Made by a program: the position numbers and the translations under genes. Under the pieces are notes generated by a model. It worked only from the letters and a program-made list of their open reading frames with translations. It made no database searches and was not told where the DNA came from. Of a stretch of DNA of 64,000 bases, positions 1-64,000 are shown one piece after another. This DNA is from a bacterium (GTDB taxonomy: Bacteria > SZUA-182 > DTGQ01): assembly GCA_040755755.1 (NCBI GenBank), contig JBFLZW010000061.1:1-64000 (forward strand), read 5' to 3'. How positions within the stretch are numbered: position 1 is the stretch's first letter; every line of letters starts with the position of its first letter.

Positions 1-162
1 GCGTCTGTCCAGGCCGGTGGCTGCATCAAAATTAAAAGCCTCGAATGTTTTTAGCAGGGGGAAATGCGCCTCTTTGATTTTTCGCTTGAGGCGATTCTCT
101 CCTCTTACCCGAAGCTCCATCTCGGTTGATGACATAAGTAATTGAATGAGTTCGAGTTTTAA
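1..162 (-). pseudogene. istB: IS21-family istB fragment, N-truncated and cut by the window edge
   Basis: The minus strand is open from about base 162 to the window edge and encodes ENRLKRKIKEAHFPLLKTF followed by FNFDAATGLDRR. That arginine-rich helix, the FP-LKT stretch and the phenylalanine-rich F-F step before the Walker A region are characteristic of IstB, the ATP-binding helper of IS21-family transposition. The usual 40 or so N-terminal residues are absent, no istA lies upstream, and the open frame simply runs out. I read it as the remains of an IS21 element whose middle was deleted. The rest of istB, if present, lies left of the window. Confidence 0.75.
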
Positions 163-265
163 ATATAAGACAGGGTTATGACTGTTTCGTAACCTTGACA
201 ATTACTCTGTAGGTTGCTATACACTAAAATTGGGATGAATTTGTGACGTAGTTTTTCGCCCTGCG

Positions 266-308
266 ATGGGGAATTTTAATTGTCGTCAATGGGGAAAAAT
301 AATTGTCG
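266..308. repeat. Two imperfect direct repeats resembling an IS21-type terminal array
   Basis: Copies at 266-285 (ATGGGGAATTTTAATTGTCG) and 289-308 (same ends, AAAAA in the middle) lie 23 bases apart. Multiple short terminal repeats of this GGGGAA...AATTGTCG type are typical of IS21-family ends, and an istB fragment follows within 110 bases. They overlap the last codons of the vsr gene. Confidence 0.55.
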
Positions 309-767
309 CTGATCATCCGAATAACCGAGCTCTCCGAATCTCTCTTTGGACAATAGCCATGACCGCACGTGTGCACCCAATTTCTCGAGTTCCTCATCCT
401 TCTTGCCTTTGAGCGCACATTCCCAAACGACCAAGACCCTCCATCCAATGGCCAGGAGGGAATCGTAGTTCTTTCTGTCACGCTTCTGGTTCGCCTCGAA
501 TTTCTCGCGCCAGAAGTCCTTTCTGGATGCTGGCTCGGTAGCGAATTTGCACCCCTTGTGGACATGCCAGAAACACCCGTGCACGAACACCACTGATCTG
601 AACCGGGGAAAGACGAGGTCTGGCGATCCAGGCAGCTTTCGGTCATGTAGTCGATATCGTAACCCCAGTCGATGGAGAGCACGGCGAAGACGTATCTCGG
701 GACCCGTGTCGCGCTGCCCGACACTGGCCATGATTCGTGATCTCGTCCGCCTGTCCACCGTATCCAT
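276..767 (-). CDS. vsr: Very short patch repair endonuclease (Vsr), tail replaced by IS sequence
   Basis: This 163-residue protein has the Vsr core LPGSPDLVFPRFRSVVFVHG followed by CFWHVHKGC, with the catalytic aspartate of the PD motif and the histidine cluster, then GWRVLVVWECAL. Vsr nicks 5' of the thymine in T:G mismatches made by deamination of 5-methylcytosine, so it normally accompanies a C5 methyltransferase, as it does here seven genes upstream. Its ATG directly follows the drmC stop codon, so it is the last gene of the DISARM operon. The final ten or so residues (RQLFFPIDDN) are encoded by the IS21-type repeat, so the natural C-terminus appears to have been replaced when the element inserted. 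All catalytic residues precede that point. Confidence 0.93.
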   Translation of the reverse strand: MDTVDRRTRSRIMASVGQRDTGPEIRLRRALHRLGLRYRLHDRKLPGSPDLVFPRFRSVVFVHGCFWHVHKGCKFATEPASRKDFWREKFEANQKRDRKNYDSLLAIGWRVLVVWECALKGKKDEELEKLGAHVRSWLLSKERFGELGYSDDQRQLFFPIDDN

Positions 768-1544
768 TCAAATCCGTTCCACAGTTTCAGTCGCCACGAG
801 CGCTTCGAGGTGCCTATGGAGCTCGTCCGGCAGGTTTCCACCCCGTACGAGCACTCCCAGTTCCATGTTTCTTTCCATGGCCGCCGCACTCAGGTTCGCG
901 CTGGTGATGAAGGCCAACTTTCCGTCCGAAACCGCGCACTTCGCATGCACAGACCCCGTGGGATCGGAGACGCCTTTTTTCCCGTTTCCGACATGCCAAA
1001 CGTAAAGATTCGCGGAGGGAACGGCGGTCTTCATCGTCTTGAAGGAATCGACCCTTACCTTTCCGCCACGGTCGGTCGAGGATTCCATAAGGATGTCCAC
1101 CTGGACCTGACGGCCTGCCGCATCCTGCAGTGCCTTGATTATCGATGACACCTCGTATGCGACGAAGCTCACGACAAACAGCCGGTTGCGTGCGGACTCG
1201 ATAACCTCGCAGAGCACCTGTTCCGTGTGTCGGACGGGTACCATTCCCGTCGAAGGACCTGTCCACACCATTTCCACGGAACCATGCCGCTCATGGAGCG
1301 CCGCGGTGGCCGAAGCCCCGCGCAAGGCCGCGGCCAACTCGCCTGGACGCACCTGGTTGGCTTCACGCCAGGCGGCGTCCAACCGGCCGATCATGGACTT
1401 GTCCGCATTGGGACCGAAGACCGTCTTGACCAGTGCGAACTGTTCGACCGATCCCAACGACTCGATTTTCGAAGCGATTGCCGCCACACGATCAGGGTGC
1501 AGTTCCAAGCCGAGCTCCGCGACGATCTGCCATAGTTCATTCAT
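768..1544 (-). CDS. drmC: DISARM protein DrmC, phospholipase D-like
   Basis: A 258-residue protein with one PLD-type HxK motif near residue 197 (VHAKCAVSDGKLAFITSANL), the conserved asparagine of the SAN-LS step and a following E-G segment. In the PLD superfamily this motif forms half of a phosphodiesterase active site, so a single-motif protein usually dimerises. DrmC is a conserved DISARM gene, though reported as dispensable in one tested system. I chose the ATG at 1544, which overlaps the end of drmB by eight bases; an in-frame upstream start at 1577 would lie well inside drmB. It is followed without a gap by vsr. Confidence 0.9.
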   Translation of the reverse strand: MNELWQIVAELGLELHPDRVAAIASKIESLGSVEQFALVKTVFGPNADKSMIGRLDAAWREANQVRPGELAAALRGASATAALHERHGSVEMVWTGPSTGMVPVRHTEQVLCEVIESARNRLFVVSFVAYEVSSIIKALQDAAGRQVQVDILMESSTDRGGKVRVDSFKTMKTAVPSANLYVWHVGNGKKGVSDPTGSVHAKCAVSDGKLAFITSANLSAAAMERNMELGVLVRGGNLPDELHRHLEALVATETVERI

Positions 1545-3387
1545 TGCCGCCGCCTCCCCCTTGGAAGAAAGAGGCATCGCGGCACTCGAACGTGTTCACG
1601 AGCAATGCCCTGTCCAGATAACGATTGCCCCGTTCACATGAGGTCTCTGCAACGAACGTGCAGGCGTGACAGGAAGCCACGTGCAAGGAACGATCGACGC
1701 TGGGATTGTGCTCGGAACAAAGCGGATCGGAGGAACAAATGGTCGCACGTTCGAGAGCCTGGACGATGAGGCGTCCCAGGTTCTCCGACTTTCCCAGTTC
1801 CACCAACCCACCGAGGGTTCCGTCGGAATCGGCGGCAGCCGTGTAGATGATGACTCCGGCCATGGGTGAATCGGGGTCCGAACTCGCATAGATGCGCTCT
1901 CGGATGCTGGCCGCGTTGTATCCACACTCCAGTGCCAACTCCCGAATCAGGAGATGGGCGAACGTGTGGATCATGGCGTAGCGGATACCGGGGTAGCCCT
2001 CTTCGGGGTCCTGTCCACGAGCGTTTCTCCACCCTCTGTGTCCCGCCTCCAGTCTTTCGCTGCGACGCTTGACCGAAGGAATATCTTCCCAGCTTCGAAC
2101 GGCTTCCTCGTCGAATCGAATGAAGATTCCCTCACCGTGCACCTCGCAAGCGGGAATCCAATCGGGACGTGCACGCGACAATGCCGCCATCGGAGGCCGC
2201 TCGTCCGGATCGGTGGTCTCTTCCGGTGCCTCGACTCGGGTGTAACCAATCAATGCGTTCACTTCCCTCAATCTTTCCAAGAGCAGAACGCCTGCGATCC
2301 TCCCCGTGTACGCGGCGGGCGGGGGCTCCGGTCGACTCATGAATTGCGGCCAATCGGTCGGAGGAGTGGGTGCCGTCAGCACCTCCCATTCGGGAATCTT
2401 GAGATCCCCCTCCGTGACGAACGTATCGTCGCCCTTGCCTTCCTGCCGCTCCTGAACGCAGCGCCATACGTCTCCGATGTCGAAACGTTCGATTCCCGGC
2501 AGGCTCCCGCTCTTCACCAGAGTCTTGATCACCACTTTCAATTCGTCTGCGGACTCCACGTCCACAAAATATTCCCAACCGTCAAGGACGAGCTGGCTCA
2601 ATTGATTCCGTTCCAAGGGGATAGCCAATACCGAAAGAGAGACGGGGAACCAACTGTTCGTGGCCCCGAGCAATACCGCTCGTGGAGATTCCTGGCACGA
2701 TGCATCGAAAGTGTCGAGATGCGGGTGCCTTCCCCTGCAGGCCGGAAGATTCTGTTGGGCTTCCCGGCCGAACGCGTGAACGAGGGATCGGGCGGCGTCG
2801 CACGCGTCGCATTTCACCCAGAGGTTCTCCGTCTGGAGCGACGCCCCTCGCTCGAAGAAACGCAGCGTGCCTCTACATTCGGAGGGTCCACCGTGAACGA
2901 ACCAGTGCCATGGAAAATCGTCGAGATGTCCGTTCCTGCATGCCAGCAGAAAGCGGGCCTGCACCGCATCCGCGTTTTTTCCTTTTTCGCAGTTCGAATG
3001 CACGAAATGAGTCTGTTCCGGCCTGTAAGGATACGGCTTGATGTCGAAAAGGCCGGAATCGTATTCCGCCAGCAATCCGCATTTCACGCAGCGCAGCCAT
3101 CGCGGGAACGGCCTGACCGGCACGCCGATCTTGCCCTCCGCCGACATGGGGCTTGCCCCTTCCTCACGGACGAAAGGGGGAACACGCAGACGCTCGACCT
3201 GTGGGCCGAGCACCCGGCGCACGGCCGCGAGCAACCTGGCCTCCTCTACCGGCAGACATCGATTGACGTCCCAGCGATCGAGGCCCATCGTCACGACGGA
3301 CAGGTTCGGAAGATCGACCAGCGCTCCGGGACCGTATGTCCAGAGCAACTGACTCGGGCGGACTTGCCCCACGAGATAGGTACTCAT
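1537..3387 (-). CDS. drmB: DISARM protein DrmB (DUF1998 family)
   Basis: A 616-residue protein beginning VRPSQLLWTYGPGALVDLPN, the usual DrmB opening. It has cysteine pairs near residue 100 (CVKCG) and near 195 (CDACD) and a C-terminal DUF1998 region ending in a cysteine cluster (CHACTF...CERGN), so zinc binding is likely. DrmB works with the DrmA helicase; published work describes DrmAB as the DISARM core that loads on DNA with free 5' ends. Its start overlaps the end of drmA by four bases (ATGA type), which fits translational coupling. The length is normal. Confidence 0.93.
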   Translation of the reverse strand: MSTYLVGQVRPSQLLWTYGPGALVDLPNLSVVTMGLDRWDVNRCLPVEEARLLAAVRRVLGPQVERLRVPPFVREEGASPMSAEGKIGVPVRPFPRWLRCVKCGLLAEYDSGLFDIKPYPYRPEQTHFVHSNCEKGKNADAVQARFLLACRNGHLDDFPWHWFVHGGPSECRGTLRFFERGASLQTENLWVKCDACDAARSLVHAFGREAQQNLPACRGRHPHLDTFDASCQESPRAVLLGATNSWFPVSLSVLAIPLERNQLSQLVLDGWEYFVDVESADELKVVIKTLVKSGSLPGIERFDIGDVWRCVQERQEGKGDDTFVTEGDLKIPEWEVLTAPTPPTDWPQFMSRPEPPPAAYTGRIAGVLLLERLREVNALIGYTRVEAPEETTDPDERPPMAALSRARPDWIPACEVHGEGIFIRFDEEAVRSWEDIPSVKRRSERLEAGHRGWRNARGQDPEEGYPGIRYAMIHTFAHLLIRELALECGYNAASIRERIYASSDPDSPMAGVIIYTAAADSDGTLGGLVELGKSENLGRLIVQALERATICSSDPLCSEHNPSVDRSLHVASCHACTFVAETSCERGNRYLDRALLVNTFECRDASFFQGGGGGNE

Positions 3388-6300
3388 GCCTCACCTCCGT
3401 CGCTTTCCGTGTCTATCGCCCTGGCGCGCCATTGTGGAGGGTCGGAGAGTCTGGCCACGTCCATGACGAGCCGGACACCGGGTTCGACCTCCCTCATCGA
3501 AAACGGCACGGTGAATTCGTCCCAGGCCGTCGCACCGGGCTTTTTCAGGAGTGCGGCGACGTCCCCCTGACCGCGCTCGGTCTCGTAACCCAGTCTTCGT
3601 CCTGCCTTGATCGCTTCCTTCACCCATCTATCGATGCGATCCGCCACCATCGTGTCGGCACGCAACCGTGCCGCCTTGTCCTTCACTTTCCAGGCACGAT
3701 CGGAAACCACGGTTCTCACGGTGGAGGCCTCCGGTCTCCCCGAGTTGTCCAGGGTCTGGGCGCCAAGATTCGGATTCAAGGGATCGTTCACGAGGCGCAT
3801 GACGCTCACCATCGTGCCCGTCAAACCCCTGTCCAGCGCCCGAGGTGCGAAAGGCGTGACGGATTGCGCTTCCACGTGTTTGTAGAAAGTCGCGTGGTAG
3901 TGTTCGAAGGTCTCGTAGTGCGACAGGTCACGCGGACGGGACCAAGTCAGTACCGTGCAGACCAGACCCGGAAAGACACGGCCGACACGGCTGGTGGCCT
4001 GGATGTATTCCGCCGTGTTTTTGGGCTGCCCGTTGACGACCATCAGCCCGAGCCGACTTACGTCCACCCCGACGGATAGCATGTTCGTGGCGAGGACGAT
4101 GTCGATGGCGCGAGTTTCGCCTTTGGCCCAGGCCGCCTTGAACTTGACTTCCAGTTGGTCGAGCTTTCTCGGTATCTCCTTGTTCGAAACTCGAGAGGTG
4201 AGTTCGTCGACGTTTCGAATGGAGCGCTGGCTCAGCCCCGGTCGAGACACGTCGCTCATCTGGACACGATAGGAACGGGTCTGGACGTCGTCTTCCGCGA
4301 GCCGACGCATTCCGCCCAGTTCGCGTAGCGAATTGAAATAGCCCACCAGGGTCATGTACGGATCGGCCGCCTGCCCGAATCGCTCGAACAGGGATCGAGC
4401 GGCCGTGAGCAAGGCCACGTATACCCGGATGAGGACGGCGGGACGCGAGCTGCCGGGCGAACAGATGCCCATGTACCGGCGTCCGGGGTTCCTTTCGATC
4501 GAACGCTGGACGGAAAAGAAATTGTCCTCCACGTCGATGCCGTGCGGGGGAAAGACCGCCACGCGACGGAGGAAGACGTTGTTGACCTGTTCGTCGGCCT
4601 TGCGAACGGTCGCGGTCGAAGCGACGATTTTCGGTCGGACCTTCTTGCCTTCGAACGTCCACGAACAGAGTTCGTCCACGGCCGTTTCGTAAAGACCGAC
4701 CATGGTGCCCAACGGACCGCCGATGAGGTGGAACTCGTCCTGGACGATCAAATCCGGCGGACGGATCGGCGTCGTCGGTCGAGGTGTGGTCGCCGGGAGA
4801 GACCCCTTCTTCCGATGAGTGTCGCTGCAATCGGCTCCGGGCCACAGAAGCCCGTGACGCGGACATTCCGTGTCGGCTCTACCGAACAGCGTTCGCACCT
4901 GACCTCTCCAAGCCATCATGGCGAATTTGTCGACCGTGGCGATCAGCATGGAAGGTGGGTGGCGGTATATCTCGTCGTCCACGACGAGCACCGGCAGACC
5001 GAGGTCCGGCGACTTGACTTTCCCGAATTCGCAGGTTCCGTATTTGTCGCCGCAGTAGATGAACGTTCGTCCGATGTCTTTGTTCACCTTTATGTCTCGA
5101 CCGGGCACGATTTCGGAGCCGCACCAAGGACAGAAGGTGAGTTGCGCCGGTGTGGAACCGGTTCCGTACTTTCCGTCCCTTTCCCGCTCGATGGCTTCGT
5201 GGCTTTCCTGGGTGGTGTTGGGTGTCACGCGCTGTCCTACCCATAGCCCGATCATGAAAGGCGTGGCTCCCCACTTGGCGGTGTCCGCACGTCGCAGCAC
5301 CTCCATGGCGCACATCAATGCGGCGGCCCTTTGGAACTGCTGAATGGTGAGCAATCGCAGCGTGTAGCGCATGATCACCGCCAATCCCCGGCTTCCGTCG
5401 AGTCCGCCGAGGTTTCCCTGCAATCTGCGTATCGCCATGGTGAAAGCGGCCACGCCGAGGTAGGCCTCGGTCTTCCCGCCGCCGGTCGGGAACCACAGAA
5501 GATCGGCGAAGGCCTCCACCGGTTCCGTCCGGTCGCGGTGCACGGGATTCGCCAGGGCGGGAACGGACAACAGGATGAAGGCCAACTGAAACGGCCTCCA
5601 CGAGCGATTTTCGGGAACGTCGACGCTCCCGAGATCGACGGTTTCTCCCCGCCGCACCATGAGCGAATGGACGCTGTGGACACGTTGCGACGCCATCGAG
5701 CGGTTGGCGAAGCGGAACGCTTCGAGCGCAGCGTCGTCCGATTTCAGAACCTCGATCCCCTCTCGGATTCTGGCGAGCGTCGTCTCGCATCTGTCGAGGG
5801 CTGCCGTCGCCGAAGAATCGTACCCCTGCACGTCTATTCCTATTCTCGCCCGCCGCTCTCCGATCCATGCGGCGTAGTCGTCCGCCAACGCATCGAGGAC
5901 GGCGACGAGATCGGCACGTTCCATTTCCGCGAGACGCAGCATGTCGAGAGAACCGTCGGAAACGAGACGTTTCATGACGAGTCTGTCCTCCGGAGCGGTT
6001 CCGGGTGTCTCCGTAACCGAAACCTCGTACCGGGGCAAGACGCGGGTCCTGACCTCCACCGCCCGTTCCGGATCGTCGGCCGACGGTGTGGCGTGGACGG
6101 AAACTCCGTGTCCGACGGCGAACTCGACCCGCCGCCGGTAGATCATCTCCAGCGATTCGCGTTCCTCGTCCGATCCGATGCCGGACAGCAAAGGTCTCTT
6201 TCTGAAGATGGGTCGTCCTGCCGGGTCCCTGACGATCAGTTCGGGCTGGAAAACCCACGCCTGATCCTGGTTTTCGTCGGGCTTGGTCTGACCGTTCACC

Positions 6301-7247
6301 AGGAAGAGGGTCACCAGCCTGTCGCCGTTCGGCAGCGGATCGCCGACGGTTCCCCGAACGACCACGTCGGGGCAGGCGCTGTCCACGACAATGGGATCGA
6401 CGATCCTGCGTTCCAACGAAAAGATGGCTGTACCACCGGACGGTATCCGTTTCCAGCAACGGATCGGTTTTCCGTCTTCGGTCGTCCGCTCGCTCTCCGT
6501 ACGTTCGTACCTTCCCCAACTCGCGCGAACCTCGACGGCCTTCGCCGATCCGTCGACGCAGAAGGTGAAACCCAAAGACGAGGGCACCAACGAGTTGCTG
6601 GTCGACGCCTCGGCCTCTCGGTCGTCGCCTTCCGGGTCCGCTGTCGCCGCGTCCGGAAGGTCTTCCACCTGGTCGTCCGCCACTCGGGTGTCCGGCGGAG
6701 CGAGCTTGCCGACCAAGTAGCGGTCCCGCACGCTCATCCCTACGATTTCCTCGACGGGTCCGTCGGCGGGTCCGAGCAGGTCGTCTTCGACCGCCCATTG
6801 CAGGAGATCCCTGATATAGGCTTGTTCCTGTGCCGTCTTCCCTTCGAAAACTGGAAGCGCCGTGAAGTCGACGCCACAGGCCGTTTTCAGGGCCGACTCG
6901 AAGGATGGCCATTCCAGGCGGGAAACCGCCACGGTCGGCGGCTGGATACCGAAATCGCTCAAAGGTCGGGGAGGTTCGACCGGAAGCAGCCCGTCGAGAA
7001 GCAGCGTGGTTTCATCGAGGTCGCACCGTACGCGGTAGACGCGTGCGAAGGATACGACATGGGGCGATCCGGATATTTCCTCGACGAGCAGAAGGCCGTC
7101 GCCTTCGCGGATGCCTCGGAGGTCGGCAGAAACATGATCGACGGTGATTTTCAAATTGTCGAAGCGGACATCCGGACCTCTACGCACGAGCCATGCCCCG
7201 ATCTCTCTCATGGCCGGAACTCGCTTCGTCGTCTCGGTCTTCGTCAT
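3384..7247 (-). CDS. drmA: DISARM helicase-domain protein DrmA
   Basis: A 1287-residue protein with a superfamily 2 helicase core in its C-terminal half: a Walker A loop FPTGGGKTEAYLG near residue 585, a DEFH box (QDEFHLIGGPLG) near 840, and motifs V-VI (LATNMLSVGVDVSRLGLMVV and QATSRVGR) near 1085. Four cysteines around CPWCGSE and CGDKYGTC suggest a zinc ribbon between the motor halves. The N-terminal 500 residues show no motif I can name. It pairs with DrmB to form the DISARM core. A 49-base gap separates it from drmMI upstream, the largest within the operon body, and an independent ribosome binding site is likely there. Confidence 0.94.
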   Translation of the reverse strand: MTKTETTKRVPAMREIGAWLVRRGPDVRFDNLKITVDHVSADLRGIREGDGLLLVEEISGSPHVVSFARVYRVRCDLDETTLLLDGLLPVEPPRPLSDFGIQPPTVAVSRLEWPSFESALKTACGVDFTALPVFEGKTAQEQAYIRDLLQWAVEDDLLGPADGPVEEIVGMSVRDRYLVGKLAPPDTRVADDQVEDLPDAATADPEGDDREAEASTSNSLVPSSLGFTFCVDGSAKAVEVRASWGRYERTESERTTEDGKPIRCWKRIPSGGTAIFSLERRIVDPIVVDSACPDVVVRGTVGDPLPNGDRLVTLFLVNGQTKPDENQDQAWVFQPELIVRDPAGRPIFRKRPLLSGIGSDEERESLEMIYRRRVEFAVGHGVSVHATPSADDPERAVEVRTRVLPRYEVSVTETPGTAPEDRLVMKRLVSDGSLDMLRLAEMERADLVAVLDALADDYAAWIGERRARIGIDVQGYDSSATAALDRCETTLARIREGIEVLKSDDAALEAFRFANRSMASQRVHSVHSLMVRRGETVDLGSVDVPENRSWRPFQLAFILLSVPALANPVHRDRTEPVEAFADLLWFPTGGGKTEAYLGVAAFTMAIRRLQGNLGGLDGSRGLAVIMRYTLRLLTIQQFQRAAALMCAMEVLRRADTAKWGATPFMIGLWVGQRVTPNTTQESHEAIERERDGKYGTGSTPAQLTFCPWCGSEIVPGRDIKVNKDIGRTFIYCGDKYGTCEFGKVKSPDLGLPVLVVDDEIYRHPPSMLIATVDKFAMMAWRGQVRTLFGRADTECPRHGLLWPGADCSDTHRKKGSLPATTPRPTTPIRPPDLIVQDEFHLIGGPLGTMVGLYETAVDELCSWTFEGKKVRPKIVASTATVRKADEQVNNVFLRRVAVFPPHGIDVEDNFFSVQRSIERNPGRRYMGICSPGSSRPAVLIRVYVALLTAARSLFERFGQAADPYMTLVGYFNSLRELGGMRRLAEDDVQTRSYRVQMSDVSRPGLSQRSIRNVDELTSRVSNKEIPRKLDQLEVKFKAAWAKGETRAIDIVLATNMLSVGVDVSRLGLMVVNGQPKNTAEYIQATSRVGRVFPGLVCTVLTWSRPRDLSHYETFEHYHATFYKHVEAQSVTPFAPRALDRGLTGTMVSVMRLVNDPLNPNLGAQTLDNSGRPEASTVRTVVSDRAWKVKDKAARLRADTMVADRIDRWVKEAIKAGRRLGYETERGQGDVAALLKKPGATAWDEFTVPFSMREVEPGVRLVMDVARLSDPPQWRARAIDTESDGGEA

Positions 7248-7296
7248 GCGCGTTCTCTCCCATGGTGAAAACGTGATCTTCGTCTGTTCGGATCGT

Positions 7297-10200
7297 TCAT
7301 TTCCTCGTTCCTCCTCTTCGACCTCTCGTCGTCCGACGCCCGTTCATGGTTTCGCCATGCAAACCGCGAACGACTTCTTCTTCGTAGCGCTGGCGGTTCA
7401 GCTCCGACAACCGGCGCAACACTTCGAGACGCGCCCGTTCCGAGATAGTGAATCGGACACGGTCGATCTCCGGTAGATACGGCACTTCGTGAAAGCCGTG
7501 TTCGAGATCGAGGTCGCCCCAGCCGTAGGCGCGGGCGACGGCCACGTCTATCTCGCACTGCAGGTCGCGCAGTTTCTCAATGCTCACATTGCTCTCCTCA
7601 GGATCGTGGAAGCGATTATAAAGTCTGGTCAACCCGATCCAGTCGCAATTCATGATCTCGGTACGGAGCAATTGAACTCCCTGTCCCAATTGTAGCAGGT
7701 AAGGACTGTCCACGTCCGATGGGAAAGGAAAGGTCTCGAAGCAGTCGCTGGGAGTAAATCTCATTCCTTGCCCTAATGTCGATGACTGCTTTTTGACCCA
7801 CACACAAAACAGCGAAGAGCACAAGAGAGCCAAGTATGCATAGCTATCGTAAGCAAAGACGACCAGCTGCTCAGAAAAGACAAAGTGATTTTTCACTAAT
7901 AATGGTGAGAAGTGCTTGGTGACTCGTGCGGAGACAATTACCGTGGTCATGGGAGTGGCGGTCGGTTCCCACGTGCTCGGATGATAGACAAAAGAGGACC
8001 CGCGACCAATGGCATGATAGAGCTCTGGTCGTGGCCTTTCATAGAGCCACCAATTTTCTCGCGCCCATTTACTGTACTTGTTGTTTTCTCTTTCATGCCT
8101 TACTCGTGAAGCGACAATTTGGTATGGTTCTTTCCACTGCTCAGCCTTATCTTTCGGCCAGTCCCAAAAACAGATAATCCACCTACTGTGCTGTTGGTTA
8201 GGATGTGCATTGAGATCTTCGCCATTCAAGTATGGATAAATCACCTCGTGATTGTCCGGGTTGTTTGCTAATAATTCCATGGCTTCGTTTTCAGTAAGAG
8301 TGAAACCAAGTCCCAGAACGTTTGATCCTTGGAAAGATTTGCCTTCGTTGGCCTTCAGCCGCTTCGGGCTCCATTCTTCGCGATCGGAAAGGAAGGCCGA
8401 GATGAACGGAGCCGGCCGCCCGAGCAGCGAGCGTTCGCCGCGCCATTCGCCTTTGTGGACATGGACGCGGCTGGTGACGACCGCCGCCTTGCCGGGCCAG
8501 GGCTCGTTGGGATAGGCCGCGTGGATGACGGCACCCGCACGGACCATGGCCTCCAACCCAGCCTGGCGCGTGTCGCCCTCGGCGATGGTATTGACCGCAA
8601 GCAAACCGAATCCGCCCCCTTCTCGTATCAGGCTCCAAGCCCGCAAGAAGAAGTAAGCGACCAGATCGGCCGAACCGCGACGTCCTCCGGCGACATGATG
8701 CACGAGCCAATCCCGATAAGACGATCCGAGGACTCCCGTGATACGCTGACCACCGAGGAAGGGCGGATTGCCTACCAAGGCGTCGAACCCTCCGTTCTGT
8801 CGCGAAAACACCTCCGGAAACTCCAGCGGCCAGTGGAACGGTTTTCTCGGGGGCTTGCCCGGTGGCAGATCCACGGACAACGCGGCCCGTGCGATCCTCG
8901 AAATCTCTTTTCCAGCTTCCATCTCGCCGCGGAGGAAAGCGTCCGTCTGCAGCGCCAGGAAACCCATAGCGGAATCGACGGCCCGTGCGTTTCCGTCCGC
9001 TTGCAGGACCTCGCCGATCATGGCGTCGGCCACGAGTTCGACGGCTTCGAGTTTCTTCCTCGCTTCGGCGTCCAAGCGAGCCATGGTTTCGACATCGCGA
9101 ACGTCCCGGATCGGGATGGCCCGCAACCGCTTCCTGATCTCCACCGCCTCGGCGACCGCACCGGCCACGTTCTGTCCGAAGATGCGCTGCTGGTTGGAGC
9201 CGCCGTCCGGGTTCGGTTCGAGTTTCGTGAGTTGATCCAAACGGTGTATGCCGAGCAGGCTGTCGCCGCAGCGCAAGTTGTGGTCGAGGAATCCGAAGGG
9301 GCGCCCTTTCGCGAGAGTGACCAGCCAGATGGAGAGCTTGGCCAGTTCGACGGCGAGGGGATTGATGTCCACGCCATAGAGACACCGTTCGGCGATCAGA
9401 CGTCTCGCGGCGAGAAGGCGTTCGTCAGGCTCCTTGGGCATCGGATCGGCACCGCCGGCCCGGTCCAGCACCTCGCCGTCTGCGGTGACGAATCCGCCTG
9501 CCGCCTCTTCGTTCGCCCAGCTCTCTACCAGACGCTCGGCGAGCCATCGGCACGCCTGCACGAGGAACGCCCCGGACCCCATGGCGGGATCGCAGATCTT
9601 GAGATCCAGCAATTCCGTGGGAGGTTTCAGTTTCCACTCCTCTCGCGGTTTGCCCTCGGCCGGCCCGATGTAGACGACCGGTTCCAACGTCGTCTCGACG
9701 ATGCTTTCGGTGAGCGACTTCGGGGTATAGTGCGTGCCCGTCTCGCGTCGGTCGGCACCCAGGGTGACCATGAAGCCTCCCTCGCGATAGACGATGGGTT
9801 CGCCCCATGCGTCGGTTCGAACGAGGTTGGCGAACGGGCGGATGCGTTCCGCGAGCGTCATGTCGCCACCGCATACGGCGAGCAACCGTCCGAAGACGGT
9901 CTCGTCCACGGGACGAGCCAACGCGTTTCGTATGGCGGATTCGCTGCGTTCGGTGGTTTCCTTCACCAGGGCGACGAGGGTGTCGTCACCCTCCATGCGC
10001 GCCGATTCCAATTCGGAGAGCGGGAGATTCGGGTTCTTCGCCTTTTTGGAACCCGTAAGCCCTATAGTCACGGACGGCATACGGGCGACGGTGTGTTCGA
10101 GAAGACCTTCGTAGACATGACCGATCTGCTCTACGTCGAGCGCCCTGTAAGACAACAAGAGAGCCCCTCCGGACCGCTCCAGCGATTGCAACGAATTCAG

Positions 10201-11394
10201 GAGCAATAGAACCGTCCGATTGTCTATGGGCAACGGTGCGGCGTCGGAATCGCGCCAACTCGTACCCTTGGATCGCCCTTCCAGGAACGGAAAACGATCC
10301 GGATCGAACAGCGAACCGCCCAGGGCGGGCATGCGAAGGGACTCGTGGTCGATTCCGCCGTGGACGGCCCTGAAGACCGAAAGAAGGCGTGCCCACGCGT
10401 CGTGCCTCCGATCGAGCACCTCGGGACCGTGACGATCCGCTTCCTCGACGAGCCGCCCCCTCAGCGTGGATACGGCATAACACTCGTCGTAAACGGGATC
10501 GCCTAAAAGCAGGAGTCCACGTTCTTCGGCACAGAGAACGAACACCAGCCTCATCATGACGGTCAAACCGGCTTCGTAGAGCTCGGCGGGCGAGACGTCC
10601 CGTAACAACTCTCCGTTGCGGTCCGCGTCGGCCTTGTCCAGGCACTGGACGAGAACTTCCACCGCACGGCGAACCTGCTCCCCGAGAGTGTCCGTGATCT
10701 CCTCGTGATGCTCGAGCGATCTGTCGAGCAACGCTTCCAAGGTCTCGTCCGACGGGCCGAAACAGCGCCTGACGCTCCAGAGGGACTGGAAAACCTTGAG
10801 GGTGATCGGCTCCTGGAACCAAAGACGGGCGTACCACGAGACGTAGCTCGACATTCCCCCGACGGGTGCGTTCACCAGCGTCCACCGTTCGCCGTCGGTG
10901 ACGACTCCCAGTCGAACGGCGTGGGATCGACACAGCGCCACCATCCGCTCGAGGAGCGACGTGGGCCATCTGTCGTCTTTTTGTACCTTTTCGAGGTCGG
11001 TCCCCGGTCGTTGGACGGAAAGGAAAAGGCGAGGCTCGCCATTCGATGGCGAAACGACCACCCAATCCGGTGCGAACGTCTCGGTTCGATCCGGGGAGGC
11101 CACCAGATACGTTCTGGCCTTCTCGGCATCCGTCGCCAGCGTAGAGGCGTCGTATTCCAGAATTTCCGTGAAAACGAGTCGAACCCACTCGCGATGGAGA
11201 TCCGGGAGCAGAGGGTCGTTCTCCTCGACCGCATCGGTCCATTCTTCGTATGCCGCACGGAGGCGCTGCCGTTTCGGAGTCTCGACGACGTCCAACCCCT
11301 GGGGGAACGCCTCCTCCAGGACGGGCACGGCGAGAAACGGCCCGGACACCTCGACGAGGGAAAGCCACTCCGTATGTCTCGAAGGGTTCGTCAT
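7297..11394 (-). CDS. drmMI: DISARM adenine-N6 DNA methyltransferase DrmMI
   Basis: A 1365-residue Eco57I/type IIG-like methyltransferase. SAM motif I is KICDPAMGSGAFL near residue 600, and the catalytic motif IV is NPPF at about 876-879. The N-terminal 450 residues resemble the helical/nuclease-like region of these large enzymes, but I see no clear PD-ExK site. In DISARM it marks host DNA so that only foreign DNA is attacked. Residues about 1020-1265 (bases 7600-8330) are visibly AT-rich: two lines sampled near 7801-7920 are about 43% GC against about 61% near 8881-9420. This is the expected place for target recognition, which suggests a swapped specificity domain. The start overlaps the drmD stop by four bases. 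Confidence 0.93.
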   Translation of the reverse strand: MTNPSRHTEWLSLVEVSGPFLAVPVLEEAFPQGLDVVETPKRQRLRAAYEEWTDAVEENDPLLPDLHREWVRLVFTEILEYDASTLATDAEKARTYLVASPDRTETFAPDWVVVSPSNGEPRLFLSVQRPGTDLEKVQKDDRWPTSLLERMVALCRSHAVRLGVVTDGERWTLVNAPVGGMSSYVSWYARLWFQEPITLKVFQSLWSVRRCFGPSDETLEALLDRSLEHHEEITDTLGEQVRRAVEVLVQCLDKADADRNGELLRDVSPAELYEAGLTVMMRLVFVLCAEERGLLLLGDPVYDECYAVSTLRGRLVEEADRHGPEVLDRRHDAWARLLSVFRAVHGGIDHESLRMPALGGSLFDPDRFPFLEGRSKGTSWRDSDAAPLPIDNRTVLLLLNSLQSLERSGGALLLSYRALDVEQIGHVYEGLLEHTVARMPSVTIGLTGSKKAKNPNLPLSELESARMEGDDTLVALVKETTERSESAIRNALARPVDETVFGRLLAVCGGDMTLAERIRPFANLVRTDAWGEPIVYREGGFMVTLGADRRETGTHYTPKSLTESIVETTLEPVVYIGPAEGKPREEWKLKPPTELLDLKICDPAMGSGAFLVQACRWLAERLVESWANEEAAGGFVTADGEVLDRAGGADPMPKEPDERLLAARRLIAERCLYGVDINPLAVELAKLSIWLVTLAKGRPFGFLDHNLRCGDSLLGIHRLDQLTKLEPNPDGGSNQQRIFGQNVAGAVAEAVEIRKRLRAIPIRDVRDVETMARLDAEARKKLEAVELVADAMIGEVLQADGNARAVDSAMGFLALQTDAFLRGEMEAGKEISRIARAALSVDLPPGKPPRKPFHWPLEFPEVFSRQNGGFDALVGNPPFLGGQRITGVLGSSYRDWLVHHVAGGRRGSADLVAYFFLRAWSLIREGGGFGLLAVNTIAEGDTRQAGLEAMVRAGAVIHAAYPNEPWPGKAAVVTSRVHVHKGEWRGERSLLGRPAPFISAFLSDREEWSPKRLKANEGKSFQGSNVLGLGFTLTENEAMELLANNPDNHEVIYPYLNGEDLNAHPNQQHSRWIICFWDWPKDKAEQWKEPYQIVASRVRHERENNKYSKWARENWWLYERPRPELYHAIGRGSSFVYHPSTWEPTATPMTTVIVSARVTKHFSPLLVKNHFVFSEQLVVFAYDSYAYLALLCSSLFCVWVKKQSSTLGQGMRFTPSDCFETFPFPSDVDSPYLLQLGQGVQLLRTEIMNCDWIGLTRLYNRFHDPEESNVSIEKLRDLQCEIDVAVARAYGWGDLDLEHGFHEVPYLPEIDRVRFTISERARLEVLRRLSELNRQRYEEEVVRGLHGETMNGRRTTRGRRGGTRK

Positions 11395-14300
11395 GTCGGT
11401 CGTACCTTTCCGGTCGAGAAGCGAGGAACGAGGAAAACGACCGCCACGGGGAACGTTCTGGCAGTGGGGTCGGCATAGCGGCTTTCGATTGCGGCGGCCT
11501 CGCTTTTCTTCTCTTCGGGGATACGGGCGAGCCTGGCTTTCAACGCCTCGATATCCCTCTTCAACTGGTTGCGTTCTTCCTCGGGCCAGAGCGTCAATTG
11601 CACGAATTGCGGTCCCGAGTCGGCCAGTTCTTTCCGGATGCTTCGCTCCAGGTCGCCGAGGACGGTCATGAGATCGGCGATCTCGCTTTCCTTTCGGCGG
11701 TTCAACGTGTTTTCCAGGTACTTCATGCGCTCCCGAGAGCGCGCTTCCACTGCCGCCCGGATCGCTTCCTCGTTTCTTTCGAATCGATCCTTGAGGATCG
11801 CGAAGAGATCGTCACCGGGAGAAACCGGTTCCGCCTTTTCGACGAGCGCTTCGAGTTTGCCCACTTGGGCGATCCTTCTGAAAGACTTGTGTTCCAATTC
11901 GCCGCCCGAAAGGGTCAATTCTTCATGGAGCCGATGGTGCCCGCCGCCGGTGACGACCAGGCGCGACCATACGGCGACGGCGGGGCGATCGAGTTCCTCG
12001 TCGGGAACCGCTCGAACGGTGACCCGATGGAGCGACTTGACGTCGTCCAGTTTCCAGATTTCTTCACGCAGCAGACGGAGGCTCATCTGGACCAGCTTGT
12101 GTTCGAGGTGGACCAGAACCACGTCGTCACGTCCCTTCGCCACTTCGTGATCGAAGGTGATGGGGCGTCGTACTCTCGTGTGCGGATGTTCGAGTCCGAC
12201 GGTCGCCCGTCCCCACGAACCGGGCAACACCGGCACTTCGAACGCCTTGCCATTCGGAACGCCAGACAACGGAACCGATTTCAGCGGCGGCTTCTCGGCG
12301 AGTTCGAGGGCGATTTCGACCGCACGGTGCACGTTTTCAGGATCGAGATGAAAATCTCTCTTCGCCTCCACGAGTTTCTCGTGTAGACGTGCGATTCTCT
12401 CCTGCAGCTTGCGCTCGGCAGCGACGAACCGACGCGCTTTCGCCGCCTTGGCCTCGGCTGCACCGGTGTCCAAACCGGTCCGTCTTCCGAGCATGGCCTC
12501 TTCTATCTGTTTGGCGATGACGGGGCCTACGCTGCCCAGATCCTCCCGGATCGTGTCCACCTTGAGGACCGCCCTCATGAGATACTCGTGATCCCCTTCG
12601 ATCTCGCCGACCTTCCGGTGTCTGGATATTTCACGAGGATCGAATCCTTGGCTCACCGGGTGCCAGATGAAGACTTCCTTCTGCCTCTGGCCGTGACGGT
12701 CGATCCTGCCGTTACGCTGCTCCATGACGTTGGGATTCCAAGGAATTTCGACATGGATCAGGTAGTTGCAATGATTTTGAAGATCGATTCCTTCCGAAGC
12801 GGCGTCGGTCGCCAACAGAATCCGAACAGGGGCGACGTCCGGATTCGCCTGAAAGGCCGCTTTGACGGCTTCGCGTTCGTCGGGGCGCATGCTTCCGTGC
12901 AGGATGGCGAGACGATCCCCTCCGTACCCGTTGGCCGTGAAAATCTGATGGAGCCAGACATGGGTGGCGCGGTATTCGGTGAAGAGAATGACTCTCTTTT
13001 CGTTCCAGTGTCCGCCAGGTTTCAGATAGGTGTCGAGCCAGTGGAGGATGGCCTTGGCCTTCGCGTCCACCCGGTTCTTGTGTTTTTCGGCCCATTCGGT
13101 GAGGTAGTCGAGCATTTCACGTTCCGTTTTACCGAGTGGTGGGGTCATCTCGCTCGCCACTTCGACCGCTTCGAGCTGGGCCTCTTCCGCCTTCGCTTCG
13201 TCCGAGTACTCCTCCTCGCTTCTAACGATCGCCTTGCGGAGTATTCGATCGTCCAATGCCGTGGCGGTCCGGGGACGACCTCGTAGCATCGTCTCTCTGT
13301 GTTTCGCCAAGGTGACGGCGAAAGCCATCGGAGACGAAAACAGTCGTTTTTTCAACAGCATGTGCACGAAGTCGGTCCCGAACTCGTACCGTGTTCCTTT
13401 GACGCTGTTGGCTCTCGTGACCGTGAATTCGCGCAGCAAGCGATGGATATCCCGTTCTTCATCCGAATAGGCGATTTTCAGGCACTGGAGCCGTCGGACC
13501 GGGAAGACCGGCTGACCGACGGCGTCGACGATGTCGCTTTTCATTCGTCTTACCATGACCCGATGGAGTTGCCTTTCGTCCGGCATCACCGTCCGGGCGA
13601 AACGTTGGTCGTCGAGTAGCTCCAGAAGGGAGGTGAACGATTCCTGATATCCGTTGTGAGGTGTCGCGCTCAAAAACAGGCGATGGGAAAAATGAGGAGC
13701 CAACATTCGGATCAATCGCGTGCGCTGGCTTTCGAGCGCGTATCTGGTCGCGGCCGCGGGCGCGACGTTGTGAGCCTCGTCCACTACGAGGATGTCGAAC
13801 TTGCGTGGATAGGTCACGTGCGAGGGAAGAATGTCCTTGAGCAGACGCAGCCCTTCCCCGGATTTCATCCAGTCCATGGAGGAAATGAGTCGTGGGAAAG
13901 ACGTCCACGGATTGGCGTGAATGCCCCGTTCCCGACGAAGCGTCTTGACGTAGTCGGTATCTACGATACGGAAATCGAGACCGAACTTCTCCTGCATCTC
14001 CGTCCGCCATTTGACTTGAAGAGTCGCGGGGCAGACGATCATGACGGATCTCGCTCTATGGCGGACCAGAAGTTCCTGAATCACCAAGCCCGCTTCGATA
14101 GTCTTTCCCAAACCGACGTCGTCGGCGATCAACAGATTGACGCGCGCCATATCGATCGCGCGGACGAGGGGATCGAGTTGGTAGTCTTCGATGGTGATCC
14201 CGCTTCGGAACGGCGACTGCAGGAAGGACCTGTCCGCGTTGGTCGCGGCCCCCCAGCGAACGGCGTCGAGGAACGCTTCCAGTTTTTCCGTTTCGTCCCA

Positions 14301-14570
14301 GCCGGTGACTTTCGGCAGTCCCGCTCTTTCCAGCACGCGAGCCCCCGGCTCCAATTCCCACAGAACTTGCAGACTTTCGCCGAGGGAATCTTCGTCGAGG
14401 GCGGCCAGAGTGACGAGGTGCTGCTTCCCGTTTCCCGCCGAAGAGAAAGCGGATGCCTCGACGTCACCCACGACCCACTGACGACGTCTGATCTCGACGA
14501 GTTGGCCCGGGTCGGGGACGGAACGGCTCCAAACATATCTGTTCGCATCGGATCGTGATTTATCGGGCAT
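11391..14570 (-). CDS. drmD: DISARM SNF2-type helicase DrmD
   Basis: A protein of about 1059 residues with a SNF2/Swi2 motor: Walker A ADDVGLGKTIEAGLV near residue 155, a DEAH box (VVDEAHNVAP) near 265, and the C-terminal helicase motifs TDAASEGIDLQNHCN and NGRIDRHGQRQ near 615-640. A charged coiled-coil tract follows near 700-745. DrmD together with DrmMI defines class 1 DISARM. I start it at the ATG at 14570 because AGGAG sits nine bases upstream; an in-frame GTG at 14588 is possible. It overlaps the end of the cytosine methyltransferase gene by 11 bases. Confidence 0.92.
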   Translation of the reverse strand: MPDKSRSDANRYVWSRSVPDPGQLVEIRRRQWVVGDVEASAFSSAGNGKQHLVTLAALDEDSLGESLQVLWELEPGARVLERAGLPKVTGWDETEKLEAFLDAVRWGAATNADRSFLQSPFRSGITIEDYQLDPLVRAIDMARVNLLIADDVGLGKTIEAGLVIQELLVRHRARSVMIVCPATLQVKWRTEMQEKFGLDFRIVDTDYVKTLRRERGIHANPWTSFPRLISSMDWMKSGEGLRLLKDILPSHVTYPRKFDILVVDEAHNVAPAAATRYALESQRTRLIRMLAPHFSHRLFLSATPHNGYQESFTSLLELLDDQRFARTVMPDERQLHRVMVRRMKSDIVDAVGQPVFPVRRLQCLKIAYSDEERDIHRLLREFTVTRANSVKGTRYEFGTDFVHMLLKKRLFSSPMAFAVTLAKHRETMLRGRPRTATALDDRILRKAIVRSEEEYSDEAKAEEAQLEAVEVASEMTPPLGKTEREMLDYLTEWAEKHKNRVDAKAKAILHWLDTYLKPGGHWNEKRVILFTEYRATHVWLHQIFTANGYGGDRLAILHGSMRPDEREAVKAAFQANPDVAPVRILLATDAASEGIDLQNHCNYLIHVEIPWNPNVMEQRNGRIDRHGQRQKEVFIWHPVSQGFDPREISRHRKVGEIEGDHEYLMRAVLKVDTIREDLGSVGPVIAKQIEEAMLGRRTGLDTGAAEAKAAKARRFVAAERKLQERIARLHEKLVEAKRDFHLDPENVHRAVEIALELAEKPPLKSVPLSGVPNGKAFEVPVLPGSWGRATVGLEHPHTRVRRPITFDHEVAKGRDDVVLVHLEHKLVQMSLRLLREEIWKLDDVKSLHRVTVRAVPDEELDRPAVAVWSRLVVTGGGHHRLHEELTLSGGELEHKSFRRIAQVGKLEALVEKAEPVSPGDDLFAILKDRFERNEEAIRAAVEARSRERMKYLENTLNRRKESEIADLMTVLGDLERSIRKELADSGPQFVQLTLWPEEERNQLKRDIEALKARLARIPEEKKSEAAAIESRYADPTARTFPVAVVFLVPRFSTGKVRPT

Positions 14571-15681
14571 TCGCTCTCGCTCCTGCACTGGTTCTCCTTC
14601 GATTTTTCATCCACTTATCGACATGGCGGATTATGCTCAGTCCGATCATTTCTCCGAGTCTCGGCGGCACGGCATTGCCGATCAACCTTCCGACCGCTTT
14701 TTTGTATATGGGTTGCCCCGGAGGGACGAACACGTAATCTTTCGGGAAGCTCTGCAGAATCGCCCCTTCACGCAACGAGATCGCACGATTTTGATCTGGA
14801 TGTCCGAAGCGTCCGTTACCGAATCCGAAGAACTGAGTTGTGATCGTGGGAGCCGGCTCGTCCCAGCACATGCGACCGTAGACGCTCGGATAGGTCTTGC
14901 CGGTTTTCTTCTTGTGACAGTCGGCGACCAGCGTCTTTTGCCAGTCTCGCCAAGTTCCTCCGGGTTTCGATGCCTCGATCCTCTTCCTGTTCAGGTCCGA
15001 AAGGATAGAGGCTTGATGCAATGGATCTGTCTCCTCCATCTCGCCCGCTCGTATTGGCGGTAAGTCGGCGATGTTTTCTCTAACCGTAGTGCGCTCGGCA
15101 CCGAATTCCCCAGGCGACAGCGAACGAATGGGACCGAGCTTCGAAGCCAGGAGAACGAGCCTCTGGCGGTGCTGGGGTATCCCGTACTCTTCGCAGTTCA
15201 CGATATCGATGTGGACGTGATATTTGGCGTTTTGGAGGGTCCCGAGAAACTCCTCGAAGACGCCTTGATCCTTAAGTCGTGGAACGTTTTCCATTGTGAC
15301 GAGTTCGGGAGATATTTCCTCGACGAGCCTCGCGAACTGCAAGAGAAGCCACCACCGTTTGTCGTCCGGGGTCGCCTTCTGATTGTAGGTGGAAAATGTT
15401 TGACAGGGAGCGCATCCGGCCAACAGACGGATACCGTTTTTAGGAAATACCCGTTCGAGGTCTTCCGCCTTGAGGTCTTCGACGGATTTCAGAAGAAACT
15501 TGGCGGCGTTGTTCGCAGAGAAGGGATACTCGCAGGCAGGATCGATATCGACCCCAAGGCGGACGTCGATGCCCGCTTTCTCGAGTCCGTACGTAAGCCC
15601 GCCGGCACCGCAGAATAGGTCCACGGCGTAGACTTTGCGCTTCGCTCGTTTCCCTATCTGTATCCGTTCGATCCGTTCCAT
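14560..15681 (-). CDS. DNA cytosine-C5 methyltransferase (DrmMII-like)
   Basis: A complete C5 methyltransferase of about 373 residues: motif I DLFCGAGGLTYGLEKAGI, catalytic motif IV GCAPCQTFS, motif VI ENVPRL, motif VIII QHRQRLVLLASK, then the target-recognition region (RMCWDEPAPTITTQFF) and motif X GRLIGNAVPP. The enzyme makes 5-methylcytosine, probably as a host self-mark for the DISARM operon it opens. C5 methyltransferases are usual in class 2 DISARM, whereas this operon has class 1 drmD and drmMI, so both modification types are present. I chose the ATG at 15681 with AGGAGG 15 bases upstream; a GTG at 15729 would add 16 residues and lengthen the overlap with the HTH gene. The vsr gene at the operon end fits a 5mC-making enzyme. 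Confidence 0.92.
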   Translation of the reverse strand: MERIERIQIGKRAKRKVYAVDLFCGAGGLTYGLEKAGIDVRLGVDIDPACEYPFSANNAAKFLLKSVEDLKAEDLERVFPKNGIRLLAGCAPCQTFSTYNQKATPDDKRWWLLLQFARLVEEISPELVTMENVPRLKDQGVFEEFLGTLQNAKYHVHIDIVNCEEYGIPQHRQRLVLLASKLGPIRSLSPGEFGAERTTVRENIADLPPIRAGEMEETDPLHQASILSDLNRKRIEASKPGGTWRDWQKTLVADCHKKKTGKTYPSVYGRMCWDEPAPTITTQFFGFGNGRFGHPDQNRAISLREGAILQSFPKDYVFVPPGQPIYKKAVGRLIGNAVPPRLGEMIGLSIIRHVDKWMKNRRRTSAGARANAR

Positions 15682-15901
15682 GTTCTTCGATACCTGCCTC
15701 CTCTGTCCTTTGGTCGTGTGAGGAGGCACCTCCGGCCTTTACCCACTCATCGATTTCGTCTTTTTTGAATTTCCAAAGTCGACCCATCCGGTGAGCGGGC
15801 ATCCGGTGCTTGTCGATCCATCGGTACACCGTGTCGTTGCTGACACCGAGGTATTTGGATATCTCTTCCACCGACAGCCATCGGTCTTCGATCTCGGTCA
15901 T
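15440..15901 (-). CDS. Excisionase-like HTH protein at the head of the DISARM operon, tail overlapping the methyltransferase gene
   Basis: The first 55 or so residues form a MerR/excisionase-type winged helix (LSVEEISKYLGVSNDTVYRW, then MGRLWKFKKDEIDEWVKAGG). By my count about 37 of the first 53 positions match the small HTH protein that opens the BREX operon at 36571-36777. The start has GGAG/AGGAG upstream and lies about 90 bases after a good promoter. After residue 60 the frame runs on for 90 arginine-rich residues through the methyltransferase gene in another frame. That tail looks like out-of-frame translation: either the protein really ends late with a long overlap, or a one-base frameshift has removed its normal stop. 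A role as operon regulator is inferred from domain and position. Confidence 0.7.
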   Translation of the reverse strand: MTEIEDRWLSVEEISKYLGVSNDTVYRWIDKHRMPAHRMGRLWKFKKDEIDEWVKAGGASSHDQRTEEAGIEEHGTDRTDTDRETSEAQSLRRGPILRCRRAYVRTRESGHRRPPWGRYRSCLRVSLLCEQRRQVSSEIRRRPQGGRPRTGIS

Positions 15902-15998
15902 TTCTCCTGCTCCCGCGGAATGTTACGGTTCGCGACTCACCGCTCGCCTCGGCCGTTCAAAGAGAGAGGGACGCACCTCTCCTATTCTCCAACGAACT

Positions 15999-16027
15999 AT
16001 GATACGCCGATCCTTTCCGATTGTCAA
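15999..16027 (-). promoter_or_regulatory. Sigma70-type promoter of the DISARM operon
   Basis: On the minus strand there is a perfect -35 TTGACA (16027-16022), a 17-base spacer and -10 TATCAT (16004-15999). Transcription would start near 15992 and leave a leader of about 90 bases before the HTH gene. It lies in the 255-base gap between the last BREX-operon gene and the DISARM HTH gene. I see no clear terminator in that gap, so read-through from BREX is possible. Confidence 0.75.
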
Positions 16028-16156
16028 CCGCAATTTGCCGCAGAAACCTGGATTTGTCCGTATCGATTGCCCCGGCGATCTCTCGATTTTCCGCCTCACG
16101 GAATACATACCGGAATCGATCCCTATCCGGGTCGCAAACCTGCCGTTCGAGAGAAG

Positions 16157-16741
16157 TTACCCGTTCCGGGGCCATTGTGAGGACCCTAACGGTTGCAGTC
16201 CCCTCTCTTTCGAAGGGAAGCCGACGTAGAGCCAGACCGGGAGCTCGGCTCCCCTTGTCCGGACGGGGACCAAGACGCGGCGGTAGAGGCAGGGACCGCC
16301 AGGGTGGAACCCCTCCAGCCGGTCGATGGCCGGGAGGCGGCTCTCGGGGTCGTCGAAGGTCAGAAGCTCCCCGTACACGGGGCCCCAGGGCGCGCCCGTG
16401 CCCTTTCTCGGAAGCCGGTCGGGGATTGGCTCGGGATTGGACATGCGGGCCGTCACGTGCGCTTGTGTGGCCACGTCGGCGAGCGGATTGGTGGTCCCGA
16501 CGGCAAGGATATCCTCCTCCGGGACCTCAAGAACCGGGATTCCGGAGGATGTCTCGAAGAGGCGGCCGCGGACCAAGGCGTCCTCCACCGCCAGGACTCC
16601 CCGGCAGAAGCGGTCGTGGTTCCAGAAACCGCGCTTCAGTGTGCCGTAGACGAAGAGTCTCGGCATTCCGTTTGTGTTCGGCTTCAAGGGTTCTGTTGGG
16701 TTCATTGCCTGGTTCATGGGGTTCATTGGGGTGTCTGTCAC
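16157..16741 (-). CDS. Gamma-glutamylcyclotransferase-like (GGCT/AIG2 fold) protein
   Basis: The core MPRLFVYGTLKRG gives the YGTL/YGSL substrate-binding loop of the GGCT fold. VYGELLTFDD and LPAIDRLEGF supply the other family motifs; the glutamate of RLEGF aligns with the usual acid residue, and a YRR-V strand follows. These enzymes open gamma-glutamyl amides by cyclisation to 5-oxoproline or act on related isopeptide-like bonds. The substrate here is unknown. The GTG at 16741 overlaps the preceding stop by four bases (GTGA). The first 25 residues are an odd Met/Asn/Pro-rich stretch, so MPRLF at residue 26 is an alternative start. It is the last gene of the extended BREX operon, directly after a class II glutamine amidotransferase. 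Confidence 0.82.
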   Translation of the reverse strand: MTDTPMNPMNQAMNPTEPLKPNTNGMPRLFVYGTLKRGFWNHDRFCRGVLAVEDALVRGRLFETSSGIPVLEVPEEDILAVGTTNPLADVATQAHVTARMSNPEPIPDRLPRKGTGAPWGPVYGELLTFDDPESRLPAIDRLEGFHPGGPCLYRRVLVPVRTRGAELPVWLYVGFPSKERGLQPLGSSQWPRNG

Positions 16742-17520
16742 TGTTCCGCCCCCTTTCTCTCCTGGGCGACGAACTCGAAGGGCTCCACCGAGTACGCGGC
16801 CAGGTCCTCGCGCCGGAACACCACCAGGCTCATGGGCGGGACCGCAATCTCACGCCAGCCTTTTTCCTCCGCCAGCACGGCGTCGAGGTATGCGGGGTCC
16901 GAAGCGTAGAGGACCGCTTTGCGGCGGGGATGCCAGCGCAGTTCCAACGGCCGGTTCCCCTTGAGCACAAAGACGGTGCCCGGGTCGGTCCGGCAGGCGA
17001 TGACGGCGGTGATCTGACCCCGACAGCGTCGGAGCCGGGCTTTGAACCGCTCGATATCCATGGCCCCGTCCCGGGCGGCGTTCGCGGCCAGGCGGAACAG
17101 AATCTCGCTGTCCACCTCGGCGAAGCGCCGCATCTTCCAGCGCCGGAACAGGTAGTCGGCGTTGTAGATGGTGCCGTTGTGGGCGCCGATCACCTCCCCG
17201 GCGCGGATCGGGTGGTTGTTGCTGTTGACCCGCTCGTCCCCTCGGGTGCGCCACCGGGTATGGCCGAGCAGGAGCGTGGCGCGGTTGTCCATGGAGGCAA
17301 GGAGTTCGGCGAAGGCATTGTCCGTGACGAACCGCTCGGCCGTCACCGGCCGCTTGAAGAGCCGGTGTCCGCCGTCGGTGTCGAGCCATGCCGCGCCGGT
17401 GGCGTGTGGTCCGCGCTCCTCGCTCAATACAAGCAGGCGGGTGAAGAGCCAGGCGAGATACTCCCGCTCCTCGGCGCGTCGCCGCTTATTTCCGAAGATG
17501 ACTCCCGCGAGCCCGCACAT
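16738..17520 (-). CDS. Class II glutamine amidotransferase (Ntn hydrolase)
   Basis: A 260-residue stand-alone Ntn-type amidotransferase. MCGLAGVIFG places the nucleophile at Cys2. RGPHATGAAW, GHTRWRTRG, NNHP and AHNGTIYN are the glutamine-binding and oxyanion motifs, and DSEILF follows. No synthase or isomerase domain is attached, so it resembles GlmS N-domains and the YafJ/Dug3 group, which act on the gamma-amide of glutamine or gamma-glutamyl peptides. The start is fixed by the need for Cys2 and overlaps the preceding stop (TGATG). The next gene encodes a GGCT-like protein that also works on gamma-glutamyl bonds, so the two may act on the same molecule; this is inference. Confidence 0.87.
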   Translation of the reverse strand: MCGLAGVIFGNKRRRAEEREYLAWLFTRLLVLSEERGPHATGAAWLDTDGGHRLFKRPVTAERFVTDNAFAELLASMDNRATLLLGHTRWRTRGDERVNSNNHPIRAGEVIGAHNGTIYNADYLFRRWKMRRFAEVDSEILFRLAANAARDGAMDIERFKARLRRCRGQITAVIACRTDPGTVFVLKGNRPLELRWHPRRKAVLYASDPAYLDAVLAEEKGWREIAVPPMSLVVFRREDLAAYSVEPFEFVAQERKGAEQ

Positions 17521-17843
17521 CAGGATTTCCCTCCCTGCGGATCGACGATGAACCCGCGGAAGACGCCCTCGGCGTATTCCTTCGGGTGCTCCTCGATCCA
17601 GCTCGCGGCATCGGGATATCCGAGCTCCCCGGCCAGCCGGGCGACGACCGGCCGGTCGAGCATATTGGTCAACCCCGAGAGCCGGACCGCGTCGATGCCC
17701 TGCCAAACCAGGGAGGGAAGCGGTTTATCCTGACAGGACCAGACCACGCATTCATCCCCAAAGCCGGAAACGAGACCGCCTTCATTCACCTGTTTCTGGC
17801 ACACCTTGTTTTCGGCCAGGGAGGCGTAATAATCGAAACTCAT
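17520..17843 (-). CDS. Small DUF5049-like protein
   Basis: A 107-residue protein. Its second half, from IDAVRLSGLTNMLDRPVV to AGELGYPDAASWIEEHPKEY, resembles the short phage-encoded DUF5049 family (T-NMLD, a middle LGY/MGY and IEEH-K-Y). That family match is from memory and needs a profile search. The N-terminal 45 residues hold two cysteines but no motif I know. It is coupled on both sides: its ATG overlaps the RAMP stop (ATGA) and its stop overlaps the amidotransferase start. Function unknown. Confidence 0.6.
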   Translation of the reverse strand: MSFDYYASLAENKVCQKQVNEGGLVSGFGDECVVWSCQDKPLPSLVWQGIDAVRLSGLTNMLDRPVVARLAGELGYPDAASWIEEHPKEYAEGVFRGFIVDPQGGKS

Positions 17844-19030
17844 GAGCGGTCCTCCTTCCCAGCGAATAGCTGGTCAATAACCTTGTCTCCGGTAAGAAAA
17901 TCCCAGCCGTTCTGCCCCCAAGCGTTCGTCAGACGTCCCTTCACGGCGTTGAAATCGATCAGTCCGGGTTTTACGAAGCCGAAGGTTCTTGCAGGGTCTT
18001 TGAAGCTGAAGACTTTTTTGCTTTCCTGCTGCGAACCGGCAAGCCATCCTGCTATTTCATCGTTACGGGTGGCCAACTGTTGTGCTTGGTTTTTTGCCTC
18101 CTGACGTCCGAGCACCTGGTTGAAAGTGCTCTTGTTGTTGTCTTCACGCCTGAGATATTTACCGTTCACGCACCAGAAGTGCTCTAAGGAAGCCCAGGCG
18201 AACTCACCGTGATTGAGCTTCCGCCATTTATCCTGAGTCGCATACTCATTCACTACAGCAACCGCAGTATTTGTTCCCAATGGTTCGATGAACTCTACCA
18301 GACCGTAATCTTGATGATGCTTTTTCCCAACCCATCCATCAATTTGTTCAGTTCTTGTATTGCGCTTAACAGGAATCGTGAGTTGACAACCAACCTTCTT
18401 GTCTTGCAGTTGTTTTTTCAATTCCTGCATGTTCTGAACTTCATGTCCGCCTACTTCGATGATTTGGTCGTGCTGTTTTAGGGGTGATCCAACGGTTCTA
18501 TTATTGACTTTCAAGGACCTATCTATCCCAGACAAGGCGACATTCGCTATGGATAGTTCTTCCGTTGGCTTGAATACCGTCTTGCCGCCGATGGCCCCAT
18601 ATTTGGCGATCAGGCGAAGGGTGGCATCCAAGAGGGACCACTCTTCAACACGGATCGGACGGAGGGGTGTGAAACGCAGACCGAAAGTCTGGTTTTGTTT
18701 GATCTGATCTATCTTGGTATTGCCATTCTCATCCAGAACTTCAAACCGAAACTTCCGCGCCCAGCCGGTGCAGCCGAATAGCTCGCAGACAACACAATGG
18801 TTTCGATCTTCACATTTCGTATCGGTTGGGTCGCAGGCATTGCCGTTCAGACCGCGCACCAACACCTCGAACCACCAGCGGATGGAACCGAGCATGCCGG
18901 TAGGGATGAGGCGGTCCGGCCCAGTTTTTTCCTTTATCTGACCGTTCTTTTCTTCAAGTGTGACTGACCCGGTCCACAAGTCCGTTAGGGCCTTGAGTTG
19001 ATAGGTTCGTTCGCCATTTGCCATAGTCAT
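17840..19030 (-). CDS. Cmr1-like RAMP protein with PDZ-like insert
   Basis: A 396-residue protein. The first 155 residues match Cmr1-type RAMP proteins of type III CRISPR complexes: LTDLWTGS near 15, IPTGMLGSIRWWFEVLVRG near 42-60, a cysteine group (CDPTD...C...C..C) at 66-82, LFGCTGWARKFRF at 84-96, and LRLIAKYGAIGGKTVFKP near 138-155, which looks like the glycine-rich RAMP loop. Residues about 166-224 instead look like a PDZ domain: SPLKQHDQIIEVGGHEVQN, then QELKKQL and CQLTIPVKR. Residues 225-396 are unassigned. No other cas gene or array is visible. The start ATG overlaps the preceding stop (ATGA). The PDZ-coding stretch is AT-rich (23 of 60 bases GC on the line from 18301). It may bind RNA or recruit a partner to BREX; this is inference. 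Confidence 0.75.
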   Translation of the reverse strand: MTMANGERTYQLKALTDLWTGSVTLEEKNGQIKEKTGPDRLIPTGMLGSIRWWFEVLVRGLNGNACDPTDTKCEDRNHCVVCELFGCTGWARKFRFEVLDENGNTKIDQIKQNQTFGLRFTPLRPIRVEEWSLLDATLRLIAKYGAIGGKTVFKPTEELSIANVALSGIDRSLKVNNRTVGSPLKQHDQIIEVGGHEVQNMQELKKQLQDKKVGCQLTIPVKRNTRTEQIDGWVGKKHHQDYGLVEFIEPLGTNTAVAVVNEYATQDKWRKLNHGEFAWASLEHFWCVNGKYLRREDNNKSTFNQVLGRQEAKNQAQQLATRNDEIAGWLAGSQQESKKVFSFKDPARTFGFVKPGLIDFNAVKGRLTNAWGQNGWDFLTGDKVIDQLFAGKEDRS

Positions 19031-19815
19031 GGTGCGCCCCCCTTTGTCGTCTGCTTCCGCAGCATGACGAGGTCGTCGTCCAACCCGTGGCGGAGAAGAT
19101 CGAGTCTGGATGACGCAGCCACGAGGCTTTCGGCGTGGACCGGCTTGATCCGGAACGGGAAGAGGCGCGGGCTGTCGATCAGATCTTTCAGCGGAGCCGA
19201 GCCATTGGCGCGGGCATGGAGGGACGCTTCGGCCAGCCATGCTATCAGTCGGGAATCATCAACGGCGAGCGTTGCCCCGGCGGAGTAGATGCCCTTTGCG
19301 CCGGTCTCCTGAAGCACACCCCAGTCCAGGTACGAGCGCAGCACGCGGCGGGCTGCTCTGGAAACGGTCTCCCGCTCGCCGTATTGCTCGCGGACCCGGC
19401 GCTGGACATGAGCCGCGGCAGCGGAGCCCTGAAGCCTCAGAAGACGGCCGGTCTGGATGGCTACACCCGACCAGAACGGGTAGACGGCCATGACCATCCC
19501 CCAGTGGATGGCAAGGCTCAAGTGATGAGGACTGAGGGATGAGGACTGAGTGGAAAGAAATGCGAGACCATCATTACGCAGCGGGATGATTTCCTCCGGC
19601 GTGGTCACCCAAATCTTGCGCAGAATAGAGATAACCTTCTCGCGATTGCCGCGCTCGGCCTGGCCGCCTACGGACACCTTGTCCTTCAGCAGTTCCTGCA
19701 ATGCCTCGTTGACCGCAGCCTTGTCATTCCCTGCCAGAACCAGGTTGGCCGTCTGCTCAAGCCATTCCAGACGCACCCGTTGACTGAATCCGATCTGATC
19801 GGTCCGTCTGGTCAT
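19027..19815 (-). CDS. brxA: BrxA-position protein of the type 3 BREX operon
   Basis: A 262-residue protein directly after pglZ, the place of brxA in type 3 BREX (brxF-brxC-pglXI-brxHII-pglZ-brxA). It is helical and basic, with HWGMVMAVYPFWSGVAIQTG in the middle followed by a likely winged-helix segment (VSRAARRVLRSYLDWGVL). BrxA proteins are small nucleic-acid-binding proteins of DUF1819 type; I assign this one mainly by position. The ATG at 19815 overlaps the pglZ stop (ATGA). Residues about 86-98 (STQSSSLSPHH) come from an inserted short repeat and probably form a loop that relatives lack. Confidence 0.6.
   Translation of the reverse strand: MTRRTDQIGFSQRVRLEWLEQTANLVLAGNDKAAVNEALQELLKDKVSVGGQAERGNREKVISILRKIWVTTPEEIIPLRNDGLAFLSTQSSSLSPHHLSLAIHWGMVMAVYPFWSGVAIQTGRLLRLQGSAAAAHVQRRVREQYGERETVSRAARRVLRSYLDWGVLQETGAKGIYSAGATLAVDDSRLIAWLAEASLHARANGSAPLKDLIDSPRLFPFRIKPVHAESLVAASSRLDLLRHGLDDDLVMLRKQTTKGGAP
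19522..19551. repeat. GAGGACTGAG-type repeat inside the brxA-position gene
   Basis: Two copies of GATGAGGACTGAG in tandem, read in frame. Confidence 0.8.
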
Positions 19816-21818
19816 TCGCCCCTCCTCTCGATCTGAACAAGAGGAACGATGAGTTCCTCGACCGAAATGCCGCCATGGCCTACGGTGCGCTGCTTCTCTT
19901 GGACAAACGCCTGCCGAGCAGGGGCCAGGAGAGCGAGGTAGTCCTCCGGGAGACCAACGGTGCCCCATTCCAGCGCGGCTGGAAAGCGTTCCTTCACCTT
20001 TCCTCGAAGGACCGCGTCGGGATAGATGCGGACTCGTTCACCGCGCAGGTCCGCCACAGCCCCTTCGGACGGACGACCGCAACCTTCCGCCTCGACGTTG
20101 CCATGATCAGAAGTCAGATAGACACGGAAGCCCCGATCCAAGAGCAGATCGAGGAGTGTGTTCAGATACGGCTGCCTGGCCCACTGGCACACCTGGTTGT
20201 GCATGCCGGCGGTGCCCATTTCCATCCCGTGCATGATCTTGTCGACCTTGTCCACGACCAGCCCGGCGACCCTTGCCTTGGGATGAGAAAGCGCTTCGGA
20301 AACGGTTTCCAGGCCGCCGTCGCCCAGGCCCTTGAGGTAGACGACCTCGTTTGGCATAAGGCCCTGATCCGCCCAGAACTGCGCCCAGAGAGCGGGTTCC
20401 TTGTCCGTGGTCTGGATGCTGTTCGGAAAAAAGATGGGAGCCTTGCCAGCGAACGTTGCCTGGCGCGAGACGGAGGTAAGCGAAGGAATCCAGGCAAAGA
20501 CCGCCTGCTCCCGGAATCGCAGCCCGGGCTGTTTTGTGGCGAGTGCTTCGCGGACTACCAGCCATTGGTCCAAGGCAAGGCCGTCCACCACGATCAGTGC
20601 GATCTTGGCGGTGCGGTCTTCTCCCATTTGGCGGGCAAGAAATCGCGGGAGGTGATGCAACATGACCGGAGGCACCGGTGGCAGATTGACCAGCCCGGCA
20701 TACCGCTTGAAAAGCCAGGCTGTGAAACCGGCATCCACCTGTGCCTGCAAGTTCTTGATGCGCGTCCCAGTCGGTTCGGAAATCGCTTCGGCCTGATCGT
20801 TCGCCAGCAGGATCGCCTCCGCCCATCCACGGGCAAAGTGGAACCAGTCCGTGTGCTTCGCGTCCTCGGCCGGAATGGATGCCTCCAGGCTGTCGATGAG
20901 CTTGCCCAGGCGACGAGACCTGTCTTCGATGGGAGCGGTACGAACGCCGATGCCTACCCAGGTTTTGGACAAGGTGTCCGCATGCTCGTGTGGAACTGAA
21001 TGCAGCAACCCCTCCACGAACAGGTTGTCGATGTAGACCCGGATGTCATGGTGATCGAAGGGCAGTTCGACAGGTCCCTCAATGGCCAGACCGTAGGGCT
21101 TCTTGTCCTCACGAACGCCGGATGTCCCTTTGGCTGCTTCACGGTCAAGGAAGATAGGCCAGCGCTCCTGGAGAAACGCGAAGAACGCCTCCCGGTCTGA
21201 AACAAGCGTCTCAAGCGGCCAGTCATCGAAGGCGTTGTTCTGGCGCAGAAGCTGGATGAACCGGTTGTCAAGGTCAGCCGGGATTCGCTGTCCGCGGTAG
21301 TGACGGCGCAGCAGCACCCGCAAAAGGTCCGATGGCTGTTTGACCAGTTCGGGTGCGATTTCAAAGACGTGCCGGAGGACGAACTCCTTGGTGGCGTTGT
21401 CGCCCAACTGGCCGGGTGCATGTCTTTTTTGCGCCTCATACAAGGCGTCGAGGTCCCCGCGATCCAGGGCGGTCACAACCGGGTAACTGAGGTTCGGGAA
21501 GATGTCGCCGAGGTTGAAGGAGAGTCTGCGACCGGCCTGGAGGAGATCATAGGGCAACCCACTGAGGTCGCTTGCTTGCGAGCGCAATACGACGACAAGG
21601 TCCGTGTGCTCGCCGCGGTCCCAGCGAGAGCGAAACTTCGACTCGTAGGCGTAACGGAACGCGATGTGGTCTTCAAACGGGATCAGCTCGAATCCACGTT
21701 CGCGGACGCCTTCGAGAATCCCTTCTTCGAGGAGGAGTCCGTCCGGATCGGCCACCAGGGTGAGTCGGGCAACCTTCGGGGTGAATTCCTTCAGGATTTG
21801 ATCGCGCCAGCTACTCAT
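19812..21818 (-). CDS. pglZ: BREX-3 alkaline-phosphatase-fold protein PglZ
   Basis: A protein of about 668 residues with the PglZ layout: an N-terminal region (LTLVADPDGLLLEEGILEGV), a middle helical domain, then the alkaline-phosphatase-like core starting IALIVVDGLALDQW near residue 410, with VYLTSDHGNVEAEG near 570 and VGHGGISVEELIVPL near the end. These carry the metal-binding aspartates and histidines. PglZ is the signature protein of all BREX systems. ATG 21818 has GGAGG nine bases upstream; a GTG at 21824 is also in frame. It overlaps brxHII by eight bases and brxA by four. Confidence 0.93.
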   Translation of the reverse strand: MSSWRDQILKEFTPKVARLTLVADPDGLLLEEGILEGVRERGFELIPFEDHIAFRYAYESKFRSRWDRGEHTDLVVVLRSQASDLSGLPYDLLQAGRRLSFNLGDIFPNLSYPVVTALDRGDLDALYEAQKRHAPGQLGDNATKEFVLRHVFEIAPELVKQPSDLLRVLLRRHYRGQRIPADLDNRFIQLLRQNNAFDDWPLETLVSDREAFFAFLQERWPIFLDREAAKGTSGVREDKKPYGLAIEGPVELPFDHHDIRVYIDNLFVEGLLHSVPHEHADTLSKTWVGIGVRTAPIEDRSRRLGKLIDSLEASIPAEDAKHTDWFHFARGWAEAILLANDQAEAISEPTGTRIKNLQAQVDAGFTAWLFKRYAGLVNLPPVPPVMLHHLPRFLARQMGEDRTAKIALIVVDGLALDQWLVVREALATKQPGLRFREQAVFAWIPSLTSVSRQATFAGKAPIFFPNSIQTTDKEPALWAQFWADQGLMPNEVVYLKGLGDGGLETVSEALSHPKARVAGLVVDKVDKIMHGMEMGTAGMHNQVCQWARQPYLNTLLDLLLDRGFRVYLTSDHGNVEAEGCGRPSEGAVADLRGERVRIYPDAVLRGKVKERFPAALEWGTVGLPEDYLALLAPARQAFVQEKQRTVGHGGISVEELIVPLVQIERRGE

Positions 21819-24765
21819 GGCCACCGCCCTCCACCCGAATCACAAGCAGCGGCACCATTTCGGGATAGGCATGGGCCTTCTGATCGAGCTGCTCCTGGAA
21901 ACTCCGCTCCTCCTGCGAGAGGAGGTTCAGGCGATAGTTGCGGACCTGGGGCAGGCCAATCCGCTCGACGGTCTTGCGGCGCGCGGCAAAAGCGTAGTCT
22001 GCCTTCTCGCGCTCGCGTGCGATGCGGCCCCTATGCTCTTGCACGAGCGCTTCGTAGATAGCTTTTCCGTGTTCCTCCGCTGCGCTTTGCAGCTTTGCGA
22101 AAGCGGCTTGGGAGACCTCGGCGTCAAGGACCGACCGGACCTTTGGGCTTGCCGCGAGGAGCTGGTCCCACACGTGTCTGGCCGTCGGCATATAGACCAT
22201 GCCGTTGTCGGCCAGGAAGAGAGGCATGATCCGCCTTCGGCGGGTCTCGGGTCCCGGGTCCAAGGTCACGGGTCCATCCCACCGGCTCGCAACCCGCGAC
22301 TCGTGACTCACGACCGATATCTGCCACAAGGACCAGACGCCCTGAACTTCCTCGGAGAGACCTGGGATCGACACGATGGGGACCGGCTGGCCCGGCGCAA
22401 AACGCGGGAGCCGCATGGCCAGCCCGCGGACCTTCGGCTCTTCAAGAGTAAGATGCCGGGCGGCCGGAAGCCTCTCGGCTTCCTTGCCGGTGAAGACCAC
22501 ATTCTCATAGGTCTCGCCGTCGGGCCAGGTGAGGTTCCAGCTCTGGCTTCTTTTCTCGGCCTGGCCGCCATGCGCCGAAAGAAAGCTCACGGTCATGCGC
22601 TCGACCCAATGGGGCAAGGGGTGAGTCAGCAGCCGCCGAGCTTCGCCGGGCTCCAGGTCCTCGGTCGCGCCGAGCATGGATGCGGTCGTGCGCGCCTCGC
22701 GGGCCTGCTCCTGCAGGCGGGCAACCACGCTCTCTACGGATTCCTCCACCTTTTCGGGATTGAGGATCGCCTCGACATACATCTCGTCGAACATGCGGCC
22801 CGCCTGGGCCGAGTCGAGGACGTCGCCGGTCTTGTCGATGCCGAACTCCTCGAAGATGACGGCGAGCTTCTGCTCCAGGACCTCACGGACTCGATGCTCG
22901 ACCGAGCCCTCGAAGACGAAGTTGACCGCGCGCACCGCATGGGCCTGGCCGATACGGTCCACCCGGCCGATCCGCTGTTCGAGACGCATCGGGTTCCAGG
23001 GGATGTCGTAATTGATCACCACGTGGCAGAACTGGAGGTTCAGGCCCTCCCCGCCGGCATCGGTGGAGACGAGAATACGGACATCCTTGGCGAATGCCTC
23101 CTGGACTCGCTTACGCTCTTCCATGTCCATGGAGCCGTTCAGACAGACGACCGAGAACCCGCGCTCGGTCAGGAACCGACGCAACATCTCCTGGGTGGGA
23201 ACGAACTCGGTGAACACGAGCGCCTTGAGCTCCGGGTCGCTCTCCTCGGACTGGAGGCGGTAGAGCCAGTCGAGCAGCGCCTCGGCCTTGGCGTCCGGTC
23301 CGATCTGCTCGCAGCGGGCCGCGGCCTCCAACAGCAGCTTGACCTCGGCGCGCTCGTTCTTGAGCGCCTTGAGGCGGGTGTGGAGCAGCACATCGATTTG
23401 CTCCTGGCCGTCCAGGTCATAGAAGTCATCAGGACTGAGGACTGAGGACTGAGTGAAAGAATCCTCGTTGAACAATTGCATTTGACTCAGTCCTGAGTCC
23501 TCATGCCTCAGCACTGCAAGACGGCGCTCCAGCGTCGTCTTGATGGCGCTCGTGCTGGAGACCACCAGACGCTGCATCAGAATCATCAGAAATCCGATGT
23601 AGCTCCGCTTCTCCCGCATGGCCTGGTTGTAGCCTTCCCGCACATATTCGGTAACCGCCTCGTAGAGGTGCTGCTGATTGCGGTGCCGCTCTCCCCATGA
23701 GACCGGGCCAAGCTGCGTGCGCCGCGGTTTGAACAGGGGCTTTCCATCGGCATCGATGGCGCGGCGCTTCTCGGTGCGGATGACATGCGGCTGGACCCGC
23801 TCGCGGGTGACGCTGCTGACATCCGGAAACTCCTGGGCGTCGATCAGGGAAACCAGCCGATGAAAGGCATCGGTTTTGCCCTGGTGCGGGGTGGCCGAAA
23901 GCATCAGGAAATATGGCGCAGCCTCGGCCAGACCCTGGCCCAGTTTGAAGCGGGCCACCTGGTCGGTGCTGCCGCCGAGTCTGTGCGCTTCGTCCACGAT
24001 CACCAGGTCCCAGCCGGCGGAGATCAGGTCCTCGAACCGTTCGCGGTTGTGCTCGCTCACCTGGGCCGCGCTCCAGCCGCGGCGCTTGTCCAGGGGCTTG
24101 ACCGAATCCATGGGCACGACCACTTGGGGAAAGAGGGTCCACGGGTTGCGGGTCACGGGTTGCGAGTCTTCTTGACCCGAGACTCGGGACCCAGGACTCG
24201 CGACCGCCGAAATGCGGCTGAGCGTTTTGATGTCTTCCGGCAAGACAAGCTGGAAATGCTCGTTGAAGTGGGCCTGCATTTCGGCCACCCACTGGCTCAC
24301 CAACCCTTTCGGGGCGATGACGAGCGTCCGCTTGACCAGCCCGCGAAGTTTGAGCTCCCGCATGATGAGCCCGGCCTCGATGGTCTTGCCCAGGCCGACC
24401 TCGTCCGCCAGGAGATAGCGCACGCGGTCGTTGGCGATGGCGCGGGATAGAGCACGAATCTGGTGCGGCAGCGGGATGACGGAGGACTCGATGGGAGCCA
24501 GCAGCACATGGCCCTCGGTGGCGCTGGTGGATCCTTCGAGCACCTCGGCCACCTTGGCTGCGGCGGCCACATAGGCAATGCGTCCGGCCTCGATCTCCGG
24601 CTGCTGGTCGGCACTCAGCGGCCGCAAGGCGGAGCGGGGCACGCGCACCACCGCGTCCTGGTTCGGCAACCAGACACGACACACCGTCTGCCCCCACAAG
24701 GTCTGTTCCTCGAGACACAAGCAGGCGCTGTTATGAATGGTGCTATATTGCCATGGGGAATCCAT
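21811..24765 (-). CDS. brxHII: BREX-3 SNF2-type helicase BrxHII
   Basis: A 984-residue helicase with Walker A LLADEVGLGKTIEAGLIM near residue 118, DEAH box VIVDEAHRLGG near 258, and C-terminal motifs STDAGGEGLNLQF and QRIGRVDRIGQAH near 575-595. It is homologous in plan to DrmD of the neighbouring DISARM operon, so the island has two such motors. Three short repeat elements are read through in frame: near residues 188-208 (GSRVSGQEDSQPVTRN), 416-445 (DSFTQSSVLSPDD) and 817-842 (SHESRVASRWDGP). They fall between motor motifs and probably lengthen loops. Its ATG overlaps the upstream stop by one base. Confidence 0.93.
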   Translation of the reverse strand: MDSPWQYSTIHNSACLCLEEQTLWGQTVCRVWLPNQDAVVRVPRSALRPLSADQQPEIEAGRIAYVAAAAKVAEVLEGSTSATEGHVLLAPIESSVIPLPHQIRALSRAIANDRVRYLLADEVGLGKTIEAGLIMRELKLRGLVKRTLVIAPKGLVSQWVAEMQAHFNEHFQLVLPEDIKTLSRISAVASPGSRVSGQEDSQPVTRNPWTLFPQVVVPMDSVKPLDKRRGWSAAQVSEHNRERFEDLISAGWDLVIVDEAHRLGGSTDQVARFKLGQGLAEAAPYFLMLSATPHQGKTDAFHRLVSLIDAQEFPDVSSVTRERVQPHVIRTEKRRAIDADGKPLFKPRRTQLGPVSWGERHRNQQHLYEAVTEYVREGYNQAMREKRSYIGFLMILMQRLVVSSTSAIKTTLERRLAVLRHEDSGLSQMQLFNEDSFTQSSVLSPDDFYDLDGQEQIDVLLHTRLKALKNERAEVKLLLEAAARCEQIGPDAKAEALLDWLYRLQSEESDPELKALVFTEFVPTQEMLRRFLTERGFSVVCLNGSMDMEERKRVQEAFAKDVRILVSTDAGGEGLNLQFCHVVINYDIPWNPMRLEQRIGRVDRIGQAHAVRAVNFVFEGSVEHRVREVLEQKLAVIFEEFGIDKTGDVLDSAQAGRMFDEMYVEAILNPEKVEESVESVVARLQEQAREARTTASMLGATEDLEPGEARRLLTHPLPHWVERMTVSFLSAHGGQAEKRSQSWNLTWPDGETYENVVFTGKEAERLPAARHLTLEEPKVRGLAMRLPRFAPGQPVPIVSIPGLSEEVQGVWSLWQISVVSHESRVASRWDGPVTLDPGPETRRRRIMPLFLADNGMVYMPTARHVWDQLLAASPKVRSVLDAEVSQAAFAKLQSAAEEHGKAIYEALVQEHRGRIAREREKADYAFAARRKTVERIGLPQVRNYRLNLLSQEERSFQEQLDQKAHAYPEMVPLLVIRVEGGGHE
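22241..22315. repeat. GGGTC-type inverted repeat inside brxHII
   Basis: Left arm CGGGTCTCGGGTCCCGGGTC, right arm ACCCGCGACTCGTGACTC; imperfect hairpin read in frame. Confidence 0.8.
23431..23516. repeat. GAGGACTGAG-type inverted repeat inside brxHII
   Basis: AGGACTGAGGACTGAGGACT on the left, GACTCAGTCCTGAGTCCTCA on the right, with a 24-base centre; read in frame. Confidence 0.85.
24141..24205. repeat. GGGTC-type inverted repeat inside brxHII
   Basis: Left arm ACGGGTTGCGGGTCACGGGT, right arm GACCCGAGACTCGGGACCC around a short T-rich loop; read in frame. Confidence 0.85.
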
Positions 24766-25424
24766 CAGGCCGTTACTCTCGCGAGTTCAAGCAGCTTTTG
24801 CTGGAAATATCCAAAACTTGGAGATTTATTGTTGGTTACATTCATGTGCGGAGTGATTTCTTCAGCCCACCGCGATTTCTCGGCGCCGATGGCTTGCCAA
24901 CCTTTTGCCGAAAGTGCGGATGAGCCTCCGCTATAGACTGCATCTGCCAACCACTCCCAGGTGCCGCAAATGGAATCATTTACGTAGGCGTTCAGGACAG
25001 CCTCTTTGGCTTTCGGATAGGCAGATTTGACTGCTGGGATGTCGCCAAGAAACCAAGCTTCACCTTCTTCAATGGCGATGCAAAAACGGGTTTCTGGTTG
25101 GGGATTGCAGGCGTTCAGAATATTGAAAAGCTCTTTCCGAAACGCTTTAAAGCACTTGTCATCAAGATCGCAGACAAGGATGACGGCCGCCGGGTAATCT
25201 TTTTGCTTGGCGAAGGTATTGCCATAACCACGGAGAAGCTTTGGGAGCTGGTCAAGCAGGATGCGCTTGCTGGCATCTCCCCTGTTGCCGAGGTTTTTCG
25301 GGATGCGGCCTATGCCTTTATAGGCATGAACCTTGAATGTATGGCCATTGCCGATGATTTTGGGGACAAGGATATTGAGCGCTTTCTTGCCGGACTGGTC
25401 TTCAACGAGAATCTCAAAATGCAT
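24765..25424 (-). CDS. TOPRIM-like (DUF4276-type) partner of the AAA ATPase
   Basis: A 219-residue protein starting MHFEILVEDQSGKKALN. ILVED, VILVCDLDDK and CIAIEEGEAWFLGD match the acidic E, DxD and EAWxLxD motifs of DUF4276-type TOPRIM-like proteins, which are usually paired with an AAA ATPase in abortive-infection modules. A strong ribosome binding site (GGGAGGTGATC) precedes the ATG at 25424, which fixes the start, and the ATPase gene ends five bases upstream. Nuclease activity is inferred from the fold, not shown. Confidence 0.7.
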   Translation of the reverse strand: MHFEILVEDQSGKKALNILVPKIIGNGHTFKVHAYKGIGRIPKNLGNRGDASKRILLDQLPKLLRGYGNTFAKQKDYPAAVILVCDLDDKCFKAFRKELFNILNACNPQPETRFCIAIEEGEAWFLGDIPAVKSAYPKAKEAVLNAYVNDSICGTWEWLADAVYSGGSSALSAKGWQAIGAEKSRWAEEITPHMNVTNNKSPSFGYFQQKLLELARVTA

Positions 25425-25428
25425 CCGA

Positions 25429-26721
25429 TCACCTCCCGTCCAAATAATCGCTGTACCAAAGCCCGCCCAGCGGCAAGCCTTCGGCCACCATGTTCTTGAC
25501 GATGGCATCGTCACTTGCCCTGCGTATGGTGGAAAAACCATCCTCACCTTTCTCAAGAATCCAAACTTCGTCGGGGTCGAGAGCGTCAACAAAATACGGC
25601 TGGTGAGTCGTAATGAAAACCTGCGAGCCGCCTTTCCTCCCCGTGGCATGCTCCCGGAACTCCCTGGCCAAGGATTCAAGCAGCTTGTGATACAAGCCGT
25701 TTTCCGGCTCTTCAATACACAAAAACGGCGGTGGGTTCGGGTCTTCCAGCAACAGCAAATAAGCGAAAACCTTTAAGGTGCCGTCGGACATCTGTTGAGC
25801 GTAAAAGGGGTCATGGAAACCTTTGTCGTTGAACCGGAGTAACAGTCTTCCATCATTGGTCTTTTCGGTATCTATCTTGTCAATTCCGGGAATCTTGTCG
25901 GCAATCCTTTGCAGAATACTCTGAAAACGTTTGGGGTGTTCGCGCTCCATGAACTGCACGACGTTGCCAAGGTTATCTCCGTGAATGTTGAGATGCTTCT
26001 GTGGGCCGGCCAGCGGCAGGCTTCGTGCCGCATCAGGCGTGAAATAGCTGAGGTACCAGCCTTCAATAAATCGCCGGAAAGCGGAAATTCTCGGATGCTG
26101 TTTCAAAGCGCCTAAAGTGGCAATGCCCAGCTTGCGGCGATCCTCCAGCTCTACAACTTCAGTCTCTCTTGACTCCTCTTTGGCCTCACCAGATTTCAGA
26201 GATGCCATCAGACCAAGCAGGTCGAAATCGCCCTTGGCCTCGTCAATCTGACGGCCTTCTTGCTCTCCCTTCCAGACAACACCTTTCCCGCTATCCAAAA
26301 CCAAAAAAGAAAATGGCCAACCATATTTTTGACCTTTCCGGCGCTGTCTGAGACGTTCTTTCAGGACATATGGTCTTCCGGAAGAGTCAACGTCTATTAA
26401 AAGTTCGTAGGTGATGGGTCGGGCGTTTCCATCCTCCTTATAGTAGACCTCGAATTCGATCGGGCATCGCTGGCCTTGGGCCAATATTTTCGAAAACCCT
26501 CCGCGACCACGTGAATCGCAAGCCTCTTCGACGCCCGATTTCAGGCAATCCGCGAGAAAACCAAATGCATCGAACAGCGTACTTTTACCAACTCCATTTT
26601 TGCCAATGACGGCTGTCATCGGGGTGAGCGGTTCTTTCTTCTGTTGATTCCAAAGACGACCAAGCGTGACGTCCTTCAACACCCTGAAATTTTTTATTCG
26701 AAAACCTTCTATCTTTGCCAT
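25429..26721 (-). CDS. AAA15/AAA_21-family ATPase, defence-type
   Basis: A 430-residue ABC-like ATPase of the overcoming-lysogenisation or RloA type: FRIKNFRVLKDV at the start, Walker A VIGKNGVGKSTLFDAFGF near 36-53, a D-loop and Walker B around FLCIEEPENGLYHKLLESLA, and QVFITTHQPYFVDAL supplying the H-loop histidine. With the TOPRIM-like gene just downstream it forms a two-gene module embedded in the BREX operon. GGAGG lies six bases before the second of two adjacent ATGs, so I start at 26721. It is in the same direction as BREX and may depend on that promoter. Confidence 0.82.
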   Translation of the reverse strand: MAKIEGFRIKNFRVLKDVTLGRLWNQQKKEPLTPMTAVIGKNGVGKSTLFDAFGFLADCLKSGVEEACDSRGRGGFSKILAQGQRCPIEFEVYYKEDGNARPITYELLIDVDSSGRPYVLKERLRQRRKGQKYGWPFSFLVLDSGKGVVWKGEQEGRQIDEAKGDFDLLGLMASLKSGEAKEESRETEVVELEDRRKLGIATLGALKQHPRISAFRRFIEGWYLSYFTPDAARSLPLAGPQKHLNIHGDNLGNVVQFMEREHPKRFQSILQRIADKIPGIDKIDTEKTNDGRLLLRFNDKGFHDPFYAQQMSDGTLKVFAYLLLLEDPNPPPFLCIEEPENGLYHKLLESLAREFREHATGRKGGSQVFITTHQPYFVDALDPDEVWILEKGEDGFSTIRRASDDAIVKNMVAEGLPLGGLWYSDYLDGR

Positions 26722-26736
26722 CATTCGCCTCCTTTT

Positions 26737-27108
26737 TTAGGGGTCAGGGGCGAGTTTGCTGATTAGTGCGTTGGTCATTTTGTTTATCTCCATTTGAAGA
26801 GACAGTAATTCTGTAAGTTGCCCAGGGTCGGTGTATTTCAACCTTTCGGCAATCAGTAGCTGTGTTTCTACCTCGGCCAAGGAACCTCGGGCCATCGAGA
26901 GAAAGTTTCTATACTCAGCCGTGGAATTTCTTGCATGGCCCTCGGCAATATTGGAAGGAACGGAAACGGCTGCCCGGCGAACCTGATTGGTCAATCCATA
27001 AAGCTCTTCCCTCGGAAAGCCCTTGGTGGCTTGATAAACCATCTCCACCAAATCCATCGCCTTCTGCCAGACGACCAAATCCTTATAACTCTTCACTTGC
27101 ATACTCAT
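26737..27108 (-). CDS. Four-helix-bundle (S23-type) protein, copy 2
   Basis: A 123-residue S23/four-helix-bundle protein: YKDLVVWQKAMDLVEMVYQA at the start, then RRAAVSVPSNIAEGHAR and EYRNFLSMARGSLAEVETQL, which are the family signatures. Such proteins form basic pentamers and are found inside 23S rRNA intervening sequences, beside retroelements and as accessory genes; their role is unknown. I use the ATG at 27108. It follows pglXI closely, and a related copy precedes pglXI at 30180-30596. Confidence 0.85.
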   Translation of the reverse strand: MSMQVKSYKDLVVWQKAMDLVEMVYQATKGFPREELYGLTNQVRRAAVSVPSNIAEGHARNSTAEYRNFLSMARGSLAEVETQLLIAERLKYTDPGQLTELLSLQMEINKMTNALISKLAPDP

Positions 27109-27114
27109 GCCTTT

Positions 27115-27147
27115 CTCGCCCCTCGCCCCTAGTCCCTCGCCCCTTGA
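27115..27147. repeat. GAGGGGCGAG-type short tandem between pglXI and an S23 gene
   Basis: CTCGCCCCTCGCCCC, AGTCCCTCGCCCC: three copies of a 10-12 bp unit across the pglXI end. Confidence 0.7.
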
Positions 27148-30100
27148 CCAAGCCGAGTAACGGCCTGGTCGTACCACATGAGGAGCTTGGGGTCTTCCTG
27201 GAGGACGTTCTCGGGAACCTTGCGGGCCACGGTGATGATGGTGGCGTAGTCACGCTCCTGCCAGGCCTTCTTGAATCCGGCCCGCACCGCCTCGAGGCGG
27301 AACACCTTCAGGCGCCGCTGTGTGGATGTCCGGTAGTCCTCGAACTCCTTGAGCAGCGACCTCTCGCGCAGCTTCTCCAGGTCGCCCGCTTTGTTCGGGT
27401 CGGGCACGTACCAGCGGTCCTTGCCTTTGGCGCGCAGGCGTTCGTCATCCTTGGGCAGGTTCCGCAGCTCTTTGAAATTCGTGGAGAGGTAGCTGTGAAT
27501 CTGGTTCGGCACCTCGCCCTTGCCGTCGTAGCGGAGGAAGTTCTGCTCCAGCAGTTCCGACAGCTCCAGCGGCTTCTCGTATTTCTGCCAGCCGCCAAGC
27601 TCTTTAATGAACAACGGATGGATGTCTTGAAATGTCTGCGGCTTGTCTTTGAGAAGTTGGCGGAGCCAGGAAATGGCTGATGACTCGTCTGAAACAAAGA
27701 GCGCCATTTGCTCCATGCCCCCTGAGGTCATCTTCTTCTTGTCATACTCAGCCACTTGGTCAGGGAGAAAATACATACCGTCACGATACGAGAATCGCTG
27801 GGACAACCCTTCCTGGAAGGCCGCGCTGTTCAGCGGCACCGGGTAACCTTTGCGGATGAAGTAAGCCACCATCTGGTCGTACAGGATGCGCGGATCGCGT
27901 TCCGCGACAGCGATCAGATGGGTAGCACTTGCCCCGCGTTTGACGACAGGTAGGTATTTGAGGTGGGTGCGGACAAAATCCCAGACACCTTCTTCGGTGG
28001 TCGCTTCCTTCTGGAAACGATCTTCAAATCCTCCGTTTGGCTTGTATGCGGAAATGACGAGGTCTTGTTTGACGTTTGTGGGATTTGTCATAGCCTTAAC
28101 ACCACCATGCTTTTTGTCCAAAACAGACACATTACCCACAATAAAACCTGCATCAGCAAGTGCGCTTTGTATGCTATTCCAAACTGAAGCGCGAGTATTT
28201 GAGAACTCGACTGTCATCCATCTTCCAGGCTTTAATGCTCTATAGGCCTCCTTGAAACACTTAACCATTAACTCGCGATAATCATTGATGGTCTTGTTCT
28301 GGCTCTTATTTTCTACAGCCTCTTCTTGGTTATTAGTAAGCACTGCAAGCCATGCCTCCCAGAGGAAACTCAGCTCTGAGTACATTATGTTAGCCCCGAA
28401 CGGCGGATCAAAAAAAAGATAATCAAGGCTGTTGTCAGGAATACATAACAATTCAGTTGAACTGAATGTGCCAATGAGGTTTGTTTTTGTGTCCCAGCCA
28501 ACATTGATTGTCTTATCTTTGAAAAGCTCTATTGCTGATTGCTCAACAATTTCGCTCGGGATATAAAATGTCCCGGTTAATGGCCCATTTACACGACCAG
28601 ATAGATTGTGGGAATTTACAACATATCGGTTGCATTTAGTTAGATTTCTTGACAGAAACGATGTCGCGATCCACTTCATTTTTCTTGGCAAACGAGACCA
28701 GAAGGCTGAGAGACAAAGCAAATTACGCCTGCTGTAAAAATGATGGACATGAGTAATGCCAACTGCAAAAGGATCATTCGTCTTATCCCCTTGGGGAATA
28801 GAATAGGCAGGATACCAGTGTTTAGGTTCTGTTGAACTGATTTTGTTGAGCAAATCAAGATCGTATTGCGATGGCTTTTTCTTGTATCTTTTGCCCCCCA
28901 CAAAGTAGCTGATTAATACAGGAACTTGCTGAGCCTGCTTTATAGTTTGGTTTAGAGCTGAATCAAAAAATGTCTCCCACGCTCGCTCCACCTTTGAGGC
29001 AATAGGTCTTCTGTGGCTTAAAGATATCTCTGAAGTCGTAGTTTGATTGGCAGGCGTTTTGCTAAGCCAGTGCCCACAATTTGGGCATTGAAAGTCGTCT
29101 AAGACTACACCTTCGCCAAGTTTTACTGCTACATCCCAAAAGACGAATTTTTCAGTGCACTCTGGACACAAAAAAACATCAGACCAGACAGTATAGTTAA
29201 TTTTGCCCTTGGTCTTGCCATCGGTGTGGAGCGTCTCATACATCCAGCCGCATTCAGCCTCAACCTCCTTCAATATGCGTTTGGCTTCGCGTTCAAAACT
29301 GCGGACATCCACCGGCGTATTGTAGTTGTAAGCAATGAAGGTGGCCGCAGGAGATAGATCGTTAAGTACGGCGCGGCGTGAACCGAGCTTTGAAAACGGC
29401 TTCCAAACTGCCTTACCGTTCTCGTCTGTCTCCTGCTGAGAGATCGTCCCGTCTTTGTCGACTCGGTAGCCCAACGACTCGACCGTGGCCTTGTCGCCGC
29501 ACAGTTGCGCCGCAACACCTGTCATCCCCGTTCCGCAGAACCCGTCGAAGACCACATCCCCCGGCTCCGTGTAGTGCAGGATGTACCGCATGATGGCCTT
29601 GTGCGGGACCTTGGTGTGGTAGGAGTGGGCGTTGTAGATCGGGTCGTTCTTCCCCTCGCTCACATCCGCGGCGAACGGTTCACGGCTGTATGGCTTGATC
29701 GGGTCATACGGCTTTCCATAATGCCGGATGAAATCCGCGATGAACGGGTTCGGGCAGGCGGTGTAATACGGCGGATCGGACAGCGCCAGGATATCCTCGT
29801 CCGAGCCGATGGGGAAGCCGACTTCGTCCTTGTAAAGGCCGAGGAGGTCGCGGGTCGCGGGTCCCGAGTCACGGGTCGAGGATGCGGCATGGGCGATGCG
29901 CTGGGCGAGATCGCGTATCTGTTCCTCCGTGCCCAGTGGCCAATGCTCAAGTGATTTCAACCGGGTATAGGTGTCCTCAATACTCACAAACGGGACAGCG
30001 AGTTTCTCCCCTAATTCCTGCAAACCGGCGCGCAGGAGGCCAAGGAAATGTTTCCGCCGCTCCTCGTCGTTCGGGAACGTAAGCCCCAAGCAGGTCACGG

Positions 30101-30176
30101 GTCCCGAGTCGCGGGTCGCGGGTCGGTCCGTGTCGAACATTGTTTGCTGCGTATGTGGTTGATTGCTTTTCGCCAT
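27129..30176 (-). CDS. pglXI: BREX-3 DNA methyltransferase PglXI
   Basis: A 1015-residue adenine-type methyltransferase of the DUF1156/PglXI kind. Catalytic motif IV appears as LSDPPYYTACPNPF near residue 132, SAM motif I as VVFDGFCGTGMTGVAAQLCG near 213, and a second DPPF step (FFDPPFGANIMYS) near 590. CPECTEKF...CPNCGHW is a zinc ribbon. It modifies host DNA to protect it from BREX. Bases about 28020-29270 are AT-rich (23 and 25 of 60 GC on the lines from 28261 and 28381, against 37 of 60 at 27181), which suggests an exchanged recognition segment. Two short-repeat inserts lie at residues about 17-29 and 98-110 (TRDSGPATRD). It starts just after the first four-helix-bundle gene. Confidence 0.92.
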   Translation of the reverse strand: MAKSNQPHTQQTMFDTDRPATRDSGPVTCLGLTFPNDEERRKHFLGLLRAGLQELGEKLAVPFVSIEDTYTRLKSLEHWPLGTEEQIRDLAQRIAHAASSTRDSGPATRDLLGLYKDEVGFPIGSDEDILALSDPPYYTACPNPFIADFIRHYGKPYDPIKPYSREPFAADVSEGKNDPIYNAHSYHTKVPHKAIMRYILHYTEPGDVVFDGFCGTGMTGVAAQLCGDKATVESLGYRVDKDGTISQQETDENGKAVWKPFSKLGSRRAVLNDLSPAATFIAYNYNTPVDVRSFEREAKRILKEVEAECGWMYETLHTDGKTKGKINYTVWSDVFLCPECTEKFVFWDVAVKLGEGVVLDDFQCPNCGHWLSKTPANQTTTSEISLSHRRPIASKVERAWETFFDSALNQTIKQAQQVPVLISYFVGGKRYKKKPSQYDLDLLNKISSTEPKHWYPAYSIPQGDKTNDPFAVGITHVHHFYSRRNLLCLSAFWSRLPRKMKWIATSFLSRNLTKCNRYVVNSHNLSGRVNGPLTGTFYIPSEIVEQSAIELFKDKTINVGWDTKTNLIGTFSSTELLCIPDNSLDYLFFDPPFGANIMYSELSFLWEAWLAVLTNNQEEAVENKSQNKTINDYRELMVKCFKEAYRALKPGRWMTVEFSNTRASVWNSIQSALADAGFIVGNVSVLDKKHGGVKAMTNPTNVKQDLVISAYKPNGGFEDRFQKEATTEEGVWDFVRTHLKYLPVVKRGASATHLIAVAERDPRILYDQMVAYFIRKGYPVPLNSAAFQEGLSQRFSYRDGMYFLPDQVAEYDKKKMTSGGMEQMALFVSDESSAISWLRQLLKDKPQTFQDIHPLFIKELGGWQKYEKPLELSELLEQNFLRYDGKGEVPNQIHSYLSTNFKELRNLPKDDERLRAKGKDRWYVPDPNKAGDLEKLRERSLLKEFEDYRTSTQRRLKVFRLEAVRAGFKKAWQERDYATIITVARKVPENVLQEDPKLLMWYDQAVTRLGQGARD
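29847..29878. repeat. GGGTC-type repeat inside pglXI
   Basis: GTCGCGGGTCGCGGGTCCCG then AGTCACGGGTC; encodes TRDSGPATRD. Confidence 0.8.
30092..30125. repeat. GGGTC-type repeat at the pglXI N-terminus
   Basis: AGGTCACGGGTCCCGAGTCG then CGGGTCGCGGGTC; encodes PATRDSGPVT. Confidence 0.8.
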
Positions 30177-30179
30177 TCT

Positions 30180-30596
30180 TCAACTCCGTTTCGGGCTTCT
30201 GTCGTTCTTGACTCGCGACTCGTGACTCGCCGACCCTCGACTGAGATATCGCATGAAGCCTCCGACGAGGTTTCCTGTTTCGGCTGCCTTCTTGTAAAGA
30301 GAATCGAATGTGGCTTGGTCGATCAGGCCGGCATCGAGCGCCACATACAGTTGTGCTTTCACTTCGCCAGCCGACCCTTTGGCGATGGATAGAAAACGTC
30401 TGAACTCGACATCGCCTCCGCGCTCGAAGCCCTCCGCGATGTTGGACATCACGGAGACAGCGGCGCGGCATATCTGGTCGCGAAGTCCAAAGTCGCGCGC
30501 GAACAGTCCCTCGTTGGAAATGGCATAGATTTCCCTTGCCAGTTCCCGCGCCTTCTTCCACGCTTCGATGTCTTCAAACTTCTCGATCTTCGCCAT
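30180..30596 (-). CDS. Four-helix-bundle (S23-type) protein, copy 1
   Basis: A 138-residue S23-type protein: FEDIEAWKKARELAREIYAI, then CRAAVSVMSNIAEGFERGGD and EFRRFLSIAKGSAGEVKAQL. Its last 18 residues (RGSASHESRVKND...) are translated from one of the short repeats, so the natural end may have been altered. It stops four bases before the pglXI start. With copy 2 it brackets the methyltransferase gene, an arrangement I cannot explain from known BREX biology. Confidence 0.83.
   Translation of the reverse strand: MAKIEKFEDIEAWKKARELAREIYAISNEGLFARDFGLRDQICRAAVSVMSNIAEGFERGGDVEFRRFLSIAKGSAGEVKAQLYVALDAGLIDQATFDSLYKKAAETGNLVGGFMRYLSRGSASHESRVKNDRSPKRS
30209..30243. repeat. GACTCG-type repeat at the end of S23 copy 1
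   Basis: TGACTCGCGACTCGTGACTC, the opposite arm of the same family; it forms the last codons of the gene. Confidence 0.75.
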
Positions 30597-30609
30597 GTTC
30601 GCTCCGCTC

Positions 30610-30682
30610 AGGTCTCGGGTTCCGTGTCACAGGTCGCGGGTCGTTTTGACTCGTGACTCGCTGACCCGCGACCCACGACTGA
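30610..30682. repeat. Complete GGGTC-type inverted repeat between two BREX-operon genes
   Basis: Left arm AGGTCTCGGGTTCCGTGTCA, right arm GACTCGTGACTCGCTGACCC around GTTTT. This is a full copy of the element outside a gene. Confidence 0.85.
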
Positions 30683-30693
30683 CTTGGTCACTC

Positions 30694-32235
30694 TCAGCCT
30701 CCTTCTATTCCTTTCAGCACCTTCCGCCCCCTCTCAGTCAGCCGATATTTCTGCTTCTTGCTTCTGGGCTTATCCGGAATTGTCATCTCCAAACAAGCCA
30801 AATCCATCAATCGTGAGAGTGCTTTTTTGAAGCTTCCCGTTCGGCTTTCGTATCCAAGCAGAGCAAGCAGATCCGGCGTGTTTTGTGGCGCATCGAGACA
30901 GGCGAGCAGGATTCTTTGTTCGACTTCGCTCATGGGCTCATGGGCCTCATCATGGGCCCCGTCATGGGCCTCATGGGCCCGACTCAGTCCCGACTTGGTC
31001 GCCTGCTTCGGAGCGGCATCACCCGTTACTTCACCTGTAACTTCACCAACCGATCCAAATTCGGGCACCTTGACAACAATTCGAAATACATCGCCTTCGA
31101 TCATTTGAGGGTCGGCGCCGCCATACGCCTTGCCATACCGCATCATCTTGCGCATACCCGAGCCGAGTTCGTCGGCGCGGTGGATTTCCCGGAAGAAAGC
31201 TCCGATTACCGGATTTTTTGGAAAAGGCGTGAAATTGGCCGGGTCGAGAGCGGCGAATCCGTTGGGTTTATTGCTGTTTTCAGTGCGGACCTGGCCCCGT
31301 TCGATGATCAGCTTGGCGGGAAAGGCATTGGTATATTCCCGATGAATCAGGATATTGGAGGCAACTTCTCGGAAAATGGCATCCCGAAGACTTATCCGCT
31401 CCATGCCTTCGAGGAAAAAGGGATCGGGCAGATGCTTCTGCACAAAGGCGATGATCCGTTCGTAGCTTTCAATCAGGTTGGTTCTGACCAGATCCCGGTC
31501 ATCATAGCGATCCAGGTTGACCTTTCGCAAAATGAGATCGGTTCGGTGATGGGGTACTGCTGATAGAATAAGCTGGTCATTTCCAAGCAAAAGTATGCCT
31601 GCCAGCGTGATGCCGCTTTTGCCGGTTTCCGGATCGGTCTGGTGGAGTTGGGCACTTTTCAACAGGCCCATGTCGTCCACACCGAGCCAGGGATGATCAT
31701 CCCGCCAGACTCCAGCCAGCCGGCGGCATTTGTCGATGAGATCAGAACGTAAATCGTCCAGCTTGGCAAAAGGATAGATTTTGTTCTCTGAGTAAGTGGC
31801 CTGTTTTCGTTGATAAAGGTCAGCCACCTGACGCGTATGATCCGTAATGTCAAAATCTCCGTCCTCATTGCGGTCATAAATGCGCCCGTTGCATCTGTGG
31901 ACCTGTGAGCTCTCCGGGACATACACGCGAAGTACCGGTTTCCCTTCAATAGTCACCTCATTTAGCGAAATGTAGGCAGGAGGGTGGATTTTCTGCGGGT
32001 TGTTGACGGTGGTGACAAAGTCTTTCTTTATTTGTGAAACGGCATCCGGTTCAATGCCTTGTATCTCTCCGGAATTCGTGACCCCCAATAAAATCGTACC
32101 GCCATGTCGGTTCAAAAAGGCGCACACCGTCTCATAGACATCCCGATTGAGCTGGTTGCGGCAGGTCTTGAATTCAAGATCGATGCTTTCGCCCTTGCGA
32201 ATCAGTTGTATCAATTGGCGTTCGCTGGCGTTCAT
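30694..32235 (-). CDS. AlbA_2 (Schlafen-like) putative DNA-binding ATPase-fold protein
   Basis: A 513-residue protein with an N-terminal AlbA_2 domain (SIDLEFKTCRNQLNRDVYET, then GGTILLGVTNSGEIQGI), a central GHKL-like domain with REVASNILIHREYTNAFPAK near residue 290, and a C-terminal winged-helix tail that starts VEQRILLACLDAPQNTPDLL. This is the RecG-like/Schlafen transcriptional-regulator layout. The linker near residue 418-434 is rich in HE/HD pairs because a 10-bp unit is repeated there. It lies between brxC and the first S23 gene in the BREX operon, nine bases after brxC. It is not BREX core; a regulatory or accessory defence role is inferred. Confidence 0.8.
   Translation of the reverse strand: MNASERQLIQLIRKGESIDLEFKTCRNQLNRDVYETVCAFLNRHGGTILLGVTNSGEIQGIEPDAVSQIKKDFVTTVNNPQKIHPPAYISLNEVTIEGKPVLRVYVPESSQVHRCNGRIYDRNEDGDFDITDHTRQVADLYQRKQATYSENKIYPFAKLDDLRSDLIDKCRRLAGVWRDDHPWLGVDDMGLLKSAQLHQTDPETGKSGITLAGILLLGNDQLILSAVPHHRTDLILRKVNLDRYDDRDLVRTNLIESYERIIAFVQKHLPDPFFLEGMERISLRDAIFREVASNILIHREYTNAFPAKLIIERGQVRTENSNKPNGFAALDPANFTPFPKNPVIGAFFREIHRADELGSGMRKMMRYGKAYGGADPQMIEGDVFRIVVKVPEFGSVGEVTGEVTGDAAPKQATKSGLSRAHEAHDGAHDEAHEPMSEVEQRILLACLDAPQNTPDLLALLGYESRTGSFKKALSRLMDLACLEMTIPDKPRSKKQKYRLTERGRKVLKGIEGG
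30931..30984. repeat. Tandem TCATGGGCC units inside the AlbA_2 gene
   Basis: Five variants of TCATGGGC(C/T)... spaced 9-15 bases; they encode an EAHDGAHDEAHEP linker. Confidence 0.75.
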
Positions 32236-32244
32236 TCGCGGTTC

Positions 32245-35200
32245 CTATTCCAACACGATCCGGACCTTGGCGGGCTCCTTGCCCTTGGTCAGGCCGTCCA
32301 GGTATTCCTCAAACCGCTTCCGCATCTCCGCCGGGGTGGCCGGGGAGCCGCCCGAGAGCAGGGCGTCGCGAAGGTCCGCGATCTTGACCGAAACCTTGGT
32401 GAGCCCGGAGAGCACCTCCTGCAGTGCGTGGATGAAGTCCTGGTCGAGGTCGTCCGGCAGGGTCCGCTTCTTGATGAAGCCGTCCACCAGCTTGCGCGCC
32501 TCGGGCTTGAGCAGGCTCAGGTTCCCCTTGGTGGTCGGGTCTTCGAGATTGGAGATCAACGCCGCAGTCCATTCAGCCAACATCTTGTCCAATTGTTCAT
32601 CGAGCTGTTGAAGCACCGCGGCGGCGTTGATCAGGACTGAGGACTGAGTGCTGAGGACTGAGTCGGACCCATTCCTCAGTCCTCGTTGCTCAGTCCTGGC
32701 TTCCGCCGCAGGCCGAAAGCCGCAGTGCGGGCAGACCGGCGATGCTTCCAGTTCCTGCTCGGTGAGCGCAAAGCAGCTCTTCAGGCCAGCCAAGCGGTTC
32801 TGGAAGTCCGATAGGTGCTGGCGGGGCATCAGGTCGATGGTGGAGAGCTTCTGCAGGTCCCTGAGCCGTTCGTCGCCCATGAGTTGGGCTTTGCGCTTGT
32901 CCTCGTTCACGCCAAGACGCGCTTTCGCGTGCATGGAGAGGTAAGCCAGCAGGTAAGCCTTCTTGAGGTCGCCGAGCTTGCGCTGCAATTCGGGTCGCGG
33001 GTCGCGGGTCGCGCGTTCCGAGTCTTTTTGACCCGAGACCCGTGACCCGTGACTCATAACCGCCGTGAGGACTTCCGTCCGAACGGCCTTCATCTTGTCG
33101 ATCCACTCATGGCCGGTGGGCAGGACAGCCTCGGCGGTCGAGAGGTACGAGGCCGTGGCCCCGAGGTCCGCCACCAGTTCCTCAAGCGATTTGATCTCGG
33201 CAAGGGAACTGAGACCGCTCCGATGAGCGGTCACTTCCGAGGCGTCATAGCGAAAGTTCTTGAGCTTGCCGGTCGAATTGAACGCCTGAAGGCTTTCAAG
33301 AAAGCCTTTCAGTCGTTCCAGTGATGAGTGATGAGTGCTGAGGACTGAGTCATCCAGCAGGCGCTGACCCCAGAAGTGCAGGCCGTCACGGAGTGCCTGC
33401 TGGGTCCGGACAATGTCTTCGACATACTTGGCGACTTTAGTTTGCAGCTCCTGAACCGACTCGTCCTTGCCCTGGGTGACCAGTTGCGCCATGCCCGGCG
33501 TGAGTCCAAGCAGTTCGAAGAGCGCCTTGAGCGCCGGAAGATTCCAGTCCTTGGGCCGCTCGATGTGCTTGAACTGGGCCAGCTCGTCGATGCCGGTTCC
33601 GGCCAATTGCGCCAGGCCCGTGGCATCGAACTTCTTGCCCGGAATGGAGAGGACCACCTCGCCGGCATAGACCAGCGCGGCCAGCACCACCACGGCCCAC
33701 TCGGGTTCGAGGCGCAGCGTCTGCGGCGCGAGGTATTCCACGCCGAGGACGTCCTGGATCAGCTCGGAGCGGTTGACCACCTGTCCGTGGCCCTTCTTCT
33801 TGGCGACGCCGAGAATGTGTTTGGCGTACTTGGACCGGCAGGGATCGAGCCGCTCGCCGTCGAGAAGCTCCAGCGCATCGAGCACCGCAGTGGCCTGCTT
33901 GGTGCGGTTCTGTCCGGCGATGGCGCGCAGGGCGTCCTGCGCGGCCTGGGCCCGGTTCGCTCCGGTAATGAGCACCGAGAAGAACGGGTATTCGGGAGCC
34001 TGATCCTGGAATCTTGCTCCGAGGCAGATGCCCGCGATGGTGTTCACCAGGTCGCGGAAGTTGATGCGATCAACGGAGCCGATGCCGGAAAGCTCCCGGA
34101 TGGACTTACCCTTGGCCCATTCGGTCAGGGACTTGGCACGCCCCTGGTAGGTGACCTCAAAGGCCGTGGTCATGTTCTTCTGAAGCCACTGCACGAGGTC
34201 GCGGAGAAAGTTCGACGCCTTGGATTCATAGGTGGACTTGGCGTGGCCCGAAGCGGTGGATGCAAGGTCCAGGGCTGCGGCGTAGCTTCGAAGCGCGGTG
34301 CGAAATTCCTCATCAGTGTTCGTCAGGCGCAGGAACAGTTCCTCGGGTTTCTTCTCGTCCTTGAAATGCGGCGCGTCAAAGGGCTGGATGAAATAGAGGT
34401 AGAAGTCTCGCGGCGGCACGGCAGTAGATCGCTCGTTGGGCGCGCCGAAGAAAAGGTATCCCTGGCGCGCGGCCTTGCGCTCCAGCCATTCGAGTTCGTG
34501 CTGCCAGATCTTGTAGCCGGTGACGTAGGTCTGGTCGGTGCACTCCATGACCCGCCGGAGCGCCTCGTAGTAGTAGCGGTCGAGCTGCGAGGAATCGAGG
34601 CTCTCGGCCCGCTTCTCGATCAGCGCGTCGAAATCGTCGGTCTTCTTGAGGTCCAGGTAATACTGGCGGTTGTCCGGGTTGGACGAAATGAACTGCCCGC
34701 TGACCGTCTTGTGGATTTCCCGCAGGACGGTCTCCACCTGGGAGAGGAGGTCATCGGCCGGATCGCCGCCCAGTTCCTCGATGCCCGGCTGAAAGAGACA
34801 CAACCCGTCGCGCAGTTCCTCCGCCGTCGCGCCCAGGGTGGCGTAGATGTCGCCCGTCGTGAGCCGGTGAACCGACAGCGCGTGGATGAGCTGGATCGCC
34901 ATGGGTTTGTATGCCGGGCGGGTGAAGGCCTGCTGGATGCGCGACTCGAGCACCATGCTGCAATCGATGACTGCCTTGATGTCCGGAACGGCGCGGAAGG
35001 ACGGGTTCTCGCGCAGGGTGGTCCAGTAGCCGTCATAGGCGATGACTCCGGGCCGGTCGTCGGGCACGTTCTGGTCGAGGATCTTCTTCATGGCCAGGGA
35101 CAGGGTCTTGAGCACCTCGCGCTTTTCCACCGCGGTGACCCGCTCGAAAGTGTCGATGTAGTCCGGATGCACGGGGAAGAGGCGCACGAACTCGTCCATG

Positions 35201-36060
35201 CGCTCGTTCATGCGGCCATAGAACTTGGCGAAGGGTGTCAGGTACTCCCGGATTCTCACCTGCTGGTCGGCGGTCTTCTTGAGCAGACGCTCGGCCACCA
35301 CGAACTTGACGTCCTTGCGGGCGATGAGGATTTGCTCGAAGCGGTCCTTCACCCGGCGGATGCTGTCGGCCACAAAGGAAAAACGAGGGCTGTCGAAAAT
35401 GGCTTCCTGGACACCGGCGATGAAGCGGAACCGCAGGTCCTTGCAGACCTCGCCGATCTCACGCAGAAAGTTGAGGTCGAGAATGAGTTCCTGATCCTTG
35501 CGGGTGCGCAGGTAGTCGAGCAGTTCGTCCACCACCAGGAGCAGACCGTGGTCGGGATGCTCCTGGTGAAAGGCGGTCATCATCTCTTCGAAGGAGCGCT
35601 TGTTGTTGGAAACCTTATCCGCGGGCGGGAAGGAATAAGACACGCCCATTGCGGCCAGGTGCTCCTCCAGTTCGGCCACGAGGATGTCGCGCAGGGACAT
35701 GGTGGTCGCGCCGATCTCGGTCCGGACTACCTTGAACCGTCCGCTGATCTTGCCCGCAGCGCTGGCCACGCTCTTGTCGTTCAGATGCGTTGCGAGATCG
35801 CCGTTTTCAGCCAGGGCGGAGATCACGGACATGAGGTGCGATTTACCGGTGCCATAGTTGCCCACGACCAGCAGCCCCTTGTTGTCCATGGGCTGGTCGA
35901 ACTGAAGCTGAGGAACGACCAGGCTGACCAGCTTCTCGGCCATCTCAGAGGAGATGACATAGGTCTGGACAAGCTGCCGGGCAGCAGCGGCCTCGTCGGC
36001 GTCCCGTAGCTGGACCACGGACTCGATAGGCTCGAATTGGATCAGCTCTCCGTATTTCAT
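32245..36060 (-). CDS. brxC: BREX-3 AAA ATPase BrxC (DUF6079-type)
   Basis: A 1271-residue P-loop protein. Walker A is [15 protein letters not shown] near residue 68, and Walker B is [17 protein letters not shown] near 175. Long helical and coiled segments follow, and one CPHCGF pair lies near residue 1110. BrxC is the large ATPase that, with PglX and PglZ, is shared by most BREX types. ATG 36060 begins [16 protein letters not shown] and has AGGAGGG nine bases upstream, so I prefer it to an in-frame start at 36102 that would overlap brxF. Three short-repeat inserts are read in frame near residues 903-913, 1001-1023 and 1121-1143 (for example [11 protein letters not shown]). Confidence 0.92.
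32632..32697. repeat. GAGGACTGAG-type inverted repeat inside brxC
   Basis: AGGACTGAGGACTGAGTGCT on the left, CCTCAGTCCTCGTTGCTCAG on the right; read in frame. Confidence 0.85.
32991..33057. repeat. GGGTC-type inverted repeat inside brxC
   Basis: Left arm CGGGTCGCGGGTCGCGGGTC, loop TTTTT, right arm GACCCGAGACCCGTGACCCG; read in frame. Confidence 0.88.
33321..33351. repeat. GAGGACTGAG-type half element inside brxC
   Basis: GTGATGAGTGATGAGTGCTG then AGGACTGAGTC; read in frame. Confidence 0.78.
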
Positions 36061-36094
36061 CGCGTCTGCCCTCCTGCGTCTTCGTTCCTTGTCT

Positions 36095-36571
36095 TCATGC
36101 AACGGCCTCCGGGTTCACTACCAGGAAATCTCGTAAGGGATATCGTTTGTATTCGGGGTGGTCCGGCGTTGCATAGACCATGTGCTCTCCGTCGATGGAG
36201 CCGCTCCAGGCCGCGACCACCGTCTTGTTTCGGGAGAGCCCCTGCAGGAGCCGCAACGGGTCCTGCTTGAGCGAGACATCGAAGAGGACCTCGACATTGT
36301 CCAGAAGAACCACATCGGCTGCGGATGCGCCCACGATCTCCGCGAGGAGGCGGGGCAACTGCAAGGCCCGCTGGCGTTCGGTGAGGTCGAGCATGCGCCG
36401 GGAAAGTTCGAGATTGACGTTGACCAGAGGAGCCGCCGTGCGTTCATGAACATCCTGGAGCGCGGCGGTCTTGCCCGAACCGTCCGGGGCCACCAGCATG
36501 ACAAGCCGGTAGTACAGCTCGGCAGCCTGGCCAATTCTCTTTATGACTCTATCGGCCAGTGGCTCCGCCAT
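36095..36571 (-). CDS. brxF: BREX-3 P-loop protein BrxF
   Basis: A 158-residue P-loop protein: Walker [16 protein letters not shown] near residue 27, Walker [17 protein letters not shown] near 87, and a C-terminal DFLVVNPE. The size and position first in the operon match BrxF, the small ATPase specific to type 3 BREX. Its ATG overlaps the HTH-gene stop by one base (TAATG). Confidence 0.9.
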
Positions 36572-36777
36572 TAGCGATCTCCTTTTGATCCAGGCTCGTT
36601 ATCGCCGGCTCCGCCAGACTTCACCCACTCGTCCACTTCTTTCTTGTTGAACTTCCAAAGCCGACCGATCTTGTGGCCCGGCATCTGCCGTTCACTGATC
36701 CACCTGTAGACCGTATCCCGCTTAATGCCGAGATGGTCAGCAATCTCATCTACTGAGAGCCATCGGTCTTCCATCAT
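36571..36777 (-). CDS. Excisionase-like HTH protein opening the BREX operon
   Basis: A 68-residue MerR/excisionase-type HTH protein (LSVDEIADHLGIKRDTVYRW, then IGRLWKFNKKEVDEWVKSGG). It is nearly the same as the first 55 residues of the DISARM HTH protein at 15901. It is likely the regulator of the operon it opens, perhaps acting on both promoters. Two adjacent ATGs (36777 and 36774) are possible, with GGAG upstream. Confidence 0.85.
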   Translation of the reverse strand: MMEDRWLSVDEIADHLGIKRDTVYRWISERQMPGHKIGRLWKFNKKEVDEWVKSGGAGDNEPGSKGDR

Positions 36778-36901
36778 TCGACTCCAGTCACGTTTGGCCT
36801 CATTGGTTGCCTCGCAGCGGCCTCTTTCTCTTGGTTGATCGGTGTACCACGTTCCAGCCTTCGGCGTTTATGTCCCAATAAACCAGGACAAACAGGGTTA
36901 C

Positions 36902-36929
36902 AATATATCAGTCTGAGGTCCATTGTCAA
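36902..36929 (-). promoter_or_regulatory. Sigma70-type promoter of the BREX operon
   Basis: On the minus strand: perfect -35 TTGACA (36929-36924), 16-base spacer, -10 TATATT (36907-36902). Transcription would start near 36895, leaving about 118 bases before the HTH gene. In that leader, TGTCC and GGACA lie ten bases apart around 36871-36890, a possible operator. The -35 lies at the very end of the flanking phage-like gene. Confidence 0.7.
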
Positions 36930-37507
36930 GCGGTTTGTCCGGTTATTTTCGGTATTTGACCGAGTGTAACCGAGTCAAGGCTTCCGGGGCCAGCGGGACC
37001 CACCGCTGTGCGCAGACCGGCCATGGCATAGGGCTGGTTGGGAACGTCCGGGTTCCAGTAGAGGATGCGCAGCCGGTCAGCGGCCTCCAGCGCACAGACT
37101 AGGTGATAGCCGTTGGCCGCGATACCGGTGACTTTTTTCTCCGTGTCCCAGGTGAGCCCGTCGTCGGAGAAGGCGCAGCTCATGCCCGCGCCGTCGCCGT
37201 AATAGGCGATGAAGTTCCGGGCCCGGGTTCCGTCGTGGAAACCGCCCGGAGTCCGGAGGACGCGGACGTAGTAAGCACGAGCGGCCGCCAGAGGCAGAAC
37301 GTGCAGGTAGCGGTGGTCGAACACCACCGGCGGCAGACCCTCGGGCGGTTCCGCGCCGTTGGGGACCAGCAGCAGGCCGAGGTCAACGGCGCGCAGCAGG
37401 TCCGTGGTCATCGCCTGAACGACGGAGTTCTTTCCGGGGCCGAGCGTACCCGTAAGCCCGGGCAATTCCAGAATCGTATCGGTGTCGCTCTCGATGGTGA
37501 TGCTCAT
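36926..37507 (-). CDS. Phage tail-associated hypothetical protein
   Basis: A 193-residue protein with no family I can name. It starts with an acidic beta-type segment (ESDTDTILELPGLTGTLGPG) and has a middle RYLHVLPLAAARAYYVRVL. GGGAGGA precedes its ATG at a normal distance, and the ATG overlaps (ATGA) the restored end of the DUF4815-like reading frame upstream, so the two were once a coupled pair of phage structural genes. It looks intact. Its stop codon touches the BREX promoter. Confidence 0.55.
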   Translation of the reverse strand: MSITIESDTDTILELPGLTGTLGPGKNSVVQAMTTDLLRAVDLGLLLVPNGAEPPEGLPPVVFDHRYLHVLPLAAARAYYVRVLRTPGGFHDGTRARNFIAYYGDGAGMSCAFSDDGLTWDTEKKVTGIAANGYHLVCALEAADRLRILYWNPDVPNQPYAMAGLRTAVGPAGPGSLDSVTLGQIPKITGQTA

Positions 37508-38132
37508 AATCGGGTCCTCCCGGCCTGCGCCGCAAGCGCCGCGGCGAACAGGTCTTCATGCAGGTATCCGGCGTCCATCAGTTCCCGGTTGATCCGCCCG
37601 GCTTCGATCTCCCCTCCGGAATGGACGAATACTCGTCCAGGTTCAGATCGCTGAACTGCACCCCGGTGATGGGCTGGAAGCGAACCTCGCCGGTGGACTG
37701 GAAGTCATAGCCGTAGATTCTCATGGTGAGATCGGAGCCGTTGAGCGGCGTCCATGTCTCGGCGTTGGAGCTTTCCAGCAGTACACCGGCCACATAGGTC
37801 TGCCGGGTGATGACGCCGTTCTGCCCCGGTTGCCCCAGGGTAGCGATGCGCACGCGGTAGTTGGTGCTGTTGGTGAGCAGCACGACCGCGTAGCTGGTGT
37901 CCGCCTGGGCATAGAAGGGATCGGCGAAGACGATCTTGGTCTCGGCGTTCAGGTTGACCTCGCCCGGGGCCACGACCTTTTCGGCCAGCACGACCTCGTT
38001 CGGCAGTCCGGTTGTGACTCCGCGGATCTGCACCGTCACGGGCACCGTCGCGTCTTTTTGGGTGAACCAGACGCCCACGGCGGAGATGATGCGGTTTGAT
38101 GTGCCATTTGATCCTGTTCCCCAGATAATCAA
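37504..38132 (-). pseudogene. Phage tail/baseplate protein (DUF4815-like), N-truncated and frameshifted
   Basis: VPVTVQIRGVTTGLPNEVVL, SYAVVLLTNSTNYRVRIATL and the NAETWTPLNGSDLTMRI block are typical of the C-terminal part of DUF4815-type phage tail proteins. The N-terminal part is missing; the frame begins at a junction near 38110-38130. Near 37610, at a GGGG run, the frame shifts: the frame in use ends EGRSKPGGSTGN, while the +1 frame continues GEIEAGRINRELMDAGYLHE to a stop at 37504-37506 that overlaps the next gene's ATG. That overlap shows which frame is ancestral. Confidence 0.7.
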
Positions 38133-38275
38133 AAAATATCGGTAGATATCGCTGTATATAATGTTTTCTCACGCAAGCCTGACCGGGATATGTCAGAGAC
38201 AGCCAAAGTACGCTATGAAAATGCCATAGCTTTACTCAGACGCATTGCGGATGGCACGGTCACTATCGGCCTGCT
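38131..38275 (+). pseudogene. Mu-like gp36 (DUF1320) fragment
   Basis: The plus strand encodes SVDIAVYNVFSRKPDRDMSE followed by VRYENAIALLRRIADGTVTI, which is the C-terminal part of the Mu gp36/DUF1320 family (DIA-Y-L...RYE-A...LR-IA-G). No start codon or N-terminal half is present, and the frame degrades after GL. It is oriented opposite to the tail-protein remnant that abuts it. Confidence 0.65.
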
Positions 38276-38320
38276 GCAGCAGCCAGCTCCCTGCTGCGGA
38301 CCATCGTCCAGCCAAGCTGG

Positions 38321-39544
38321 ATGTTTGCTCCGTACTCCTGCCCGTCTCATGGCATGAAGCCAGAAAATCTGACGTTGATCTTCCAGGAGGCGGTCGGCTA
38401 CATCGAAAACTTCGATGAAGCCCTGCTGGATCTGTGTGATGCCATTGGAAAAGGGTTAGCCATGTCGGAGATCATGTATGACTATTCCGAGGGGCAGGTC
38501 TGGATCAAGGAGCTGAAAAGCATCGAGCAGCGCAGATTCACCTTTGCCGATTCGGAGAACATGGGTATGGTGCTCGATTATCCGCGGCTTCTCACCGAAA
38601 ATGATCCTTTCCGGGGAGATGAGGCTGGGCAAATATAAATCGGGAACAAGCGAGAACGATATTGCGACCTTAAAACAAGCCGTATTGGCCCTTGGCGTCG
38701 ATGCGGCTGCGGTTATCTCTGACAGTACCACTATTGCACTGGTCGAAAGAAAAGGCTCTGGCAGCGGTGACTATGAAAAGCTGGCCGAATACTGCGACCG
38801 GCAGTACTCCAAAGGAGTACTCGGCCAGGTACTGACTACCGAGCCAGGGAAAACCGGCTCCCTGGCCCTGGGCCAGGTTCAGAACGAGGTCAGGCACGAT
38901 CTTCTGAAATTCGATGCCAAAGCCCTGGCCAGAGCGATTAAGTTCCAGATTCCGGCCCCGATGGTATACTTCAACTTTGGTCCAGATGCTCCGGTCCCTG
39001 ATTTTATCTTCCAGGTCGAAGCTGCCGAAAACCTGGAGAAGGTGGCCAGAGTCTATTCTATATTGCATAAAGACATAGGGCTGCCGATGTCTCAAGCCCA
39101 TATCTATGACAGATTCGGGGTTCCGGTACCCGAAGAGGGAGCCAGGCTGCTTCCGTCACCCCAGCCGCCACAGGGGCTCCCTGCCGCAGGTCCGGCAGGG
39201 GCAGCCCATGCCCTGCCCTTCCCGGCCTCCCTTGCAAAAGTGATCAGTGATCAGTGGCCAGTGATCAGTGGAAAACAGGGGAATGCAGGGGTTATATCCC
39301 CGCCCCTATGCAGGATAAGCTGGACAGCCTGACTGCCCTGATGGAGGACGGCTGGAAGGAAATTATGGCCCCGCTCATCGATCCCATCATGAAGATGGCG
39401 GCTGCAGCTCACTCTGCGGAAGAATTCAAGGAAATGCTCACCAGTGCCTTTTCGGATATGGACCCTTCCGTTCTCCAGGGAGTGCTGACCAGGGGTATGT
39501 TTATCGCCGAGATGCTTGGGCTGATGGAGGATGCCAATGGCTGA
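38321..39544 (+). pseudogene. Mu gp29-like portal protein (DUF935), broken by deletion and frameshifts
   Basis: Three consecutive pieces in two or more frames belong to one DUF935 portal protein. The first (38321-38638) has ALLDLCDAIGKGLAMSEIMY and ELKSIEQRRFTFAD. The second (about 38610-39290) has RLGKYKSGTSENDIATLKQA and VISDSTTIALVERKGSGSGD. The third (about 39290-39544) has DSLTALMEDGWKEIMAPLID. The central part that normally links FTFD to the RLGKY step is deleted near 38620, and another frame change lies near 39240-39290 beside a CAGTGATCAGTG-type repeat. Non-functional. Confidence 0.75.
39241..39271. repeat. CAGTGATCAGTG-type repeat in the portal pseudogene
   Basis: TGATCAGTGATCAGTGGCCA then GTGATCAGTG; it lies where the portal reading frame changes. 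Confidence 0.75.
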
Positions 39545-39902
39545 GCCTGCCCCTGCCATCAATTTTGCCTTTCGCCTGCCTCCAGAGGAGGCGATAAAGT
39601 ATTTTGGGCAGAAAGGGGATCGGACTACCTGGCACTGGTGGAAAACTTTGGCCAATGCGGACGCTCTCCACCAGGCTGAAATCCTCTCGTCAGGTTATGG
39701 GTATTCAGACTGGGTCAGTAAATTCCGGGCTCTTATAAAAAACCTGGGACTTGATGAGACATGCATCCTGGATGATCTTGCAAGAATCGTCAAAAATCAT
39801 CCAATATATGATTACCTGGAGCCGGTTATTCAGCTTTTGCCTGATAAATCGGGCGGGAATAAAGAAACGATCAGGAGGACGCTTTTTCACTTAGGGGGAT
39901 AG
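39537..39902 (+). pseudogene. Remnant of Mu-like head protein F joined to unknown sequence
   Basis: The first 27 residues (INFAFRLPPEEAIKYFGQKG) match the N-terminus of the Mu gpF/gp30 head morphogenesis protein, which follows the portal gene in Mu-like phages. The remaining 95 residues do not look like gpF. The open frame therefore probably spans a deletion junction. It may still be translated, since it overlaps the portal remnant in the usual way. Confidence 0.5.
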
Positions 39903-40170
39903 CGCCTTTGATGGGATCGAAAACAAAAGGATTTTCAATGAATTTTAAAGCGCTTGATTTTAAATCCTTATCGCTGATAGCAAGAGCGTACTGCCTGGCG
40001 ATATCCGTATCTCTTCGCAGAGAATACAGACAGGCAATGGCATGGGCGTTAAAATCACGGGCTCTTTCGCCTGTAGCTATGGGCTGGCCCTCAACAGGCA
40101 GTAGATCGCCCCATAGATCTACACTCTCATCTTTGGTTGGATTATGTGCCCAGAAATCAAAATTCAACAT
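39871..40170 (-). CDS. Hypothetical protein within prophage debris
   Basis: A 99-residue soluble protein (DFWAHNPTKDESVDLWGDLL; ARDFNAHAIACLYSLRRDTD) that I do not recognise. GAGGTGATCGT directly upstream of the ATG at 40170 is a strong ribosome binding site, so I think it is real. It is antisense to, and overlaps by 32 bases, the end of the gpF remnant. It could be a small morphon or cargo gene of the dead prophage. Confidence 0.55.
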   Translation of the reverse strand: MLNFDFWAHNPTKDESVDLWGDLLPVEGQPIATGERARDFNAHAIACLYSLRRDTDIARQYALAISDKDLKSSALKFIENPFVFDPIKGAIPLSEKASS

Positions 40171-40209
40171 ACGATCACCTCATCATGATTTTATGAGGTT
40201 TCAGCTTCC

Positions 40210-40330
40210 ATGTCAAACGATTTGGTAAAAATCGAGATCGATGACCGCCAGGTCAAGGAGATGCTGGCCAGGCTCAAAGCCAAACTTGACGATCTCGAGC
40301 CGGTCATGCGCCGCATTGCCCAATATAAGG
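40210..40330 (+). pseudogene. Mu gpG-like virion morphogenesis protein, N-terminal fragment
   Basis: The first 39 residues (KIEIDDRQVKEMLARLKAKL, then DDLEPVMRRIAQ) match the N-terminus of the Mu gpG / phage virion morphogenesis family. After residue 40 similarity ends and the frame runs antisense into the protease gene. This is the right edge of the prophage debris. Confidence 0.65.
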
Positions 40331-40407
40331 AAAATGAGAAGTTACTCTCAGGAACTTTGAAAATGTCCAGCAGGCCGCGAAAATCCCCTATCCACTTCAC
40401 CCTTATC

Positions 40408-42591
40408 CTATCTTCCTGCCAGATACTTTTGAAAGATAAACCGGGCATCGGAAGAGGTACATTCCTTGTCCATATCAACATCACAGCATATTTCAGAGCA
40501 GGGTCCGCAGTATGTTGTCGGACAGACATTCGAGGACTTCTCATAAAGAGCAAGAGCATCCTGTGGAGTTATCTGCCCATCCCCATTAACGTCGGCAGTG
40601 CATGACGAGGATGAGGAAGCGATAAGGCAGCCATTGGTTATTCCCCATCCCGCCATATCATCTTCCAGATTCTCCAGACACAGACTGCATTCTCCTGCCG
40701 TATGCCCAATGGGGGAAAACTGAAGAGTAACCAGTGTCCCTGTATAACCTGGGGGAATTATTCTCCCTCGACTGGAGCTATAATTATTTCCCCAACAGTG
40801 GATCTGTCCGGGCTTGATCTCCTGACAGAAAACAAGGTCAGAGCCTTTGAAAAATTGTCCCGGCTCAAACCCCAGATACGAGGTCAGAGAAGAATTATAC
40901 AGAATATCATACCCAAAGGAATTCACCTCCTGGGGCGCGTTCTGGATGCGGATATCGATCGGGCCGCTCCCCCGGCTGATGTCCAATGCACCTGAGTCAT
41001 CCCTGGAACAGTCGCAGCCGGTTTCCTTTATCCCCTGGATACAGACTTTATCCAGGCAGAACTGGGCGCCATCCATCCCCTGGTAGCGAAAGGCCAACCG
41101 AATAGGAATATTGTCAACTTCCTGCGGCAGGCGGTACCGGGTTGGTATCCATGTCCAGCTTTCATCGTCATAATCCAGGTTATCTTCCATGATATTCCCG
41201 GTGATCAGGATATCATCACCTACTCCTCCATCCCATTCTCCCCGCACTGCCCAGAGACTGACCCGGTAATGATCCTGAGACACCCCCCAGTAATAGGAGC
41301 CCATAAAGGCAAAAGCCACGGATAGGTCTTCTCCCTGAATCTTCCAGCTCATCAGTGTTTCATCCTGGGAGCGCAGGCCGGGATCGAATTCAACAGTGGC
41401 CGCCTGCAAACCCTCATAGACAGGATTATTGGAAATTTTCCAACTGTAATTGGCGTTTCTGACCTTCCTTTCCCATCCTTGAGCGAAATTTCCGCCTTTC
41501 GTTTCGAATCCCTCTTCCCTATCGCAATCCCAGGCTATGGGTGTGGAGTAATAGATCATGCTGTCCTCGATTCCGCATTCGTTTTTTCCCATCCTGATTC
41601 GAAACCATCCTGAATCTCCCCATTCCCGGCCCCAACTGTTTTTGCAGATCCAGCAGTGATCCTTGTCATCCCAGCCGGTCACGACCACGGCATGGTCCCC
41701 GATGATATATCCCTGTACGTGCTCATAAGCGCCGCGGGAATAATACATAAAGTCATCGTACACGGTCATGGCCACCAGAAGCGGCCCTTTCATCAGTTTC
41801 TGCTTGATCAGACCCGGATCAACAACCTGGGGAAAACCGCTGACCCAGTTCCAGTCAGGGATTTTCTCTATCTGACTCTCCCAATTCGGACACCGCAGCT
41901 CACAGGTCACATCCTGAGCCCTGTAGGGGAAGCATTCCTCCCGCGGCACCCCCGTGGTTTTTAAAAACGCTGCACTGCTGTCCATAAACCATCCACCGCA
42001 GCCGCCCTCACTGCAGGAGACCATAAACTGCTCTGAAAAGTCCAGGTTCAGATCAGGATTCCCCAAACCGATTTTTATCATCGTCTCCATCACGGCAATG
42101 GAGGCGTGAGCCCAACAGGAGCCGCACGATCCCTGGTTTTTGATGGAAGTGGTCCAGTTAATCTGATCCTTGCTTCGCCAGTCGAAAAAGGGAGGCAAGT
42201 CTAAAATCGGCTGCTCAGCCGAAGAAGGTATCTCCGAAGAAGATACCTCTGAAGATTCGCTCCCTCCTATTTCCCCCAGATAAGGCTTTTCTCCCGGAAA
42301 GCTCTTGGCCTTCAGATATCCTGCTCCGGGTCTGACCGGTTTTGGGGAGTTTTCATTCTGCCCGTTTCTGGTTGTTCGTCTCTTTTTTATCAATCCACAC
42401 AGATCCCGCTTCTGCTCCAGAGAGAGTTTTGACTTTGACGTCTCCCTGGCTATCCAGCGTTTTTTCTTGCTTTCAATGATTTTATTCAGGGTCTGCACAT
42501 TCAGCTCTTCTGACCTGGCCACGCCGCTCATGGCCAGAATCAGGAGAGTGAGCATCCCCATCATGAGAGATGTGGAAAATGATCTTTTCAT
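40408..42591 (-). CDS. Secreted papain-family (C1A) protease with cohesin-like and dockerin domains
   Basis: A 727-residue protein with an N-terminal signal peptide (MMGMLTLLILAMSGVA) and a short propeptide. The papain core has the nucleophile in QGSCGSCWAHASIAVMET near residue 155, the histidine in GDHAVVVTGWDD near 300 and the asparagine in WICKNSWGREWGDSGWF. A beta-sandwich segment (LMSWKIQGEDLSVAFAF to AFRYQGMDGAQFCLDKV) follows. A cohesin-like domain (IDIRIQNAPQEVNSFGYDIL to TGTLVTLQFSP) comes next, then a dockerin pair: CTADVNGDGQITPQDALALY and CCDVDMDKECTSSDARFIFQ. Having both interaction modules on one enzyme would allow self-assembly or surface docking. Confidence 0.88.
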   Translation of the reverse strand: MKRSFSTSLMMGMLTLLILAMSGVARSEELNVQTLNKIIESKKKRWIARETSKSKLSLEQKRDLCGLIKKRRTTRNGQNENSPKPVRPGAGYLKAKSFPGEKPYLGEIGGSESSEVSSSEIPSSAEQPILDLPPFFDWRSKDQINWTTSIKNQGSCGSCWAHASIAVMETMIKIGLGNPDLNLDFSEQFMVSCSEGGCGGWFMDSSAAFLKTTGVPREECFPYRAQDVTCELRCPNWESQIEKIPDWNWVSGFPQVVDPGLIKQKLMKGPLLVAMTVYDDFMYYSRGAYEHVQGYIIGDHAVVVTGWDDKDHCWICKNSWGREWGDSGWFRIRMGKNECGIEDSMIYYSTPIAWDCDREEGFETKGGNFAQGWERKVRNANYSWKISNNPVYEGLQAATVEFDPGLRSQDETLMSWKIQGEDLSVAFAFMGSYYWGVSQDHYRVSLWAVRGEWDGGVGDDILITGNIMEDNLDYDDESWTWIPTRYRLPQEVDNIPIRLAFRYQGMDGAQFCLDKVCIQGIKETGCDCSRDDSGALDISRGSGPIDIRIQNAPQEVNSFGYDILYNSSLTSYLGFEPGQFFKGSDLVFCQEIKPGQIHCWGNNYSSSRGRIIPPGYTGTLVTLQFSPIGHTAGECSLCLENLEDDMAGWGITNGCLIASSSSSCTADVNGDGQITPQDALALYEKSSNVCPTTYCGPCSEICCDVDMDKECTSSDARFIFQKYLAGR

Positions 42592-42751
42592 AGCTTCTCA
42601 CCCAATTCCTCTGATCTCGATGAAACGGTTAAATGCTCTTTAACAAAAAACCACCGCTTACAGCTTCCTGATGAGCTCACGATCAGTTCTGACGACACTG
42701 CCCAGTTGCGAATAAAATTCCCATTTCTGGTTTATTTCCTGACCGCAGAGG

Positions 42752-43237
42752 TCAATCCCTCCTGCAGGTAAACCGACCATCCCCGGCTTTCCAGCCCTTC
42801 AGATCGTCCACCGGGTTTTGCAGGCTCAAAGTGGTATTACGACAGTTGATCTTTCGAAAGTACAAGTTGACAATTTCCCCGCTCTGCCCGGCGGAAATTT
42901 TTCCCGCGCTGCCCGTGAAGCCTCCACACCTTACTACGCCAGGCTCCGCTTGAAGGCAGTCGAAAAATTTATACTTCTCTACTGCCTTTCCCCGCTCATA
43001 CCGCGTGTATTCAAGAATCTGATGGTCATAATGCACCTCAAATCCGAAAGATTGCATGGCATTCGGTGCGTTTTTCACTGAAACGGTGAACATCACGCTC
43101 TCTTTCTGATTCCCTTTCTGGTTATTGATAATCAGATTCTGACAATGCCCAATCCTCCCAGCAGAGGTCAACCAGACCACCAAAAAAGCAACAAATGCCA
43201 TAGCCTGCTTTGGTGAAACCCTATCGGTATAAGTCAT
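42752..43237 (-). CDS. Exported cohesin-like domain protein
   Basis: A 161-residue protein with a hydrophobic export signal (AMAFVAFLVVWLTSAGRIG) and a single cohesin-like beta-sandwich: VMFTVSVKNAPNAMQSFGFE, VHYDHQILEYTRYERG, then GEIVNLYFRKINC. The domain is close in pattern to the cohesin-like region of the protease downstream (NAP..-SFGF/Y...), so the two may have arisen by duplication. It could bind the protease's dockerin. It is cotranscribed in the same direction 160 bases upstream of the protease. Confidence 0.75.
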   Translation of the reverse strand: MTYTDRVSPKQAMAFVAFLVVWLTSAGRIGHCQNLIINNQKGNQKESVMFTVSVKNAPNAMQSFGFEVHYDHQILEYTRYERGKAVEKYKFFDCLQAEPGVVRCGGFTGSAGKISAGQSGEIVNLYFRKINCRNTTLSLQNPVDDLKGWKAGDGRFTCRRD

Positions 43238-43450
43238 ATGTATGGCCTCCCGGTTATGATGAAGTTGTACTTCTTTTTATGCTCAAACCATTTTGGATTT
43301 TATCGGAAGTTTTAGAGGATTGAGATTACTAATTACTAAATTTTGGTGTAATTCTTAAACATAAAATGGCAGAATTATTGGAATAATGAGGAGATGATGA
43401 GGGGCCAGTTGTAAGGTGATGGGGAGAAGAAGAGAGGGATAAGTGAGAAC

Positions 43451-43942
43451 CTATTGGATTTTTTTAACGTAGATGACCTTATCGTCGCCGGAAGCGTAAA
43501 AATCCTTCAGAATCGCCTCTTCCTGATATCCGCAATGCTGGTAAAAGATACGCGTCGGCTCATATATCTGCCGGGAGGATGTTTCGACATAGATACGCTC
43601 CCCTTTCAGGCTGCCTATCATCTGCTCGCTTCTGGCTAAGAGTCTTTTCCCCAGTCCCAGGCCGCGAAAGTCATTGTGAACGGCAATCCAGAAAATATCG
43701 TAGCTGGCTACAGTGCAGGCAATAGGACCAAAGCAGGAATAGCCCAGCACCCTTTGGCCCTGCTCGGCAAAGAGAAAATAATACCCGCTGCGGATTCCTT
43801 TTGCCAGCCGCTCATCCACAAGCTCAACGGCAACATCAATCTCATCGGGGAAAAAGAACCCGGAAGATTCGATTATCCTGCGGACATTTTCCCGGTCTCC
43901 TGGCTCGACGGTATCACGATAGGTGATGGTGCTAAAGTCCAT
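43451..43942 (-). CDS. GNAT-family N-acetyltransferase
   Basis: A 163-residue GNAT with the acetyl-CoA loop in IAVHNDFRGLGLGKRLLARS near residue 85-105, preceded by the beta strand YYFLFAEQGQRVLGYSCFGP, and ending RIFYQHCGYQEEAIL. It lies at the end of a gene run with two ATP-grasp ligases and a lysine 2,3-aminomutase, so a beta-amino acid or a peptide made from it is a plausible acceptor; this is inference. It is shorter than the AblB acetyltransferase of beta-lysine osmolyte synthesis. Confidence 0.85.
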   Translation of the reverse strand: MDFSTITYRDTVEPGDRENVRRIIESSGFFFPDEIDVAVELVDERLAKGIRSGYYFLFAEQGQRVLGYSCFGPIACTVASYDIFWIAVHNDFRGLGLGKRLLARSEQMIGSLKGERIYVETSSRQIYEPTRIFYQHCGYQEEAILKDFYASGDDKVIYVKKIQ

Positions 43943-43948
43943 GAATAT

Positions 43949-44170
43949 TCATTTCTCCTTCAGGTTGCGTAATAGTCTTTCCTTTACTCCGAGCAGCGTC
44001 AGTCCAACGACTTCTCCTGTTTCTTCTCTATATCTCAGGATAGCTCCCTCTCCGATATCAACTCCAAGTGCTTTGCATGGTTCGCCAATGGAAATATAGA
44101 GGACATCAGCCTCTTCATCATATTCCCAACTGAGGTTTTCTTTTTTCTCCGGTATCCTTATTGCCTTCAT
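43949..44170 (-). CDS. DUF2283 protein
   Basis: A 73-residue DUF2283 protein: WEYDEEADVLYISIGEPCKA and ILRYREETGEVVGLTLLGVK are the family pattern. Its function is unknown in general. Its ATG lies within the end of the upstream ATP-grasp gene (4-base overlap), and it ends six bases before the GNAT gene, so it belongs to this operon. Confidence 0.85.
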   Translation of the reverse strand: MKAIRIPEKKENLSWEYDEEADVLYISIGEPCKALGVDIGEGAILRYREETGEVVGLTLLGVKERLLRNLKEK

Positions 44171-45180
44171 ATCCCCCCAGCTCCGGCTGCCACGATGATC
44201 CTGTGGACAAGCTGCTCGTAGCTCAAGCCTGCCTGGCTGGCTGCGGCTGCAAATCCGCTGTCCGGAGAGATACAGGGGTTGGCGTTGACCTCAAGGACCC
44301 AGGGATTGCCGTCATGGTCTACTCTGAAGTCAACTCTGGCATAGCCGCGCAGATCGAAGATATCCCAGCACTTTCCGGCTATTTCCACAAGCCTCTCAAG
44401 GAGTGGGCCATCTTCATCGGGAAAGTCGAAACAGCGGGGTGTATGCTGATATTCGAATGACTCTTCTTCCCACTTGGCCCGATAATCTACGATCTTCAAT
44501 TTTCCATCGGGAAATTGTTCAAAGCGTATTTCAGCCGGAGGAAGCACCCGGAGGCCGCTATCGCCCCCCCTGCCTGCCAGGAGGGACAGGTTAAATTCCC
44601 GGCCATCGATATAGCCTTCAGCAAAGCAATCCCCTCCGCAGCGCTCCCTGAAACGCTCCATCTCCTGACGAAGATGATGAAGACGTCCTTCGGTAAGCGT
44701 TATCACCGAGCTCTCGCTCATTCCTATGGATGCATGCTCCCAGACGGATTTGATAATACAGGAGGCATTAGCCGGTATCATGGCGGGCTCTTCCCGGCTG
44801 CTTTCCCTCGTTATCCAGGGGGGGGTGGGAATACCCGATGCCTTGAGTATCTTTTTGGCCAGAAGCTTGTTCGAGGTTAAAAAAAGGGCTTCGGTGCCCG
44901 ATCCGGTATAGGGCAGCCGCAGGTGATCCAGGATGGAGGGAGCAAGGTGGATAAGCTGACCACGGCCATCCACGGTTTCCACCAGGTTGAAGACCACACC
45001 GGGCCGGGTTTTGTGCAGCGCATCTTTAGCCGCTTCGATATCGAGTGAGAAGGGGATGGCAACAGGCTCAAATCCCAGACTATCAAGGGCACGGGAAACC
45101 GCATCGACCTGGACGAGCAGATCAAGATCGTCCCTGGCTGCTCCCTGCGGTATCTGACTATGCAAAAGCGCTACTTTCAC
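44167..45180 (-). CDS. ATP-grasp ligase, D-Ala-D-Ala-ligase type (second of pair)
   Basis: A 337-residue ATP-grasp protein: VVFNLVETVDGRGQLIHLAP, LPYTGSGTEALFLTSNKLLA, CIIKSVWEHASIG (ATP-binding lysine), and the Mg-binding end YARVDFRVDHDGNPWVLEVN followed by ANPCISPDSG. The family joins an amino acid carboxylate to an amine via an acyl phosphate. The usual D-Ala-D-Ala ligase omega-loop tyrosine pattern is not obvious, so the substrate is probably not D-alanine. It is paired with a homologue 16 bases upstream, and a KamA enzyme lies further upstream. Confidence 0.85.
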   Translation of the reverse strand: MKVALLHSQIPQGAARDDLDLLVQVDAVSRALDSLGFEPVAIPFSLDIEAAKDALHKTRPGVVFNLVETVDGRGQLIHLAPSILDHLRLPYTGSGTEALFLTSNKLLAKKILKASGIPTPPWITRESSREEPAMIPANASCIIKSVWEHASIGMSESSVITLTEGRLHHLRQEMERFRERCGGDCFAEGYIDGREFNLSLLAGRGGDSGLRVLPPAEIRFEQFPDGKLKIVDYRAKWEEESFEYQHTPRCFDFPDEDGPLLERLVEIAGKCWDIFDLRGYARVDFRVDHDGNPWVLEVNANPCISPDSGFAAAASQAGLSYEQLVHRIIVAAGAGGI

Positions 45181-45195
45181 CCTCCTTTAGCTCCT

Positions 45196-46233
45196 TCAGG
45201 CAGAGAGAGGTTTTGGCATGGCTCCGGCCATTTCTGCACAGCAAGTGAGCAATGGAGCACTTTCGAGTCTTTTCATGGCCGATTGCATAATCCTCATTAT
45301 CAGTTCCTGATACGTAATGCCAGCCAGCGTGCAGAGGATGCACAGATCCGAATGCTGCGGATGCAACCCGGCCAAGGGATTGACTTCAATGAAGCAGGGA
45401 TGGCCATGAGAGTCAGCACGCAGGTCGATCCGGCCTCCATCTTTGCAGCCAAGGCCGCGCCATGCAGCCAAAGCCACCTCTATGGCTTCCCTGGCCGCAG
45501 CATCGTCCACCAGCCGGTAATCCACCACTTCTTCATACTTCGCCTTATTCAGATAGGAGTAGACCTCATGCTCGGCATTCTGTCTGAGGAGGACTTCCAT
45601 ACAGCCGACAGCCGCAGCCTCCTTGCCGGTGCCTACGATTCCGACCGTGAATTCCCGTCCGGGGAGAAAGGTCTCAATCAAAACCGGCTGCTGAAATTGG
45701 GTTAAAATCCTCCGGCAGACACGGTCAAGCTCGGCTTTGGTCTGAATCTTCGAATCCGCGGCTATTCCCTTTCCCGTTCCTTCGGCAATGGGTTTGGCAA
45801 ACAGGGGGAAGGGAAGGTCCACCAGGGATAGGTCATCTATTGTCTCGACTATGGCAAAATCAGGAGTAGGAATGCAAAGATCCCGGATCACCCGCTTGGT
45901 CATGCCTTTATGAAGGGTCAGGGAAAGGACCAGCGGGTCGGAAAACGTATAGGGAATGCCATAGGTATCAAGCAGGGCGGGAACCAGTGCCTCCCGGCCA
46001 AATCCGTGCAGCCCTTCGGCGATATTGAAAACCATATCCCATCGCTCCCCTGCGGCCAGGCGTTTGACCAGGCTCTTTGCCTGTCCGATGCGATCCGTCG
46101 TATGTCCCAGACCCTGCAAAGCCTGCTCGATCGCTTCAATAGTGCTCAGACGATCAAACTCGGCGGTCTCTTCCGCTCCGTACCCTTCGGCCAGATAATC
46201 ATCCCGAAGGTCATAGGTCATTCCGATTATCAT
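45196..46233 (-). CDS. ATP-grasp ligase, D-Ala-D-Ala-ligase type (first of pair)
   Basis: A 345-residue homologue of the next gene: WDMVFNIAEGLHGFGREALV, IPYTFSDPLVLSLTLHKGMT, FPLFAKPIAEGTGKGI (ATP-binding lysine), VLIETFLPGREFTVGIVG and GGRIDLRADSHGHPCFIEVN followed by PLAGLHPQHSD. The last motif gives the E-x-N metal ligands. The two ligases may act in sequence on one product. Their closeness to the lysine 2,3-aminomutase suggests beta-lysine as a building block; this is inference. Confidence 0.85.
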   Translation of the reverse strand: MIIGMTYDLRDDYLAEGYGAEETAEFDRLSTIEAIEQALQGLGHTTDRIGQAKSLVKRLAAGERWDMVFNIAEGLHGFGREALVPALLDTYGIPYTFSDPLVLSLTLHKGMTKRVIRDLCIPTPDFAIVETIDDLSLVDLPFPLFAKPIAEGTGKGIAADSKIQTKAELDRVCRRILTQFQQPVLIETFLPGREFTVGIVGTGKEAAAVGCMEVLLRQNAEHEVYSYLNKAKYEEVVDYRLVDDAAAREAIEVALAAWRGLGCKDGGRIDLRADSHGHPCFIEVNPLAGLHPQHSDLCILCTLAGITYQELIMRIMQSAMKRLESAPLLTCCAEMAGAMPKPLSA

Positions 46234-46265
46234 TCTGTTTTTACCTTCCAGTTATTTATTTTTTA

Positions 46266-46308
46266 GCGGGTTATGAGCTCGCAATTATGGTCGGAGCTCA
46301 TAACCCGC
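46266..46308. repeat. Perfect 15-bp inverted repeat
   Basis: GCGGGTTATGAGCTC at 46266-46280 and its exact complement at 46294-46308 enclose a 13-base loop. It sits between the acidic-protein gene and the first ATP-grasp gene. No T-run follows on either strand, so it is not a classic intrinsic terminator. Confidence 0.8.
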
Positions 46309-46339
46309 AACCAATCCGAATACATGCTGATAAAAACTT

Positions 46340-46873
46340 CTACTTCTCCCCTTCATCAGGTGCCGGGGCAGGTGGTTCGGCCTCTTTTTCGGACCCGCTT
46401 TCGGGCTGATCTTGCTGAGCATCGCTTTCAGCGCCAGCTTCTTCTGCGTGCTGGCCACGTTCACGCGTCTTCTCGATGGCCGCTTCACCTTCAGGCCCGT
46501 TGCCTTCCTCGTTATTCCCAGGGTTTCGCTCTTCTTCAGAGATCTCGTAATCAGAGCTGGAATCGTCAGGTTCATCCTGGTTCAATTCACTCTCAGTCAC
46601 CTCAGACGGAGTGTTTTTGTCCTCGGCAGGCTGATCCTTCTCAGAGGAAACTTCCTGCTGGCCGGATTGATCGGCTTCTTCGTGCCCGGCAGGCTGCTCA
46701 GCGCCCTCATGCACAGGCTGGTCAGCATCCCCGCGCACGGATGGTTCCGCATCCCTGGCTGCTTCTGCTCCGGCAGCCTCCTCATCAATGGCTAAAGCAC
46801 TATTACTGGAAAGGAACAGTAACGATCCAAAAGCCAGAACCGTGAGCATTATGATAAAAAATTTTTGCTTCAT
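46340..46873 (-). CDS. Exported acidic, disordered protein
   Basis: A 177-residue protein with a clear signal peptide (FFIIMLTVLAFGSLLFLSSN, cleavage near ALA) followed by about 145 residues made almost wholly of E, D, Q, A, P, S and G. No domain is visible. Such a polyanionic exported protein might bind cations, a polycation or a polymer of basic residues. Its position between kamA and the two ligases makes a link to a beta-lysine product worth testing, but that is speculation. Confidence 0.7.
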   Translation of the reverse strand: MKQKFFIIMLTVLAFGSLLFLSSNSALAIDEEAAGAEAARDAEPSVRGDADQPVHEGAEQPAGHEEADQSGQQEVSSEKDQPAEDKNTPSEVTESELNQDEPDDSSSDYEISEEERNPGNNEEGNGPEGEAAIEKTRERGQHAEEAGAESDAQQDQPESGSEKEAEPPAPAPDEGEK

Positions 46874-46930
46874 TCGTCTTTTCTCCCCATCATAACTGCC
46901 TTGTTGAACAATGAGGTGCTGGAATATCTG

Positions 46931-48310
46931 CTATTCGCAGTTTCCAGCAGGGTCCGGGTAATAATAAATATTGCCTTCATAGTTACGGAGCATCAGGTAA
47001 TCTCCCTCCCGGCCAATTACATATTCCGGCACCAGGGGAATCTTGCCTCCGCTTCCGGGGGCATCAACCACGTAGTTTGGCACTGCATAGCCGGTGGTAT
47101 ATCCGCGTAAGCCCCTGATAATCTCCAGTCCCTTTTTCACTGAGGTACGAAAGTGACCGGATCCGGAAATAGGATCGCATTGATAAAGATAATAAGGCTT
47201 GACGCGCACCTTGAGCAAGCCGTGCACCAGGCGTTTCATGGTTTCCACATCATCATTGACTCCTGCCAGGAGAACCGTCTGACTGCCCAGAGGAATACCG
47301 GCATTGGCCAGCCGTTCACAAGCCTGACTCGTCTCGGGAGTAAGCTCGTCAGGGTGAGTAAAATGAATGCTCATCCACAGGGGATGATATCGCTTGAGCA
47401 TACGGGTAAGAGCCGGAGTGATGCGCTGCGGCAAAACCACCGGTACCTTTGTTCCGATGCGCAGGAATTCTACATGAGGAATGCGCTGCAATCGTGAAAG
47501 CAGCCACTCTATCTTTTGGTCTGGAAGGGTGAGCGGGTCTCCACCGGACAACAGGACATCCCGGATGGCCGGAGTCGACTCAATATAGCGAATAGCCTGC
47601 TCCCACTGAGCCAGGTTAAAGCGGAATCCGCCATGATGACCTACCATACGCGAGCGGGTACAGTACCGGCAGTAGGTAGAACAGAAGCCGGTAACCAGAA
47701 ACAGGACCCGGTCAGGATAGCGGTGGACCACTCCCGGAACAGGGCTATGAGCATCCTCTCCAAGCGGATCATTGGATTCACCCGGCGTGCATACGAATTC
47801 AGCGCTTGCCGGCACTACGGTGCGGCGCAAGGGCTGGTAAGGATCATCCTCATCGAGAAGGCTGGCGTAATAGGGCGTGATACCCAGGGGCAGCGCCCCT
47901 CCATGATGGTTGAGGGCCCTCCATTCATCTTCAGACAGCCGGATGATGCGGGCCAGTTCATCAATGCCCGTGATGCGGTTTCGCAGTTGCCAGTGCCAGT
48001 CGTTCCAATCAGCCTCGGTCGCTTCGGGGAAAAACCGCTTCCGGAAGGCATAAGAGCGCAGTGCTGCGGTCTGCGGTCTGCCTGATTCGTCATCAGGTAA
48101 CCTGTCAGACACATAATTGGCTGTCTTTGGCACGATGAAAACTTTCGATGATGAGGCGGGTTGTTCTTTGATTAATGAGGTGGCGGGATGCTCGTTCAAC
48201 TCACCTCCGGCAATACCGGCATAGCCGGTCATACTACCTGGAGGTTCCGTTTCTTCTTCACTGATCTTGATTGATTCAGTTTCCTTGCAGACACAAAGAT
48301 TACTTTTCAT
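46931..48310 (-). CDS. kamA: Lysine 2,3-aminomutase-type radical SAM enzyme (KamA)
   Basis: A 459-residue protein. The radical-SAM cluster motif is VTGFCSTYCRYCTRSRMVGH, followed by DVLLSGGDPLTLPD. The C-terminal part has LYQCDPISGSGHFRTSVKKG and VVDAPGSGGKIPLVPEYVIG. The lysine in GGKIP is the PLP lysine. The aspartates in QCDP and VDAP match the two that hold the substrate's amino group in lysine 2,3-aminomutase, so lysine rather than glutamate is the likely substrate and beta-lysine the product. About 80 N-terminal residues are an extra, low-complexity extension. Genes downstream: acidic exported protein, two ATP-grasp ligases, DUF2283, GNAT. Confidence 0.9.
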   Translation of the reverse strand: MKSNLCVCKETESIKISEEETEPPGSMTGYAGIAGGELNEHPATSLIKEQPASSSKVFIVPKTANYVSDRLPDDESGRPQTAALRSYAFRKRFFPEATEADWNDWHWQLRNRITGIDELARIIRLSEDEWRALNHHGGALPLGITPYYASLLDEDDPYQPLRRTVVPASAEFVCTPGESNDPLGEDAHSPVPGVVHRYPDRVLFLVTGFCSTYCRYCTRSRMVGHHGGFRFNLAQWEQAIRYIESTPAIRDVLLSGGDPLTLPDQKIEWLLSRLQRIPHVEFLRIGTKVPVVLPQRITPALTRMLKRYHPLWMSIHFTHPDELTPETSQACERLANAGIPLGSQTVLLAGVNDDVETMKRLVHGLLKVRVKPYYLYQCDPISGSGHFRTSVKKGLEIIRGLRGYTTGYAVPNYVVDAPGSGGKIPLVPEYVIGREGDYLMLRNYEGNIYYYPDPAGNCE

Positions 48311-48492
48311 TTAGTCGTCAATCTCCCTTTTACGATTTGATACCTGGTTGTCCATTGTTATGAGCCCCCTTACGTTAAAAGTAATCCTCTGGAGATGAAG
48401 GCCCTTCTCATCTCCAGCCATAAATCAGGTCCCAATTTTAGCAAAAAAAGCGCTAAAAGTGAAATGATAATTTTTACCCTTTTCTTGCATGA

Positions 48493-48750
48493 TTAATCGT
48501 CAACAACTTCGTAACTCTTTATCAAAATAATCTTGCATCTATCCCCCTCATCCCTGATAGTCCCGGTAGCCCTCACGTTCCTGTGGATGAATTCCAGCAG
48601 TTCCTCTCCTTTGGAATTATTATCGACAAGGTATTCCTCCTCATCCGGGGTGGCAATAATAACAGCACTGATATTATCCTCTTCATCCCAATCTGCAGCG
48701 GTAACAATTCCCGTAATAGTGGCCTGCTGACCAGCCGTATTGTGCTTCAT
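48493..48750 (-). CDS. Small OB-fold-like protein
   Basis: An 85-residue protein, ATITGIVTAADWDEEDNISA then YLVDNNSKGEELLEFI and VRATGTIRDEGDRCKIILIK, with the strand pattern of a small OB-fold protein. I cannot name a family with confidence. It is 183 bases upstream of kamA on the same strand and may be cotranscribed. Confidence 0.6.
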   Translation of the reverse strand: MKHNTAGQQATITGIVTAADWDEEDNISAVIIATPDEEEYLVDNNSKGEELLEFIHRNVRATGTIRDEGDRCKIILIKSYEVVDD

Positions 48751-49203
48751 ATATCCTGGTCTCCCTGATTACCCCTTCCTCACTTTTATTATAAGGTGAT
48801 TGGACCTGCATGTTTCCTGAGATAGCCGGAGCTTTAGCAATAATTGTGCCGTCCATGTAATCAGTTGATATATAAAGTCTTGTCGAGCTACAGGCAATAA
48901 ATATTCGGAACCCATAGTTCCGATAATTTTCTTCCGTCGGCAGATATTGGGAGCTTGTGCCCCATATGCATCAAAGCTCAGTGCACAGCGCGGTAAATCC
49001 GCGGTCAGCTATCGTCCACAGCGGCGGCAGCCGCTGTGGATTTGCGGTGGCACGACACCGCTTTCCCTGAAGGGCGTTATGCCAGGAGGAGCAAATAGTT
49101 ACTTCAGATACAAGCAGGAACCAGCAGTTCAGATTGGCAGGGTATCGGAACTGTCAGTTCCGATACCCCATGGTCTGGAATTCAAAGGACTCCTGCCGGT
49201 AAC
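48751..49203. other. 453-base intergenic region with related palindromes
   Basis: No convincing gene. An open frame at 48947-49207 (plus) has no recognisable family or ribosome binding site. It holds CGGAAC..GTTCCG at about 48910-48926, a hairpin TCCACAGCGG/CCGCTGTGGA at 49015-49040, and a perfect palindrome GGTATCGGAACTG-T-CAGTTCCGATACC at 49141-49167. The first and third share the CGGAAC/GTTCCG core. Confidence 0.7.
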
Positions 49204-49917
49204 CTAAAAGTGATAGCCGAGCAGTATGCCGTAGTGGAGGCCGCCAGCCTCACAGTCCTCATTGAATAAGGTAACTTCGGCATGGGAGTATTTCAATTCA
49301 ACTCCAAGGTTGAAAATTTGATTTAATGTCCAATAAATCCCTCCCCCAAACCATATCCCCAGGCCGGAGTCGGAATCAGAGCTTTTCCATCTCACGACCA
49401 CGTGATTTCTTGTTTCCCAAAATTCTCTTTCACGCTCAGCATCAATGATTGACAATCCGCCAGCAAGGAAGGGGTGAATACCGGAAGGTTGGTCCCATAT
49501 CTTTTTCACTCCGATGTTCAATTCTGAAGTTTTCCCTTCAATGTCCCCGCTTGACCTCCAATAGGGATCGTAATCATAATAATACACCGTATCGTCATCA
49601 CTCGAATGAGCATAACTCATGGTTATACTGACCGGCCAGGACAGTTCTTTGATATCTGCCTCTATCCCGAACTCAAATTGATTTTCGACCGGCTCCCAGT
49701 CATTGTCATCGAGCAGCTTCTGTCCGAAAAGAATGTTGATATTGCCGCTCATGCTGCTTCGGTGAACCGGAGTACTACTCCTTGCGGCAGGGGAAGTCTT
49801 TCGTATTCTGGCAGGAGCGGGCTTCTTTGCGGGTGCGGCGATGGAATTTGCCGGATAAAGGCAGAAGAAAGCTAATACGACACCATACAAGCTGATGCGT
49901 TGAGGTTTGGTAAGCAT
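49204..49917 (-). CDS. Outer-membrane beta-barrel protein
   Basis: A 237-residue protein with an N-terminal signal (LYGVVLAFFCLYPANSIAAP), a short Pro/Arg/Ser linker, then alternating amphipathic strands (FEFGIEADIKELSWPVSITM, SELNIGVKKIW, LGIWFGGGIYWTLNQIFNLG) ending in HYGILLGYHF. A C-terminal phenylalanine after such a strand is the BAM recognition signal. Eight strands would fit the OmpA/OmpW size class. Ligand unknown. Confidence 0.82.
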   Translation of the reverse strand: MLTKPQRISLYGVVLAFFCLYPANSIAAPAKKPAPARIRKTSPAARSSTPVHRSSMSGNINILFGQKLLDDNDWEPVENQFEFGIEADIKELSWPVSITMSYAHSSDDDTVYYYDYDPYWRSSGDIEGKTSELNIGVKKIWDQPSGIHPFLAGGLSIIDAEREREFWETRNHVVVRWKSSDSDSGLGIWFGGGIYWTLNQIFNLGVELKYSHAEVTLFNEDCEAGGLHYGILLGYHF

Positions 49918-50390
49918 GAGGTACTCCTTTCTTACTTCTTGATTCCATGAGGAATATTTATACCTGCTAATCGATTTATCTTAATCGATTTCTCCGCTTT
50001 CCTAACCGTCTTTCGGGGGCATCCCTCCCCTGTCTTCATAACAGCAGCTTATAATAATCCTGCAATACCCCTCCCTATCTTTTCTTTTCCAACTCCTGTT
50101 TTCTTCGGTTCGCGATGACAAATATCATGGATAAATTTTTTTGATTGCGGGTGGCGGGCCTTTTGGCCCCGCCACCCGCGCCATCAGAAAAGGCGCTGGG
50201 GAGAGAGAAAGCCGAGGGGGAAAAATCGAGCGCCAGGCAGATATGCTTATCTGCCTGGCGCAAATCTCAACAAGACAGGAGAAGGAATTAAAAAATTCAA
50301 ACCTCACAAGCAGAAAATTCCTTCATCAGTCTCCCTAAACTCTGCAATCCTTCAAAAACCGGAAAAACAAACTTGCAGCTCATGAAACCC
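49918..50390. other. 473-base intergenic region with two strong hairpins
   Basis: No gene supported. One hairpin at about 50147-50179 has arms GCGGGTGGCGGG/CCCGCCACCCGC around a TTTT-centred loop. A second at 50230-50261 has perfect 14-bp arms (GCGCCAGGCAGATA and its complement) around TGCT. They lie downstream of the 50391 gene on the minus strand and may end its transcript, though no T-run follows. Confidence 0.65.
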
Positions 50391-51050
50391 TTATGGCGCC
50401 AATGCCCCCAGGCCGAGCAACAAAGCCGGAGTCAGCAGTGATTGCAGCGGAGGAGGAGGATTGAGGAGTGCGGCAAAGATCGGATAACTGGCCAGGGTCC
50501 CTCCCTGCAGAATCTCATAGGCAACGGCATAGGCCGGATAGGCATTGATAAAGGCATTGTTGGCTACCGGCACATTGTTGCTCAGCCAGCTTGTGGACGT
50601 AGGTGCCAGTGTGCTCCATCCGAGAATCAAAGAAAGATCGATCGGAAGGGGAAGGCCGGTAATAGGGTCTTTGAAATAATCCGGCGGCCAGGTATCGATC
50701 CCATAGAGAGGATCATAATAGGCCATACCCAGTGGTGTATTATACAGCAGCCAGGGATAGGTCTTGCGGGGATCCCAGGTCAGACCGGGTTGCACCGGAA
50801 GGACGGTGGATGGATTCAAGTTGCTGACGATCGGTGTGGCCAGCCCGGTCAATGGATTGACAGGGGACAGAGGTGGAGACCACAGAGGCCACAGGGTGTT
50901 ATAGGGAGGAAGGTTTATCCAGGTCTTGACTGTCGCTGTCGGCAGAAGGACTGCCTGAGCTACCGGAGCAGAGAGCAGAGCAAGCCCTGCGAGTATGAGC
51001 AATCCTATGCCCAATAAACAAAGACGGCGCTTTTGTGAAAGCATGTACAT
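50391..51050 (-). CDS. Exported Pro/Leu/Tyr/Trp-rich protein of unknown function
   Basis: A 219-residue protein with a signal peptide (LCLLGIGLLILAGLALLSAP, then VAQA). The mature part is rich in P, L, W and Y and almost free of charge: INLPPYNTLWPLWSPPLSPV, MAYYDPLYGIDTWPPDYF, ALLNPPPPLQSLLTPALLLG. I know no family for it. Its aromatic and proline content suggests an extended, surface-associated protein. Confidence 0.65.
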   Translation of the reverse strand: MYMLSQKRRLCLLGIGLLILAGLALLSAPVAQAVLLPTATVKTWINLPPYNTLWPLWSPPLSPVNPLTGLATPIVSNLNPSTVLPVQPGLTWDPRKTYPWLLYNTPLGMAYYDPLYGIDTWPPDYFKDPITGLPLPIDLSLILGWSTLAPTSTSWLSNNVPVANNAFINAYPAYAVAYEILQGGTLASYPIFAALLNPPPPLQSLLTPALLLGLGALAP

Positions 51051-52245
51051 ATCTCCTTTTTGGTTGCGATTGTTGCGTATTAACTGAATTGATTAACCGG
51101 AAATAAAGTAAACTCCGTTCGCTCATATCATAAATTTGCATAGCCGCATTTTCCCTCTCCCTGCGGTTCGGGGATGAACAGCCCTCAATTCCCCCTTGTT
51201 TCAGAATGCTGGATAAAAATCCCCACCCTCCGCTATCCTCTGCCTGCTCCTCCCTGAATTTCCGAATTCAACCTGCGCCACCAGTCTATTTTTTGCTCCT
51301 TGCCGGTTCTTCCACTCCAGAAAGGTATGTTTTCAGGATCAGACAATGGCCGGAGAATCAATTTGCAGGGCAGGGATATATCCCGCCAAAGTCCAATACC
51401 TGGAAGAGAGATTTTTCATGCGCTCCTGTTACCGTAAATCCAACAGCCTTCCCTTGTTATCCCCGATCTTCTTCCCCAAGGGGAAAGAAGCTGGAGCTGT
51501 TTCTCTCCTGCCCGATTGAAAAGAAATATACTTATGGGGGAAAAAAGAACAGGGGAATTTTTCGTTCTCCCGATCTATTCATCCCTGAACATCGCAGGAT
51601 GAGGGAAACGGGCTATTTCTTTTTCAGAGGAATATGAGCGAATCTCCAAAAAATTTTTCCTGAGAGCCTCACCTCCTTTGCATGACATTGATGGAGACAA
51701 CATACGAGATTAACCTTAAGAACTCAGCTAATGGGAATGGCAGCAGCGATGGAACATGAGCCTGTACCGCGAGGAATTCACCATGAAAGGGAACATGCTT
51801 TTGGATTGATTATTTCTATGCCTGGTTGAAGTATTGATATTTTTGCTATATCCCTGGCCTACCTTTATTTGCTCTAACGCCTGCGCGTTGACGATAAAAG
51901 AGAGTATCAGCTTCGTGACAAGCCTGGCTACTCAACCTGCCTCCTTGCTCTCTCAGTACAGCAACATATATACCAACCCAAATGCAGGGTAAGAATATGA
52001 ACCGGCCAAGGCTCAACCACTTGAAAGGACAAGCGATGGCTATGAGTAAAGAGACCGGTGCACGAGGGCGGGGAATCGGAATTTTTATGTATCGATACCA
52101 TAGAATTTATGGACCCGCCCGCCAGGCTCTTCCCGACAGGCCGGATAAGCTCTGTGTTCAAGAGATATCAGATGGTTAGCGTAAAGGTTATCCTTCGTGC
52201 TGACCGAGAAACAGGCTGAATGTCTTATCTGGAAAGGAATAAATC
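51051..52245. other. 1.2-kb region without a supported gene
   Basis: Short open frames occur here (for example 51206-51637 plus), but none has a family signature, a good ribosome binding site or coding-like composition. I saw no RNA gene or strong repeat. It may hold a decayed gene or regulatory RNA that I cannot recognise. Confidence 0.5.
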
Positions 52246-52773
52246 ATGAGCGAAATTGCAGTTATCATAACTGATATGTTCGAGGACAGTGAATATACCA
52301 GACCGGCAGAGGCTTTCCGGGAAGCGGGACACCATGTGGTACATATAGGATTGGAAAGTGGAATAATGGTTAAAGGCAAGTCCAGGGGGACCCCGGTTAA
52401 AATCGACCAGACAGTGAACGAGGCTTCGGTGGACAATTTCGATGCCCTTCTCATTCCGGGTGGGTATTCACCTGACCGGTTGAGAGCCAACGAGGATGCA
52501 GTTCGTTTCGTCGCTGAGTTTATGACCAGCCGCAAGCCTGTTTTTGCCATTTGCCATGGGCCGCAGCTCCTGATTACAGCCCAGGCATTGAGAGGAAGGA
52601 AAGTTACCGGCTGGAAATCCATTATCCAGGATATCAAAAATGCAGGAGCGGAGTTTATTAACCAGCCGGTAGTGGAGGACGGGAATCTGATCTCCAGTCG
52701 CGGGCCGGATGATATCCCCGCATTTATCGACGCCTCACTCAGAAAGCTCAGAGAGAGCGGGCGAAAGGCATAA
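52246..52773 (+). CDS. DJ-1/PfpI-family protein
   Basis: A 175-residue PfpI-like protein: AVIITDMFEDSEYTRPAEAF at the start, DALLIPGGYSPDRLR, the nucleophile elbow FAICHGPQLLITAQALRGRK with its cysteine near residue 103, and a C-terminal SRGPDDIPAFI. Members act as deglycases, hydratases or peptidases, and substrate prediction is unsafe. GGAAAGGA is a fair ribosome binding site. It appears to be a single-gene unit ended by the hairpin at 52803. Confidence 0.88.
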   Translation: MSEIAVIITDMFEDSEYTRPAEAFREAGHHVVHIGLESGIMVKGKSRGTPVKIDQTVNEASVDNFDALLIPGGYSPDRLRANEDAVRFVAEFMTSRKPVFAICHGPQLLITAQALRGRKVTGWKSIIQDIKNAGAEFINQPVVEDGNLISSRGPDDIPAFIDASLRKLRESGRKA

Positions 52774-52802
52774 GGCAAAGGTAACCCCTATTCTCTAGAG
52801 TA

Positions 52803-52852
52803 GGGGCTCCCCCCCTGTGGCCACCCAAGGGAAGGCACAGGGGGGGAGCCCC
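52803..52852 (+). terminator. Long GC-rich hairpin after the PfpI gene
   Basis: GGGGCTCCCCCCCTGTG (52803-52819) pairs with CACAGGGGGGGAGCCCC (52836-52852) around a 16-base loop. A smaller overlapping palindrome CCCCTA..TAGGGG lies at about 52786-52806. It is likely to stop transcription from the PfpI gene, although no T-run follows. Confidence 0.6.
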
Positions 52853-52920
52853 TCCAATGATGTTTCCTTAATCGCCCCCACTTTCACCCGGAGCCTTCAT
52901 CATCAGCGGTGTTTGAGCCA

Positions 52921-52949
52921 TTGACTTAAGGTATTGATAAGAGTATTAT
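52921..52949 (+). promoter_or_regulatory. Sigma70-type promoter upstream of the aspartate dehydrogenase gene
   Basis: TTGACT (52921-52926), 17-base spacer, TATTAT (52944-52949). Transcription near 52956 would leave a GC-rich leader of about 160 bases before the start at 53119, long enough to hold a regulatory structure, though I recognise no riboswitch. Confidence 0.65.
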
Positions 52950-53118
52950 AAAACAGTCTGAAAAAGCCTGATGCCCGGAGTAAGGCCGGGGCGGGGTCTG
53001 GCAGCGTTGACCGTGCGGCCTGGGCCAATCGCGGGCAGCGGCATTTCGGATTATTTGTTATTTGGCAGTGAAAGAATAGCTTTATGTCCAACCAAAGCAT
53101 ATCGAGGGGAAGAGAAAG

Positions 53119-53922
53119 ATGAAAAAAATCGGGGTAATTGGATGCGGGACTATCGGGGCTCAGATTTGTCTGGCCATTGACCAGGGGAAGATTGCCGCAG
53201 ACCTTGTGGCTGTGGCCGATATGGATGAAGTAAAGGCCCAGCGGCTGGCCGATCAGCTCGCAAACCCTTGCGAGGTTCTCCTTATCCCGGAACTGGTCCG
53301 CCGGGTGGATCTGGTCGTGGAGGCAGCCAACCAGAACGTGGTCCCGTCACTCATGGAGATGGTCCTGGATCAGGGCAAAGAGGTACTGATCATGAGCGTG
53401 GGCGGGCTCCTGCCGCTCACCTGGATATGGGAGCGGATTCCGGATTCCGGGTGCCGTCTGTATATTCCATCGGGAGCAATCGCCGGCCTGGATGCTCTCA
53501 GAGCGGCCAATCTGGCAAAAATCGATTCAGTGACCCTGACCACGCGAAAACCTCCCCGGGGACTGAAAGGGGCCCCTCACTGTACGGAAAAGGGAATCAA
53601 TCTGGATGCCCTGGACCGGGAAATGGTGATCTTCGAGGGGACGGCTCACGAGGCGGTCCGGGCATTTCCTCAAAATATCAATGTAGCCGCAACCTTGAGC
53701 CTGGCCGCTCTTGGACCTGATAAGACCAGAGTCCGGATCATAGCCGACCCCGGCGTTACCAGTAATATCCATGAAATCGAGATCATGGGAGAATCAGGGC
53801 GGATCGTTACCCGGACAGAGAATGTCCCCTCAGCCGCAAATCCGAAAACCAGTTGCCTGGCGGTCCTGTCGGCAATCGCCACCCTCCAGGGGATTTTAAG
53901 CCCCGTAAAGGTGGGGGCCTGA
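53119..53922 (+). CDS. Aspartate dehydrogenase-like NAD(P) enzyme
   Basis: A 267-residue protein: Rossmann start KKIGVIGCGTIGAQICLAID, VDLVVEAANQNVV, then the catalytic-domain signatures YIPSGAIAGLDALRAANLAK, TTRKPPRGLKG and AFPQNINVAATLSLAALGPD, and TRVRIIADPGVTSNIHEIEI. These are the NadX-type L-aspartate dehydrogenase motifs. The enzyme oxidises aspartate to iminoaspartate, used in NAD synthesis, or runs in reverse. No nadA or nadC lies beside it, so the pathway is not settled here. It has its own promoter at 52921. Confidence 0.88.
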   Translation: MKKIGVIGCGTIGAQICLAIDQGKIAADLVAVADMDEVKAQRLADQLANPCEVLLIPELVRRVDLVVEAANQNVVPSLMEMVLDQGKEVLIMSVGGLLPLTWIWERIPDSGCRLYIPSGAIAGLDALRAANLAKIDSVTLTTRKPPRGLKGAPHCTEKGINLDALDREMVIFEGTAHEAVRAFPQNINVAATLSLAALGPDKTRVRIIADPGVTSNIHEIEIMGESGRIVTRTENVPSAANPKTSCLAVLSAIATLQGILSPVKVGA

Positions 53923-53985
53923 AGGGGAGGAGCTCTCCTCCAGGTGCAGACATGAGGGATGAGGGAAAGTGTGAGGTAAGATATA

Positions 53986-54201
53986 ATGAAAGTTAAAGTA
54001 ACTGAACAAGGAGTGGTTGTTCCCAAGGAGCTTCTTGAAGGAGTCGAAGAGGTGGAAATCCGGAAGGAGAATAACTTGATCGTAGTTGTACCGGCCACCA
54101 ATGGTGATCCAATCATGGAATTTGGCAAGCACCCTGTCATCTGCAGCGCATCGGACGCTTCCGAACATCATGATAAATATATTTATGGTTCCAGTACATG
54201 A
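53986..54201 (+). CDS. VapB-type antitoxin
   Basis: A 71-residue protein with an AbrB-like beta N-terminus (KVKVTEQGVVVPKELLEGVE) and a C-terminal toxin-binding tail DPIMEFGKHPVICS...DASEHHDKYIYG, the pattern of antitoxins paired with PIN-domain toxins. It overlaps the toxin start by four bases (ATGA). It looks intact although the toxin is broken. Confidence 0.78.
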   Translation: MKVKVTEQGVVVPKELLEGVEEVEIRKENNLIVVVPATNGDPIMEFGKHPVICSASDASEHHDKYIYGSST

Positions 54202-54496
54202 TGCCTCTTTTCCTTGATACAAGTTATATCATAGCACTTGAGGCAGGAGATGATCAACACCACGAGGATTCATATAAACATTGGCAACAATTTGTTGCAG
54301 CATTGCCAAAATTGGTGACTACCTCATTAATGAGGCATTGTTCTACCAGGGATGGCAGTATTTCAAGCAGCATACGGATAAATCTTACTCACTGACTGAC
54401 TGCATTTCATTTTTAGTAATGGAGCAGCTTAAGATCAGAACAGCCCTTACCTTTGACAAACATTTTGTTCAGGCTGGATTCAAAAGGCTGCCTTAA
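54198..54496 (+). pseudogene. PIN-domain toxin (VapC type) with internal deletion and frameshift
   Basis: The first frame has the PIN start PLFLDTSYIIALEAGDDQHH with its first acidic residue. A second frame from about 54320 gives EALFYQGWQYFKQHTDKSYS, LTDCISFLVMEQLKI and ALTFDKHFVQAGFKRLP, the C-terminal half. Between ALPKLVTTSL and EALFYQ about 40 residues of a normal PIN toxin are missing and the frame changes, so one deletion probably caused both. No active toxin is expected. Confidence 0.8.
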
Positions 54497-54619
54497 AGGC
54501 CGGGTTAAATGACTACTGGCTAGTGATAGAACCTTCAATGAAAAAATATGTCCCCAAAGAAACACTAAGAAGCAGGGAATTTTTGATCCGCCAGGCAGAA
54601 TGATACAGAAAAGTTTCCC

Positions 54620-55621
54620 ATGAACATGCAGGATGGAGTATTAAATATCAATAAGACCGAGGGGATAACCTCGTTTGACGTTGTGGCCGGAATTAAAAGG
54701 ATAACCAGGGTCAAAAAGGTCGGACATGCCGGTACCCTGGATCCGGAGGCCAGCGGGGTTCTCCTCATCTGTCTGGGCAAGGCCACCAAGATTGTGCCTT
54801 TTTTGATGGATACCACCAAGGAGTACCGGGCAACCCTGCATCTTGGGGTCACTACCGACACCCTGGACTCAACCGGCACGGTCCTGCAGCGGGCGGAGAA
54901 AGTTGCCGTTACCGAGAGCGAAATCAGAGAGGTTATACGCTCATTGAGCGGTGAGATCGAGCAGGTGCCGCCCATGTTTTCGGCTTTATGGCATCAGGGA
55001 AAGCGGCTGTATGAGCTGGCCAGAGAAGGGGTCGAGGTCGAGCGAAAGCCAAGAAAGGTCTGGATCTACCGCCTGACCATACGAAGCTATGACCTCCCTT
55101 TTCTGACCTTTGATGTCACCTGTTCCAAGGGAACCTATATCAGGACCCTGTGTGCTGATATAGGCCAGAAACTCGGGGTCGGAGGGCATATGAGCTCGCT
55201 GCAGCGGCGCAGGGTAGGTGATATGACCATTGAGCAGGCCATTCCCTTTGACGTCATCAGGCAGAAGGATGCCGCAGAAATTCTGGCTGCCGGAATCCAC
55301 CCTCTTGACGAGGTGCTGAAATTCCTCCCCGTTGTCCAGATCGGGCCTGAAGCCGAGCGAAAGACCCTGCACGGCGTCCCGCTTTCACCCCGCGAGGTGC
55401 TCAGGTGCCCTGAGAGTTTCCGGAAAGGGGATCTGTTCAGAGGGTATGATCCGGGAAATCGTTTTCTCGGCATTTTCGAAGCCCTGACTGACTTGGGCGG
55501 GACGCAGCAGTCGGCCACCGGCCAGTATGAGCAGCAGGCTGCCAGAGAGGAGCTCTGGTTCAAACCGAAGCGCCTGCTTGTGGATACCCCTGGTACCCCT
55601 CAAAAGACCATGAAACCATGA
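54620..55621 (+). CDS. truB: tRNA pseudouridine(55) synthase TruB
   Basis: A 333-residue TruB: NINKTEGITSFDVVAGIKRI, the catalytic aspartate in GHAGTLDPEASGVLLICLGK, KEYRATLHLGVTTDTLDSTG, QVPPMFSALWHQGKRLYELA and the C-terminal PUA-like region. It makes pseudouridine 55 in the T-loop of tRNAs. It is slightly longer than usual because of a Gln-rich tail. The usual rbfA and rpsO neighbours are absent. It is followed ten bases later by the nitrilase-family gene. Confidence 0.95.
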   Translation: MNMQDGVLNINKTEGITSFDVVAGIKRITRVKKVGHAGTLDPEASGVLLICLGKATKIVPFLMDTTKEYRATLHLGVTTDTLDSTGTVLQRAEKVAVTESEIREVIRSLSGEIEQVPPMFSALWHQGKRLYELAREGVEVERKPRKVWIYRLTIRSYDLPFLTFDVTCSKGTYIRTLCADIGQKLGVGGHMSSLQRRRVGDMTIEQAIPFDVIRQKDAAEILAAGIHPLDEVLKFLPVVQIGPEAERKTLHGVPLSPREVLRCPESFRKGDLFRGYDPGNRFLGIFEALTDLGGTQQSATGQYEQQAAREELWFKPKRLLVDTPGTPQKTMKP

Positions 55622-55631
55622 GGACAAAGCT

Positions 55632-56408
55632 ATGGCCGGAAAAGTGAGACTGGCTCATCTCCAGTTTGCAGCCATGCAGGGAAAGATCGATCAAAACCGC
55701 ACCACCGCAGAGCGGCTGATGCATGAGGCCGCCGGGCGGGGGGCGCAGCTTGTCTGCCTGCCGGAGCTATTCACCACCGGGCATGACTTTGACCTCATCC
55801 GGGCTCAGGAGGATGAGGGGGCCTGGTGTTCTGAAAACCTTGATTGGCTTTCCGGGATGGCCCGCGCACTGAAGATTTATCTGGTGGCCGGAACCCTGCC
55901 GGAAAAAGCGGGGGGGAAGTTTTACAATACGGCCTTTTTGTTCAGTGACAGAGGAGAGCTTCTGGGGAGTTATCGGAAAGTCCACCTTTTCCCCCCGATG
56001 GGAGAAAATGCCTTTTTTACTCCCGGCCAGGACTGCCCGGTTTTTCATACCCCTTTGGCCAGGATAGGTATCGCTGTCTGCTACGATCTTCGCTTCCCGG
56101 CGCAGTTTTCCGACCTTGCCGGCCAGGGGGCGGATATTATTCTGGTTCCCGCCCGGTTTCCCCATCCGCGGATGGACCACTGGCGGATTCTCCTTCGGGC
56201 CAGGGCCATTGAAAATTACCTGTTTGTAGCGGGATGCAACGCTATCGGCATCTTCGGCCAGACCGTATTTTGCGGCCACTCCTGCATCATCTCCCCCTGG
56301 GGGGAGACCCTGGCCGAGGCAGGAGAGCGGGAAGACGTCCTTATGGCCGAGATGGATCTTGACCTGGTGGAAGAAAGCCGCTCATTTTTCCAGAAGACCG
56401 ACAGGTAG
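55632..56408 (+). CDS. Carbon-nitrogen hydrolase (nitrilase superfamily, omega-amidase-like)
   Basis: A 258-residue protein with the catalytic triad in order: glutamate in LVCLPELFTTGHDF, lysine in SYRKVHLFPPMGE and cysteine in IAVCYDLRFPAQFSDLAGQG. YDLRFP and the SPWGETLAEAGE end resemble Nit2/omega-amidase-type enzymes that hydrolyse small amides. It is probably cotranscribed with truB. The substrate is unknown. Confidence 0.9.
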   Translation: MAGKVRLAHLQFAAMQGKIDQNRTTAERLMHEAAGRGAQLVCLPELFTTGHDFDLIRAQEDEGAWCSENLDWLSGMARALKIYLVAGTLPEKAGGKFYNTAFLFSDRGELLGSYRKVHLFPPMGENAFFTPGQDCPVFHTPLARIGIAVCYDLRFPAQFSDLAGQGADIILVPARFPHPRMDHWRILLRARAIENYLFVAGCNAIGIFGQTVFCGHSCIISPWGETLAEAGEREDVLMAEMDLDLVEESRSFFQKTDR

Positions 56409-56507
56409 GCGTTGGTTCTGTTCAATGGCATATGATACACTGAAATGCGATTGCCGGGGGGATTTTTTGGGGGGATAAAGCTTTGTACTGCAGGAGATAA
56501 CTTCTCC

Positions 56508-57134
56508 TCAATTCATAATTGAGCAGTAAATAGTATTATTCTCACTGTCCCGAGAGCACTCCAGCATATGAGAAGCGTTTTTGATGAGCTCATCAATTAC
56601 TCTGGCATCAGTAGGATATGAGGTGATACCAATGCTGATGGAAGTGTTCTTTTTGGCAGCAGCCGCCTCAAGGTCAATTCCCGAAAAGGCAAACAAAACC
56701 TGGTCTTTTAATCGCTCGGACAGACAGACAGCCCCCTCGATGCTTGTTTCCGGCAGAATCAGGGCCAGGACTTCGTCATTGTAGAGAGAGAGAATGTCCG
56801 TATCGCGAAGATTCGCTTTGATGAACTCACCAAGTTTTCTCATAAACAGACAGCACCTCTCATGAGACATCTGCGCAGGTTGCTCCTCCGCCCCCGCTGT
56901 TACACTGACCAGAACAAGAGAAAGGAACTGATTGTAGCGCTTGGCTCTTTTCATCTCCTCATCGAGTCTGATGCTGAGATATCGTGCATTATAAAGCCGG
57001 GTGTTTTCATCAACAAAAATATTTTCAACTAAATCTTTATTCATCTTTTTTAAATTATTATATGCATTTATAATATTTTTTAACTTCAACTTTAACCTTG
57101 CATTTTCATCCTTCAGGCGATTAACCTCGCTCAT
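56508..57134 (-). CDS. Degenerate GGDEF-domain protein
   Basis: A 208-residue protein with an N-terminal coiled coil (NRLKDENARLKLKLKNIINA), then a GGDEF fold: VDENTRLYNARYLSIRLDEE matches the usual D-LT-L-NRR start, and TSISIGITSYPTD the end. The active-site loop reads YNDEVLALILPET instead of GGDEF, so cyclase activity is unlikely. It may sense or bind nucleotides. It stands alone, 440 bases downstream of the response-regulator gene on the same strand. Confidence 0.78.
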   Translation of the reverse strand: MSEVNRLKDENARLKLKLKNIINAYNNLKKMNKDLVENIFVDENTRLYNARYLSIRLDEEMKRAKRYNQFLSLVLVSVTAGAEEQPAQMSHERCCLFMRKLGEFIKANLRDTDILSLYNDEVLALILPETSIEGAVCLSERLKDQVLFAFSGIDLEAAAAKKNTSISIGITSYPTDARVIDELIKNASHMLECSRDSENNTIYCSIMN

Positions 57135-57574
57135 GCTCTTTCAGCCCCCCTCATCTATCACTTAACGCCTTGTCTAAAAAGGAATTCACTAGCCCATAGC
57201 AGATGTTCTTCCCCTACTTGAGAGATGGATAATATTTCGGCCACGATCAGAGTATACTCCAGACACATTCTCACTTTGCAAAATAAATGCCACCATAAAG
57301 ATCGGTCTTTGAGAAACCAAAATACCCTCCTCCCTCTTATTTTTCATCCAAAAACAACATCTTCTTATCTCTCGACCGATCCCTGCTCCCCGTGGAGAGA
57401 AAGAATACCAAAATCGGATGGGAAATTATGAATCCTCGTTCATAATTATGAAATCACTTTCATAATTTGCCAGGATTGCTGGCTTTCGGTACAGGAGTCA
57501 GAAGTCAGAAGCCAGGAGAAATTTTTTATTCTGACTCCTGGCTTCTGACTCCTGAATTCTTGTCTTTTTCATAA
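57135..57574. other. 440-base intergenic region with 20-bp-spaced AT palindromes and one long inverted repeat
   Basis: No gene supported. TTCATAATT occurs at 57439 and 57459, and its complement AATTATGAA at 57424 and 57444, giving 20-base spacing and a perfect palindrome TTCATAATTATGAA at 57439-57452. An inverted repeat follows at 57492-57555. The sites could be operators for the GGDEF-like gene. Confidence 0.6.
57492..57555 (-). repeat. Inverted repeat of GGAGTCAGAAGTCAGAAGCC type
   Basis: CAGGAGTCAGAAGTCAGAAG with CCAGGAG is mirrored by CTCCTGGCTTCTGACTCCTG across an AT-rich loop. It lies just after the stop of the response-regulator gene and could end that transcript. It has the same design as the repeats inside the BREX genes, with a different unit. 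Confidence 0.75.
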
Positions 57575-58948
57575 CTATTCCCGAATCTGGTATTCTTTAA
57601 TCTTGCTCAACAGGGACCGGTAACTGACCTGAAGCAGCTTGGCAGCCTGAATCCGGTTCCAGTTGGTTTTGGCCAGAACACTTTTAATCGTAGCTTTTTC
57701 CGCCTTTTGAATGGCCAGGCGGCTGACCTCTTTCAGGGGAACAATTTTGGTATTCTTATAAACCATCTTCCCTTCAACCACATCGTGGGGAATAACGGTA
57801 TAAACAACTTCCTCGCTGCCCAGAACGATGATTTTTTTGATCAGGTTCTCTAATTCCCTGATATTTCCGGGCCAGTCGTAGTTCATGAAAATGTTCATGA
57901 TCTGGGGGGATATTGAGCTGATTTCCTTACTATACAGAGAAGAATATTTTTTGATGAAATAATCTACCAGAAGGTAGATGTCCTCTTTATGTTCTCTCAA
58001 GGGGGGGAGAAAAATTGTCACTTCATTCAGCCGGTAGAAGAGATCCTCCCTGAAGCTGCCGCTTCGGATACCTTCTTCCAGATCACGGTTGGTGGCAACG
58101 ATGATCCGGACATCGACCTTGACGCTTTTCTTGCCGCCAAGACGGCTGAACTCTTTCTCTTCCAGAACCTGAAGCAGCTTGGCCTGAAGTGAAGGGGGCA
58201 TTTCGCCGATTTCATCCAGGAATATCGTTCCTTCATTGGCAAACTCAAACCGGCCGGGTTTCGGCCTTTGAGCGCCGGTAAAGGCCCCCCGCTCATAGCC
58301 AAAGAGCTCGGATTCAAGAAGAGTCTCCGGAAGAGTGGCACAATTGACCTTGATAAACGGTTTATCCCGACGGTTGGAAAGTGAATGAATAGCCCTGGTC
58401 ACCAGTTCTTTTCCCGTACCGCTCTCCCCTCTGACCAGGATTGTCAATTCCGTATCGGCTACCTGCTCGATCATTTTTTTGATATTCAGGATCGGATTGC
58501 TGTCGCCGATAAAGTTTTCATACTCAGCCCGGGATTTCAGCTTTTTCTTCAGGGATTCATTTTCACAGGCCAGGGCTTTTCGCTCCAGCACCTTGTTAAT
58601 GGTAATTTTCAGCTCATCATTATCAAACGGCTTGGTAATAAAGTCATCTGCTCCGGCATGCATGGCATTGACAACGTTTTTGGCCTCTCCGTGTGCGGAA
58701 AGCATAATAACGGCTATCCGCTTCGAAATGGCCTTGATCCTCCCCAGAAGCTCGATCCCGTTAATATCCGGCATGCTGATGTCCATCAGTATCAGGTCAG
58801 GAGTCTCGTTTCTGGCCTGTTGAATAGCTGTCTTCCCATCTTCGGCAGAAAAAATCTTATATCCTTCCTTAGTCAGCGCCTCGGTTAGTATCCAGATCAA
58901 TTCAGGGTCATCGTCAACTAATAAAATTGTTACTTTCTTGTCTTTCAT
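57575..58948 (-). CDS. NtrC-family sigma54-dependent response regulator
   Basis: A 457-residue protein with a receiver domain (phosphoacceptor in PDLILMDISMPDINGIELLG near residue 53), the AAA+ sigma54-activator core (VRGESGTGKELVTRAIHSLS; ELFGYERGAFTGAQ, the sigma54-contacting GAFTGA loop; GTIFLDEIGEMP) and a Fis-type HTH (NRIQAAKLLQVSYRSLLSKI). It activates sigma54 promoters once phosphorylated, most likely by the kinase encoded 177 bases upstream. Targets unknown. Confidence 0.95.
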   Translation of the reverse strand: MKDKKVTILLVDDDPELIWILTEALTKEGYKIFSAEDGKTAIQQARNETPDLILMDISMPDINGIELLGRIKAISKRIAVIMLSAHGEAKNVVNAMHAGADDFITKPFDNDELKITINKVLERKALACENESLKKKLKSRAEYENFIGDSNPILNIKKMIEQVADTELTILVRGESGTGKELVTRAIHSLSNRRDKPFIKVNCATLPETLLESELFGYERGAFTGAQRPKPGRFEFANEGTIFLDEIGEMPPSLQAKLLQVLEEKEFSRLGGKKSVKVDVRIIVATNRDLEEGIRSGSFREDLFYRLNEVTIFLPPLREHKEDIYLLVDYFIKKYSSLYSKEISSISPQIMNIFMNYDWPGNIRELENLIKKIIVLGSEEVVYTVIPHDVVEGKMVYKNTKIVPLKEVSRLAIQKAEKATIKSVLAKTNWNRIQAAKLLQVSYRSLLSKIKEYQIRE

Positions 58949-59124
58949 TTACTTAACTCACCTATACGCTTTCCTGAAAATTGATGATTAATTATAATTG
59001 TCAAATTGAAGCTTATGGTTACCTACATACACCACGTCAGCAGTGGAGCAGCCTCCGTGGTTCCTGAATTCCCTGGACATTGTATACCCCCGGGTCCATG
59101 CGGACAGTCCCGAGATGCCCACCA

Positions 59125-60744
59125 TTACTCTTTACTAACGGGAATGTACAACAGAAAGGTGGTTCCTTTATTAACTTCGCTCTGGACCTCGATATAACCA
59201 TTATGGGCCTGGATAATCTGGTTGGCGGCAGCCAGTCCTAATCCGGTACCCGATTCTTTGGTGGTGAAAAAATGCTCGAAAATTTTTTTTTGAATTTTGC
59301 AGGGGATTCCAACCCCTGTATCAGTAAACCGTACCAGCACATACTTTGCCTGAGAGCTGTCAGCAGAGAAGTTCTGGGCCGAAACCCGAAGCTCTCCTCC
59401 ATAAGGCATGGCCTCGATAGCATTGACAATGATATTGAGAAAGGACTCCTTGATCCGCTCTTCGTTAACACAGGTAGGGCTTACATCCTGGAGCGATTCG
59501 CGAGTGAGAGAAATCTTATGCCGATAGAGGTCGTTTCTCACCAGATTCAATGCCTGGTCCAGGGTAGCGTTTAAATCCACTATTCTTCTTTGAAACCGGT
59601 CAGGGTTTGAAAATAACAGGAGTTCCTTCACCAGTGCGTTGAGCTGAAAAACACTGTTATTCACTACTTCCAGGGACTTGTTTCGAAAGTCGTCATCATA
59701 CCACCGGTCCTCCAGGTTCTGCAACGCTCCCTTGATCTTGGTGATTGGATGCCGCAGATCATGAGCGATTTCGGAAATCATCTCGCCCATAGTGATCAGT
59801 TGGGTGGATTTTGCAATACAGGAAGCCTTTTCATACAGAGAAACCGCCTGTGAGGCAATGATCGACAGGAATTGGCGTCTCTCGAGAGAAGAAAATGCCT
59901 TTTTGACACTGCTCCCCAGGCAGAAGATTCCGTACAGCTCATGGTCGATCGTTATCGGAACAGCGAGAAAGGACTCCAGGATAAGCTCGTGAAATCCCTG
60001 TGTCCGAAAATGGGCCAGCAGAGGTCCGGTAAACTGGTCATTGTCTTCTTCCTGACCATTCCTTCCGAAACAGTCAGTGCTTTCCATCGGAATTTTCTCC
60101 AGACTGAGCCTTTTGAGGATATCATCAGGGATTCCCTGGGCAAACCGCAGATGCAATTCCCCAAGCTCACTCTGAAAGGAAAACCACAGGAAATAATCGA
60201 CCGGCAGAACCTGTTTGATGACCTGGGCAAGTCGTTCGAGGGCCTCATCAAGGTTAGCCTGCAGGCCGAAGGTCCGGGCAATTTCATACAATACGGAAAG
60301 CTCTTTGATCTTCCATTCCAATTCCTGATTTTTTTCCTGCAATTCAGTAACCAACTGCTTATTCTTGAGACCGAGTCTTCTGCGCTCAAGGCTCTTTTTC
60401 ACCACAAACCGGATCTCGTCCAGGGAGCAGCCCTTGACCAGGAAGTCATAAGCTCCCCTCCTGGAGGATTCAACCGCCACTTCCCGTGAGTCATGCCCTG
60501 AAATCATAATGACCGGGATCTCGGGATAGAGTTGTTTGATATGCTCAAGGAATTCCATAGCCTTTATTTCAGCCATCTCCGCCTGCAAATCCAGGAAGAT
60601 CAGGCTGAAGTCAGTGAGCTGAATTTTCTGCATGGCTTCGGCGCCGGAGGTTGCAACTGCCACCTGATAACCTTCCTGGGCCAGGTGAGCTTCGAGGTAG
60701 CTGGCATATTGCTGATGACTGTCAACTATCAGAATATTGTCCAT
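59125..60744 (-). CDS. Hybrid sensor kinase with N-terminal receiver and GAF-like domain
   Basis: About 539 residues: an N-terminal receiver (NILIVDSHQQYASYLEAHLA, acidic site in SLIFLDLQ), a coiled linker, a GAF-like sensor (near residues 165-320), the phosphoacceptor histidine in EIAHDLRHPITKIKGAL near 345, and the ATPase end GVGIPCKIQKKIFEHFF, TGLGLAAANQIIQAHNGYIE. No membrane segment is visible, so it is cytoplasmic. I use ATG 60744. It is cotranscribed with the NtrC-type regulator. Confidence 0.92.
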   Translation of the reverse strand: MDNILIVDSHQQYASYLEAHLAQEGYQVAVATSGAEAMQKIQLTDFSLIFLDLQAEMAEIKAMEFLEHIKQLYPEIPVIMISGHDSREVAVESSRRGAYDFLVKGCSLDEIRFVVKKSLERRRLGLKNKQLVTELQEKNQELEWKIKELSVLYEIARTFGLQANLDEALERLAQVIKQVLPVDYFLWFSFQSELGELHLRFAQGIPDDILKRLSLEKIPMESTDCFGRNGQEEDNDQFTGPLLAHFRTQGFHELILESFLAVPITIDHELYGIFCLGSSVKKAFSSLERRQFLSIIASQAVSLYEKASCIAKSTQLITMGEMISEIAHDLRHPITKIKGALQNLEDRWYDDDFRNKSLEVVNNSVFQLNALVKELLLFSNPDRFQRRIVDLNATLDQALNLVRNDLYRHKISLTRESLQDVSPTCVNEERIKESFLNIIVNAIEAMPYGGELRVSAQNFSADSSQAKYVLVRFTDTGVGIPCKIQKKIFEHFFTTKESGTGLGLAAANQIIQAHNGYIEVQSEVNKGTTFLLYIPVSKE

Positions 60745-60932
60745 GAGATCAATTACATGCAAGTGTTTAAACAGGCACGGGATGCTATGATAGAGTTTAC
60801 CTATTTGTAAAAATGTGTTACTTTTTTTTCATTCTAATCAAAACTTTGCTCTTTGTCAATACCCCAAGAGATGACTCTCCATTTCTTTATCGGTGGAAAT
60901 TGTCAAGGAAATCAGCATATTTGTCTATTCGA

Positions 60933-62471
60933 TCATTTTGGATCTAGCAGAAATTCAACGATTTTATCCTGGATGGCTTTGCAGATATGGTGCTGATTTT
61001 TGTCCTGATTCATCATGATTGAAAAGGCAATCAGCTCGTTACGGTAAGAGTAGACATATCCGGACAGGCAGGAGACTCCATCGATCAGTCCGGTCTTGAC
61101 CCTCACTCTGCCCTGCACCTTCGGGCTCTTCAGCCGCTTTCTCATCGTTCCGTCAACCCCGGCTATGGCCAGGGATGAAAAGTATTCCGGCTGATATTCA
61201 AACTTTTGCTGCATATAGGTCAGAAGGTCCACAATCTTCTTGGGGGTGGTGAAATTCTTCCTCGATAGCCCGCATCCGTCTGCGGCTAAAAAGTTTTCAG
61301 CTCCCAGGCCGGATTCCTCCAGAAACTCCCTGATCGCGGCCAGTCCCTTCTCGGTGTTCCCCGGTGCCCCCTTGCTCTGGGCCCCCAGGGTTTTCAAGAG
61401 CTGCTGAGCGATAAAATTATTGCTGAACTTGTTGAGACTGGCCACAATATCCGAAAGAGGTTTGGACTGATGCTGACAGATCACCCTGGCATTTTCAGGA
61501 ACAATGCCCGGTCTTACCTGGCCTGAGATATCTATTCCTTTTTGCCTGAGCAGCCCTTTCACCACTTCAGCCGTGTACCGGGATGGAGCCTTGATTGCCC
61601 GGTAGACAGTCATGGGAGCATGACGAATGGATATCTGCCCGGATACCGTGAATATGTTTATCCCATCCTTGAAGCGATGGGCTATGGTCAGAGCTTTTCG
61701 GGGAGAGCGGGCAGTGGTTGTGGCCCTGTTGATCACCTGAATCGCCCCGTCGCTTGAAGGAGGGTCCCATTGGACCAGGGGCTTTTGTCCAACCCTGGAT
61801 GCAGGCCGGATCACAAAGGTTATGGTGTTGAAATTCATCGACAAAGCTCCGCTTTCCGCCCGGTACCAGAGCGAGGGGTCTCCACCGCGCTGGTTTTCCG
61901 TATTCTCTTCAGGAGCAAAGTAGGAATCGTCAAAGATCACTCCTTCGGTGACTTTTTTGACACCGGCTTCTTTGACCTCGCGCGCCAGCTCATATAACTC
62001 TTCGGTTACTAACAGAGGGTCCCCGAATCCCTTGATGTAAAGAGGCCCCGAAACAACGCCCTCCGGAGACATCTGCCTGGCGTAGATAACGGTCGGAAAG
62101 GAATAATCCGGTTTTAACCTGGCCAAGGCTGCGGCTGAAATGAACAGCTTTTGATTTGAGGCCGGAATAAACAGCTCGTCCGAGCACAGGTCAGCCAGTA
62201 CCTGGCCGGTTGTCAGAGAGACAATATAGATGCCGGTCTTTATTTTCTTCATGGCCGGATGAGAGTAAAGGATAGACAAGACTTCATCCTGAAGGGGATG
62301 GAGAATGGGCCTTCGTGCGGAACAGGAAGAGGTTTTGCCCTCTGCTTCTGCAGAGAGAGAAATACAGAACATAAGGCAGATAAAGACTGGAAGATAAGCA
62401 AAAACCGGGAGAAAGAGCTTATTGAGAATTGGCTTTGTACATCGGTCAGTAGTTATAGGTTCCATATCCAC
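60933..62471 (-). CDS. dacB: D-alanyl-D-alanine carboxypeptidase/endopeptidase, PBP4 (S13) type
   Basis: A 512-residue exported protein with an N-terminal signal (LFLPVFAYLPVFICLMFCIS). The S13 active-site motifs are SxxK in FIPASNQKLFISAAALA near residue 105, SxN in ASLNKFSNNFIAQQLLKTLG near 340, and KTG in RVRVKTGLIDGVSCLSGYVY near 455. The large insert between the first two motifs is typical of PBP4/DacB. It trims or cleaves peptidoglycan cross-links in the periplasm. Confidence 0.93.
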   Translation of the reverse strand: MDMEPITTDRCTKPILNKLFLPVFAYLPVFICLMFCISLSAEAEGKTSSCSARRPILHPLQDEVLSILYSHPAMKKIKTGIYIVSLTTGQVLADLCSDELFIPASNQKLFISAAALARLKPDYSFPTVIYARQMSPEGVVSGPLYIKGFGDPLLVTEELYELAREVKEAGVKKVTEGVIFDDSYFAPEENTENQRGGDPSLWYRAESGALSMNFNTITFVIRPASRVGQKPLVQWDPPSSDGAIQVINRATTTARSPRKALTIAHRFKDGINIFTVSGQISIRHAPMTVYRAIKAPSRYTAEVVKGLLRQKGIDISGQVRPGIVPENARVICQHQSKPLSDIVASLNKFSNNFIAQQLLKTLGAQSKGAPGNTEKGLAAIREFLEESGLGAENFLAADGCGLSRKNFTTPKKIVDLLTYMQQKFEYQPEYFSSLAIAGVDGTMRKRLKSPKVQGRVRVKTGLIDGVSCLSGYVYSYRNELIAFSIMMNQDKNQHHICKAIQDKIVEFLLDPK

Positions 62472-62823
62472 GCAGGCTCCAATATCCGCAAGAAGTGATG
62501 ATGACGACAGTATAAGTATTTACTATTTTGTGTATCACAACTGACCCTCGAAGGTCAAGAGAGATTATGGGATTTTCCACAAAAACCTTGACACTGCCTG
62601 GATGATTTTTTATCCTTGAAATTTGAGGGTATATTCATTGAATAGATGAAAATAAGCCGAATAGCTGAAGGGATAGGAGGTTTTCGACCTGATGTCCGGA
62701 AGGGATCGGATTTGCCTTGATTACAATCAAAAAGACAAAGGAAAAAGCAAAGGACACCACAGAGACATAGAGGCACAGAGTTTTCACTCCGTGCCTTTGC
62801 CCCCTCTGTGGACCTGAGCAGTT
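62472..62823. other. 352-base intergenic region with a promoter-like site and an inverted repeat
   Basis: No gene supported. On the plus strand TTGACA (62588-62593), 17 bases, TATCCT (62611-62616) looks like a promoter, but no gene follows it. A CACAGAG-type inverted repeat lies at 62757-62812 just after the cytochrome c stop. Confidence 0.5.
62757..62812 (-). repeat. Inverted repeat of CCACAGAG/CTCTGTGG type
   Basis: CCACAGAG at the left end pairs with CTCTGTGG at the right, and GCACAGAG/CTCCGTGC near the loop. It sits 12 bases after the hexaheme cytochrome gene and could terminate its transcript. Confidence 0.7.
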
Positions 62824-63345
62824 TTACGTCTCCTTAAATGAATTCGGATTATGGCATTCAGCGCAGTCTGTGCCGTTTTCTCCGTTATGCGCATCCTTAT
62901 GACATTGAACACATTCATTCTTCGGTATCAGATAGCTGCCCTCTGGATGGCATGCCTGGCATTTCAGAAGGTTATGTTTTCCCTCCAGCGGCCATCCTGT
63001 CTTGCTGTGGTCGAACGATTCCTTGTCAAGATGAACAATCTGATACGAGCATCCGTGATGCTCTGAATGACAAAAGATGCACTGCCGGGAATTCTTGGAG
63101 TGAATCCCCGAATCCGCTTCGAGCTTGGCTTTGATTTCATCATGGCAGGCCAGGCATTTGGCCGTGTCGAGTCTTTTCCCCCTGGTGTGGCATGCATTGC
63201 AGTCACCTGTTGAATCAAGCTCCTGGTGTGCTGCCGAAAGGTCTCCGGGAGAAAACAACCTGGACCACCGGATATTGAAGCCAAAGTAAAAACTGAGGGC
63301 AAGGACAAGAATAATGAAAGCGGTAAATAAAAAAGTTCTCTTCAT
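62824..63345 (-). CDS. Hexaheme c-type cytochrome
   Basis: A 173-residue protein with an N-terminal membrane anchor or signal (FLFTAFIILVLALSFYFGFN) and six CxxCH haem sites: CNACH, CLACH, CIFCH, CQACH, CVQCH and CAECH. Additional histidines (SEHHG, SFDHSK, EGKHNLLK) can serve as distal ligands. It should sit in or face the periplasm and pass electrons. The ATG at 63345 overlaps the stop of the upstream membrane gene by one base (TAATG), so the two form one complex in all likelihood. Confidence 0.9.
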   Translation of the reverse strand: MKRTFLFTAFIILVLALSFYFGFNIRWSRLFSPGDLSAAHQELDSTGDCNACHTRGKRLDTAKCLACHDEIKAKLEADSGIHSKNSRQCIFCHSEHHGCSYQIVHLDKESFDHSKTGWPLEGKHNLLKCQACHPEGSYLIPKNECVQCHKDAHNGENGTDCAECHNPNSFKET

Positions 63346-64000
63346 TAGAATATCCACCTATATCCCCAATAAACGGTCACCATTATGTGAAGGGTTGCCA
63401 GGATAAATAACAGGTAACTACAAACCTTATGGATAATCTCCCATTTATTCAACGCGGACAGATATACATCGAGAACGGAAATGTAGCGCACTTCACGAAT
63501 CCTCTTGATAAGCTCATCCCCCCAGGTACGCAAGACCTTGTATTCTTCATGCTCGGCATCGGTATATCTGTCATTGATGAGGGTGAGCAGCTCTTCCGTC
63601 TCTCTTCGGATGAATCTCCACTGCTTGATGGCATCGATTATACCACAGGTACAGGGAAAACCGGGCGGCTTTACCTCCTGAATCCTCTTGATAATCGGTG
63701 AGATCTTACTGGCCTCTCGTAAATCCCTCTCGATGAGATGATCTATGGCATAGAGCGGTTCGTATATTTTGGATATTCCCCAAAAGCAGTAGCTGAAGAA
63801 TACCCTGCCGAAAATTCCCGAAATGACCGTCACCACCATCAGCCAGAAAGCAACACCCACCAGGCCCTTGGTGGCAAATCCAGAATGGAAGAAAATGAGG
63901 ACAGGTCCGAGAATACCAAAGAATATATGGACTTCGAGCCATAGGGAGAGCGGCCCCAGACATTCGAGCTTTTCCACCCTCTTGCGCAGAAAGTACAGGA
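63345..64000 (-). CDS. Membrane cytochrome b-like partner, 5' end beyond the window
   Basis: Two membrane helices with histidines (WLEVHIFFGILGPVLIFFHS; FWLMVVTVISGIFGRVFF), a long hydrophilic middle, and a C-terminal helix IIHKVCSYLLFILATLHIMV. The paired histidines could ligate b-type haem. A GTG at 63977 is in frame, but the frame stays open to the window end and reads LYFLRKRVEKL there, so the true start probably lies outside. It is a likely quinone-side partner of the hexaheme cytochrome. Confidence 0.75.
   Translation of the reverse strand, partial: LYFLRKRVEKLECLGPLSLWLEVHIFFGILGPVLIFFHSGFATKGLVGVAFWLMVVTVISGIFGRVFFSYCFWGISKIYEPLYAIDHLIERDLREASKISPIIKRIQEVKPPGFPCTCGIIDAIKQWRFIRRETEELLTLINDRYTDAEHEEYKVLRTWGDELIKRIREVRYISVLDVYLSALNKWEIIHKVCSYLLFILATLHIMVTVYWGYRWIF

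Follow-up and report, generated by a model that had tools for sequence, protein, structure and literature searches.

A papain-family protease with its own cohesin and dockerin, and an adjoining lone-cohesin gene, kept together in three genera of one bacterial family

A papain-family protease carrying both a cohesin and a dockerin, and a gene for a single cohesin with predicted export, were found adjacent, in the same order and on the same strand, in three genera of one bacterial family; the genomic evidence supports the two genes as a unit. The pair lies in a 64,000-nucleotide stretch of bacterial DNA, the window, in which the protease is labelled P0001 and the lone cohesin P0002. The genome containing the window (G000) is a 5.26-Mb draft in 88 contigs. 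It was compared with 59 relatives. Its genus is represented by one of them (G001) and its family by two from other genera (G002 and G003); one more belongs to its order and four to its class, and the rest, G032 included, have only the domain in common with it. The features of the pair in window coordinates, followed by the two related pairs in locus coordinates, are as follows.

40408..42591, minus strand: P0001, 727 aa, an exported protease of the papain family (C1A) with a cohesin and a dockerin at its C-terminal end (sequence, Pfam)
41551..42198, minus strand: C1A catalytic domain, residues 132-347, with C159, H300 and N318 (62-65% identity, three orthologues)
41020..41550, minus strand: conserved middle region, residues 348-524 (60-65% identity between orthologues)
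40627..41001, minus strand: in-protein cohesin, residues 531-655 (P0002 query, alignment, model, fold matches)
40411..40614, minus strand: C-terminal dockerin, residues 660-727, with inter-loop insert CPTTYCGPC (sequence, alignment, Pfam)
40558..40593, minus strand: dockerin calcium loop 1, residues 667-678 (sequence)
40447..40482, minus strand: dockerin calcium loop 2, residues 704-715, 37 residues after loop 1 (sequence)
42752..43237, minus strand: exported single-cohesin protein with no other module, P0002, 161 aa (Pfam, model, fold matches)
G002 pair: lone cohesin 2885-2409, then protease 2315-147
G003 pair: lone cohesin 3542-4027, then protease 4080-6239

Of the modules that the original prediction had read from the sequence, the following were recovered: a papain-family enzyme with catalytic Cys, His and Asn, a cohesin-like domain and a dockerin in the same protein, and a single exported cohesin-like domain in the next gene. 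The protease domain of P0001 matched PF00112 in Pfam (E 6e-49), and Q153, C159, H300 and N318, placed by position, are kept in all three orthologues. With the catalytic Cys-His-Asn and the oxyanion Gln, P0001 belongs to peptidase family C1A (papain), and its active site is intact. The nearest solved sequences in a PDB sequence search were dipeptidyl peptidase 1 and cathepsins. The N-terminus resembles a signal peptide; this, like all signal peptides, lipoboxes and hydrophobic N-terminal segments reported here, was judged by eye. The beta-sandwich of the original prediction, at residues 348-524, was not confirmed, since this region gave no significant family or match in Pfam or the PDB sequence search, and NCBIfam returned zero matches on P0001 and P0002. 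A contig scan of the genome with the whole of P0001 gave 95 pattern-matching stretches, none of them a relative.

P0002 matched the Pfam cohesin family PF00963 with E 7e-8 and 33.1 bits (cut-off 24.1). Its AlphaFold model (pLDDT 87) was matched by 5nrk (Z 17.2, 129 aligned, 2.4 Å), by the A. fulgidus cohesin 2xdh (Z 16.5, 122 aligned, 2.4 Å) and by R. flavefaciens 4n2o (Z 13.2, 127 aligned, 2.8 Å), and P0002 is a cohesin in both profile and fold; in a PDB sequence search P0002 hit cohesins twice, both times weakly (E 0.67 and 0.9). Cohesin was the sole Pfam family in P0002 at E ≤ 1, and likewise in its two orthologues at E ≤ 5; the I42 (chagasin-type) profile gave no match to P0002 at E ≤ 1. 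With predicted export and one cohesin, and carrying no dockerin, anchor or other domain, P0002 can be classed as a stand-alone cohesin. A Cys-Gln at the end of the signal peptide is present in all three orthologues.

The cohesin within P0001 went unseen by Pfam even at E 5. It was found with P0002 as query at 1e-11, and can be aligned with the 13 other tails of G000 in which a cohesin and a dockerin stand in tandem. The AlphaFold model of the cohesin-dockerin tail (pLDDT 90, pTM 0.71) has nine strands and two helices, and its leading PDB fold matches are cohesins (6kgc, Z 15.4, 126 aligned, 2.4 Å); the domain is therefore assigned to the cohesins by the fold of its model, its Pfam profile being unmatched.

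The original prediction had named missing calcium ligands in the dockerin as a finding that would speak against it, and both 12-residue calcium loops, DVNGDGQITPQD and DVDMDKECTSSD, are complete by eye. Across all 17 dockerins aligned, positions 1 and 12 of the loops do not vary. The Pfam dockerin model PF00404 (cut-off 22.9 bits) covered half of the dockerin in full-length P0001 at 20.4 bits, under the cut-off, and reached 24.3 bits on the cohesin-dockerin piece alone. In the dockerin part of the tail model, helices lie at 154-164 and 191-204. Having two loops with acidic ligands and a helix after each, the module is assigned to the type I dockerins.

Full-length orthologues of P0001 occur in G002 (56% identity) and G003 (55%), and in both a lone-cohesin gene lies directly upstream on the same strand; the surrounding ORFs differ. 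Across the three orthologues, identity is 62-65% in the catalytic domain, 60-65% in the middle region, 41-54% in the in-protein cohesin, 57-59% in the dockerin and 45-51% in the lone cohesin. The dockerin is thus conserved nearly as much as the catalytic domain. The same-genus genome G001 has a large module set, but no match to the P0001 catalytic domain was found among the 18 of 29 candidates scored.

Other modules in these genomes were sought with profiles built in this analysis, A3 for cohesins (E ≤ 1e-3) and A4 for dockerins (E ≤ 0.01), and with Pfam. In G002, A3 found only the two cohesins of the pair, and A4 found the protease's own dockerin, a remnant containing a stop codon, and a single weak match (E 2e-4). 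Three further cohesin matches were given there by PF00963, one of them over the cut-off (C23, 27.9 bits), so that other such modules in G002 are few rather than none. G003 has nine cohesin and six dockerin matches by Pfam, the pair included.

Similar pairs were also found in other lineages. In G032, A4 and A3 together found one dockerin and two cohesins, all within one adjacent pair; Pfam gave one dockerin over its cut-off and one weak match, and missed both cohesins. Profiles A2, A3 and A4 include rows from G032, and the pair was also recovered without these rows, the tail by the P0001 query and the lone cohesin by a G000-only profile (E 2e-25). The scanned part of the G032 dockerin protein holds a beta-helix and MopE-like repeats, and no protease. 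With up to eight candidates scored per genome, 33 of 386 genomes gave a match to profile A2 at E ≤ 1e-6.

A scan of named collections gave at least 80 loci, and a cohesin directly followed by a dockerin was seen in seven among the 80 listed (L094, L095, L096, L097, L100, L101 and L104). Five of these seven (L095, L096, L097, L100 and L101) have an adjoining cohesin gene on the same strand without a canonical dockerin, and no such gene adjoins the tandem protein in L094 or L104. The hosts of the five pairs are Desulfobacteraceae S24.Bin080 (S24), Desulfococcaceae HSG8, Thermodesulfobacteriota PL23b_bin.63 (PL23b), Euryarchaeota ARS43 and Caldilineae J4. The cohesin E-values of the re-scan are partly circular, since the profile held those rows; the G000-only profile, which is independent, finds all five lone cohesins at E 5e-7 or better. 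The lone cohesin of HSG8 consists of a signal peptide and a cohesin, like P0002, that of Caldilineae has a lipobox (LTSC), and that of ARS43 an N-terminal hydrophobic segment. The 'lone' cohesin protein of S24 (L095), of 310 aa, ends in an atypical dockerin-like repeat as judged by eye. In these lineages the tandem gene comes first, the reverse of the order in the window's family, and therefore the arrangement may have arisen more than once.

The spacing of the calcium loops sets the P0001 dockerin beside those of the other lineages. It is 37 in P0001, 36 in each of the two orthologues, 37 in HSG8 and 39 in S24, as against 30 in 27 of the 33 G000 dockerin-like segments in which both loops can be read (a few of the 33 being doubtful dockerins). 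A spacer as long as that of P0001 is thus seen in Thermodesulfobacteriota loci, and most of G000 differs. In an unrooted dockerin tree of 54 rows and 66 columns, from which seven of 61 dockerin-like rows had been dropped, the P0001 group together with four rows from beyond its class, S24, HSG8, PL23b and G032 (seven rows in all, PL23b on a long branch) stood apart from 47 in-genus dockerins (support 96/95). This split argues that the P0001 dockerin would lie outside the in-genus dockerin expansion. A single clade of the P0001-family dockerins with S24 and HSG8 only was neither rejected nor established (p 0.24).

Three other views of this dockerin were considered. That it is degenerate was dropped, as CPTSCG or a near form of the insert is present in both orthologues, S24 and HSG8. 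That it had been cut by neighbouring phage remnants was likewise dropped, as it ends in the same way as the dockerins of both orthologues. Between its two repeats 7 of 22 positions agree, compared with 6 to 14 in other segments; this low likeness is weak as a class mark, given that three of the 32 other segments have 6 or 7.

In a cohesin tree of 63 rows, P0002 fell in a group of 18, of which 17 were labelled as coming from proteins without a dockerin (the 310-aa protein of S24 among them), and the P0001 cohesin grouped with the tandem ones. Support for this separation of lone from in-protein cohesins is weak (70/86), and 6 of the 23 no-dockerin rows stand on the tandem side. Joining P0002 with the P0001 cohesin was not rejected (AU p 0.438), nor was the same for the HSG8 locus (p 0.327). 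Because local duplication as the origin of both cohesins is thus not rejected, we make no claim of two ancient cohesin classes. The tree was built without L100 and L101, and the extraction left out second copies of loci or of included genomes (L174, L175, L176, L181 and L094), matches weaker than E 1e-5, and those covering too little of the domain to be placed in either class.

Checking the genome for other dockerins, as the original prediction had proposed, returned about thirty more along with two dozen more cohesins, so that the pair is not the sole such system in G000. With our own profiles, G000 gave 37 matches for dockerins (E ≤ 0.01) and 26 for cohesins (E ≤ 0.001), some of them partial. 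With the Pfam models there were 41 for dockerins at E ≤ 1, of which 29 individually passed the cut-off, and 28 for cohesins. There are 44 ORFs with a cohesin or dockerin, 14 of which have a cohesin directly before a dockerin, and many of the dockerins end in PSCLD or a near form. Members of the set include C25 peptidases, CotH proteins, beta-helix proteins, a diheme protein, a carbonic anhydrase-like protein and CO dehydrogenase. Lipoprotein-like proteins with two cohesins are present in G000 (C18, LFPGC) and G001 (C134, LLAGC). No ORF of G000 has more than three cohesin-like domains, and two of those three are under the cut-off.

P0001 and P0002 do not make up a cellulosome, which combines a scaffoldin bearing many cohesins and a CBM with dockerin-carrying glycoside hydrolases. 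No glycoside-hydrolase catalytic or CBM family was found at E ≤ 0.001 in the 37 of 44 cohesin/dockerin ORFs scanned; carbohydrate-related matches among the G000 ORFs were a polysaccharide deacetylase (L077), CHB_HEX_C_1 (L073) and Glucodextran_B (L062), and a carrageenase-type propeller overlaps PQQ propellers in L065 and L069. The pair therefore sits within a wide non-cellulosomal cohesin-dockerin set, within which it looks like a separate unit. Its predicted setting outside the cellulosome-forming Clostridia also held up: G000 is very likely not a member of Bacillota, because so large a phylum would have given many more close relatives among the 59 than the few observed.

Our leading interpretation, which we hold tentatively and with confidence close to evenly balanced, is that the two genes form a dedicated assembly unit in which the lone cohesin caps or shuttles its neighbour's dockerin. 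The P0001 dockerin would be bound by P0002, which would cap the protease or carry it as a shuttle, and the protease's own cohesin would accept the dockerin of another P0001 copy. Outside the cell, proteases would in this way be joined head to tail into short chains or oligomers, their length set by P0002; in lineages where the lone cohesin has a lipobox or a hydrophobic segment, the chain would be anchored to the cell. P0002 itself has no visible anchor, so it would more probably serve as a cap or shuttle than as an anchor. On the side of a unit are the retention of the pair in three genera, the small number of other modules in G002, the analogous pair of G032, the adjoining lone cohesin in five of the seven listed tandem loci, and the spacing and tree position of the dockerin. 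On the other side, two cohesins compete for one dockerin, G002 and G003 have further Pfam cohesins (and Pfam missed both of those in G032), the gene order is reversed elsewhere, G001 gave no catalytic-domain match, and the cohesin-tree split is weak.

The size of the G000 set, with its 37 dockerin and 26 cohesin matches, bears on a different and, in our judgement, unlikely explanation, that P0001 is one more client of a genome-wide network; its dockerin would bind scaffold cohesins, for example those of a two-cohesin lipoprotein, and P0002 would be an interchangeable soluble cohesin. The lipoprotein-like proteins of G000 and G001 count in its favour, as does the cohesin tree, where P0002 shares a group of weak support (70/86) with the lipoprotein cohesins. 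However, the pair is also present in G002, where other such modules are few, and the P0001 dockerin differs from the main class in both spacing and tree position. We give still less credence to the tandem tail being an intramolecular dyad, a folded cap or stalk in which the adjacent cohesin satisfies the dockerin and P0002 is no partner. This would suit the stretch of only about ten residues that separates calcium loop 1 from the final strand of the cohesin, the recurrence of the tandem in distant lineages and the moderate pTM of the tail model (0.71), but it leaves the neighbouring lone-cohesin gene unexplained. Finally, a gene placed co-directionally and directly upstream might encode a regulator of P0001, a chaperone or inhibitor that happens to have the cohesin fold; P0002 is a small exported beta-sandwich, resembling chagasin, an Ig-like inhibitor of papain proteases. 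This we consider very improbable, since cohesin is the sole Pfam family in P0002 and its orthologues at the thresholds given above, and lone cohesins also adjoin tandem proteins with no protease family in the parts scanned (L095, L096, L097, L100, L101 and L185, with L096 and L185 cut by the locus start).

A broader extension of the dedicated assembly unit, which we regard as doubtful, is that a tandem cohesin-dockerin exoprotein and an adjoining lone cohesin might together be a portable cassette of two genes for self-assembly, spread over bacterial phyla and perhaps archaea. Copies of the exoprotein would join head to tail into chains, which the lone cohesin would end or anchor; the cargo would vary, the protease being one form of it, and large networks would be expansions.

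Archaeoglobus fulgidus has non-cellulosomal cohesin/dockerin proteins, encoded by the gene pair AF2375/AF2376. As in the window, cohesin and dockerin occur there in a non-cellulosomal organism, and 2xdh is among the fold matches of P0002; the window differs in that its dockerin protein is a protease, and in that its pair was followed across three genera with the rest of the genomes searched for modules. The available text of PMC6394049 names the A. fulgidus modules and does not give their gene layout.

From what PMC5590126 describes in its accessible part, Clostridia are already known to have free single cohesins, as well as peptidases that carry one cohesin together with one dockerin. The monovalent free scaffoldins ScaW1 and ScaW2 of Pseudobacteroides cellulosolvens were proposed there as molecular shuttles, stabilisers or regulators, a proposal that the cap or shuttle role suggested for P0002 would resemble. 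Like these and the stand-alone cohesins of R. flavefaciens (4n2o, 4wkz), P0002 has one cohesin and neither anchor nor dockerin; as far as the same sources go, those proteins are found in large cellulosomes, whereas P0002 is paired with a single adjoining gene. ScaO and ScaP (P. cellulosolvens, A. cellulolyticus) each hold predicted peptidase modules along with a single cohesin and a single dockerin (PMC5590126, same text), as P0001 does. They are, however, clostridial cellulosome members with PPC modules, and the likeness is one of module content. RflaF_05439 of Ruminococcus flavefaciens likewise joins putative cysteine peptidase modules to a C-terminal X-dockerin (PMC3573020), but these are of the NlpC/P60 superfamily, not C1A, the protein is part of a cellulosome, and the abstract makes no mention of a cohesin of its own.

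Outside Clostridia, cohesin/dockerin exoproteins comparable with those of the window have been described in ANME archaea and the sulfate reducers partnered with them, and in Cloacimonadota (PMC9012536, PMC10553843, PMC8542988, each as far as its available text goes). This group of papers includes C25 and S8 peptidases with dockerins in Ca. Stygibacter (Cloacimonadota) and notes adjacent cohesin/dockerin domains in Hot-Seep1; unlike the window, a dedicated protease and lone-cohesin pair is not described in those texts. Nor did the titles and abstract openings of the literature searched mention such a pair, and as far as seen, what is new here is a protease and lone-cohesin unit traced across genera with each genome's other modules searched.

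The role of cohesins and dockerins outside the cellulosome was called not known in 2017 (PMC5244752, in the text available). Non-cellulosomal cases in the sources seen are large sets in uncultured organisms, in which partners are hard to guess. The present pair offers two genes with one dockerin and two cohesins, and few other modules in G002 and G032; with so small a number of modules, a non-cellulosomal cohesin/dockerin role would become testable with two purified proteins. As a minor observation on which nothing here relies, a promoter scan gave 8 matches against 3.9 (sd 2.2) in shuffles, and a terminator scan 5 against 3.4 (sd 2.1).

The cohesin-dockerin set of G000, the genome holding the window, and of HOT.CON.50, the second genome of the genus, includes the following dockerin-bearing proteins:

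G000 C55:103655-105967, + strand, anaerobic CO dehydrogenase catalytic subunit with dockerin (L068)
G000 C22:174478-175707, - strand, gamma carbonic anhydrase-like protein with C-terminal dockerin (L058)
HOT.CON.50 locus L098, gamma carbonic anhydrase-like protein with C-terminal dockerin
G000 C76:11614-12981, - strand, diheme protein with terminal dockerin (L070)

L068 scored 578 bits against TIGR01702 (anaerobic CO dehydrogenase catalytic subunit; cut-off 478); its C-terminal dockerin belongs to the main class of G000, and its N-terminus is twin-arginine-like by eye (SRRNFIK). L068 is apparently an exported, dockerin-tagged CO dehydrogenase. Among nine genomes searched, a dockerin-bearing CO dehydrogenase was found in G000 only, and the remaining CO dehydrogenase matches end ahead of the dockerin. 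The C-terminal dockerin on the carbonic anhydrase-like protein is common to both genomes of the genus, with NF040597 scores of 331.8 bits for L058, which is partly masked, and 260.8 bits for L098, each below the cut-off of 380. Together, L068 and L058/L098 hint that the cohesin-dockerin set carries C1 chemistry outside the cell. The diheme protein, its dockerin at the protein's end, reached 451.5 bits against NF041762 (cut-off 300).

Cohesin proteins with no dockerin detected were of two kinds:

G000 C18:77518-79041, + strand, two-cohesin protein (L090), N-terminus LFPGC
G001 (same genus, taken to be HOT.CON.50) C134, two-cohesin protein (L205), N-terminus LLAGC
G000 C67:35800-39039, - strand, cohesin protein with long tail
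G000 C13:98517-99623, + strand, cohesin protein with long tail
G000 C33:118053-124103, + strand, cohesin protein with long tail

Both N-termini are lipobox-like by eye, and the two-cohesin proteins are candidates for a membrane-anchored scaffold of the genus. The long tails are rich in Gly/Tyr/Ser/Trp and end in an aromatic residue, a possible surface attachment signal.

Phage remnants border the protease gene at its 3′ end:

window 37578-40605, matches to portal and minor head, weak matches to neck

Going by the orthologues, the dockerin end of the protease is uncut.

Further modules were located outside the genus:

G002 (other genus of the family) C179:5344-5544, - strand, main-class dockerin remnant with stop codon
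L096 5321-8575 and L095 2020-2949 (other lineages), proteins with cadherin matches, an N-terminally placed cohesin and a differing dockerin-like repeat

G002 has few further cohesin or dockerin modules, and its remnant is perhaps left over from a larger set since lost. The L096 and L095 proteins possibly form a second assembly tier; tandem cohesin-dockerin genes adjoin both.
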